A stretch of DNA of 32,892 bases. Source: a virus. The DNA lies in the IMG/VR virus record IMGVR_UViG_3300042569_003752, positions 1 to 32,892 of that record. One strand, written 5' to 3'. The notes under the pieces were generated by a model. That model did not search any database. It was given only the letters and a program-made list of their open reading frames with translations, and was not told where the DNA came from. Shown in pieces: positions 1-32,892 of this stretch; position 1 is the first letter of the stretch, and each line of letters starts with the position of its first letter. Position numbers and translations under genes: made by a program.

Positions 1-420
1 GGTCGCCAGCGGTGGACATTCGCTATGTCGTTCGGCCAGAAGGTCCGCTACGAGCGGCCGCTCGACCACGAGCTGACGTACCAAGGGAGCGAGTACCCAG
101 GCTACGCGTTTCGCCCGTCCATCCACGTGCCGCGCTGGGCCTCACGCCTCACGCTCGAAATCACCGACGTGCGCGTGGAGCGGTTGCAGAACATCAGTGA
201 TTCCGACGTAGGAGCCGAGGGTGTGCGGTGGCAGAGCCGCTTGGACGGCGCTGAGACTAACTACATCGCACGGCAGCCAAAGCAGCCGAGCGACTTCTTC
301 ACACCGCGTATCTGTTACTGGCGGCTCTGGGACTCGCTCAACGCCTCACGTGGCTTTGGCTGGGACGCGAATCCGTGGGTGTGGGTGGTGTCCTTCACGC
401 CAGAGGTGCGCCGTGTCTGA
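1..420 (+). CDS. Conserved phage protein with PRWASR signature (5' partial)
   Basis: The reading frame is open from base 1, so the gene probably starts before the window; the ATG at 25 is an internal methionine or a fallback start. The readable part is about 139 residues. It carries RPSIHVPRWASRLTLEI followed by DVRVERLQNIS, a signature I recognise from a widespread phage protein often labelled 'morphogenetic protein' or hypothetical and encoded near replication or packaging genes. Its N-terminal half normally holds a CPYG..GD..WVRE segment, which would lie outside the window. The biochemical role is not established. Its TGA overlaps the GTG start of the next gene by 8 bases, so the two are probably translated together. 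Confidence 0.8.
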   Translation, partial: GRQRWTFAMSFGQKVRYERPLDHELTYQGSEYPGYAFRPSIHVPRWASRLTLEITDVRVERLQNISDSDVGAEGVRWQSRLDGAETNYIARQPKQPSDFFTPRICYWRLWDSLNASRGFGWDANPWVWVVSFTPEVRRV

Positions 421-652
421 GACGCTGTCACTGGACTCCATCCATCCGGCAGATCAGCTGCAGGCGAAAGCAGATCGAAAGCTGGTGCAGGAGATTGAAC
501 GCGCCGCGGTGCTCTTGCGGAAGGCGATGAACATCCACGAGATCGCAGTGACACTCGGCACGTTGGACGAGAAGTCACGCGATCAGCTACGGAAGCTCCG
601 ACAGAAAGCTCGGCACGTGGCTTCGAATGCACTGCAGCAGGATGAGCTATGA
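413..652 (+). CDS. Small helical protein of unknown function
   Basis: 79 residues, not recognised. The GTG at 413 is chosen because it lies in the end of the preceding gene, has a purine-rich GAGGTG just upstream, and gives a compact protein; longer in-frame starts would overlap the upstream gene heavily. The sequence is charged and looks helical (KADRKLVQEIERAAVLLRKA, then a Lys/Arg-rich LRKLRQKARH), with no cysteines or membrane segment. Its stop overlaps the next gene's ATG (ATGA at 649-652). It may be a small regulator or accessory protein of the four-gene block before the terminase. Confidence 0.6.
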   Translation: MSETLSLDSIHPADQLQAKADRKLVQEIERAAVLLRKAMNIHEIAVTLGTLDEKSRDQLRKLRQKARHVASNALQQDEL

Positions 653-1188
653 TGAAGCCGTCGCAGACCGTTACCGTACAGATCCTGACTCACGTGCTCA
701 AGCGTCCGGGTTTACCAACATCGCGCATCGCCGCGCACATGAGCGAGGAGATAGCGGTACAGCCGCTGTCGGCGTTCTGCAGCGACTTAGCCCGTCGTGG
801 ACTGTTGCGTCGCGAGTTTGGTCCGCCAACGGCACAGACGGGCAGTAAGCGCACGGCGTACTGGTATCCCACGGATCGATTGCTTACGGAGGGCGTGGAA
901 GCCGTCACGCGCCTGCAGGTCACGCAGCTGGTCCTTCAGGTGCTCGAGGAGCGTGGTGCCACGTCAATGAGCGATCTGTCGGAGCTCACGGGCCGCCCAT
1001 GGAAATCCATCAAATGGGCGGTGCTGAGACTGGAGCGTCAGGGGAAGGCGGAGAGGTTCGACGAACGTGGGCAGCGGTTGTTACGCGTGCCTACTCCGCC
1101 CCTCGAGGACGATGGATGGGAGCCGCAGCCATGGGTCAGCTCGATACGCGCACGCAGTCTCTCACTCACAACAACGCATAGCCGATGA
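649..1188 (+). CDS. Double winged-helix DNA-binding protein
   Basis: 179 residues with two successive helix-turn-helix/winged-helix-like units. The first (about residues 8-60) contains ILTHVLKRPGLPTSRIAAHM and LARRGLLRREFG; the second (about 90-145) contains QVLEERGATSMSDLSELTGR followed by AVLRLERQGKAERF. Each has the pattern of a recognition helix followed by a short basic hairpin, as in MarR/PadR-like or replication-protein N-terminal domains. The C-terminus is unstructured. It is coupled by ATGA overlaps to both neighbours. Lying just before the packaging genes, it could be a late-gene regulator or a DNA-binding packaging accessory; both are inferences from position. Confidence 0.65.
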   Translation: MMKPSQTVTVQILTHVLKRPGLPTSRIAAHMSEEIAVQPLSAFCSDLARRGLLRREFGPPTAQTGSKRTAYWYPTDRLLTEGVEAVTRLQVTQLVLQVLEERGATSMSDLSELTGRPWKSIKWAVLRLERQGKAERFDERGQRLLRVPTPPLEDDGWEPQPWVSSIRARSLSLTTTHSR

Positions 1189-1370
1189 TCAACACGAAAG
1201 AAGAGGCGCGAATGGTGACTGGCAAGGCGCGACGCTGGAGAGACACGCTCAAGCACGCCCCGCTGCTGAAGCTCAGTGCCGGCGAACGCGCAGACCTCAT
1301 GCACATTCTCGACGAACTGCAGCACGCGGTCGATCACCAGCTCGTGCCGCAGCTCCCGAGCCGCGCGTGA
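1185..1370 (+). CDS. 61-aa protein of unknown function
   Basis: The start overlaps the previous stop (ATGA at 1185-1188), which supports real translation. The 61 residues are mostly helical and charged (KARRWRDTLKHAPLLKLSAG, DLMHILDELQHAVDHQLV). I do not recognise a family. It is the last gene of the four-gene block and is followed by the non-coding gap in front of the terminase genes. Confidence 0.5.
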   Translation: MINTKEEARMVTGKARRWRDTLKHAPLLKLSAGERADLMHILDELQHAVDHQLVPQLPSRA

Positions 1371-1536
1371 CCTCGCGCCACAAACCGTGCCACGCCCGCG
1401 CGTCTCGTCCCACTCGCGGGTCCTCCCGCCGGGGGGGCACCCATCGGGCAGCCGCAGACCGAGATCAGTGTCTATGTGATCGGCGCGGAATATTCTCACT
1501 TTTGTTTTGTTTCCCCGTTTCCTCTCTGTAATCCGC
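1371..1536. other. Non-coding gap before terminase; possible cos region
   Basis: 166 bases without a convincing gene, directly upstream of the small terminase gene, the position cos has in lambda. It contains a short hairpin GCGGG-tcct-CCCGC (1416-1429), a G7 run right after it, a dyad GATCA-N9-TGATC (1463-1481), and then an AT/pyrimidine-rich stretch (about 1489-1526). A G/C-rich block followed by an AT-rich stretch before Nu1 resembles the arrangement around lambda cos, but no cos sequence can be identified by eye. It may also hold the late promoter; I found no clear -35/-10 pair. Confidence 0.3.
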
Positions 1537-2103
1537 GTGGCGAAAGGAAAGCAACCAGCCGAACCCGCTGCATCTGGCACCACTTCGGGCGGACAAAACC
1601 GCCTGCGGGTGAATGCCGGGGAAATGGCGTCGTTGCTTGGCGTAACTCGCCCAACGATTGCCAAGTGGGTAGACCAGGGCGCCCCGTGCGAATCGCGCGG
1701 GCGCCCGGGCGTCTCCGCTGAATTCGATGCGCCGAAGTTCATCGCGTGGTGGAGAGAGACTGTGCTCGCGCAAAAGGAGGACAAACCCGAAAAGCTCTAC
1801 GAACGGGAGCAGCTGGCCGACATCGAGCTGAAGGAGCTGAAGCTTCGGAAGGAGCGCAGCGAGCTCGTTGAGCGTCGTGCAGCAGTCAGCGTGATCCGAT
1901 CACTGCACACGCAGCTCGCAAACGTGTTGCGCCAAGGGCCGCGTCGGTTTGCTCACCGGCTGGTCTCACTGCCGGACACCGCGGCGGCCGTGCAGGCCGC
2001 TTCCGAGATCGCGGAAGATCAGATCAAGGATCTGCGGCTACCCGAGGCATGGCGCGCCATCACGGAGACGGCAGAGCAGTCTGAGCTCGAGGCCTCGGTA
2101 TGA
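1537..2103 (+). CDS. terS: Terminase small subunit, Nu1-like
   Basis: About 188 residues. Small terminase subunits bind the packaging site and recruit the large subunit. Residues about 26-70 form an Nu1-type HTH (NAGEMASLLGVTRPTIAKWV) followed by DQGAPCESRGRPG and FDAPKFIAWW, the usual Nu1/TerS N-terminal layout. A long charged helix follows (EREQLADIELKELKLRKERS), typical of the oligomerisation region. I choose the GTG at 1537 (VAKGKQPA); a TTG at 1507 is possible but adds a pyrimidine-encoded leader, and the ATG at 1624 would cut the HTH. No strong ribosome-binding site is visible. The stop overlaps the large subunit ATG at 2100-2103. Confidence 0.85.
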   Translation: MAKGKQPAEPAASGTTSGGQNRLRVNAGEMASLLGVTRPTIAKWVDQGAPCESRGRPGVSAEFDAPKFIAWWRETVLAQKEDKPEKLYEREQLADIELKELKLRKERSELVERRAAVSVIRSLHTQLANVLRQGPRRFAHRLVSLPDTAAAVQAASEIAEDQIKDLRLPEAWRAITETAEQSELEASV

Positions 2104-4064
2104 CGGCTCTTCCGGCACTGTCCTACGAGACCAGCGTCTCGGAGCTGCTCGCCGATGTTCAGCGTGAGGCGGCGACGGCATACGCACCGCGCACGCCGCT
2201 CTCAATCGCGGCGTGGGCTGAAGAGCATCGCGTGCTGCCCAGCTCGAGCAGCTCCGAGGGCGGACGGTTCCGGAACGACCGCATCCCCTACCTGAAGGGG
2301 ATCATGGACGCGCTTACAGACCCGCGGATTCAAACCGTTGTTGTGATGAAGGGCGCCCAGGTTGCCGGTACCACCATCGGCGAGAACTGGGTGGGCTGGA
2401 CCATGGACGAGGCGCCGGCGCCGATGCTGTCGGTATGGCCTACAGAGAAGCTGCTCCGCAGGTGGTCCATGACGCGTCTCGATCCCATGATCGATGAGAC
2501 ACCCCGGCTGGCACGACTGTTCGATCGGTCTGGCCTGCGTGACTCAAATGACGCGATCGCGCACAAGGAGTTCCCCAACGGTACGCTGGACCTCCTGACG
2601 GCCCGCTCCTCGTCGGACCTCCGATCGATCTCTGCAGCGCGCATCTGGTTCTCAGAGGTGGACAACATCATCGCAGAGCTCAGCGAGGATGGTGATCCCA
2701 TCGAACTCGCGCGCTCGCGTGGTGAGACGTTCTGGGACTACAAGGAGTACTTCGAATCAACGCCGACGGTGTCCGGCTCTTCTCGCATCTACGACGAGCT
2801 GACTCGATCGACATGGAACGACTGGTACATGCCCTGCCCTCACTGCGAGCACGAGCAGGTGCTGCGCTGGCGAGACGGTATGGAGGATGGAGACGACAAC
2901 AGCAGCGGCGACGCACGTTTTGTTTGGGACAAGGACTCCGCTGGCGAGGTGGTACCCGGTACGGTGTCGTACGTCTGCGAGGAATGCGCATGCCTGATCA
3001 GCGAGTGGGAGAAGAGCAGAATGCTCGCGAAAGGTGAATGGCGGCCGCGTCATGCCGGTCGGCTTGCTGAGGGATTTCACATTCCCGCGTTCATCTCGCC
3101 GCTGATCTCGTGGACGCGTATCGCCCAGCGCTTCTCCAGAGCGGTGCGCTCGCCGGCGAAGATGCGCACCTTCGTCAACAACATCTGCGGACTGCCTTAT
3201 GCTGAGAAGTCTTCGGCGGTCAGCTCGAGCTTCCTGCAGCAGCGTGCAGAGGTGTACCGCGCTCAGGTCCCGAAGGGCGTCCGTCTTCTCACCTGTGGCG
3301 GCGACGTGCAAGGTGACAGCGTGCACCTCACCGTCTGGGGATTCGGCGCCGGCGAGCAGTCATGGGTCATCGATTGGAAGATCATCGAAGGCGACCCAGC
3401 GCTCGAGAAGACGTGGCGCGAGGTCAGCGCGTACCTACAGCAAGGCTTCACCGACGAGGCGGGAAGATCTCGCTATATCGCGGCCACGTGCATCGATGCG
3501 AAGTACCAGACCGGACACGTGCATCGCTTCGCACGACGCTTCGTGGGCCCAAACGGCGCGAAGGTGATCCCGATTCAGGGTAAGGAAGGCCGCGGGCGAC
3601 CGGTGATCGCAGATCCACCGAAGGAGACGCGACGTCGGAGCGGCAAGAACATCCGCTCCCGAATCGTCGGCATCGACACGGTAAAGGACATGTTCTTCGG
3701 ACGGCTGATCGTAAAGGAGCGCGGCCCCGAATTCGTGAACTTCCCGGCGGGGCTCGATGCCGCGTTCTTCCTGCAGCTCACGGCAGAGGAGCTGAAGACA
3801 GAGTACCGGAATCGGCGCCCGATTCGCGTATGGCGAAAGAAGGCGAAGGATCTTGCCAACGAAGTACTAGACACCACGGTGTACGCGTATGCGGCTCTAG
3901 TCTCGCTAGGCAGCCGTGTTCTGCAGGATCTCGCAAAACTCGCAGCGGCGGAATCGGCAGAGGTGGTCAGTGTGCTGACCAGTCCTCCTCATGCCGTCAC
4001 CGCGTCACAAGCACCGCCTCGCTCACGCACCCGCCCTCGTGTCGTCTCGAAGGGCGTGTACTGA
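2100..4064 (+). CDS. terL: Terminase large subunit, lambda gpA family
   Basis: 654 residues, close to lambda gpA (641). It is the ATP-driven DNA translocase and cos endonuclease that docks on the portal. The ATPase half has a degenerate Walker A (KGAQVAGTT, 84-92) and a Walker B-like ARIWFSEVD (180-188). A zinc ribbon follows with Cys246/Cys249 and Cys293/Cys296. The RNase H-like nuclease starts at CGGDVQGD, with Asp402 as first metal ligand, matching the known lambda catalytic position near residue 401; CIDAKY is a later acidic motif. The protein ends with a basic Pro/Ser/Arg-rich tail, SRTRPRVVSKGVY, which reappears in the next gene. TGATG couples it to that gene. Confidence 0.96.
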   Translation: MTALPALSYETSVSELLADVQREAATAYAPRTPLSIAAWAEEHRVLPSSSSSEGGRFRNDRIPYLKGIMDALTDPRIQTVVVMKGAQVAGTTIGENWVGWTMDEAPAPMLSVWPTEKLLRRWSMTRLDPMIDETPRLARLFDRSGLRDSNDAIAHKEFPNGTLDLLTARSSSDLRSISAARIWFSEVDNIIAELSEDGDPIELARSRGETFWDYKEYFESTPTVSGSSRIYDELTRSTWNDWYMPCPHCEHEQVLRWRDGMEDGDDNSSGDARFVWDKDSAGEVVPGTVSYVCEECACLISEWEKSRMLAKGEWRPRHAGRLAEGFHIPAFISPLISWTRIAQRFSRAVRSPAKMRTFVNNICGLPYAEKSSAVSSSFLQQRAEVYRAQVPKGVRLLTCGGDVQGDSVHLTVWGFGAGEQSWVIDWKIIEGDPALEKTWREVSAYLQQGFTDEAGRSRYIAATCIDAKYQTGHVHRFARRFVGPNGAKVIPIQGKEGRGRPVIADPPKETRRRSGKNIRSRIVGIDTVKDMFFGRLIVKERGPEFVNFPAGLDAAFFLQLTAEELKTEYRNRRPIRVWRKKAKDLANEVLDTTVYAYAALVSLGSRVLQDLAKLAAAESAEVVSVLTSPPHAVTASQAPPRSRTRPRVVSKGVY

Positions 4065-4432
4065 TGCAGTTCGAGATCCCGATCTTTCGTCAGATTCTGA
4101 GCGATACGAAGGTGAGCCCGCGCGAGCTGCAGGTCTTTCGGGCGGCCATCGAGTATCTCGACGTCGTCGAAGCGCGTGTCCTGAAACTGCTGGTCATCGA
4201 GCAGCACTTGGACCTTGATCGAGCTGCCGTCTCGCGGGCACTCACTAGTCTCGTCGAGCAGGGATACCTCTGCCGCACCGCGCAGCACGGTGGCCCTGCG
4301 CTTCTCAGGGTTCCCCTCTCGCGCCATGAGTGTGCCCGAAGTGACGATTCGGACAGTTCCGTGGATGATTCGCAGCTCTCTGGAGCGGGGCGGCGCGTAC
4401 GTCCGCGAGTCGTGAGCAGGGGGGTGTTGTGA
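4064..4432 (+). CDS. Small winged-helix protein with terminase-like C-terminal tail
   Basis: 122 residues, inserted between the large terminase and the gpW-like gene. Residues about 30-85 form a MarR-like winged helix: EARVLKLLVIEQHLDLDRAA, then SRALTSLVEQGYLCR and a short wing. A Ser/Asp-rich linker (SDDSDSSVDDS) leads to the tail GRRVRPRVVSRGVL, which matches the last residues of the large terminase (SRTRPRVVSKGVY). The start ATG overlaps the terminase stop by one base. Function is unknown; the shared tail suggests that both proteins bind the same partner, possibly the portal or prohead. The stop codon lies inside a 24-base DNA repeat (4419-4442), so it may regulate its own transcript. Confidence 0.75.
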   Translation: MQFEIPIFRQILSDTKVSPRELQVFRAAIEYLDVVEARVLKLLVIEQHLDLDRAAVSRALTSLVEQGYLCRTAQHGGPALLRVPLSRHECARSDDSDSSVDDSQLSGAGRRVRPRVVSRGVL

Positions 4433-4442
4433 AAACGACAAC
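4419..4442 (+). repeat. 24-bp direct repeat, copy 1, with hairpin
   Basis: GGGGGG-TGTTGT-gaaaacg-ACAAC; copy 2 at 4504-4527 differs at one base (G4431 versus A). Copy 1 also contains a 7-bp inverted repeat GTGTTGT-gaaaacg-ACAACAC (4424-4444). The stop TGA of the winged-helix gene (4430-4432) lies inside it. It could be an operator for that protein, an mRNA structure, or the scar of a duplication. Confidence 0.7.
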
Positions 4443-4492
4443 ACTTCGGAAACTCGTGCCAATCCCATCTATAAAGCGACCGACGGTTTTTG

Positions 4493-4509
4493 CCCCCTTT
4501 TAAGGGGGG
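4493..4509. repeat. CCCCCTT-TT-AAGGGGG inverted repeat
   Basis: A perfect 7-bp inverted repeat with a 2-base centre, immediately 5' of repeat copy 2. There is a T5 run just before it on the plus strand, which reads as A5 after the stem on the minus strand, so it is not a standard rho-independent terminator in the rightward direction. It may be a processing hairpin or an operator. Confidence 0.5.
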
Positions 4510-4527
4510 TGTTGTAAAAACGACAAC
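4504..4527 (+). repeat. 24-bp direct repeat, copy 2
   Basis: GGGGGG-TGTTGT-aaaaacg-ACAAC, 85 bases downstream of copy 1 and identical except for one base. It again encodes RGVL-stop in one frame (TAA at 4515-4517). It is followed by an inverted repeat CAACCAG-N15-CTGGTTG (4524-4552). The 138-base gap 4433-4570 holds only these repeats and the start region of the next gene. Confidence 0.7.
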
Positions 4528-4570
4528 CAGTCAGAAGGCGTAAGTCTGGTTGCGTTCCTAGTGTGCGCGT

Positions 4571-4801
4571 GTGACCACTACTCGCGCAGCCCGCATCGCA
4601 GAACTCGAAACGGACGTTGCGTCCGTTCGAGATGCCATCCGCCGCATCGTCTCCGGTGGCCAGGCGTATTCCGCCGAAGGTCGCGCGATGACTCGTGCGG
4701 ATCTCAAGAGCCTTCGCGAGCTGGAGAAGGACTACGCCGACGAGCTGGCTCGCCTGGTTCGCGGCACGCGCACTCGCATTTACGGCGTGGTCCACCGGTG
4801 A
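4571..4801 (+). CDS. Head-tail joining protein, gpW-like
   Basis: 76 residues from a GTG start. Length, charge pattern and position between terminase and portal match lambda gpW (68 residues), a small head-completion protein that plugs the portal and forms part of the tail docking site. Visible features are an N-terminal helix (RIAELETDVASVRDAIRRIV), a Gly-rich turn with a short strand (SGGQAYSAEGRAM), a second charged helix (LKSLRELEKDYADELARLV), and a basic C-terminal end (RGTRTRIYGVVHR). This helix-hairpin-helix order fits the gpW fold. The stop overlaps the GTG start of the portal gene (GTGA at 4798-4801). No strong ribosome-binding site is seen. Confidence 0.7.
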   Translation: MTTTRAARIAELETDVASVRDAIRRIVSGGQAYSAEGRAMTRADLKSLRELEKDYADELARLVRGTRTRIYGVVHR

Positions 4802-6396
4802 AGCGCCACACCCGCGCTGCACTGCCTCGCCTGCAGCAGGCGAAGAAGCCGAAAGCACGGGCATTCTTCGGCCGCGGTGGCTACGAGGGCGCCCGCACTG
4901 ATGTCCGCGAGCTGATGGCGTGGCTGCCCGGGTTGGGATCCCCGGATCAAGACATCCTCGGTGACCTGCCAGCGCTCAGGGCACGCACCCGAGACCTCGA
5001 GCGCAATGCGCCCTTGGCGACGGGCGCTCTTCTCACTCGGCTGGACAACGTGGTCGGGGGAGGCCTCCTCCCCACGCCGCAGATCGACCGAGACTATCTC
5101 GGCCTGACAGAGCAGGAAGCGTCTGCATGGCAGCGCGATGCGATGCGCATCGTAAAGGCGGTTGCCTACTCCAAGCGATTCGACGTCGCCGGAAGGAACT
5201 CCTTCCCGCAGATGCAGCGACTGGCCCTCCGCTCCGTCCTCTCTGGCGGCGATGCGTTCGCCTTGCGCCGATATGTACCTCGGGCGGGTGATGTCCTCGC
5301 GCTGAAGATTCAGCTGCTTGAGGCGGATCGTGTCGGCAATCCGACGGGGCACATGAACACCCCAACGCTCCGCGACGGGATCGTTCTGGATCAGTACGGC
5401 GCGGCCACCGGCTTCTACATCGCGAGTCACCATCCAAGCGAAGCCGGCTTCGGGCAGGGATTCCCGAAGTACGACTTCGTGCCGGCCTATGGGTCGCGCA
5501 GCGGCCTGCCGATGGTGTTGCACATCATCGAGCAGCAGCGTGTGAATCAGACGCGTGGTGTGCCGTATCTCGCACCGGTCATTCGTCAGCTGAAGCAGCT
5601 GGATCGCTTCACTGACTCCGAGCTTGCTGCAGCGGTGATCGCCTCGTTCTTCACCGTATTCATCAAGCGCACCGGTAGCGTCGAAGACGGCAAGAGTCTG
5701 GCGGATCTTGAGGACGCCGACACGCTGCCGATCGGCGCCGGCGACAATGTGAAGCTCGGACAAGGTGCGGTCGTTGAACTGCCGGCGGGTGACGACATCA
5801 GCATCGCGAACCCCGGGCGGCCGAACGCGCAGTTCGATCCCTTCGTGAGCTCCATTTCGACGTTCATGGGCGTCGCGCTCGGCATCCCGCGCGAGCTGCT
5901 CCTGAAGCAATTCAACTCGTCCTATTCGGCGTCTCGCGCCGCATTGCAGGAAGCGTGGCGCGCATTCGATGCGCAGCAAGACTGGCTCGTTGAGACGTTC
6001 TGTCAGCCGATCTACGAGTGGATCATCTGGGAAGCCGTGCAGCGCGGTCTTCTCGTGGCGCCGGGCTTCCTCGAAGATCCGATGACGCGCATGGCTTACC
6101 TCGGTGCGATGTGGGCCGGCCCGACTGTAACGCAGCTCGATCCGCTCAAGGAAGTGAACGCCGCGATTCTACGCGTCGACGCCGGGTTCTCTACTCGAGC
6201 GTTGGAGGCGCCGCAGCTCACAGGGCAGTCGTGGGAGGCTGTGCACGAGCAGCTCGTGCGCGAGAAGAATCGCCGTGTGGCGGATGGACTCGCGCCGACG
6301 GAGATCATCACGGCTGGCCGCGGGGCCACGGTCCCGACAGACGACAACGAAACGCCGCCGGAAGGGACAACCGAGGAGACCGATGCCAAGGAATAG
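4798..6396 (+). CDS. Portal protein, lambda gpB family
   Basis: 532 residues against 533 in lambda gpB. The portal is the dodecameric ring at one capsid vertex through which DNA is pumped. Family features are the N-terminal LRARTRDLERNAPLATGALL (a common portal RxRDLxRNnplA motif), the central LRSVLSGGDAFALRRYV and QLLEADRVGNP, the Q..L.QLDRFTDSELAAAV region, and the late GIPRELLLKQFNSSYSASRAA segment of the gpB family. The acidic, Thr/Glu-rich C-terminal tail is probably disordered. The GTG start is fixed by overlap with the preceding stop. The end overlaps the protease gene by 14 bases. Confidence 0.95.
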   Translation: MKRHTRAALPRLQQAKKPKARAFFGRGGYEGARTDVRELMAWLPGLGSPDQDILGDLPALRARTRDLERNAPLATGALLTRLDNVVGGGLLPTPQIDRDYLGLTEQEASAWQRDAMRIVKAVAYSKRFDVAGRNSFPQMQRLALRSVLSGGDAFALRRYVPRAGDVLALKIQLLEADRVGNPTGHMNTPTLRDGIVLDQYGAATGFYIASHHPSEAGFGQGFPKYDFVPAYGSRSGLPMVLHIIEQQRVNQTRGVPYLAPVIRQLKQLDRFTDSELAAAVIASFFTVFIKRTGSVEDGKSLADLEDADTLPIGAGDNVKLGQGAVVELPAGDDISIANPGRPNAQFDPFVSSISTFMGVALGIPRELLLKQFNSSYSASRAALQEAWRAFDAQQDWLVETFCQPIYEWIIWEAVQRGLLVAPGFLEDPMTRMAYLGAMWAGPTVTQLDPLKEVNAAILRVDAGFSTRALEAPQLTGQSWEAVHEQLVREKNRRVADGLAPTEIITAGRGATVPTDDNETPPEGTTEETDAKE

Positions 6397-8029
6397 CACA
6401 GCACCACGTCGCCAAGCACGCCGCGTGCAGCGGCAGAAGGTGGCAGGAGCGGTGCTCGGCCAGCCATGGGGAATCTCTCCCGCTGGCCTTGAGCGCGTAC
6501 TCGCAGACGCAGAACGCTTCATGACGACGCCGGTGGAATCGGTGTCGCGTACGACCGAAGCGGTGTCCGGTGAGACAGAAGAATCTGTCGAGTACTCGTT
6601 TCGGCTCACGACGAGGAACGGCGTTGGGCAGATCCGAATCTACGGCCCGCTCGTCTCCAGTTCCTCGTTCTTGTCGTGGTGGTACGACAGCTACGATGTA
6701 CTCGCGAACGAGATCACACAGGCGTTGAGTGACCCCGGCATCAAGGCACTGATCCTCACGCTCGACTCCCCCGGGGGTCACGTCAACGGATGCCAGGAGC
6801 TCGCACGCATTCTGCGCGCCGCACGAGGGCAGAAGCCAATCGTGGCGTTTGTCGAGGGAGACGCGTGCAGTGCCGCCTATTGGCTCGCGTCCGCGTGCGA
6901 CGAGATCGTCTGTGCAGAAACAGCCATTGTCGGCTGTCTCGGTGCACAGGTCGCGTATCTGGACACCGCGAAGTACCTCGAGAACTACGGACTGCGCGAG
7001 ATCGTCATCACTAGCTCGCAGACGCCGGAGAAGAATCGTCCACCGGTCGATGACGAAGGACGACGTGCGTGGCAGCAGATGGTCGATGACATCGCCGATG
7101 TGTTTCTGAACACAGTGGCGGAGTACCGCGGGGTATCCCGCGACGATGTCGACGCGCGGTTTGGCCAAGGCGCGGTCCTTGTTGGCGCTCGTGCGGTAAG
7201 CGCCGGTCTCGCGGATCGCGTCGGCACCTACGAGTCGCTGCACGCCGAGTTGGCGGGCGGCACTTGGCGCAGCTCTGCAGATGATCAGAGCGGCGAAAAC
7301 ACCACGGCGGCACGTGCCGCACTAACCAAAGAGGAGCCCATGCCGCGACTGAAGCGGATCGGCGCAAAGCGAGCCGCAGCAGTAGCGGCTGCGTTCGAGG
7401 CGAACGCGGAAGTGCGTTCACTCGTCACGCGCGATGTTGGCATCGCCGAGGGAGACATCGGCACCGTCGTTGAGGTGCGCGACGGCTCGTTCTATCAGGT
7501 GCGTGTAGGCGACGGCGAAGACGCGTATGCGTGGCTCGCCGAAGACGAGCTCGAGGTCGCGACGGCTGGGCCGGCTGATGAGGAGAACGCCGACGCCAGC
7601 GATGACGTGGCGGACGATGAAGAGAATACCGCCAGCGAAGACCAGGCCGACGAAGAGGAGACCACGGCCCGCCGTGCAAAGCCGTCGGCATTCCAGAAGG
7701 CGCTGACGGCGGCACGCACCGCAGAGCGGAAGCGCATCTCCGGCATTCTGGCGCTGGCTTCGAAGGCGTCGCTGGAGTCGCTGATCACCATGGTCAACGA
7801 TCCGAGCTGCACTCCCGAAGCCGCCGCGCATCGCCTTCTCACTGGCAAGGTAACGGGTGTCCGTGCGGCTGGCCTCAGCCAGCTGGCCGGCGACGAAGCC
7901 GATCTCACACAGAACGGTGGCGTAAGCGCGATCGCGGACGCCGGTGGTCGGCTGAGCGACGCAGAACGCATCCTCGCCACCACGGCGCTGTTCAACCCGC
8001 GGGCAGTTGCCCGCAAGCCGCGCGGCTAA
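6383..8029 (+). CDS. S49-family head maturation protease with scaffold-like C-terminus
   Basis: 548 residues, equivalent to lambda gpC with nested Nu3. It processes head proteins during prohead assembly. The ATG at 6383 has a GAGGAG box four bases upstream. The SppA/ClpP-like domain spans about 80-290: strand and oxyanion loop TLDSPGGHVNG (126-136), nucleophile Ser163 in GDACSAAYW, and a plausible catalytic Lys217 in TSSQTPEKN; the serine is clear, the lysine is inferred. From about 320 there is a basic then very acidic region (DEENADASDDVADDEE) and a helical end, like a scaffold. A second strong start at 7340 could express this part alone. Confidence 0.92.
   Translation: MPRNSTAPRRQARRVQRQKVAGAVLGQPWGISPAGLERVLADAERFMTTPVESVSRTTEAVSGETEESVEYSFRLTTRNGVGQIRIYGPLVSSSSFLSWWYDSYDVLANEITQALSDPGIKALILTLDSPGGHVNGCQELARILRAARGQKPIVAFVEGDACSAAYWLASACDEIVCAETAIVGCLGAQVAYLDTAKYLENYGLREIVITSSQTPEKNRPPVDDEGRRAWQQMVDDIADVFLNTVAEYRGVSRDDVDARFGQGAVLVGARAVSAGLADRVGTYESLHAELAGGTWRSSADDQSGENTTAARAALTKEEPMPRLKRIGAKRAAAVAAAFEANAEVRSLVTRDVGIAEGDIGTVVEVRDGSFYQVRVGDGEDAYAWLAEDELEVATAGPADEENADASDDVADDEENTASEDQADEEETTARRAKPSAFQKALTAARTAERKRISGILALASKASLESLITMVNDPSCTPEAAAHRLLTGKVTGVRAAGLSQLAGDEADLTQNGGVSAIADAGGRLSDAERILATTALFNPRAVARKPRG
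7340..8029 (+). CDS. Probable nested scaffold protein (Nu3-like internal start)
   Basis: In-frame ATG at 7340 inside the protease gene, preceded by AAAGAGGAG (7328-7336), as good a ribosome-binding site as the one of the full gene. It would yield 229 residues beginning MPRLKRIGAKRAAA, with an acidic low-complexity middle and a helical C-terminus but no protease residues. Lambda Nu3 scaffold is produced the same way from within gene C, so this is a well-supported analogy. The start itself is inferred from the site and the domain boundary, without expression data. Confidence 0.6.
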   Translation: MPRLKRIGAKRAAAVAAAFEANAEVRSLVTRDVGIAEGDIGTVVEVRDGSFYQVRVGDGEDAYAWLAEDELEVATAGPADEENADASDDVADDEENTASEDQADEEETTARRAKPSAFQKALTAARTAERKRISGILALASKASLESLITMVNDPSCTPEAAAHRLLTGKVTGVRAAGLSQLAGDEADLTQNGGVSAIADAGGRLSDAERILATTALFNPRAVARKPRG

Positions 8030-8053
8030 CCGCGCTCCCACACGGAGACCATC

Positions 8054-8701
8054 ATGACCAGTCCCCTCGCCTCGTACCGCTCCGCGACGGAGCAGCGCGC
8101 TCCGCTGATTGCAGGCTACCTGCCCGTCGAAACCCGAAAGTTCACCCTCGCCACCGGCACGCTGGCGCTGGGCGCCATCGTCGGCCTCGTGCTCAGCGCC
8201 ACGCCGGTCGGTGCGGCGGTGGCCGGCAACACCGGCAACGGCACGATCGGCACGCTCTCGCTCGGCACCAATGCTCGCGCGGGTGTTTACCGCGCGGTGT
8301 GCATCGAACCGGCCGCCAACGGCGGCACGTTCGCGATTGAAGATCCGGACGGCGTGATCATCGGCCGCGTGAATGTCGGCACGCCCGCGACCGGCCCGGT
8401 GGTGTTCACCATCGCGGACGGCGCGACGGACTTCGTCGCCGGTGACGCGTTCACCATCACCGTCGCCGCAACGGGCGCGGTGCTCCGCTGCGCAGCCGCG
8501 GCGACCGACGGGTCAAGCCGTCCGCACGGCATCGTCGCGATGGCGGCGGATGCCACGGCGGCGGCCACCGAAGTGCTCGTCTATGAGCGCGGCGAGTTCG
8601 GCGAAAACCAGCTGTCGATCGGGGCTGGCCTGACGGTCGCGGGTGCGCGGGACGTGCTCCGCACGCGCGGCATTCACCTCATCCCCGTCGGCAACGCGTA
8701 A
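8054..8701 (+). CDS. Capsid decoration protein, lambda gpD-like, with inserted domain
   Basis: 215 residues, about twice lambda gpD (110). The N-terminus (RSATEQRAPLIAGYLPVETR then FTLATG) and the C-terminus (PHGIVAMAADATAAATEVLV, YERGEFGENQL) are the two halves of the gpD head-decoration family, a trimer that binds and stabilises expanded capsids. Between them (about 52-150) lies a Gly/Ala/Thr-rich beta domain with NGTIGTLSLG, CIEPAANGGTFAIEDPDG and ADGATDFVAGDAFTITV, a module I know from other phage structural proteins. The start has a GGAG box (about 8043-8046). It lies directly before the capsid gene, as in lambda. Confidence 0.9.
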   Translation: MTSPLASYRSATEQRAPLIAGYLPVETRKFTLATGTLALGAIVGLVLSATPVGAAVAGNTGNGTIGTLSLGTNARAGVYRAVCIEPAANGGTFAIEDPDGVIIGRVNVGTPATGPVVFTIADGATDFVAGDAFTITVAATGAVLRCAAAATDGSSRPHGIVAMAADATAAATEVLVYERGEFGENQLSIGAGLTVAGARDVLRTRGIHLIPVGNA

Positions 8702-8735
8702 GCGTCGCTAGGCCATCACAGGAGATCACTCAGTC

Positions 8736-10022
8736 ATGCGCATCCTGCTCCGCAAGATCCACGGCGTGTTCGGCGCCACTCTCAACGGGGCGCCCCTCGG
8801 CGCCTCCATGCCGGTCTATCCGGCGCCGCTCCCGAACCTCTTCAGCGCTTTCTCGCTGCTGATGCTGGTGCCGCTGCTCGTCCTCGCGATCATCGTCGGC
8901 CTGCTGTCGCTCCTCACTGCCCCGGCGGCGCTGGCGCCGGTGGCCACCGAGCTTCCGATCGCCCCCGTGCTGTTCGTCGGGTCCGTCGGGCCGTTCACCA
9001 CGAACACCCTGCTCAGCGTTCTCGAAAACCTCAAGCGGCCGAACACCGGCCTGCTGAATGCGTTCTTCGGCACCACAACGCAGTCGCAGGACGAGTATAT
9101 CCACTTCGACATCGACGAAGGCCAGCGGTTCCTTGCGCCGTTCGTGCATCCCCTGGTCGAAGCACCCGTCAAGGAAATGCGCGGCCAGCGCGTCGAGACC
9201 TTCACCCCGGCCTACGTCAAGGAGAAAGCTCGATGGACGCCCGACCGCGCGCTCCGTCGCAGCATGGGCGAAGCGATCGGGGGCAGTCTGAGCCCGGAGC
9301 AGCGCCGCGATCTCGCGCTCGCGAACGAGCTGCAGGATCAGATGGACCGCATTATGCGCCGCAAGGAAGCGATGGCGTTTGAAGCGCTGTTCAGCGGCCG
9401 CGTGACAGTCGTCGGCGACAAGTACCCGAGCACCGTGGTGAACTTCGGCCGGAGTGCCCGGCTTGAGGCGAGCGCGGTCGCCAACAACCTCACAGGTGGG
9501 AACCGCTGGTCGGAGACCACTTCGAACCCGATGGACAACCTCGACGATCTGTCGGAGACGACAGTCGAACTCGCTGGCGCGCCGATCCTTGACGTAATCC
9601 TTGATGCCGCTGCGTGGAAGGCGTTCCGCAAGAACAAGAAAGTCGAGCGAGACCTCGAGCTGCCGAAGTACGACGCCGGCACAATCATGTCGATGGAGCC
9701 TGTCGCCGAAGGGTTGCAGTACAAGGGCGCGTACGGCGGCTATCGCATTTGGCTGTACACCGGCTTCTTCACGGCGGCGAACGGCACCGAAACGAATACG
9801 ATGGCGGGCGGCCATGCCCTCTGCGTCGGTGCGATCGAAGGCGTGCAACATCAGGGCGCGATTCAGGACGAAGAAGCCGGCATGCAGGCGCTGGAGATCT
9901 TCCCGAAGTCGTGGGTGACGCCGGACCCGTCAGTGCGCTGGATCATGTCGCAGTCGGCTCCGCTCGTGGTACCGCGCCGCGTCAACGCGTGCGGTGTCCT
10001 CAAGGTGCTGAACGCCTCCTAA
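8736..10022 (+). CDS. Major capsid protein, lambda gpE family, with hydrophobic N-terminal extension
   Basis: 428 residues against 341 in lambda gpE. The family region begins near residue 86 (FTTNTLLSVLENLKRPNTGL) and shows FTPAYVKEKARWTPDRAL, the conserved Y(V/I)K.K segment, and a C-terminal half with VPRRVNACGVLKVLNAS. The first 85 residues are unusual: a basic start (MRILLRKIHG), then a long Leu/Val/Ile-rich stretch at about 35-60 (LVPLLVLAIIVGLLSLL) like a membrane segment. An AGGAGAT box ten bases before the ATG supports this start. Alternatives are Met25 (8808), Met43 (8862) and GTG 8967, none with a good ribosome-binding site. The extension may be cleaved by the protease. Confidence 0.92.
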   Translation: MRILLRKIHGVFGATLNGAPLGASMPVYPAPLPNLFSAFSLLMLVPLLVLAIIVGLLSLLTAPAALAPVATELPIAPVLFVGSVGPFTTNTLLSVLENLKRPNTGLLNAFFGTTTQSQDEYIHFDIDEGQRFLAPFVHPLVEAPVKEMRGQRVETFTPAYVKEKARWTPDRALRRSMGEAIGGSLSPEQRRDLALANELQDQMDRIMRRKEAMAFEALFSGRVTVVGDKYPSTVVNFGRSARLEASAVANNLTGGNRWSETTSNPMDNLDDLSETTVELAGAPILDVILDAAAWKAFRKNKKVERDLELPKYDAGTIMSMEPVAEGLQYKGAYGGYRIWLYTGFFTAANGTETNTMAGGHALCVGAIEGVQHQGAIQDEEAGMQALEIFPKSWVTPDPSVRWIMSQSAPLVVPRRVNACGVLKVLNAS

Positions 10023-10036
10023 GCAGACGCGAGACC

Positions 10037-10357
10037 GTGAGCCCTTCTCCGTTTCAGCCTGGTGACGCAGACCAGATCCTCGACGACTTCGGCGAGGATC
10101 TGGAGATCACCGCAGCGCCCACCGTGAAGCGTGGGCTGCTGGACGACGTCGTGCTCGAGCAGGAGACCGCCGGGCAGACGACGCAGTCGCAGCGGCTTGT
10201 ACTCAAGGTGAAGCGCGGGGCGTTTGCTGGGCTGGCCACGGTGATGGGCCTCACGGTCTCGATCCCCTCGCGCGGTGTGTCGTACGTGATTGATCAACCG
10301 CTCGCACGTCCGACATCGCTCTTCGACTTCTACGTCCTGCAGGTCAAGCGCGCATGA
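10037..10357 (+). CDS. Head-tail joining protein, gpFII-like (tentative)
   Basis: 106 residues from GTG 10037. A helical N-terminus (FQPGDADQILDDFGEDLEIT) is followed by a small beta-barrel-like region (QSQRLVLKVKRGAFAGLATV) and a pattern of 'initial strand, G.., DFYVL.VKRA'. Length and position after the capsid gene fit lambda gpFII or a related head-closure connector that bridges the portal ring and the tail. The sequence match is loose, so the call rests mainly on order and size. Its stop overlaps the next ATG (10354-10357). Confidence 0.55.
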   Translation: MSPSPFQPGDADQILDDFGEDLEITAAPTVKRGLLDDVVLEQETAGQTTQSQRLVLKVKRGAFAGLATVMGLTVSIPSRGVSYVIDQPLARPTSLFDFYVLQVKRA

Positions 10358-10908
10358 TCGCCCCTGCCCTGCCTCGCTGGGTGGCGGAGGTCCTCGCGGA
10401 CTCGGAGAACGGCGTCAATGCGTTGCGGGTGCTCGTCCCGCGGCGTGAGAGCGACGCCGAGCCGCCGGAAGTGGCCGTGTTCAACGCCGTCGATGAAGAC
10501 TGGGTCGCACGAGCCGCACCGGTGGAAGGCGTCATACCCGATCTCTGGGCCCTGCAGATCAACGTCGGTGAAGAGCTGCAGATCGCCGGATCGCCGATGT
10601 CGAGTGATCCGGTGGAAGACACGGCCACCATCGTGGTGCTCCTCGTGGGCGTTGCGACGGACGGACAGAATGCGGGCGCTCTGGCCGCCGCACACCGCAT
10701 CATGCGCGCGGTTCGGTCCTGCCTGAACACGGCGTTCCGCACGCTTCGCACCGATGGCCTGCAGCTCGAAGGACAGTACTTCAGCCTGCCGTCGCAGCTG
10801 TCGCTGCTGACACAGGAACCCGTTCCGGGATCCGGCCAAGTCGCATTGGCGCTCGTGATCCCCTTTACCGCCACAGATACGTGGGCGCTCGGCGCCCCGG
10901 AGACCTGA
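10354..10908 (+). CDS. Minor tail / tail terminator protein (tentative)
   Basis: 184 residues. Gene order (connector, this gene, tube protein) is that of the tail-completion and terminator proteins (gpZ/gpU-like), which cap the tail tube and join it to the head. It has hydrophobic beta strands (ATIVVLLVGVATD, GQVALALVIPFTATDTW) and a helix (ALAAAHRIMRAVRSCLNTAF), compatible with the alpha/beta terminator fold where a strand-helix-strand core ends in an exposed C-terminal strand. No diagnostic motif is recognised. It is coupled to the previous gene by ATGA. Confidence 0.5.
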   Translation: MIAPALPRWVAEVLADSENGVNALRVLVPRRESDAEPPEVAVFNAVDEDWVARAAPVEGVIPDLWALQINVGEELQIAGSPMSSDPVEDTATIVVLLVGVATDGQNAGALAAAHRIMRAVRSCLNTAFRTLRTDGLQLEGQYFSLPSQLSLLTQEPVPGSGQVALALVIPFTATDTWALGAPET

Positions 10909-10911
10909 CCC

Positions 10912-11661
10912 ATGAGCCAGCGCCTCAACAACGGAGCCGAGCTTGCCCGGTTCCTGCGATCGATTGAGAAGTTCTACATCCCGACCACCACGCCGGTGCT
11001 GGACACGATCTCCGCGCCGATTACTGCCGACGCCGCGGCCGTGACCGTGACGGCGTTCGCTTCGTTCGCCAGCAGCGACTACGTCTTCGTCGACGGCGCG
11101 GGCGGGCTCGAGCTCAACCAACTGGGCACCAAGCCGGGTTCGTCGGCGCCGATTCCTGTGCTGCGTCCGTTCATGCTCGCCCAGCCGGCCGGCGCGGCGA
11201 TCAAGAAGGTCACCCGCCAGGACCTCGGGTTCATCGAAGATGCTGGCGGCACGTTCACGACGGCCGCCTCGAAGACAGGCATTGGCGCGGCCAACTCTCG
11301 CGCCGCCATCGCGTACATCGACGGCGACACGCCGGAGCAGCAGTTCTCGTTCTCGCTGCGTGAGTCGTCGCTGCGCAACATCGCCACAGCGTACGGCGCA
11401 GATGAGGACGCGATCAAGGGCAACGGCACCACCGCTGATCCGTATCGCCTGCTCATCGGGCGCAGCACCATCGGCTCCGCGGCGAACTTCTGCCTCCGTG
11501 CGAAGGGCCTGCTCGTCTCCGGCAAGACGCTCAACGCCGACATCATGAACTGCTTCCCCGAGGTGAATGTCTCGGCGCAGTTCGTCGGCAAGGGCAGCCC
11601 GACGGTGTGGGGCGTGTCCGTCAAGTTCACGGACATCGTGTTTTGGGTGTCGGACACCTAA
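10912..11661 (+). CDS. Major tail tube protein (probable)
   Basis: 249 residues, the expected size and position for a siphovirus tube protein (lambda gpV is 246). It is rich in Ala/Thr/Gly beta strands; the middle has GGTFTTAASKTG and IGAANSRAAIAYIDGD, and the last third has LRAKGLLVSGKTLNADIMNC and a terminal strand VKFTDIVFWVSDT, typical of tube subunits. A GGAG box precedes the ATG by about ten bases. Family assignment is from position and overall pattern; the 'YGADEDAIKGNGTTADPYRL' stretch looks like a variable loop. Confidence 0.6.
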   Translation: MSQRLNNGAELARFLRSIEKFYIPTTTPVLDTISAPITADAAAVTVTAFASFASSDYVFVDGAGGLELNQLGTKPGSSAPIPVLRPFMLAQPAGAAIKKVTRQDLGFIEDAGGTFTTAASKTGIGAANSRAAIAYIDGDTPEQQFSFSLRESSLRNIATAYGADEDAIKGNGTTADPYRLLIGRSTIGSAANFCLRAKGLLVSGKTLNADIMNCFPEVNVSAQFVGKGSPTVWGVSVKFTDIVFWVSDT

Positions 11662-11674
11662 GCGGCTCCGACCT

Positions 11675-12559
11675 GTGATCACACCGCACGAGGATTCGCG
11701 GCGTCGGCCCAACGGCCGACGCACGACTCGGCAGTACACCGCGAAGGCGTTGCGCACCCGGTGCAACGCCCTTCGCGAGCAGCTCCTTGGCCAGCAGCTT
11801 GCGACGGCCGAGGAGCTCGCGGCGGTGTGGCCAGGCGGCCCGGAAAACGGGCTTATCGGGTTCGACGGGTGGATCGCCTGTTTCGCGCAGCTGACGCGAT
11901 TCGCGGGCCGTTTGGAGGCATCGAGCAGCGCCCAGGCCCCAGACGCCACCTTGCTCGAAAACACGGTGCGCGCGGCGGCCGCTCGGCAGCCCGTCTCGGT
12001 CACGCTTTCGATTGGTGATCGACTGGTCTATCCGAAGAGCGCCTGGGCGCTGTCGTGGCTTGACTCCTTGGATGCCATCATGCGACCTGTCGCTCGCCTC
12101 GTCACTGAGCTCGCTGACACGCAGGGTGCACCCGACGAGGAGCTACGCGGCCTCACGGCCCTGACGCAGGGCATGGCGTGCCGCACGTGGGCGTGGATTC
12201 TCTTGACGGAGGGTGTGGGCCTACCCTTCCCATCCGAGGGGGTGATCGATCCACCGGAGTTCACGGAGCACCTGCTCCCGGAAGACTACCTCGCCATCTT
12301 CGTGGCGCATCGCAAACTGCACTTCGAAGCCGTCGCGATCATGGCCGCCGCCATGCCAGACGAGGAGCGCACCGAGCGCTCACGTCTGTCGCTTTCAGGT
12401 TTCCTGAGCGGCTACGCCAGCGAGCACGGCGTCCCCCCGAGCCATCTCATGCGTCGGTGGAGCTTTCCCGAGGCCATGGCCGCCGCTGTCGCAGCCGCTG
12501 AAGCGCAGCGCGTGGCTGAGGCGAATGCCAAGGCGAAGCGCCGAGAGGGCGCCTCGTGA
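11675..12559 (+). CDS. Protein in the tail assembly chaperone position
   Basis: 294 residues from GTG 11675, lying between the tube and tape-measure genes, where siphoviruses encode the tail assembly chaperones (lambda G and GT). The C-terminal part (PEDYLAIFVAHRKLHFEAVA, then Ala/Lys-rich helices) is helical and hydrophilic like gpT. No conserved chaperone motif is recognised. In lambda the long form arises by -1 frameshifting; here the whole region is one continuous frame and I saw no convincing slippery heptamer, so a single long product is likely. The end overlaps the tape-measure GTG by four bases. Confidence 0.5.
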   Translation: MITPHEDSRRRPNGRRTTRQYTAKALRTRCNALREQLLGQQLATAEELAAVWPGGPENGLIGFDGWIACFAQLTRFAGRLEASSSAQAPDATLLENTVRAAAARQPVSVTLSIGDRLVYPKSAWALSWLDSLDAIMRPVARLVTELADTQGAPDEELRGLTALTQGMACRTWAWILLTEGVGLPFPSEGVIDPPEFTEHLLPEDYLAIFVAHRKLHFEAVAIMAAAMPDEERTERSRLSLSGFLSGYASEHGVPPSHLMRRWSFPEAMAAAVAAAEAQRVAEANAKAKRREGAS

Positions 12560-15500
12560 GCAGTCGTACTACGGAGTTCTCCGCGCAGATCACCGGTGAT
12601 GCCAACGGTGCCGTCGCGGCGTTGGAGAAGGTCAAGGTACGGGTACAAGAAACGACGAAGGCTGCAGAGACAGCCAACCAGAAGGTCGCCGGGTCGACCG
12701 ACGTGCTGGTCAAGCAGTCTGAGAAAGCGGCCAAAGGCGTGGCCTCAATCACTCAGGCGCTCTACGCCATGGAGGCTGAAGGCTCTGCTCGCGTACTCGC
12801 GCTGGGAAGCGCCGTGGGCAACTTCGCGGATCTGCTCGGTCCCGGCGGCAAGCTCGTCTCCGGTACCGCGATCGTCGCCTCGTCCATCGTGGCGCTGTTT
12901 CTCCAGGCAAAGGAGAAGGCTGCCGAGGCCACGAAGGCGATGGAGGACGACATCAAGCGGCTGGTGAATGCGGCGGATTTCGCCACCATCACCAAGCGCC
13001 TACAGGAAATCGAGCGTGGGACCGCTGGCGAGGGCTTCACCGACGGTCGTAGCGCCATTCGTGAGCGCATCAGGCAGCTCACGGACGAAGCCAGTGCCGT
13101 CGGAAAGTCGTCACGATTCTACCGCGAACGGCAGTCCGCCATCATCGAAGAGAAAAAGAAGCTCAACGAGCTGAACGCGGAGTACGACCGCTACTTCAAG
13201 GCGCTGACTGATCCCAAGAATGCCCCGGCGGCGAGCCGCGGACTCGCAGGGCAGCCGATTGTCGCGACTGCTGATAGCATCGAGAAGACGACGCGCGAAG
13301 CGAACAAGTCGAAGGAAGCGCTCGATCGCGCCGCCAAGGCCTTCGATGAGGCGTTCGCCGCCAGTCTGCTCGGCACCGCAGCCGCGATCGAAGAGGCGGA
13401 GCGCGCGATCGAGGAGCGCCAGGCCAAGCTGCAGAAGGCGCTCGCCGACGAATCGGCGCTTCGTCGGACGAATAACGAGGAAACGCAGCGTGAGATCGCC
13501 GCCCTTCTCGAGGGCGCTGGGGCCTACGAACGCTATCTCATCGTTCAGGCGCAGGCGGCCGCAGTGCTCGACGCGGAGCAGCGGGCCAAAGAAGCGAACA
13601 TCACACTCACCGAAGAGCAGATCCAGAAGATTCGCGAGGAGATCGCGGACCGTCTGCGACTGCAGAAGGTGCAGGAGGCCCTCAAGAGCCTCGGTGGCCA
13701 GAACCCATTCAGCCTCCCCACCAAGGAGACCTTCGACGGTGTTGGTCGACTTGCCGACGACATGTCTCGTGCGGCCAGCGCGGCATCGGGTATCGCGGCC
13801 GCGTTCGGCGACGCCGGCCGCCGGATGGCAGGCATCCTGTCGCAGTCAGCGAACCTGCTCACGAATCTGAACCGTGTGCAGCGTGCCGGCATCTTCACCG
13901 ACGCCAGCGGGCAGGAACAGAACGTCGGCGCCGTCGGCGCGCTTAGGGGGGCTGCCGGATCAGCTGGTACCACGGCGGCCGTCACCGGCCTTCTCGGCGC
14001 GTTCGGCGCCGGCGTGGGCATCATCAGCGCGTGGAACTCGTCGGCCAAAGCCGCCGCCGATCAAGCAAAGGCGACCGCCGTAGCCTTGCGCGAACTCGGG
14101 CAGTCGGCCAAAGCCTCTGTACGAAACATCGAGCTGCAGGCGACTGGTACTCCGCTCGAGCGTGAACTCGCCGGTCTGCAGACACAGTTCCGCGGAATCA
14201 TCACGTCGCTGCTGGCCGCCGGCGCCCCTCGCGTGGCGGGACTCGATCAGCGCACCGCGGTCTCCACGAGGCCCACGGCGGAAGACGTCGAGAAGGCCAT
14301 TGCTGCGTACGATAAGCTCGTCGCGGCCGCGCTTCGCGCCGCCGAGTTTGCGGCACGCCAAGGTGAGCTCGAAGACGATGCACGCCTGTTGGCCGCGCAG
14401 GGGCAGACCGCAGCCGCCGCCGCGATCCGTCAGCTGGCCGCGAACGAGAAAGAGCTCGAGGAGGCGCGGCTGTCTGGCGCCGATGTCGCCAAGAAGGTGG
14501 CGATTCAAGAGGCCGAGGCCGCACAGCGTGAAGCGGAGCGCCTCCGCAAGCAGCAGAGTGTCGCCAGTGATGTCGCCGGACGTCGCGCGTCACTCAACGG
14601 CGACGAGCGCGGTGCGTTCGTGCAGCGCCAAACGTCGTTCTCCAACAGCGCACTGGCAGAAGCGCAGGCGCTGTTCGATGCGGGTACCATCACCGCGGAA
14701 CTCTTCGCCGAGCTGAAGGACGTCATCGGTGACGAGCTCGTTGACGCCATCGCCGATTTCGATGCGGCTGCGGCGCTCGCCGCGAAGCGAGTGCAGGATA
14801 ACATCGCGGTGCGCACCTTGGAGGCGCAGGGTCGTGGCGAGGAAGCGGCGGCGCTGCGCAAGCGGCTGGAGAACGAGGAAGAGCTGCGGAATGCCGCCGA
14901 CGAGGCGACCCGCGAACAGCTTCGCCAGCTGCAGGCGCTTGAGGCTGCATCGATCGCGGCTGCAGAGGCGTTGGAGGCAGCCGCTGAAGCGGCCGCAGAG
15001 GCGATTGAGACCGCACGCGCTGCCCGTGAAGCGAGCCGCTCAGGAGCCCGCAATCGGGTGTCGCTGTTCGACCTCACCGGCACCGAAGCGTTCACGACGA
15101 CGCTGCAGGGGTTTGGCACGGCATTTTCGAATCTGTTCAGCGCCTTCGACCTCGACACGCTGGGGGGCATCGAGGGAGCGAAGGAGACGCTGCGCGGCGT
15201 GTTCGGTGAGCTCGACAAACTCAGTGACGCCGAGATCCTGACGCGGTTCGGGATGACCCGCGAGGAAGTCGTCTCGGCGCTCCTCGACACCGACTCGGGT
15301 CTCGACGGTCTGGCCACGGCGTTGGGTGACGTTGCCGCAGCGGCGCGACAGGCCGCACAGGAAGCCGCCGAGTTCTCGGCGGCGGTCTCTCAGGACTTCC
15401 TCCGCTCGCAGGGCCGTGGGCGCGAAGCGGACATTGCCGCCGCGACGGCAAAGCGCGACGATCGCTTGCGCCAAGCGAGCAGCCTTGGGCTCGGCAAATC

Positions 15501-16005
15501 GGTACTCGCGCAGATCGAAGCGATCTATCAGGCCGATCTTGCGGAGATCAATGCACGCTACGCGACGGCCGCGACGGCGGCCGCAGCGGCGGTACCTGCT
15601 GGTATCGATTCGTCGAGTTCACCCTCTTCGGCGCGTGCTGGGCGCGGCAATGCCACCAGTCTGACGCAGGACTTCGGTGGCTTGTCTGAGATCACCGGGC
15701 AGTCACTCGCAGGGCTGCTGCGAGAGGTGGCGATCAACACGTCGCGTGACGGCGCGATTGTCGACGCGATCATCGGTCGCGGCCCGACGCCCTCGCTGTC
15801 GTCGTTGTCATTCCCCTCGTTCGCTGGCGGAGCCGGCGGCGCGGCCGTGATGATTGGACCGATCACTGTGAACATCGGCAGCATGTCCCCTGGCGCGCTG
15901 TCTCCCGTTGAAGCTGCGCGCGAGGTGACGCAGCAGATCACGCGTGAGCTGGGGCGCATCGCGTCGTCGGAAGCACGCTTCCTCGGCTCAGCGAGGCGCG
16001 CATGA
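12556..16005 (+). CDS. Tape measure protein
   Basis: 1149 residues from a GTG overlapping the previous stop. It sets tail length and is ejected with the DNA. The N-terminus (SAQITGDANGAVAALEKVKV) is the usual tape-measure beginning. A hydrophobic stretch (TAIVASSIVALFLQAKEKAA, about 105-125) and a Gly/Ala-rich membrane-like stretch (GTTAAVTGLLGAFGAGVGII, about 470-490) are followed by very long Ala/Glu/Lys/Arg helices. A repeated unit (L..QG...AAA.R...) occurs three times, at about residues 611, 755 and 948. The C-terminus ends in short strands, with an ATGA overlap to the next gene. The protease-resistant helical design fits the family strongly. Confidence 0.95.
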   Translation: MSSRTTEFSAQITGDANGAVAALEKVKVRVQETTKAAETANQKVAGSTDVLVKQSEKAAKGVASITQALYAMEAEGSARVLALGSAVGNFADLLGPGGKLVSGTAIVASSIVALFLQAKEKAAEATKAMEDDIKRLVNAADFATITKRLQEIERGTAGEGFTDGRSAIRERIRQLTDEASAVGKSSRFYRERQSAIIEEKKKLNELNAEYDRYFKALTDPKNAPAASRGLAGQPIVATADSIEKTTREANKSKEALDRAAKAFDEAFAASLLGTAAAIEEAERAIEERQAKLQKALADESALRRTNNEETQREIAALLEGAGAYERYLIVQAQAAAVLDAEQRAKEANITLTEEQIQKIREEIADRLRLQKVQEALKSLGGQNPFSLPTKETFDGVGRLADDMSRAASAASGIAAAFGDAGRRMAGILSQSANLLTNLNRVQRAGIFTDASGQEQNVGAVGALRGAAGSAGTTAAVTGLLGAFGAGVGIISAWNSSAKAAADQAKATAVALRELGQSAKASVRNIELQATGTPLERELAGLQTQFRGIITSLLAAGAPRVAGLDQRTAVSTRPTAEDVEKAIAAYDKLVAAALRAAEFAARQGELEDDARLLAAQGQTAAAAAIRQLAANEKELEEARLSGADVAKKVAIQEAEAAQREAERLRKQQSVASDVAGRRASLNGDERGAFVQRQTSFSNSALAEAQALFDAGTITAELFAELKDVIGDELVDAIADFDAAAALAAKRVQDNIAVRTLEAQGRGEEAAALRKRLENEEELRNAADEATREQLRQLQALEAASIAAAEALEAAAEAAAEAIETARAAREASRSGARNRVSLFDLTGTEAFTTTLQGFGTAFSNLFSAFDLDTLGGIEGAKETLRGVFGELDKLSDAEILTRFGMTREEVVSALLDTDSGLDGLATALGDVAAAARQAAQEAAEFSAAVSQDFLRSQGRGREADIAAATAKRDDRLRQASSLGLGKSVLAQIEAIYQADLAEINARYATAATAAAAAVPAGIDSSSSPSSARAGRGNATSLTQDFGGLSEITGQSLAGLLREVAINTSRDGAIVDAIIGRGPTPSLSSLSFPSFAGGAGGAAVMIGPITVNIGSMSPGALSPVEAAREVTQQITRELGRIASSEARFLGSARRA

Positions 16006-19000
16006 GCTGGCAGCTCACCCGCATGTCGACGTGGCTCTCGGCCGGTGGCATCGCCGTGGCCGACCTTGGCCCCTGTGATCCGGCACGCAGCGGTATTCGA
16101 TTCGAGCTGGGAGCGCGTGGTGAAGCCCGGTTCGAACTGCACACGGATATCGCCTACGATCTCGTGGCAAACCGTGCCGTGATTCGCGTCGATCTTGAGG
16201 ACGGGACGTGGCACGAGTTCCGAGTCAACCGCCGCGGCAGGCCGACACGCGGGGTGGAGGCCAATCGGTGCAGCGTGGTCGCGAAGCCACGCATCTTCGA
16301 CCTGAGCGACAGCGACTTGGTGCGTGAAGTGCTCGGTGGTCGAAGCATCTACACCTTCAATCTCAACCTCACGATCGCGGCCGCCTGGGCACGGCTCGTG
16401 GCTCCCAACGCCAACACGGATCGTCTGGCCGGCATCGCCCTTGGTGAGGTGGAGTACCCGGCGTCGGTTCCGCTTACCTTCACGCGCTGGACTTACGGGC
16501 AGCTCCTGCAAGGCTGGCTCGATGCGACCAAGCTCGAGCTGCAGTGGCGCCGGTCCGCCGACGGGATGACGGAGTACGTCGATTTCCTTGAGCAGGTCGG
16601 CAGCAGCGCCCCGACGGTCCCGCTGTTCTACGGTGGCCAGCTGCAGGATCATGGGCTCGAGGAGGACTACGACGCGTTGTTCACGGTGGCGCGGATCGTC
16701 GGAGAACCGCCGTCAGCCGACAGCGAAGCCGCGACCATCGGCGAGAACGCGTGGCGGGTCGCGAGCTCGCGCCCCTTGGGCGGCGGTCGCTTCGCGGTCG
16801 AACTGCGGGAGTTGTATGGATCCCGCTCGCCCGTGGTCCAAAACGGCCAGTTCGCCGCGCATGGCGACATCGGCCTGCCGGCGCGCTTCCTTCAGTTTGC
16901 GGACGGCATCACGCGCACCGAGATCCTTGATGCGTTCGCCGAGAACGGCGAGGTCGTCGTGGCGATGCTGCCGCCCTCTGGCGATCCACATGTGTCGATC
17001 GTCGCCGATGCCGCCGGCACGGCGCTCGAGACCATCGAGTTGCCGGACGCAGTACGCCAGTACGGATACGTGGTTGGCGATGTGCCAATCGACGGAGCTC
17101 GTGGTGAGCGCCAGTACTTGCGCAACGGTGGCCACGAGCAAGGCCTCACGGCATGGAGCGCGGTCAACGGCGGAGCCGCTGAAGAGATTCGCCGTAACGA
17201 GCTCGGGGTGACCGTGACGGCGGCCGCGGACGGAGCACGCGCCGCCGGCGTCGGCCCCGGAACACCCTTCGCGGTCCGTGGGCTCGCGCCGAACGTTGGC
17301 CGCGTTATTCGCGGCGATGAACTGCGCGTCGGTGGGGCGGTGCTGCCAATCACGGCAGATGCCATTCCGACGACGACAGGCGTGCTGACGCTCTCGCTGG
17401 GCGCGCCAGGACTGCCGGGCAACTTTCCCGATGGCCACCCGTTCTTGCTTCTGCGGCGCGAGGTGCGGACATGGACGCTCGACGGTGAGCATTCGGTACT
17501 GGCGACACGCCTACGCTTTACCGATAGCAACACAGACGGGTTGTTCGCGCTCAATGCAGGAACGCTGACCAGCACAACGGGCGGCTTCGTCACGTCGATT
17601 GGGTCGGTGCAGTACGTCGATGCGCCACTGTTGGCCGGTCGGTTGCGTGTGTTCTCGCCGTTCTCTTTCGCCTTGAATCTTGGCGCGTCAAGTGCTGCTA
17701 CTGACACCGCCTTCGTCAGATTCCTAAACGCTGGAATCGGTGAAACGACGGGCACCGTCAGAATCATTGCTACCAATGTGACGCCGATTATCGTCGGCAC
17801 GACGCGCATTGCGTACTTCGGGAACAATGGACAACTCATGTGCGCGCGGGTTACTGCCAACCTTGGCGGCGGCGACTTCACCATTGTACCAGAGGACGTG
17901 GCGACCTTTAACGGGTTCAACGGCGGTGGATACGATGCCGTGAACAACTGGTTTGCCATCATAGTTAGCAACGGCGTTATGGCGAGCGGGTTAACGTGGA
18001 CAGCAAGCATAACCCGCGAAACGCGCACGGTGCTCTGCAACGGTGCTGTGAACGCGGGCGCGATGTCGTTGCCGTGCAAGGCACAGGCGAACATTGCGAC
18101 CCGAGACTGGACGGCCGCGGATGCGATCACGATGAACCGCGATTTCGCGTGTACGGTAGACATCACCGCAGCGGGCAGCATCGTCGACCAGTTTGAATAC
18201 GATATCGACCTAGAAATGGACGTGTTCGTCGGCAAGAGTCACAGCATCACGTTCAACGCAGCCACTAGCACCTTTGATGAGGTCGACCCATCCGACCGGC
18301 CGAATCCGCTGTTCCTCGGCGAATGGCGTTTCGTCAGCATCGTCGGCAACACTATCAATCTTTTTAAGGCACCGAGCGATCCCGGCCTTTCGAACCCGAT
18401 GCCGACGGGCGTGCTCAATCTGGCGTGGACCCTGTCCGACACGTACGCGCTCACCGGCACCGCAAGCTGGGGCACGAACGGACGAGTAACGCTGACGCTT
18501 GCCAGTGCCATCCCTGCGGGGCGCAGCTACGCGCGCGGCTTGCCGGTCGGGTCCAGTTGGATAAGCGGCTTTCTGCGACTGCACGCGGCGGTATCAGGAG
18601 GCGCGAATACGGTCGAACTGTTCGGACACGATGCGTTCTTCTCCAACACCGCCCCAAGCTCACCATCTCGCGGTGCGCTGTATCGGGTGACCGCATCAGG
18701 TAGCACGATGCCCATCCCCGGCGACACACTGTACGCGCAGGGCACGGTCACCGCAGACGCGCTGGGTGAGGCGCTTGTCCCGCTGCAGGCGGCCAACGTC
18801 AACGTCATCGCGGACGGGGCTCCGATCACGATCACACGGCCACAGCTGGTCGCCAGTACTGAGCCGCAGACGGGGAGTGTGCTGCGCCTGTTCTGCCAAG
18901 TCGGTGGCGTGACGGGCGAGCCGTCCTCGAGTACGCCGGGATGGGGACACGAGTTGGCCCGCTTCAACGTCCCAGTCGGGAGCACACGGCAGATCACGGC

Positions 19001-19616
19001 GCTCTCGGTGTTCGGGCTCTCGGTGTTCGACTGGATGGCGCCGCAGGGGCCTGTGGTCGCTATCGTGGATAGCGCCGGCAACATCCTCGGTTGGTCCGCC
19101 CTCGGCGAGGACGGCGCCCTGATTGAGGTGGCGCCGGGCGTGGTCGCCCTGCAGACGCGTGCCGTGATCGCCACGGGCGGCCAATACACCGTGCGCGTGT
19201 ATGGCGGCAGCCCGACGAGCTACACGCGGTGGTGCGTTCATGTGCGCACGCTGCTCTTCCAAGGCGAAGCCGATGATGTGCCGTACACGCGCGAGTCCTA
19301 TGCCGCGCTGCTGCAGCTCACGGGCACGCGCGCCTTGGTCGAGGGCGCACGCCCGCGCGTGACCGACACTGTCACAGTCACCGAGTTCCTTGCGCTACAC
19401 GCGCAAGCCCTCGGCGTGTCGCCGACGCTGCTGCCCCGTATCACACTCGGAGGATTGGTGCACATCGAAGACGTCGATCGCATCGCCCGCGTGACCGCGA
19501 TGACGCGTCGATCGGGAACCAGTGACAGCGAGATCGAGCTCGGCACGGTCGGCCCTGATGGCGGCCGCTTGTTGGGCGCCACGGCACTCGCCGCCGGTAC
19601 ACGGAGGCCACGATGA
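16002..19616 (+). CDS. Large tail-tip / baseplate hub protein
   Basis: 1204 residues. The N-terminal 240 residues (MSWQLTRMSTWLSAGGIAVA, then a long strand-rich segment with RFELGARGEARFELHTDIAY) look like the hub/tail-associated protein that follows the tape measure in many siphoviruses and forms the tail tip. The middle (about 500-820) is a low-complexity beta-rich section whose DNA is visibly less GC-rich than the flanks, suggesting a separate module. The C-terminus returns to high GC (ALHAQALGVSPTLLPRITLG), including a domain with VNVIADGAPITIT. No enzymatic motif is recognised. ATGA overlaps the tape measure; the end overlaps the next ATG by four bases. Confidence 0.7.
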   Translation: MSWQLTRMSTWLSAGGIAVADLGPCDPARSGIRFELGARGEARFELHTDIAYDLVANRAVIRVDLEDGTWHEFRVNRRGRPTRGVEANRCSVVAKPRIFDLSDSDLVREVLGGRSIYTFNLNLTIAAAWARLVAPNANTDRLAGIALGEVEYPASVPLTFTRWTYGQLLQGWLDATKLELQWRRSADGMTEYVDFLEQVGSSAPTVPLFYGGQLQDHGLEEDYDALFTVARIVGEPPSADSEAATIGENAWRVASSRPLGGGRFAVELRELYGSRSPVVQNGQFAAHGDIGLPARFLQFADGITRTEILDAFAENGEVVVAMLPPSGDPHVSIVADAAGTALETIELPDAVRQYGYVVGDVPIDGARGERQYLRNGGHEQGLTAWSAVNGGAAEEIRRNELGVTVTAAADGARAAGVGPGTPFAVRGLAPNVGRVIRGDELRVGGAVLPITADAIPTTTGVLTLSLGAPGLPGNFPDGHPFLLLRREVRTWTLDGEHSVLATRLRFTDSNTDGLFALNAGTLTSTTGGFVTSIGSVQYVDAPLLAGRLRVFSPFSFALNLGASSAATDTAFVRFLNAGIGETTGTVRIIATNVTPIIVGTTRIAYFGNNGQLMCARVTANLGGGDFTIVPEDVATFNGFNGGGYDAVNNWFAIIVSNGVMASGLTWTASITRETRTVLCNGAVNAGAMSLPCKAQANIATRDWTAADAITMNRDFACTVDITAAGSIVDQFEYDIDLEMDVFVGKSHSITFNAATSTFDEVDPSDRPNPLFLGEWRFVSIVGNTINLFKAPSDPGLSNPMPTGVLNLAWTLSDTYALTGTASWGTNGRVTLTLASAIPAGRSYARGLPVGSSWISGFLRLHAAVSGGANTVELFGHDAFFSNTAPSSPSRGALYRVTASGSTMPIPGDTLYAQGTVTADALGEALVPLQAANVNVIADGAPITITRPQLVASTEPQTGSVLRLFCQVGGVTGEPSSSTPGWGHELARFNVPVGSTRQITALSVFGLSVFDWMAPQGPVVAIVDSAGNILGWSALGEDGALIEVAPGVVALQTRAVIATGGQYTVRVYGGSPTSYTRWCVHVRTLLFQGEADDVPYTRESYAALLQLTGTRALVEGARPRVTDTVTVTEFLALHAQALGVSPTLLPRITLGGLVHIEDVDRIARVTAMTRRSGTSDSEIELGTVGPDGGRLLGATALAAGTRRPR

Positions 19617-20539
19617 TGCTGGGATTCTCCTTCGGCTGGCTCTTTGCCGGCGGCTCAAGCAACAACGCTCCCCGAGCGGGCAGCGTGCCGTTCGTGCCGA
19701 CGATGCTGTGGATCAACGACACGCCCCTGCAGGTGGCCGGCGTGACGCTGCAACAGCCATCGCGGTGGCTCGACGGCGCCTCTCGGGCGCTGCCGGATGT
19801 CGGCCGGGCCACCGGCCTCACGGGCGGCCAGTATGGTTCGCTGCCGACGACGGAGTCACGCGACGTCCTGCTTGAGTGTGTGATGCTTGGCGTGACACTG
19901 GAGCAGGAGCAGGCCGCACTGGCCGCGTTCACGGACTTGCTGACCGGCGAGCTTGAACTCCGCTGGCCACACGCCCCGAACAATGTCATGCGTGGCGTCG
20001 CGGGCCCGCTGCAGGTCAACCCGGTCACGCCGGCAAAGGCCTTCGTGCTCGACATGCAGCGCCGCGTTTCCCTCCGGCGGGTCTCAGTCACCATTCGGTG
20101 CGCTGACACCGCCATGTATTCGCGCGAACCACGGCGCGTGATGCTGAGCACCACCCCCCGCAAGGTGCGCGCGGGTGACCTTCCCGTTGGCGGCCGCATC
20201 GTCGTCAACGGCCCGCACACGGGCGCCCTCGACATCGACGTACTCTCGCCATCCGGAGCCCTGCTCGGCCGCCTCGCCCTGCGCGACGCGCCCGGGCTGC
20301 CGGTCTCGCTCGCAACCGGCGATACCCTCGCCATTCGCCTCGACGCGCCCCACCTGCTGACGAAGCGCACCGCAGCGGGCGTGGAGACCAACGTCTACGC
20401 GTGGCGCTCGTTGACGCTCTCCAGCCGCTGGTGGCGCGTGGCGGGTCGCCCCGGAGATCCTGCGCGCGATCAACACTGCTTGGTGCGCCTGTCAGCGGGC
20501 ACCGGCGTGTGGACCTATGCCGTCGGCTACGCCCACTAG
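19613..20539 (+). CDS. Distal tail (Dit)-like protein
   Basis: 307-308 residues. The ATG at 19613 overlaps the previous stop; a second ATG follows at 19616 with better spacing to the ACGGAGG box (19601-19607), and either could be used. The N-terminal half (TMLWINDTPLQVAGVTLQQP, then LECVMLGVTLEQEQAALAAF) resembles the Dit fold, a ring linking the tube to the hub. The C-terminal half is a beta-rich domain (RLSAGTGVWTYAVGYAH). Assignment is by pattern and order and is moderate. It probably carries a galectin-like or carbohydrate-binding second domain. Confidence 0.5.
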   Translation: MMLGFSFGWLFAGGSSNNAPRAGSVPFVPTMLWINDTPLQVAGVTLQQPSRWLDGASRALPDVGRATGLTGGQYGSLPTTESRDVLLECVMLGVTLEQEQAALAAFTDLLTGELELRWPHAPNNVMRGVAGPLQVNPVTPAKAFVLDMQRRVSLRRVSVTIRCADTAMYSREPRRVMLSTTPRKVRAGDLPVGGRIVVNGPHTGALDIDVLSPSGALLGRLALRDAPGLPVSLATGDTLAIRLDAPHLLTKRTAAGVETNVYAWRSLTLSSRWWRVAGRPGDPARDQHCLVRLSAGTGVWTYAVGYAH

Positions 20540-20547
20540 GACTGACC

Positions 20548-21336
20548 ATGACCTATCGGCCGCTCCTTGGGAGCCAACAACTCGACGCCCGGTTCGACGG
20601 AGGGCCGCCACGCCTTCGCGTGCGCGGGCTCATTGTGTACCGCGCGTTCGATGGATCGCTGCTCTGCCGCAACGAGGGCATCTCCACCGACTACGTCGGG
20701 CGCTCGGGTGCCGCCACAATCCACGACACGAGTGGAAACAGCGGGACCCTGGCCGCGTCGGAGCCGGCATTCACCAGCGTCGACTGGGATCGTGACGGGA
20801 GCCGCGAGGCAGACGCGCTGCTCCTGGGAGACGAGGAAGCGCTGCGCATGTACGATTTCGCCACTGGTCGCCTGCTTTGGGACACGGGGCCGAAGACCGT
20901 CCGTCTCGACTGGATCGAGACCGGCGCGGCGCTCATCGCGGATACACCCTACTGGTCCTTCACCACGGACGCCGCAACGGGCGCCTACCTCGCCATCCTT
21001 GGCGGCGGGGATGGTACCGTGCTCTTTGAGCACTACAACGGTACGAGCAGTGTCGCGTCGTCCGTTGCTGTGAACCCGGCGGATTGCTGCTCCCTGCGCG
21101 CGATCTACAACGCCGATGGGAGTGTGCAGGCGGGGCTGGTTCGCAACAGCGCCGCGAACGAAACGGTGAGTGCGCGATCGGCCGCGCTCACCCCAGCCGC
21201 ATCATGGGGCGCCGGCGGGGCGACGATCTGTCGCCTGAACGAGTTCGGCAACAGCGTGCGCGGCGAGCAGCTGGCCCGCTACCTCGCGGTGTACGGCGCG
21301 ATACTCACGCGCCAGCAGCTCATGGAGGTGCTGTAA
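20548..21336 (+). CDS. LamG-like tail protein
   Basis: 262 residues starting eight bases after the preceding stop, with only a weak ribosome-binding site. The C-terminal 140 residues look like a laminin-G/concanavalin jelly-roll: strands with TPYWSFTTDAATGAYLAILG, a central HYNGTSSVASSVAV, and the usual end NEFGNSVRGEQLARYLAVYG then LTRQQLMEVL, where a short helix closes the fold. Such domains bind sugars or mediate receptor contact in phage tails. The N-terminal part (RGLIVYRAFDGSLLCRNEG) is not recognised. Confidence 0.55.
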   Translation: MTYRPLLGSQQLDARFDGGPPRLRVRGLIVYRAFDGSLLCRNEGISTDYVGRSGAATIHDTSGNSGTLAASEPAFTSVDWDRDGSREADALLLGDEEALRMYDFATGRLLWDTGPKTVRLDWIETGAALIADTPYWSFTTDAATGAYLAILGGGDGTVLFEHYNGTSSVASSVAVNPADCCSLRAIYNADGSVQAGLVRNSAANETVSARSAALTPAASWGAGGATICRLNEFGNSVRGEQLARYLAVYGAILTRQQLMEVL

Positions 21337-21713
21337 TGGCTCGCGTACCGGCTGGCTTCCAAATCGATCCGGCCACGGGCGATCTCGTGCCGCTCACACG
21401 ACGCTCGACGACGAAGCGTCGCTTCATGGCCCGCATCTCGTTGGTCGAGTATGCCGCGCTGACGGCCATGCGCATTAACACCGACGTGCCGCTCGATGTC
21501 CGTGCCGCGCTGTGGACGCTGGCCGAGCTCCGCGACATGGCGGACGACGTGAACCTCGACGATCCAGATACGCAGTACGGCGTGGCGGTCGCGACCAATA
21601 CGCTCACGTCACTGCCGGAAGGCACACCTGGTCGCATCCCCATTGAAACTGCGAGCGCGCGAGTTGACGCGTGGCTTGCTGACTACCCGCAGCCCGGAGA
21701 AGCCTACCCATGA
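21336..21713 (+). CDS. Small tail-region protein of unknown function
   Basis: 125 residues from an ATG overlapping the preceding TAA by one base; GGAGG (21324-21328) is a good ribosome-binding site. The N-terminus is basic (LTRRSTTKRRFMARISLVEY), the middle is helical (AALWTLAELRDMADDVNLDD), and the C-terminus is proline-rich (ADYPQPGEAYP). A segment of helix plus acid residues suggests a small assembly or accessory protein. Not recognised. ATGA couples it to the holin-like gene. Confidence 0.55.
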   Translation: MARVPAGFQIDPATGDLVPLTRRSTTKRRFMARISLVEYAALTAMRINTDVPLDVRAALWTLAELRDMADDVNLDDPDTQYGVAVATNTLTSLPEGTPGRIPIETASARVDAWLADYPQPGEAYP

Positions 21714-22063
21714 TCCGAGAGCTGACTGACACGCTCAACACCAGCGCTAACGCGAGTCCTGGGCATATGACCGGCATCTACATCTCCATCGCCGGTCTCG
21801 CGCTGGCGATCGGTGGCGTCATCCTGCGAGGCGGCATCCTGATCGGCGAGACCAGGGCGCGCGACGAGCAGCACGGCCGTGAGCAAAAGCAGCTACGCGA
21901 GGAGCTCGCGGCCATCAAAGCCTCGCTCGATGAACGGACCAAGCACGGCATTACCCGCGAAGAGCTCGACGCGCGGTTCGCTGAGCTGCGCGTCAAGATC
22001 GAAAGCGTAGGCGATCGCATGAGCGATGCGGTCGACGTGCTTCGCGAGGCGATGCGGCGATGA
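21710..22063 (+). CDS. Holin-like small membrane protein with coiled coil
   Basis: 117 residues. Residues about 20-42 form one hydrophobic membrane segment (MTGIYISIAGLALAIGGVIL). The remainder is a long charged helix (RDEQHGREQKQLREELAAIK, then GITREELDARFAELRVKIES) with heptad-like hydrophobics, so a coiled coil. It lies directly before the endolysin and overlaps it by four bases. One-segment proteins with a coiled coil occur among holins and holin-accessory proteins, so a role in membrane lysis is likely but unproven. A tail-related role cannot be excluded. Confidence 0.6.
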   Translation: MIRELTDTLNTSANASPGHMTGIYISIAGLALAIGGVILRGGILIGETRARDEQHGREQKQLREELAAIKASLDERTKHGITREELDARFAELRVKIESVGDRMSDAVDVLREAMRR

Positions 22064-22719
22064 GTAAGGGCACTCGACGCATCAGCGCATGGCTGCTCGT
22101 GGTTGGCGCGCTGACGCTGGCCCTCGCGCCGCTGTTCCTCACCACTGCGCGCGCCCAACCGCCGGCAGTGGTCACGGCCGATGGCAACCCGCTGCACGTG
22201 CTGCCGAAGGCGTGCTGGCCGGAACACTTGCTCATCGGGCGCGACACCGCGTTCGCGGCGATCCCGTGCAACTCACTCGACGTGTTCCCGGTGGGAGTCC
22301 GGCGTCAGGTCGACTGCGTGCTACAGCGCCTCGAGCGCGGCGGCTGGCCGTATCGCGTCTACGAGACCTACCGCAGTGATCGCCGGCAGCGATGGCTGTA
22401 CGCACAGGGGCGCACGAGACCGGGACCACGCGTCACCAACGTCGCCACCGCGCAGACCGGCAATCACTACTGGTCACTCGGCATCGATGTCATCCACGGC
22501 AAGAAGCTGTGGCATCACCCGCGGTTCTTCTACTGGCTCGGCCAGCACTACGAAGCCTGCGGGATGGTGGCTGGCGCGTTCTGGAAGCGCTTCCCAGATG
22601 CACCGCACGGACAGTTCGCGGCGTGGGAATCGGCCGCACAACGCCCCGCCTGGGCAAAGCGCCTGCAGGCCGAGGGAAAACGGGACTCACTCTGGCTTCG
22701 ACTGGGGGTTACGCGATGA
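22060..22719 (+). CDS. Secreted endolysin, M15 peptidase-like
   Basis: 219 residues. Residues 1-32 form a Sec signal: basic start, hydrophobic core (WLLVVGALTLALAPLFL) and a TARA-Q cleavage site, so the enzyme may be exported without the holin. The rest resembles M15 (L-alanyl-D-glutamate or D-Ala-D-Ala type) peptidases that cut cell-wall peptides: RVYETYRSDRRQRWLYAQGR, then GNHYWSLGIDV with His136 and Asp143, and FPDAPHGQF with His183 as third zinc ligand. The family motif usually reads SxHxxGxAxD; here the Gly/Ala positions are altered (S139, G141). It lies in a lysis cassette. Confidence 0.8.
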   Translation: MSKGTRRISAWLLVVGALTLALAPLFLTTARAQPPAVVTADGNPLHVLPKACWPEHLLIGRDTAFAAIPCNSLDVFPVGVRRQVDCVLQRLERGGWPYRVYETYRSDRRQRWLYAQGRTRPGPRVTNVATAQTGNHYWSLGIDVIHGKKLWHHPRFFYWLGQHYEACGMVAGAFWKRFPDAPHGQFAAWESAAQRPAWAKRLQAEGKRDSLWLRLGVTR

Positions 22720-23303
22720 CCGCAGTAATGGCGGTGATAGACCTGCTGCGACGGGTGCCAGCATGGGCGTGGGGCATTCTCACCGCCTGCGGCCTGGGCT
22801 ACACCTTCTGGATGGCAGGCAGCGCGTTTGTCGGCTCCATCAAATCGCACGAGCGAGCCCGCATCCTCGCGGAAGGCGCCGCCGTTGACGACATCCGGCT
22901 CGTCTGGCAGCGCGAGTTGTTCACGACTCGTTTGGATAGCGCACGCCGACTCGCGGACCGACTCCGCGACAGCGTCGGTACGCAGGTGCGCACCGTCCGC
23001 CTCTGGGCTCCGCTCGTTCCCGATAGCCTTCGCGCAAAGTACGGCGCCGTCGACTCTCTCGTGCGCGCGTGTACCCGCCTCGCGCGAGACTGCGATTCGC
23101 TCCGCACCACGACGGCGACGATCGACACGCTGACAGACACCGTCTTCGTGTTGGATAGCACGCGTGTTCGCTCGCTGCAGCTCGCACTTGTGCAGCGCGA
23201 CGATCGCATCAGAGCGCTCGAGTGGCGCACGTGCAAGCTGCCAGCGGCAATTGGCACCGGCCTTGGCATCGGTGCAGGCATTCTACTCGGGAGGAACCGA
23301 TGA
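22716..23303 (+). CDS. Rz-like / spanin candidate
   Basis: 195 residues in the third lysis position, overlapping the endolysin stop by four bases. The N-terminus has a membrane segment (about 15-38, WAWGILTACGLGYTFWMAGS) and the middle is a long charged helix with periodic Arg/Leu (TRLDSARRLADRLRDSVGTQ, then VDSLVRACTRLARDCDSLR), as expected for an inner-membrane spanin. A second hydrophobic segment ends the protein (AAIGTGLGIGAGILLG). Several cysteines could cross-link. No separate lipoprotein partner is seen nested in the frame, so a two-anchor single protein is possible. Function is inferred from position and topology. Confidence 0.5.
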   Translation: MTAVMAVIDLLRRVPAWAWGILTACGLGYTFWMAGSAFVGSIKSHERARILAEGAAVDDIRLVWQRELFTTRLDSARRLADRLRDSVGTQVRTVRLWAPLVPDSLRAKYGAVDSLVRACTRLARDCDSLRTTTATIDTLTDTVFVLDSTRVRSLQLALVQRDDRIRALEWRTCKLPAAIGTGLGIGAGILLGRNR

Positions 23304-24214
23304 ACGGGCTGCCGATTGGGATGATGATGCAGAGGCGGCAGAATGCGCGGGTCGCGATCCCTGCTGGTGGGGGGGAATCAGGCTACACCGCCGCTTCGAC
23401 ATGGCAGAATACGGGGCTGTGGGCACCCACGGGCAACGTCCCGCGTGACGATAGTGCCCGTATTCCTGCCGATGTCATGTCGTGGGGCGGGACCGAAATA
23501 CCCGGAGAGTTCCAACTGCAAACGGCGGTCAAGCGCCCTGGCAAATCTCACGCGCTGCAAATCACCTACCCTAACAGCGGCGCCGACTCAAACCGCGAGC
23601 CCAATTTCAATCTTGGGCGGCGCATGGGCGGCGAAGGTCAAACGATTTGGGTGGAATGGTGGATGCGTGTCGGCGCGAGTTTTGCGCCGAATCCCGGCAC
23701 GAAAAAGATGTTCCAAATGTGGAACGCGGTATATGGCTGGAGTTCGACCATTGGCCTGTCGTTTATTACGGACCCTGATGGCGCTGTCCAATTGCAGCAA
23801 GCGATCACGGGGTCTGGCATCGACCAATCAGGATTCACCGGCACGTATTACACAAACGTGTTCCAAACGCCAACCCAGACGTACCCGAGCGGTATCACAC
23901 GTCTCGTTGCGCCGAGCAGTTCGGTGACCCCCACGATAATGGCGCTTGATACATGGCACCAACTGCGCGTCAAGGTGCGGTGGTCGTCGTCTTTTTTGGC
24001 GCTTGATGGCCGGTTCCAAGTGTTTGTCGATGGCGTGCTATTTCAAGACTCAGGGAACTGCAACATCCACAACAACCGCGACGAACGAAACGCAGGCGCA
24101 CCTATTGGGCTGCAAATGGGCTACATCATGGGGTACGCCAACGGCGGCTACACCGCCAATAGTCCGTGGTATTGGAGCGACTTTTCCGTGTCCACCATTA
24201 ACCCCGGATGGTGA
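23300..24214 (+). CDS. Lectin/glucanase-fold tail protein (lower GC)
   Basis: 304 residues; ATG at 23300 overlaps the previous stop and is preceded by GGAGG. The body looks like a concanavalin/polysaccharide-lyase jelly-roll: IWVEWWMRVGASFAPNPGTK, MFQMWNAVYGWSSTIGLSFI, WHQLRVKVRWSS and DGRFQVFVDGVLFQDSG are typical strands of these folds, used by phages to bind or cut surface sugars. The N-terminus (MMMQRRQNARVA) is a short attachment part. Base composition falls here (29 G/C of 60 in 23701-23760), unlike the structural genes, suggesting recent acquisition. Catalytic residues cannot be assigned. Confidence 0.6.
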   Translation: MNGLPIGMMMQRRQNARVAIPAGGGESGYTAASTWQNTGLWAPTGNVPRDDSARIPADVMSWGGTEIPGEFQLQTAVKRPGKSHALQITYPNSGADSNREPNFNLGRRMGGEGQTIWVEWWMRVGASFAPNPGTKKMFQMWNAVYGWSSTIGLSFITDPDGAVQLQQAITGSGIDQSGFTGTYYTNVFQTPTQTYPSGITRLVAPSSSVTPTIMALDTWHQLRVKVRWSSSFLALDGRFQVFVDGVLFQDSGNCNIHNNRDERNAGAPIGLQMGYIMGYANGGYTANSPWYWSDFSVSTINPGW

Positions 24215-24217
24215 TGT

Positions 24218-24889
24218 ATGGCAATCATTTGGCGTAGTACATTCACCGCAGCAGATGGCACTAATGTCACGACCATCACGCCAGAAGTCGGGTCGGCGAT
24301 GCTTACGGTACCCGGTGTGTTTCCGCTACAGGTCACCGCCGATCGCGCACGCGCAAACACTGGCGATACCTTCTCCATCTGCCAAACGCCGACGCTAGGT
24401 GCAAACGCGAATTATGTCGTGCGCGCCATTGCGCGTCAAATCACAAGCGCGTCATTTGGGTGGAAGGTGTATGCGCGTGCTTTAGTTGCGTCAAACGTCG
24501 GCTATGAGCTGACCTACGAGCCAGGCTTTTTGCGCCTCCGCGCGAATGACGGCAGTGGGTGGGTGGTACTCGGCACGACTACGAGTTTCACGGGCAGCAA
24601 TGGCGTTGATTACACCGTCGAACTGGTGTGCAACGGGAACCAAATCTCTGCGGCGATTAACGGCACGACACTGCTAGGCCCCTTTACCAACACGCTGGTT
24701 TCTGTCGCCAATGCTGCCGCCTTGGAGACGGCTGAGTACACCGGAAATCAAGCGACTGCTGGGTGGCACTGGGATTCGCTTGAAGTGGATACCATCGGGG
24801 GTGGTGGTGGGACCCAGGCTCGAAGCCGCACCTCAACGAATGCGGCACTACTGACCCCTCTCACACGCAACCGCCTCGCGGGAGTCTGA
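24218..24889 (+). CDS. Second beta-sandwich tail protein (lower GC)
   Basis: 223 residues, three bases after the previous stop. It has a pattern similar to LamG/lectin-like sandwiches (ANYVVRAIARQITSASFGWK, VGYELTYEPGFLRLRAND, VDYTVELVCNGNQISAAING and a final AGWHWDSLEVDTIG), then a Gly-rich linker and a Thr/Arg-rich end (ARSRTSTNAALLTPLTRNRL) that may attach to another fibre protein. Its GC appears as low as that of its neighbour. It probably binds a surface glycan, possibly as partner of the preceding protein. Confidence 0.55.
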   Translation: MAIIWRSTFTAADGTNVTTITPEVGSAMLTVPGVFPLQVTADRARANTGDTFSICQTPTLGANANYVVRAIARQITSASFGWKVYARALVASNVGYELTYEPGFLRLRANDGSGWVVLGTTTSFTGSNGVDYTVELVCNGNQISAAINGTTLLGPFTNTLVSVANAAALETAEYTGNQATAGWHWDSLEVDTIGGGGGTQARSRTSTNAALLTPLTRNRLAGV

Positions 24890-24892
24890 ACT

Positions 24893-25903
24893 ATGTATCT
24901 CGGAGATTTCGTTAAGGGCGCTACGGTGCGGTTCGCGTGGAATGCGAGCGGTGCCAACGGTGCATCCATCACGCGCGCGACCAACGGCACGCTTCACGTC
25001 TACAAGGACGGGGTGCTTACCACGGAAGTGACCACGGGCGTCACTGACACTGAGGACGCTGACACGTTGCCCGGTGTTAACCTCGTGGCCATTGCGACGA
25101 CGGGTGCGTTCTACACCGCTGGCAGCGAGTTCATGGTCGTGCTGAAGGCGGCGACGATCGACGGGCAAGTCGTGAATGCGGTGCTTGCGCATTTCTCGAT
25201 CATGCGGCTCAACGCGTTCGTGCCGCTTGTTGGGCTGGCGACGGGTGGTGCGGCAGGATCGGTGACGCTTCCGGCATCGGCCAGTGCGACGGACGACTTC
25301 TACAACGGCGCTACGGTCACCATCGTGGCAGGGACGGGCGCAGGTCAGCCGGGGCGCTTCATCGCTGGTTACGTCGGCAGCTCGAGAGTAGCGAGCGTCG
25401 ATCCCAACTGGGGCACGGCGCCCGATAGCACGAGCGTCATCGTGGTGACGGCGGTTGCTCCGTCGCCCACAACGAATCTCATGGACGTGCGCACTGCGGC
25501 GATGGCCGACGGCGTGCTGACGGCACCGAAGATCGCGACGGATGCGTTTACGGCCGCGAAGTTTGCTGCGGACGTTACGACGGAGTTCCAGAGCGGATTG
25601 GCCACGGCGGCGGCGTTGGCTACTGTAGCTGGATACCTCGATACCGAGGTCGCCGCGATCAAGGCGAAGACCGACAACCTGCCGGCGTCTCCCGCTGCCG
25701 TGGGTTCACAGATGACGCTGGCCGCCGGCGCTATCACAGCGCTGGTAAATGCCATCGTGCGCGCGGCCAACGGCGCTGACGGCTACGCAATCGAAAAGGA
25801 TCCGGCGAACAACCAGATTGTGCTGACGATCCCCGGCGTCGGCACCGTGAACATTCCGGCGACCTTCTCCTCGACGTCGGTTGGCGTGGACGCGGTCGGA
25901 TGA
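24893..25903 (+). CDS. Baseplate/fibre upper protein
   Basis: 336 residues. The first 105 residues (MYLGDFVKGATVRFAWNASG, then ITRATNGTLHVYKDGVLTTE and VVNAVLAHFSIM) form a beta domain I recognise from many uncultured phage tail proteins. A second repeat-like domain follows (DDFYNGATVTIVAGTGAGQP, GRFIAGYVGSSRVASVDP), then a helical stalk (AAALATVAGYLDTEVAAIKA) and a terminal strand region. This design of head domain plus helix suggests a trimeric fibre or baseplate upper piece that carries downstream fibres. It is coupled to the next gene by ATGA. Confidence 0.6.
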   Translation: MYLGDFVKGATVRFAWNASGANGASITRATNGTLHVYKDGVLTTEVTTGVTDTEDADTLPGVNLVAIATTGAFYTAGSEFMVVLKAATIDGQVVNAVLAHFSIMRLNAFVPLVGLATGGAAGSVTLPASASATDDFYNGATVTIVAGTGAGQPGRFIAGYVGSSRVASVDPNWGTAPDSTSVIVVTAVAPSPTTNLMDVRTAAMADGVLTAPKIATDAFTAAKFAADVTTEFQSGLATAAALATVAGYLDTEVAAIKAKTDNLPASPAAVGSQMTLAAGAITALVNAIVRAANGADGYAIEKDPANNQIVLTIPGVGTVNIPATFSSTSVGVDAVG

Positions 25904-26235
25904 GTCGCCCGATCATCTCCGGCTACGAGTGGCGCCAGCGCATTCGTGTGGTGGCGTCACCTGCGCTGTTCCCTGTCGGGTGCGCGCTCACGGCGCAGGT
26001 GCGATCCACGCGCCAGAGCCCGCAGGTCCTCACCGAGCTCACGACGGCGAACAGCAAGATCACTCGAATCGATGACAACACGATCGAACTGCTGATTCCG
26101 TCGTCCGATAGCCTCGACTGGCAGCTGCGTGAAGTGGTCATGGACTGCGTTCGCACCGATACCCCCACACCGCAGCACCTTGGCTTTCGGTTGCGCGTGC
26201 GCGTTGCGCAACCGGTGACGAGAGGACTGCCATGA
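25900..26235 (+). CDS. Small baseplate-type protein (BppU-like N-terminal pattern)
   Basis: 111 residues. The pattern [59 protein letters not shown] and [14 protein letters not shown] is a small beta sandwich often found in phage fibre/baseplate proteins (a start such as 'ALFP.G..LTAQVR' then 'I...D..TI.L'). It ends with [13 protein letters not shown]. Function is likely structural, at the tail tip, as a bridging subunit for the collagen-like protein. The stop overlaps that gene (ATGA at 26232). Confidence 0.55.
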
Positions 26236-26804
26236 GCGATGTCATCGTCGAGCTCACCGAGGACGGTGTCGAAGTCGAGGTCTTCTCGTCGACTCCGATT
26301 ACCGTAGAGCTGCTCGAGGAGGCGCCTGTCATTGAGTTGACCCCGATAGGCTACCTAGGCACTCCGGGACCAGAGGGGCCGCAAGGACCTGGCGGACCGC
26401 CGGGTGCAACCGGCGCCGTGGGTGTCCAAGGGCCACAGGGGCCGGCTGGTCCTCAAGGGGAACCCGGACCCGCGGGGCCGACAGGCCCTACGGGGCTGCA
26501 GGGACCGCCGGGGGCGACCGGGGCGACGGGTGCGCAAGGGCCGCCGGGCGTGGCAGAAATGCGAAGCGCCACCGTCAACGTCACGCCAGCGCAGAACGGA
26601 CGCGCCGTGGTCACTATCGCCGACGCGGCCGCGACCCCATCCACGCGCGTGCTCGCGTCGCTGACGCCGTCAGACGATCACGACCTCGAATGGTTGGAAG
26701 GCTACACGCTCTTTGCCACCTGCGAGGCCGGAGCCGTGCGCTGCGTCATCACGCACGCCGGGCCGATCGCTGGAGCATTCACCATCACATACACCTTGGG
26801 GTAA
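26232..26804 (+). CDS. Collagen-like fibre protein
   Basis: 190 residues. The N-terminus is acidic and strand-rich ([20 protein letters not shown]). Residues 43-108 are 22 uninterrupted Gly-X-Y triplets (starting [10 protein letters not shown]), the sequence of a collagen triple helix. The C-terminus ([40 protein letters not shown]) is a beta domain that probably nucleates trimerisation and may touch the receptor. Phage collagen repeats form rigid stalks in tail fibres. Proline is frequent in X positions, and bacteria lack prolyl hydroxylase, so stability must come from charge and Pro content. Confidence 0.85.
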
Positions 26805-26806
26805 CC

Positions 26807-27598
26807 ATGCCTGTCCTTCACAATGGCAACGGCAACGCGATTCCGGTCCGCGAACGTCGCGAGATCAGCGGCGACATCGGCGCACTGAACGCCGAAGTCG
26901 TGTTGCCTCTCAACGGCGACGAGACTGCTTTGGTGTTCGTGAACTCGACCGCGTTCATCGGCACGCTCGAGTTCACCGGGTTGGGCGATGAGGTAGCGGG
27001 CTACTTAAATGTGGTCGCGTATCCGTACTCTCCCGGTTGCGTCGGCGGCACGATCCCGCCGGCGGGGCAACCGCTGCTGATTGACGCGCTGGTCGCCGCC
27101 AACACGCAGCGCGTGTACTCGGTGCCGGTCGGCCAGCTCCGTGCGCTGCGCGTGCGCGCGAGTGTGTTCTCGTCGGGCTCGGCTGGCATTACCATCACGA
27201 GCGATCCCAACGACCCGCTGAACACCGCAATTGCGGCACGCGGGGGGACGCTGTTTGTCACGGCGACAGGCGCCGCCGCCGCCGCAGTCACCGCCACGCT
27301 GCCGGCCGTCGCCGGCCTTCGGCACGTCATCGACTTTATCCGGGTCACACGATCGGCCTCTGTCGCGCTCACCGCTGGGGCGGCGCCCACCGTCGTGACG
27401 ACGACGAACCTGCCGGGCAACCCCGCGTTGACCTTCGGCGCCGATGCCGCCTTGCAGGGTGACGACAAGGAGGTCGTGCTCGACTTCGGCGGGTCGGGGC
27501 TTGCCGCCACCGCGCTCGGCACGAATACGACCGTGGTCTGCCCTGTCGCCGCCGGCGTGATCTGGCGCGTGAACGTTGCGTATCGGTTGGGATTGTGA
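26807..27598 (+). CDS. Tail fibre-associated beta protein, unknown
   Basis: 263 residues, two bases after the collagen gene. It starts MPVLHNGNGNAIPVRERREI and consists of two beta-rich halves: EVVLPLNGDETALVFVNS with TLEFTGLGDEVAGYL, and a second with LFVTATGAAAAAVTATLPA, HVIDFIRVTRSASVALTAG, then DDKEVVLDFGGSGLAATALG. Such proteins near the end of the fibre region often coat or cap fibres, but I cannot name a family. The end overlaps the next gene by GTGA. Confidence 0.5.
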   Translation: MPVLHNGNGNAIPVRERREISGDIGALNAEVVLPLNGDETALVFVNSTAFIGTLEFTGLGDEVAGYLNVVAYPYSPGCVGGTIPPAGQPLLIDALVAANTQRVYSVPVGQLRALRVRASVFSSGSAGITITSDPNDPLNTAIAARGGTLFVTATGAAAAAVTATLPAVAGLRHVIDFIRVTRSASVALTAGAAPTVVTTTNLPGNPALTFGADAALQGDDKEVVLDFGGSGLAATALGTNTTVVCPVAAGVIWRVNVAYRLGL

Positions 27599-27972
27599 GC
27601 ACCGGTCATCGTGGATACTGGCTGAACGATCCAGTCATGCACCTGCTGCCAGGCACACGCGACGTCGAACTACCGGAGAACCTTGGCTACGTCGACCGTC
27701 GCGGCGTGAAGCACATCACTCCTCGTCTCACGCGGAGCGACGGTCTGACGGCACCCGCGTGGAGCTGGGGATTGATCGGCAGTCCACTGACGCCTGCGTA
27801 TCGTCGGCCGGCGATGCAGCATGATTACCATGTCGTCACGCGCCTGATCCCGAGTGCTCTCGCGCATCAGTTGCTGCGCGAGAGCCTCGAGGAAGCGAGA
27901 GAGGGCCGACTGTGGCGGCTACGAGTGGCCGCGTTTGACAGGCTGGTAAGGCGCTTCGGGCCTAGGTGGTAG
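27595..27972 (+). CDS. DUF1353-like protein
   Basis: 125 residues from a GTG overlapping the previous stop. It has the short-domain pattern of DUF1353: YWLNDPVMHLLPGTRDVELP, RGVKHITPR, PAWSWGLIGSPLTPAYRRPA, and MQHDYHVVTR, where the AxxHDYH motif is the most conserved part. The C-terminus is an amphipathic basic helix (SLEEAREGRLWRLRVAAFDR). The function of the family is unknown; it is common at the end of phage tail or lysis regions. It ends three bases before a convergent minus-strand reading frame. Confidence 0.7.
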   Translation: MSTGHRGYWLNDPVMHLLPGTRDVELPENLGYVDRRGVKHITPRLTRSDGLTAPAWSWGLIGSPLTPAYRRPAMQHDYHVVTRLIPSALAHQLLRESLEEAREGRLWRLRVAAFDRLVRRFGPRW

Positions 27973-27975
27973 AAA

Positions 27976-28343
27976 TCAAGAGGAATCCTTTCCACGACGC
28001 CGACGCTTGGATCGATTCTTAATCACGTTATCAGCGGGGTCTACCGGCAAACTCCGAAGCAGGTCTTCCAAGCCGGATCGGTCTGCATTTAGCGAGGCGA
28101 GTACCTCGGCGTCGAAGCCCTTAATGACGCGCATCACGGTCGCTTCAAAATCCGCGACGTTGTAATCGCCTTCAAAACGTTCGAATACGACATTGGCGAT
28201 GTCCTCCCCTTCGATGCAAAGCAGGCGCAGCGTAGTCTTCCGTCCGCTCCGGTATCGAGGGCTGTTTGAGATGGACGCTGGCGCTTGGCCAATGAGTCGA
28301 GTGCTGCGTTGCCCGCTTTCGCGTGCTTCGACTCATCCGCAGC
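27976..28343 (-). pseudogene. Leftward small gene with broken frame, unknown
   Basis: Read leftward, a protein-like frame ends at 27976 (TGA 27978-27976). It includes LRLLCIEGEDIANVVFERFE, then VADFEATVMRVIKGFDAEVL, LEDLLRSLPVDPADNVIKN and a basic end KRRRRGKDSS. This frame is open back to 28332 but has no ATG/GTG/TTG before 28137; the first is GTG-ATG at 28137/28134, which gives only about 52 residues. Upstream the sense appears to continue in another frame (DESKHAKAGNAALDSLAKRQ, back to 28343) that would join by a -1 shift near 28240. This suggests a degraded gene or a real or sequencing frameshift. It is an acidic, helical protein of unknown function. Confidence 0.5.
28292..28336. repeat. 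9-bp inverted repeat ATGAGTCGA/TCGACTCAT
   Basis: Perfect arms at 28292-28300 and 28328-28336 separated by 27 bases. They flank the upstream end of the broken leftward frame, so they could form a hairpin in its message or be a protein-binding dyad. No activity is shown. Confidence 0.5.
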
Positions 28344-28363
28344 CTACCACGATCCGAAAATCC

Positions 28364-28377
28364 GGTCAACCTTGACC
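28364..28377. promoter_or_regulatory. GGTCAA-CC-TTGACC palindrome, operator-like
   Basis: A perfect 6-bp dyad with a two-base centre, 21 bases upstream of the leftward frame's open region. It has the size of a repressor or regulator site, but does not match the ACCGGT operators of the immunity region. It also offers TTGACC, a possible -35 element, without a clear -10. Confidence 0.35.
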
Positions 28378-28380
28378 AAT

Positions 28381-28513
28381 GCCTGACGCGGCACTCCGTC
28401 CCGTACGCGCCGTGCGCGCGAAAAGCGCCTGAAACGTCGATAGGCGGCGTTGAAAGACCGGCAAAACCACCGGAAGTCGTGGTTCACCGACGGATTTTCG
28501 CGCCGCGTCAGGC
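28381..28513. repeat. Structured non-coding block with nested inverted repeats
   Basis: A perfect 12-bp inverted repeat (GCCTGACGCGGC at 28381-28392; GCCGCGTCAGGC at 28502-28513) encloses a second one: GCGCGAAAA (28416-28424) with TTTTCGCGC (28495-28503). Between the inner arms are two short hairpins: CGCCT-N11-AGGCG (28426-28446) and AACCAC-N8-GTGGTT (28465-28484). The pairs overlap slightly at 28502-28503, so the outer and inner stems cannot both form fully. Possible identities are a small structured RNA, a regulatory or replication element, or a repeat-type mobile remnant. The rest of 28514-28693 shows no convincing gene; translations there are arginine-rich and look accidental. Confidence 0.55.
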
Positions 28514-28693
28514 GCGACACCCGAAAACCGTTACAAATGAAAAACCGAATAGGACGCAAGCGGCTATTGGGAAGGAGCCGCAGTCAGTCCGAAGCGATAA
28601 CAGTGTTCATGCGCGCGATCATCACACTGAGTGTACCAGCGTTCATCGGCGTCAAGCTGACACCCTGCTGACGCCCCACGCCAATCTTCCAGC

Positions 28694-28885
28694 ATGGTCT
28701 ACCTCCTTGAGATCGACGGCCGTCTGGTACGCTGCCGCGACGCGCACCAAGCGAATTCGCTCGCCTACCTCGTGCGCGCGTTCACCCATCGGAAATCCGA
28801 CGACAGTCTACCTGATGGCCAAACTTCCGATGATCGCCATGGCGGCAATGCGGGTGGTGACAAGGCGGGCACTAGCGAGTTTTGA
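28694..28885 (+). CDS. 63-aa protein of unknown function
   Basis: The 5' part (MVYLLEIDGRLVRCRDAHQA, NSLAYLVRAFTHRKS) reads like a real small protein; the 3' part (about 28 residues, Asp/Gly-rich) is less convincing and may be a tail added by loss of an earlier stop. There is no clear ribosome-binding site before ATG 28694. It ends one base before the stop of the convergent exonuclease gene. Its function is unknown, and it could be regulated by the structured block upstream. Confidence 0.45.
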   Translation: MVYLLEIDGRLVRCRDAHQANSLAYLVRAFTHRKSDDSLPDGQTSDDRHGGNAGGDKAGTSEF

Positions 28886-28886
28886 G

Positions 28887-29975
28887 TTACCCAAAGAGGC
28901 GATCCCACCAGCCACGTTCTGGCGGGAGTAGCTCGATGCGTCGTTCGCGATTGTCGGGTGATGGAACAGTCGCCTGAGGGGCTGCAAGCTGCTGGATGCC
29001 TTCCGTGTCCCCTGGCGCCCAGCCGAGCTGGGTCAGCACGCCGTGCACGTGTGCAAGCCACTCTACCTCGGCCGCATCGATCTTCCGGTCGGCTGTGGCC
29101 TCGTCAAGCAGGCCAGCAAACACGCGACCGTGAGCGAACCGGATACGATCCGGCGACAAGTGTGGCGACTGCTGAAGCGTGCGAAGATGCGCGAGTTCCT
29201 CGCCTGTGACGGTGCGGTCCACTAGGCACGAGCTCAGCGCCTCCCAGTACGTCTGCAGTGCATCCTGAGCGGCCCACTCGGCGCGCTGAATGGCGCGCTC
29301 CTGATCGAACGTCCGGTTCTTCCGTGGCTTCAACGCGGTTGAGAGCGGGCGCGCCTTGACCTCATCAAGGCGAAGCGGAGCGCTCGAGAAACTCTTGGTA
29401 AACTTGTACGACTTGGCAGCGGCCAGGTCACCGAACGTCTGGACGCCAGCGGCGTTCGCGGCTCGCAGGTACTGTGACCAGAGTGCTGCAGTGGCCATCG
29501 CGTCAGATGCGGCGCGATGCGCCGCGTTTTGCTCGACGCCAAGGGCGTGGCAGGTGCCCTCGAGCGAGGCGCGAGGACCTAAGCCCAGCGCGGGTCGCAG
29601 CCACATCATGCAGAAATGCGGGAGCGGCAATCGCACCTTCGCGGCTTGCAGCTCCTGCTCGATGAACTTGATGTCGAAGTAGACGTTGAAGCTCGCGACG
29701 ACGGCACCGTCCAACGCCTCAGCGAGTGGCGTCATCAGCTCGCGAAAAAGGGGCGCGCCCTCGACGTCCTCGTCATAGATGCCGTGAATCGAGCTGCACG
29801 TTACCCGCCGCTGCGGATCCACGAGCGTATCAAGCACCAAGCGCGGCTCGGCATTCGGCTCAATCCGAACGACTGCGATTTCGACGATGCGATCGGAAGC
29901 CGCTGAGAGCCCGGTCGTCTCAAGATCGATGATCGCGATTGGAGTCTCAGCAAGTGCAGCATTCATGATCGACAT
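28887..29975 (-). CDS. DEDDh 3'-5' exonuclease with TerB-like C-terminal part
   Basis: 362 residues. I take the ATG at 29975 because AGGTG lies just upstream; a GTG at 29981 would add two residues. DnaQ-type motifs are clear: Exo I IIDLETTG (Asp17, Glu19), Exo II SFNVYFDIKF (Asp101), and Exo III HRAASD (His153, Asp158), so all catalytic residues are present. The C-terminal region (about 240-330) has TerB-like acidic helices (SCLVDRTVTGEELAHL and EATADRKIDAAEVEWLAHVH), not part of a standard DnaQ. It is encoded leftward, apart from replication genes and on the repressor's strand, which suggests an accessory or defence role over a polymerase proofreading one. Confidence 0.85.
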   Translation of the reverse strand: MSIMNAALAETPIAIIDLETTGLSAASDRIVEIAVVRIEPNAEPRLVLDTLVDPQRRVTCSSIHGIYDEDVEGAPLFRELMTPLAEALDGAVVASFNVYFDIKFIEQELQAAKVRLPLPHFCMMWLRPALGLGPRASLEGTCHALGVEQNAAHRAASDAMATAALWSQYLRAANAAGVQTFGDLAAAKSYKFTKSFSSAPLRLDEVKARPLSTALKPRKNRTFDQERAIQRAEWAAQDALQTYWEALSSCLVDRTVTGEELAHLRTLQQSPHLSPDRIRFAHGRVFAGLLDEATADRKIDAAEVEWLAHVHGVLTQLGWAPGDTEGIQQLAAPQATVPSPDNRERRIELLPPERGWWDRLFG

Positions 29976-30056
29976 AGTCACCTACTCAAGTGATTGGTTG
30001 GAACGTGAACACCAGATGGTCTATACGGCAAACCTTCGGCTACCTCTTGCGCGCGC

Positions 30057-30605
30057 TCACTCTGGCCACCGGCAGTCTCGGGCCACGCCATAAAGGCGAA
30101 CGGCAGCACTGCTTACGTCGAGGTCGATCATCGTGGAATCGCCGCCATACGGCCAAAACGAGATCCGTACCCGCTTCGCCCCCTGCATTCTTCGGCCGAG
30201 CGTGACAGGCGCCGGTGAGTAAGCCACGACATCGCCGACGCCACCAACGAGCCAGCGCTCGTCTACCGGAGCCGATGAGTCGACTTGCGTGATTACCCGT
30301 GTGGTAACCGGCGAGGCCGCAGTGGAAACGAAGGCTTTACCCGCGTCAGCTCCCAGTAGCAGCAACGTGGCAAGAGTCTCTGCGCGGTCGGTGCACTCGA
30401 GGTTGAACGAGGCCTCAACGGTGGAGTTTCCAACGGCAACGATAGCCGATTCGAACGGACGCTCAGCTTTCTCTGCACGGTTGAGAGAATCCAAGGCTGC
30501 CAGAACCCCGCGCTGAGCCGCTTCACCAGATTCAGTCGACTCACTACATCCGAGAGCACCAAGGATCAGTAGACCTATTGCCGCAACTTGCAAAGCAATC
30601 CGCAT
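30057..30605 (-). CDS. Small predicted lipoprotein
   Basis: 182 residues with a signal sequence (MRIALQVAAIGLLILGALGC) and a likely lipid-modified Cys20; the -3 position is Ala, slightly unlike the classic Leu lipobox. The ATG at 30605 has GGAGG five bases upstream. The mature part has charged helices (AALDSLNRAEKAERPFES) then beta strands (TTRVITQVDSSAPVDERWLV, RVRISFWPYGGDSTMIDL). Family is not recognised. A lipoprotein encoded next to a repressor in a prophage is a typical candidate for superinfection exclusion, which is an inference. A -10-like TATAAG lies upstream at 30654-30649. Confidence 0.75.
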   Translation of the reverse strand: MRIALQVAAIGLLILGALGCSESTESGEAAQRGVLAALDSLNRAEKAERPFESAIVAVGNSTVEASFNLECTDRAETLATLLLLGADAGKAFVSTAASPVTTRVITQVDSSAPVDERWLVGGVGDVVAYSPAPVTLGRRMQGAKRVRISFWPYGGDSTMIDLDVSSAAVRLYGVARDCRWPE

Positions 30606-30648
30606 CGCATCCTCCACTTTGGTCCCGGCTCCTGTCGCCGGTTCGTCA

Positions 30649-30654
30649 CTTATA
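30649..30654 (-). promoter_or_regulatory. -10-like TATAAG for the lipoprotein gene
   Basis: On the minus strand TATAAG lies about 44 bases upstream of the lipoprotein ATG. The matching -35 is poor (TGCGAG-like at 17 bp), so the promoter may be weak or need an activator. The rest of the 178-base gap 30606-30783 holds the lipoprotein leader and a hairpin near 30749. Confidence 0.3.
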
Positions 30655-30748
30655 GCGCGTGAAGCAGCGCCTCGCAGCGCTTGGGCCGCTGGCGTCCGTT
30701 TCAGTTACTGGCAAGCTCTGCCGATTGTCAGATGTTCGGCTATCCTTC

Positions 30749-30769
30749 GGTTCGGTTTACTGCCGAACC
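30749..30769 (+). promoter_or_regulatory. 7-bp hairpin before the 87-aa gene
   Basis: GGTTCGG-tttactg-CCGAACC, perfect arms, ending 14 bases before ATG 30784. It could be an operator or an RNA hairpin affecting translation. It lacks a T-tract, so it is not a terminator. Confidence 0.45.
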
Positions 30770-30783
30770 TGCTACTGACTGCA

Positions 30784-31047
30784 ATGCTCGACGCCCCTTC
30801 GATTGTTTGCCGCGTGCTGCGGCCCTTCATGAATCCGATCCCCGCCGCAGCTGGCGATGTGCTTACGGTGTGGCCGGGGCATCCGACGCACACCTTGATC
30901 GTTTTTACGTCGTCACTGGATCAGTGCGTGCGCCACGGCTACCGGGCGGAGAAGGTGGTCTATTCAGATCTGCTCCACCTGTTTCTGGACGGGAAGATTC
31001 AGATGGCGGAGCGGTCCCAAAAAGCTCTACTGACGCGGTCTGCCTAG
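30784..31047 (+). CDS. 87-aa protein of unknown function, convergent with repressor
   Basis: The segment from ATG 30784 (MLDAPSIVCRVL) is coding-like: DVLTVWPGHPTHTLIVFTS, then KVVYSDLLHLFLDGKIQMAE. A longer frame opens upstream (from 30619), but that part overlaps the lipoprotein leader region and looks like chance sequence. No strong ribosome-binding site is visible. Its 3' end overlaps the last 143 bases of the repressor gene on the other strand, so the two transcripts would be antisense to each other. The function is unknown; the location suggests a small lysogeny modulator. Confidence 0.6.
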   Translation: MLDAPSIVCRVLRPFMNPIPAAAGDVLTVWPGHPTHTLIVFTSSLDQCVRHGYRAEKVVYSDLLHLFLDGKIQMAERSQKALLTRSA

Positions 31048-31435
31048 CGATCTCGACGGGTGTTGTGGTTCGCGCGACGGCACCCAGGTTCGACCGGTCC
31101 TTCATGACGGAGAGCAGCTCCTCTTGGTCGGCGAGGAGTCGACGGAAGTGCATAGTCTGCTGCTCCCACCTCCCCACCCAGTAGTCGAATGACGCCCCCT
31201 CGGCCGGAGGCGGCGTCATCTCGTGCACATGCACGAGATCCGCGGTCGCCACACCCAACACCTGCGCCATCTGAGCAAGTAGGGCGACGCTCGTATCACG
31301 CCCGCGCTCGATCTCCGACACGGTGTTCTTGGTAACTCCGACATGATCGGCAAGCTGCTGCTGCGTGAGCTTCGCGCGTTCTCGCGCCTCACGGATGCGA
31401 CGACCGACCTGCTGAGAGACGGACTGTTCGGGCAT
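30905..31435 (-). CDS. XRE-family immunity repressor without S24 domain
   Basis: 176 residues; the ATG at 31435 is chosen because upstream sequence contains the operators and codes for operator-derived residues. An XRE HTH occupies about residues 10-68: RRIREARERAKLTQQQLADH, VGVTKNTVSEIERGR, ALLAQMAQVLGVATADLV. A helical segment follows (MHFRRLLADQEELLSVMKDR), probably for dimerisation. There is no LexA/S24 Ser-Lys peptidase region, so RecA-driven self-cleavage is unlikely. The last ~48 residues (from about ELFGTAPPSES) are antisense to the 87-aa gene and look like read-through tail. It probably represses the divergent promoter at 31451. Confidence 0.85.
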   Translation of the reverse strand: MPEQSVSQQVGRRIREARERAKLTQQQLADHVGVTKNTVSEIERGRDTSVALLAQMAQVLGVATADLVHVHEMTPPPAEGASFDYWVGRWEQQTMHFRRLLADQEELLSVMKDRSNLGAVARTTTPVEIARQTASVELFGTAPPSESSRPETGGADLNRPPSPPGSRGARTDPVTT

Positions 31436-31450
31436 GTGGCGAAGTGGTCC

Positions 31451-31479
31451 TTGACAGATTACCGGTAAACCGGTACTGT
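31451..31479 (+). promoter_or_regulatory. Rightward early promoter (PR-like)
   Basis: TTGACA (31451-31456) and TACTGT (31474-31479) separated by 17 bases make a good sigma70 promoter reading into the Cro-like gene; the start would be near 31486. Operator 1 lies between the two boxes and operator 2 over the start, the arrangement expected for repression by the neighbouring HTH protein. A leftward promoter for the repressor is less clear (a TAATCT at 31461-31456 on the minus strand, but no properly spaced -35). Confidence 0.75.
31460..31475. promoter_or_regulatory. Operator 1, TACCGGT-AA-ACCGGTA
   Basis: A perfect 16-base palindrome between the -35 and -10 of the rightward promoter. Operator 2 has the same arms and a different centre; the two centres are 19 bases apart, about two helical turns, as for cooperative repressor dimers. 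A TACCGG half-site follows at 31500-31505. Confidence 0.85.
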
Positions 31480-31494
31480 ACCGGTCAACCGGTA
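31479..31494. promoter_or_regulatory. Operator 2, TACCGGT-CA-ACCGGTA
   Basis: A 16-base palindrome with arms identical to operator 1, covering the predicted transcription start. It is the likely binding site for the repressor and/or the Cro-like protein. Confidence 0.85.
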
Positions 31495-31533
31495 AACTGT
31501 ACCGGAGAACAGGGAATCCAACCGAGCATCGGA

Positions 31534-31788
31534 ATGCCCAACGAGAATCCACACGTAGACCGGTCAAGCAAGGTTGCGCCACTAATCACGCGTCGCAAGG
31601 TGGCAATGCTCGAAGCGGGCGTAACTGGGCTGGAAATCGCGGAACGCCTTGAGATCACCAAGCAGGCGGTTTCGCAGGTGATCACCGGACGATCCACGTC
31701 TCGGCGGGTGCAGGAAGCAATCGCCGAAGCCTGCGGAGTGCCGCTGGACGATCTCTTCCCTCCGGAACTGAACGCGGCCGCCGCGTAG
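31534..31788 (+). CDS. Cro-like HTH regulator
   Basis: 84 residues. The body contains a helix-turn-helix (VAMLEAGVTGLEIAERLEIT, then KQAVSQVITGRSTSRRVQEA) followed by EACGVPLDDLFPPE, as in small phage regulators and the N-terminus of XRE proteins. It is the first gene of the rightward early transcript, opposite the repressor, so a Cro-type role is likely. I use ATG 31534; a frame open from upstream passes through the operators and is unlikely to be translated. No strong ribosome-binding site is present, which could keep expression low. Confidence 0.8.
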   Translation: MPNENPHVDRSSKVAPLITRRKVAMLEAGVTGLEIAERLEITKQAVSQVITGRSTSRRVQEAIAEACGVPLDDLFPPELNAAAA

Positions 31789-31798
31789 CACCTCCCCC

Positions 31799-31815
31799 GC
31801 GTGCCTCTCGCACGC
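31799..31815 (+). terminator. Hairpin between Cro-like gene and next gene (tR1-like position)
   Basis: GCGTGC-ctctc-GCACGC, a perfect 6-bp stem, 11 bases after the Cro-like stop. Lambda has the tR1 terminator in the same position. There is no U-tract after it, so it would be at most a partial or Rho-assisted terminator or pause site. Confidence 0.35.
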
Positions 31816-31843
31816 ACCTGCAGTATCCCCTTGGAGACGGAAG

Positions 31844-32413
31844 ATGAAAACACAGACCAAGCGCCGCGGTGTGGAAGCCGGCGGCGCACGCGAAGCGGAG
31901 CGCGCCCAGTTGCGCGCCACAGGGCTGGAGTTCGACCAGTTCCTCCGTACGGAGATTGACCTCGTCGCGCACAGCGGCCCGCAGGTCCCCGCCCCGCGCG
32001 AGTTGTTCTACGAGATCGGCCGCAAGGAAGACCAGCGCCCGATGAGCATTGCGACCGTCGGCGCCGCCGTGCGCGCGATCGCCGCGTCGCCACAGGTCAC
32101 GGACGTGCGCTTCTTTGCCTTTGCCGCGCACGTCGCCGGCTGGATCTGCTCGCTGCGTGCGTTGCCGGTCGAGTCGCTCACCGCCCATTGGGCCCGCGAG
32201 ACGAAAGAGCAGGCCGACGCCGACGTCGCCCAGGCCGCCGCACTGCGCGCCGTTGAAACGCGCGACCTCGCCGCGCTCGATGCCGCGATCGCCGAGACCA
32301 CGCAGCACCTCAGTGAAACCCAACGCCTCTGCGCGCGCCTCATCGCCGCGCGCCGCGACGTGCTGATCGCTCGCCGCGATGCCTCCTCACGCCCTGCCCT
32401 CTGCCGCGCATGA
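31844..32413 (+). CDS. Early protein of unknown function with C-terminal coiled coil
   Basis: 189 residues; a GGAGACGGAAG box precedes the ATG. The basic N-terminus (KTQTKRRGVEAGGAREAER) is followed by a compact domain (FDQFLRTEIDLVAHSG, SIATVGAAVRAIAASPQVTD, FFAFAAHVAGWICSLRALPV) and a long charged helix (ADVAQAAALRAVETRDLAAL, LSETQRLCARLIAARRDVLI) typical of a coiled coil. The position (after the Cro-like gene, where lambda has cII) suggests a regulator or early replication accessory, but no HTH is clear. The stop overlaps the next ATG. Confidence 0.55.
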   Translation: MKTQTKRRGVEAGGAREAERAQLRATGLEFDQFLRTEIDLVAHSGPQVPAPRELFYEIGRKEDQRPMSIATVGAAVRAIAASPQVTDVRFFAFAAHVAGWICSLRALPVESLTAHWARETKEQADADVAQAAALRAVETRDLAALDAAIAETTQHLSETQRLCARLIAARRDVLIARRDASSRPALCRA

Positions 32414-32892
32414 TCACGACCCGAGCGCCCCAAAAGCAAAGCGCCCCCGCCGAGGTGGAAGGCTCGACGAGGGCCACGCCTTGCGACGTGCGCGGGGACG
32501 GATACCCGCTGCGTTCAACCTATGATGGTCCCGCCTCTTTGGCCAACGTGCGCGAGGTGGTGTATGTCGCGCTCGACTCCGGCCAGGCATTCACGCAGCT
32601 GCTCAAGCGCTCCGAGATCCCGCCCACGCGGTACCCGGGTCCTCGCGATGTACGCGAAGCGCGGGTGCTCGCCTTCGATGCTGACGCGAGCCCGGCCGAG
32701 AATTCGGAGTACGCGAAGCTCGTCGCCAACTGCTTGATCGCCAACCGCCAGTCGAAGACGGTGCCGGTCCTCGTGATGCGCGCGATGATGAGCGAGAACC
32801 AGCGCCAGGCGGAACGCATCCGCACGCTGGAAGAGCGCGTCGCGCATTTGGAGCGGGACAACGAGCAGCTCTACAAGCTGAGCCGTCGATGA
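32410..32892 (+). CDS. Early protein of unknown function, ends at window edge
   Basis: 160 residues, complete: ATGA overlap at 32410 and TGA at 32890-32892, the last bases of the window. The N-terminus is disordered and basic; the middle (ASLANVREVVYVALDSGQAF, TQLLKRSEIPPTRYPGPRD) could be a small DNA-binding or enzyme-like domain; the C-terminus is a coiled coil (AERIRTLEERVAHLERDNEQ). Translationally coupled to the preceding gene, so the two probably act together. Not recognised. Confidence 0.5.
   Translation: MITTRAPQKQSAPAEVEGSTRATPCDVRGDGYPLRSTYDGPASLANVREVVYVALDSGQAFTQLLKRSEIPPTRYPGPRDVREARVLAFDADASPAENSEYAKLVANCLIANRQSKTVPVLVMRAMMSENQRQAERIRTLEERVAHLERDNEQLYKLSRR

Follow-up and report, generated by a model that had tools for sequence, protein, structure and literature searches.

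In phage lambda, the C terminus of the large terminase gpA binds the portal protein gpB (PMC3224144, Table 2), and a mutation in the portal acts as a suppressor of a gpA binding mutation (PMC2366019). The C-terminal arm of another lambda protein, gpW, docks on gpB by beta-augmentation (PMC10721106). A different route into packaging is taken by Rpp of the PICI satellites, a small satellite-encoded winged-helix protein that binds the small terminase TerS and redirects cos recognition (PMC6739421); Rpp is not known to mimic a terminase tail.

Here, we analyze a 32,892-base viral record, referred to below as the window, whose genes run in the order terS, terL, a 122-amino-acid (aa) open reading frame (ORF), gpW, portal, and further head genes. 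The TerL of the window resembles lambda gpA in belonging to the gpA family and in carrying its tail behind the nuclease domain, where gpA contacts gpB (PMC3224144; PMC2366019). Unlike in lambda, the same type of tail is also found on a predicted DNA-binding protein, and the literature searched contained no second bearer. This 122-aa protein is like gpW in being small and encoded behind terL, and gpW has a portal-docking arm (PMC10721106); unlike the gpW arrangement, gpW is here a separate gene (4571-4801), and gpW tails are generally unmatched to the TerL of the same genome. Rpp is likewise a small winged-helix protein that acts on terminase-directed packaging (PMC6739421). The predicted fold and the palindrome-like sites beside its own gene recall MarR-family regulators, from which the protein differs in scoring below the MarR_2 cutoff, in the apparent lack of long dimerization helices in its monomer model, and in its terminase-type tail.

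Terminase genes and head genes of the window

The features considered here all lie on the + strand of the window:

1416 to 1458, +, putative cos site (CGGGTCCTCCCG...ATCGGGCAGCCGCAGA), 5' of terS; cos role assigned from position
1507 to 2103, +, small terminase subunit TerS, Nu1-like (phrog_57, 2.8e-17); putative start
2100 to 4064, +, large terminase TerL, gpA family, 654 aa (phrog_15, 3.5e-201)
4023 to 4061, +, TerL C-terminal tail SRTRPRVVSKGVY, past residue 606, the end of the nuclease domain
4064 to 4432, +, 122-aa predicted winged-helix (MarR-fold) protein; start codon overlaps the terL stop (TGATG)
4391 to 4429, +, C-terminal tail RRVRPRVVSRGVL of the winged-helix protein, terminating its disordered linker
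4418 to 4444, +, repeat copy 1, operator-like, core GTTGTGAAAACGACAAC at 4426-4442; runs across the final codons and the stop codon of the winged-helix gene
4503 to 4529, +, repeat copy 2, operator-like, core GTTGTAAAAACGACAAC at 4511-4527; 85 nucleotides (nt) downstream, before gpW
4571 to 4801, +, gpW-like head-tail adaptor ending TRTRIYGVVHR (phrog_118, 1.1e-12); first gene past the repeats
4798 to 6396, +, portal protein (phrog_21, 4.4e-107)

Both gpA-type domains are confirmed in TerL (Pfam GpA_ATPase PF05876, 2.2e-72; GpA_nuclease PF20454, 1.4e-71), while TerS matches Phage_Nu1 at 1.4e-5, under the cutoff of that family. By analogy with lambda, both tails would presumably dock on the portal protein. 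The window also encodes another predicted winged-helix protein (179 aa, HTH_24) 5' of terS at 649-1188, and two very large ORFs of 1,149 and 1,204 aa at 12556-19616 that have zero matches in PHROGs.

The cos site of such phages usually lies upstream of terS. The sequence CGGGTCCTYCC...CGGG..CCGCAGA occurs 5' of terS in the window (1416-1458) and in L101, L115, L186, L189, L190, L192, L195, and L197, and is probably the cosN of Gemmatimonadota gpA-type phages. Its GGGTCCTYCC element precedes terL/terS in the window and eight further Gemmatimonadota-type loci.

A terminase-type tail on the neighboring protein

TerL ends in RTRPRVVSKGVY (to the stop at 4064, SRTRPRVVSKGVY) and the 122-aa protein in RVRPRVVSRGVL (to its stop, GRRVRPRVVSRGVL). 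The two tails have RPRVVS[KR]GV in common, which amounts to nine aligned positions that differ only by a single K/R exchange, and their codons differ at most synonymous positions. The initial annotation had described a C-terminal tail shared by the terminase and its neighbor, and both tails are indeed found there. We compared the final 14 residues of each tail by BLOSUM62 score, a scheme and length that we chose and did not tune; the pair scores 46, and the next-best among 318 six-frame ORF ends, TerL included, scores 31. None of 10,000 shuffled TerL tails reached 46. The outcome that would have spoken for chance, a match no better than expected of Arg/Ser-rich C termini, was thus not observed. 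An exact degenerate-DNA scan for the tail plus stop across 2.9 million viral contigs recovered only three, of which two are near-identical relatives and the third is a diverged one.

The diverged relative L007, in which TerL is 82% and the winged-helix protein 51% identical to that of the window, allows the tail to be compared with the remainder of the protein. Its tails read RPRVVSRGVY (TerL) and RARIVSNGVV (winged-helix protein), and the TerL tail is kept in both L006 and L007. Identity between the two winged-helix proteins amounts to 50/87 residues in the DNA-binding part, 4/23 in the linker, and 8/13 in the last 13 residues. Since the tail is kept in L007 as the linker diverges, it looks to have been kept by selection, and the earlier view of a match at the protein level, apparently selected, agrees with this pattern and with the codon differences. 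The same view had set aside a fresh DNA duplication, and the codon differences, together with the absence of any repeat that involves terL, rule out that the tail arose by such a duplication.

The 122-aa protein is predicted to be a winged helix with a disordered arm

An AlphaFold model built on an alignment of 11 homologs predicts a winged helix with high confidence (pLDDT of at least 90 at residues 11-70; mean pLDDT of the model, 79) and an arm that is disordered past about residue 96, with a pLDDT of about 50 in the tail. Outside the winged helix, the monomer model shows only short helices (6-13, 19-29, and 90-96). The top PDB neighbors are MarR, SlyA, and MexR, with modest scores and E values of only about 1e-3 to 1e-2. 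Pfam MarR_2 falls just below its threshold (E = 8e-6; 26.4 bits versus a cutoff of 27), and MarR does not reach its own (16.8 versus 24.6). The winged helix that the initial annotation had assigned to the protein beside terL is in line with this model and its neighbors.

The protein matches no TerS family; its gene follows terL, and a separate TerS is encoded at 1507-2103. A gpW adaptor is ruled out, as the fold is a winged helix and gpW is the next gene. The annotated phage collection held no homolog, and its only hit was a Haloferax winged-helix protein at E = 7.

The gene behind terL was found only in Gemmatimonadota-type loci

The best TerL relative in cellular genomes, at 45% identity, is in a Gemmatimonadetes metagenome-assembled genome (MAG) (L101) with a winged-helix gene at the same place, and the gene likewise lies behind terL in a prophage of a second Gemmatimonadota MAG (L115). 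Of 395 Gemmatimonadota genomes searched, 20 carry a gpA-type terL. A homologous ORF directly after terL occurs in 11 loci of 9 lineages in all (Gemmatimonadota prophages), and in most loci its start overlaps or abuts the terL stop. By comparison, none of about 200 other, non-Gemmatimonadota gpA-type loci has the gene. Because the gene behind terL was found only in Gemmatimonadota loci, the host of the window phage is probably a Gemmatimonadota bacterium.

A further viral scan found no new relatives, and a repeat search in the class of G021 returned nearly the same genomes. Weak, distant homologs occur in other contexts in L295, L296, and L297, none with a terminase-like tail. Judged from neighbors identified by sequence, one setting is 5' of what is probably a PBSX-like terminase, another lies within a probable cluster of head genes, and in the third two copies stand in tandem beside a probable integrase.

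Tails covary with the terminase of the same genome in most tailed lineages

The tails of TerL and of the winged-helix protein compare as follows:

Window: TerL RPRVVSKGVY, winged-helix protein RPRVVSRGVL
L195: TerL PSGMISEAVE, winged-helix protein RGGLLSEAIE
L115: TerL KASKWVGRWK, winged-helix protein AKKGWVGKWQ
L101: TerL GRRMRSGGVT, winged-helix protein RRARSVVGGWM
L194: TerL SRVRHRGIE, winged-helix protein RRQVRDSL (ambiguous)

We ranked the TerL of the same genome among 220 distinct TerL tails for similarity to each winged-helix tail. It takes first place for L195 and, in a tie with its sister, for the window, but only sixth for L115 because W-type tails are common. For L101, the TerL of the same genome is not special, and the winged-helix tail instead resembles the W-type tails of other terminases. 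Summed over the lineages, of which there are only nine, the own pairing scores 191, which 255 of 362,880 permutations equal or better. For the four clearly tailed lineages, a class separated by eye from the tail-less ones, the own pairing ranks top among the 24 possible ones, and random TerL partners match the four-lineage sum in 3 of 100,000 draws.

Control tails behave differently. None of 200 gpW tails reaches a score of 32 against the TerL of the same genome (mean own score, 12.5; mean rank, 0.43; best, 28 in L060), and none of 356 other ORF ends beside terL does so. No control tail among all 556 reaches the three best own scores of the winged-helix proteins. A general match of gpW to its own TerL tail is not supported, with none of the 200 gpW tails scoring at least 32. 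We did observe that gpW adaptors and gpA-type terminases have similar basic endings such as SKGL, SKGI, and SSGY (L060, L015, L140, L151, and L152), and that the TerL and gpW tails of L060 are alike (GRRVRLGTPV and GRRVRRQGTRV). These endings may hint, weakly overall, that both proteins use one site on the portal.

Covariation of the tail with that of the terminase had been proposed as a check, and similarity beyond chance holds in three of the four clear-tail lineages (window/L007, L195, and L115) and fails in L101. A tail absent or unrelated in relatives had been named as evidence against a meaningful match, and this is partly what we found: five loci in four lineages have the gene without a tail (L189, L190/L203, L192, and L197), L194 is ambiguous, and L101 is mismatched, while the tails of the other tailed lineages match. 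The covariation favors a shared binding partner of the winged-helix and TerL tails over convergence of Arg-rich ends. Overall, the interpretation offered in the initial annotation is partly supported.

Repeats follow the gene in three lineages

The initial annotation did not mention the operator-like repeats behind the gene, which we add here. The window has paired palindromic repeats of about 27 nt each, 85 nt apart, within the sole sizeable DNA repeat of this region (4418-4451 and 4503-4536), which is located at the 3' end of the winged-helix gene and past it and does not involve terL; no further exact copies were found within the window. In L007, the layout is the same, with copies 84 nt apart, and the palindrome is a different one, TTGCAAAT(TT/CC)GCAA. 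In L195, the first 250 nt past the gene contain TTTCGTCA five times, with copies in either orientation. In each of these three, none of 1,000 shuffles gave a direct repeat as long, and the same test detected no significant repeats in L101, L115, L189, L194, and L197. The unchanged layout and changed sequence suggest co-evolving operators of a diverging DNA-binding protein.

Neither a sigma-70 promoter nor a terminator was found at the repeats, and an Rfam scan was likewise empty. Repeat 1 of the window overlaps the last four codons of the winged-helix gene; the tail as a by-product of repeat DNA is ruled out, as the tail of L007 lies outside the repeats. The repeats are probably not a packaging start, because a conserved GGGTCCTYCC element lies upstream of terS in nine loci. 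Between the repeats, at 4492-4509, is a near-perfect palindrome, CCCCCTTTTAAGGGGG. An inverted repeat, CAACCAG...CTGGTTG, just before gpW (4524-4552) has a similar sequence in L007 from position 1926 and is possibly a leader hairpin.

A tentative model and its alternatives

Given the lambda precedents of gpA and gpW, the shared tail most likely marks a common portal site. We suggest, with confidence somewhat short of even, that the 122-aa protein is an operator-binding winged-helix protein of the late operon equipped with the portal-docking tail of the terminase. Translationally coupled to TerL, this MarR-type protein would probably bind the palindromic repeats that extend from its own stop codon to just before the head genes (gpW-portal-protease-capsid). 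Its disordered C-terminal arm would end in a mimic of the portal-docking tail and bind the same portal site as the terminase. Operator occupancy would then be tied to the supply of free portals, which, in the version we prefer, titrate the regulator off the head operon. The wider idea of a portal-sensing protein, with free portals or docked motors setting head-gene expression or the operator-bound protein handing DNA to the portal, appears doubtful to us. The sequence itself shows the shared tail, its upkeep in L007, the covariation, the overlapping start codon, and the repeats, and a model gives the winged-helix fold; binding to the repeats, binding to the portal, and an effect on head genes are proposed. 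Counting against the regulator are the four tail-less lineages, the ambiguous L194, the mismatched L101, the sixth rank in L115, the small number of lineages, the lack of a promoter or terminator at the repeats, and the lack of significant repeats in L101, L115, and the other loci tested.

The main rival to a regulator is a DNA-to-portal tether, which we regard as rather unlikely. The protein would act as a packaging helper comparable to an auxiliary small terminase, binding repeats that lie some 3 kb in from the cos-proximal end while its tail tethers the DNA to a dodecameric portal that would leave sites free beside the terminase. Co-translation with terL, a tail of the terminase type, and a repeat array beside the gene, like the iterated R sites of cosB, would all suit such a role. 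However, the usual upstream place is already taken by the Nu1-like TerS together with a conserved cos-like element, and the repeats lie about 3 kb from that element and are undetected in other lineages bearing the gene.

Other readings dispense with the portal. Overlapping genes make it easy to copy the end of terL onto its neighbor, and about half of the winged-helix lineages are without a tail, as an old, functionless duplication that then drifted would predict; such an origin is improbable given that residues are kept while synonymous positions differ, that the tail is more conserved than the linker, and that the matching tails are of three unrelated types. Quite improbable is a shared degron or host-factor tag, in which a host or phage protease or chaperone reads both tails in place of the portal, as with a ClpX-like C-terminal signal. 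Short, basic-hydrophobic, disordered C termini would suit a protease tag, but a conserved host factor should impose one motif, whereas tail types vary widely among phages of a single host phylum yet agree between the two proteins of a genome, and TerL tails vary across all 220 distinct ones. Chance convergence of Arg/Ser/Gly-rich C termini can point to the common SKG, SGG, and GxW endings of gpA-type terminases and gpW proteins; the permutations (255/362,880), the control tails (0/556 at the three best own scores), and the contrast of 46 with 31 within the window make it very improbable.

Significance

The winged-helix regulator and the portal-docking tail are each known parts, and we found no report of their combination in the open-access literature; our search there for a regulator bearing a terminase tail came up empty, and the initial annotation likewise knew of no described example. 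To our knowledge, the portal site gripped by gpA-type terminase tails, and the manner of the grip, have not been resolved. With a second natural bearer of the tail that covaries from one genome to the next, evolution would itself define the docking motif, and the winged-helix protein would serve as a small, soluble probe of that motif. If head genes are also under its control, virion assembly would be linked to transcription in tailed phages; the open-access literature searched contained no described example of such a coupling. Should the portal-sensing reading be true, capsid assembly would feed back to DNA through mimicry of the terminase tail.
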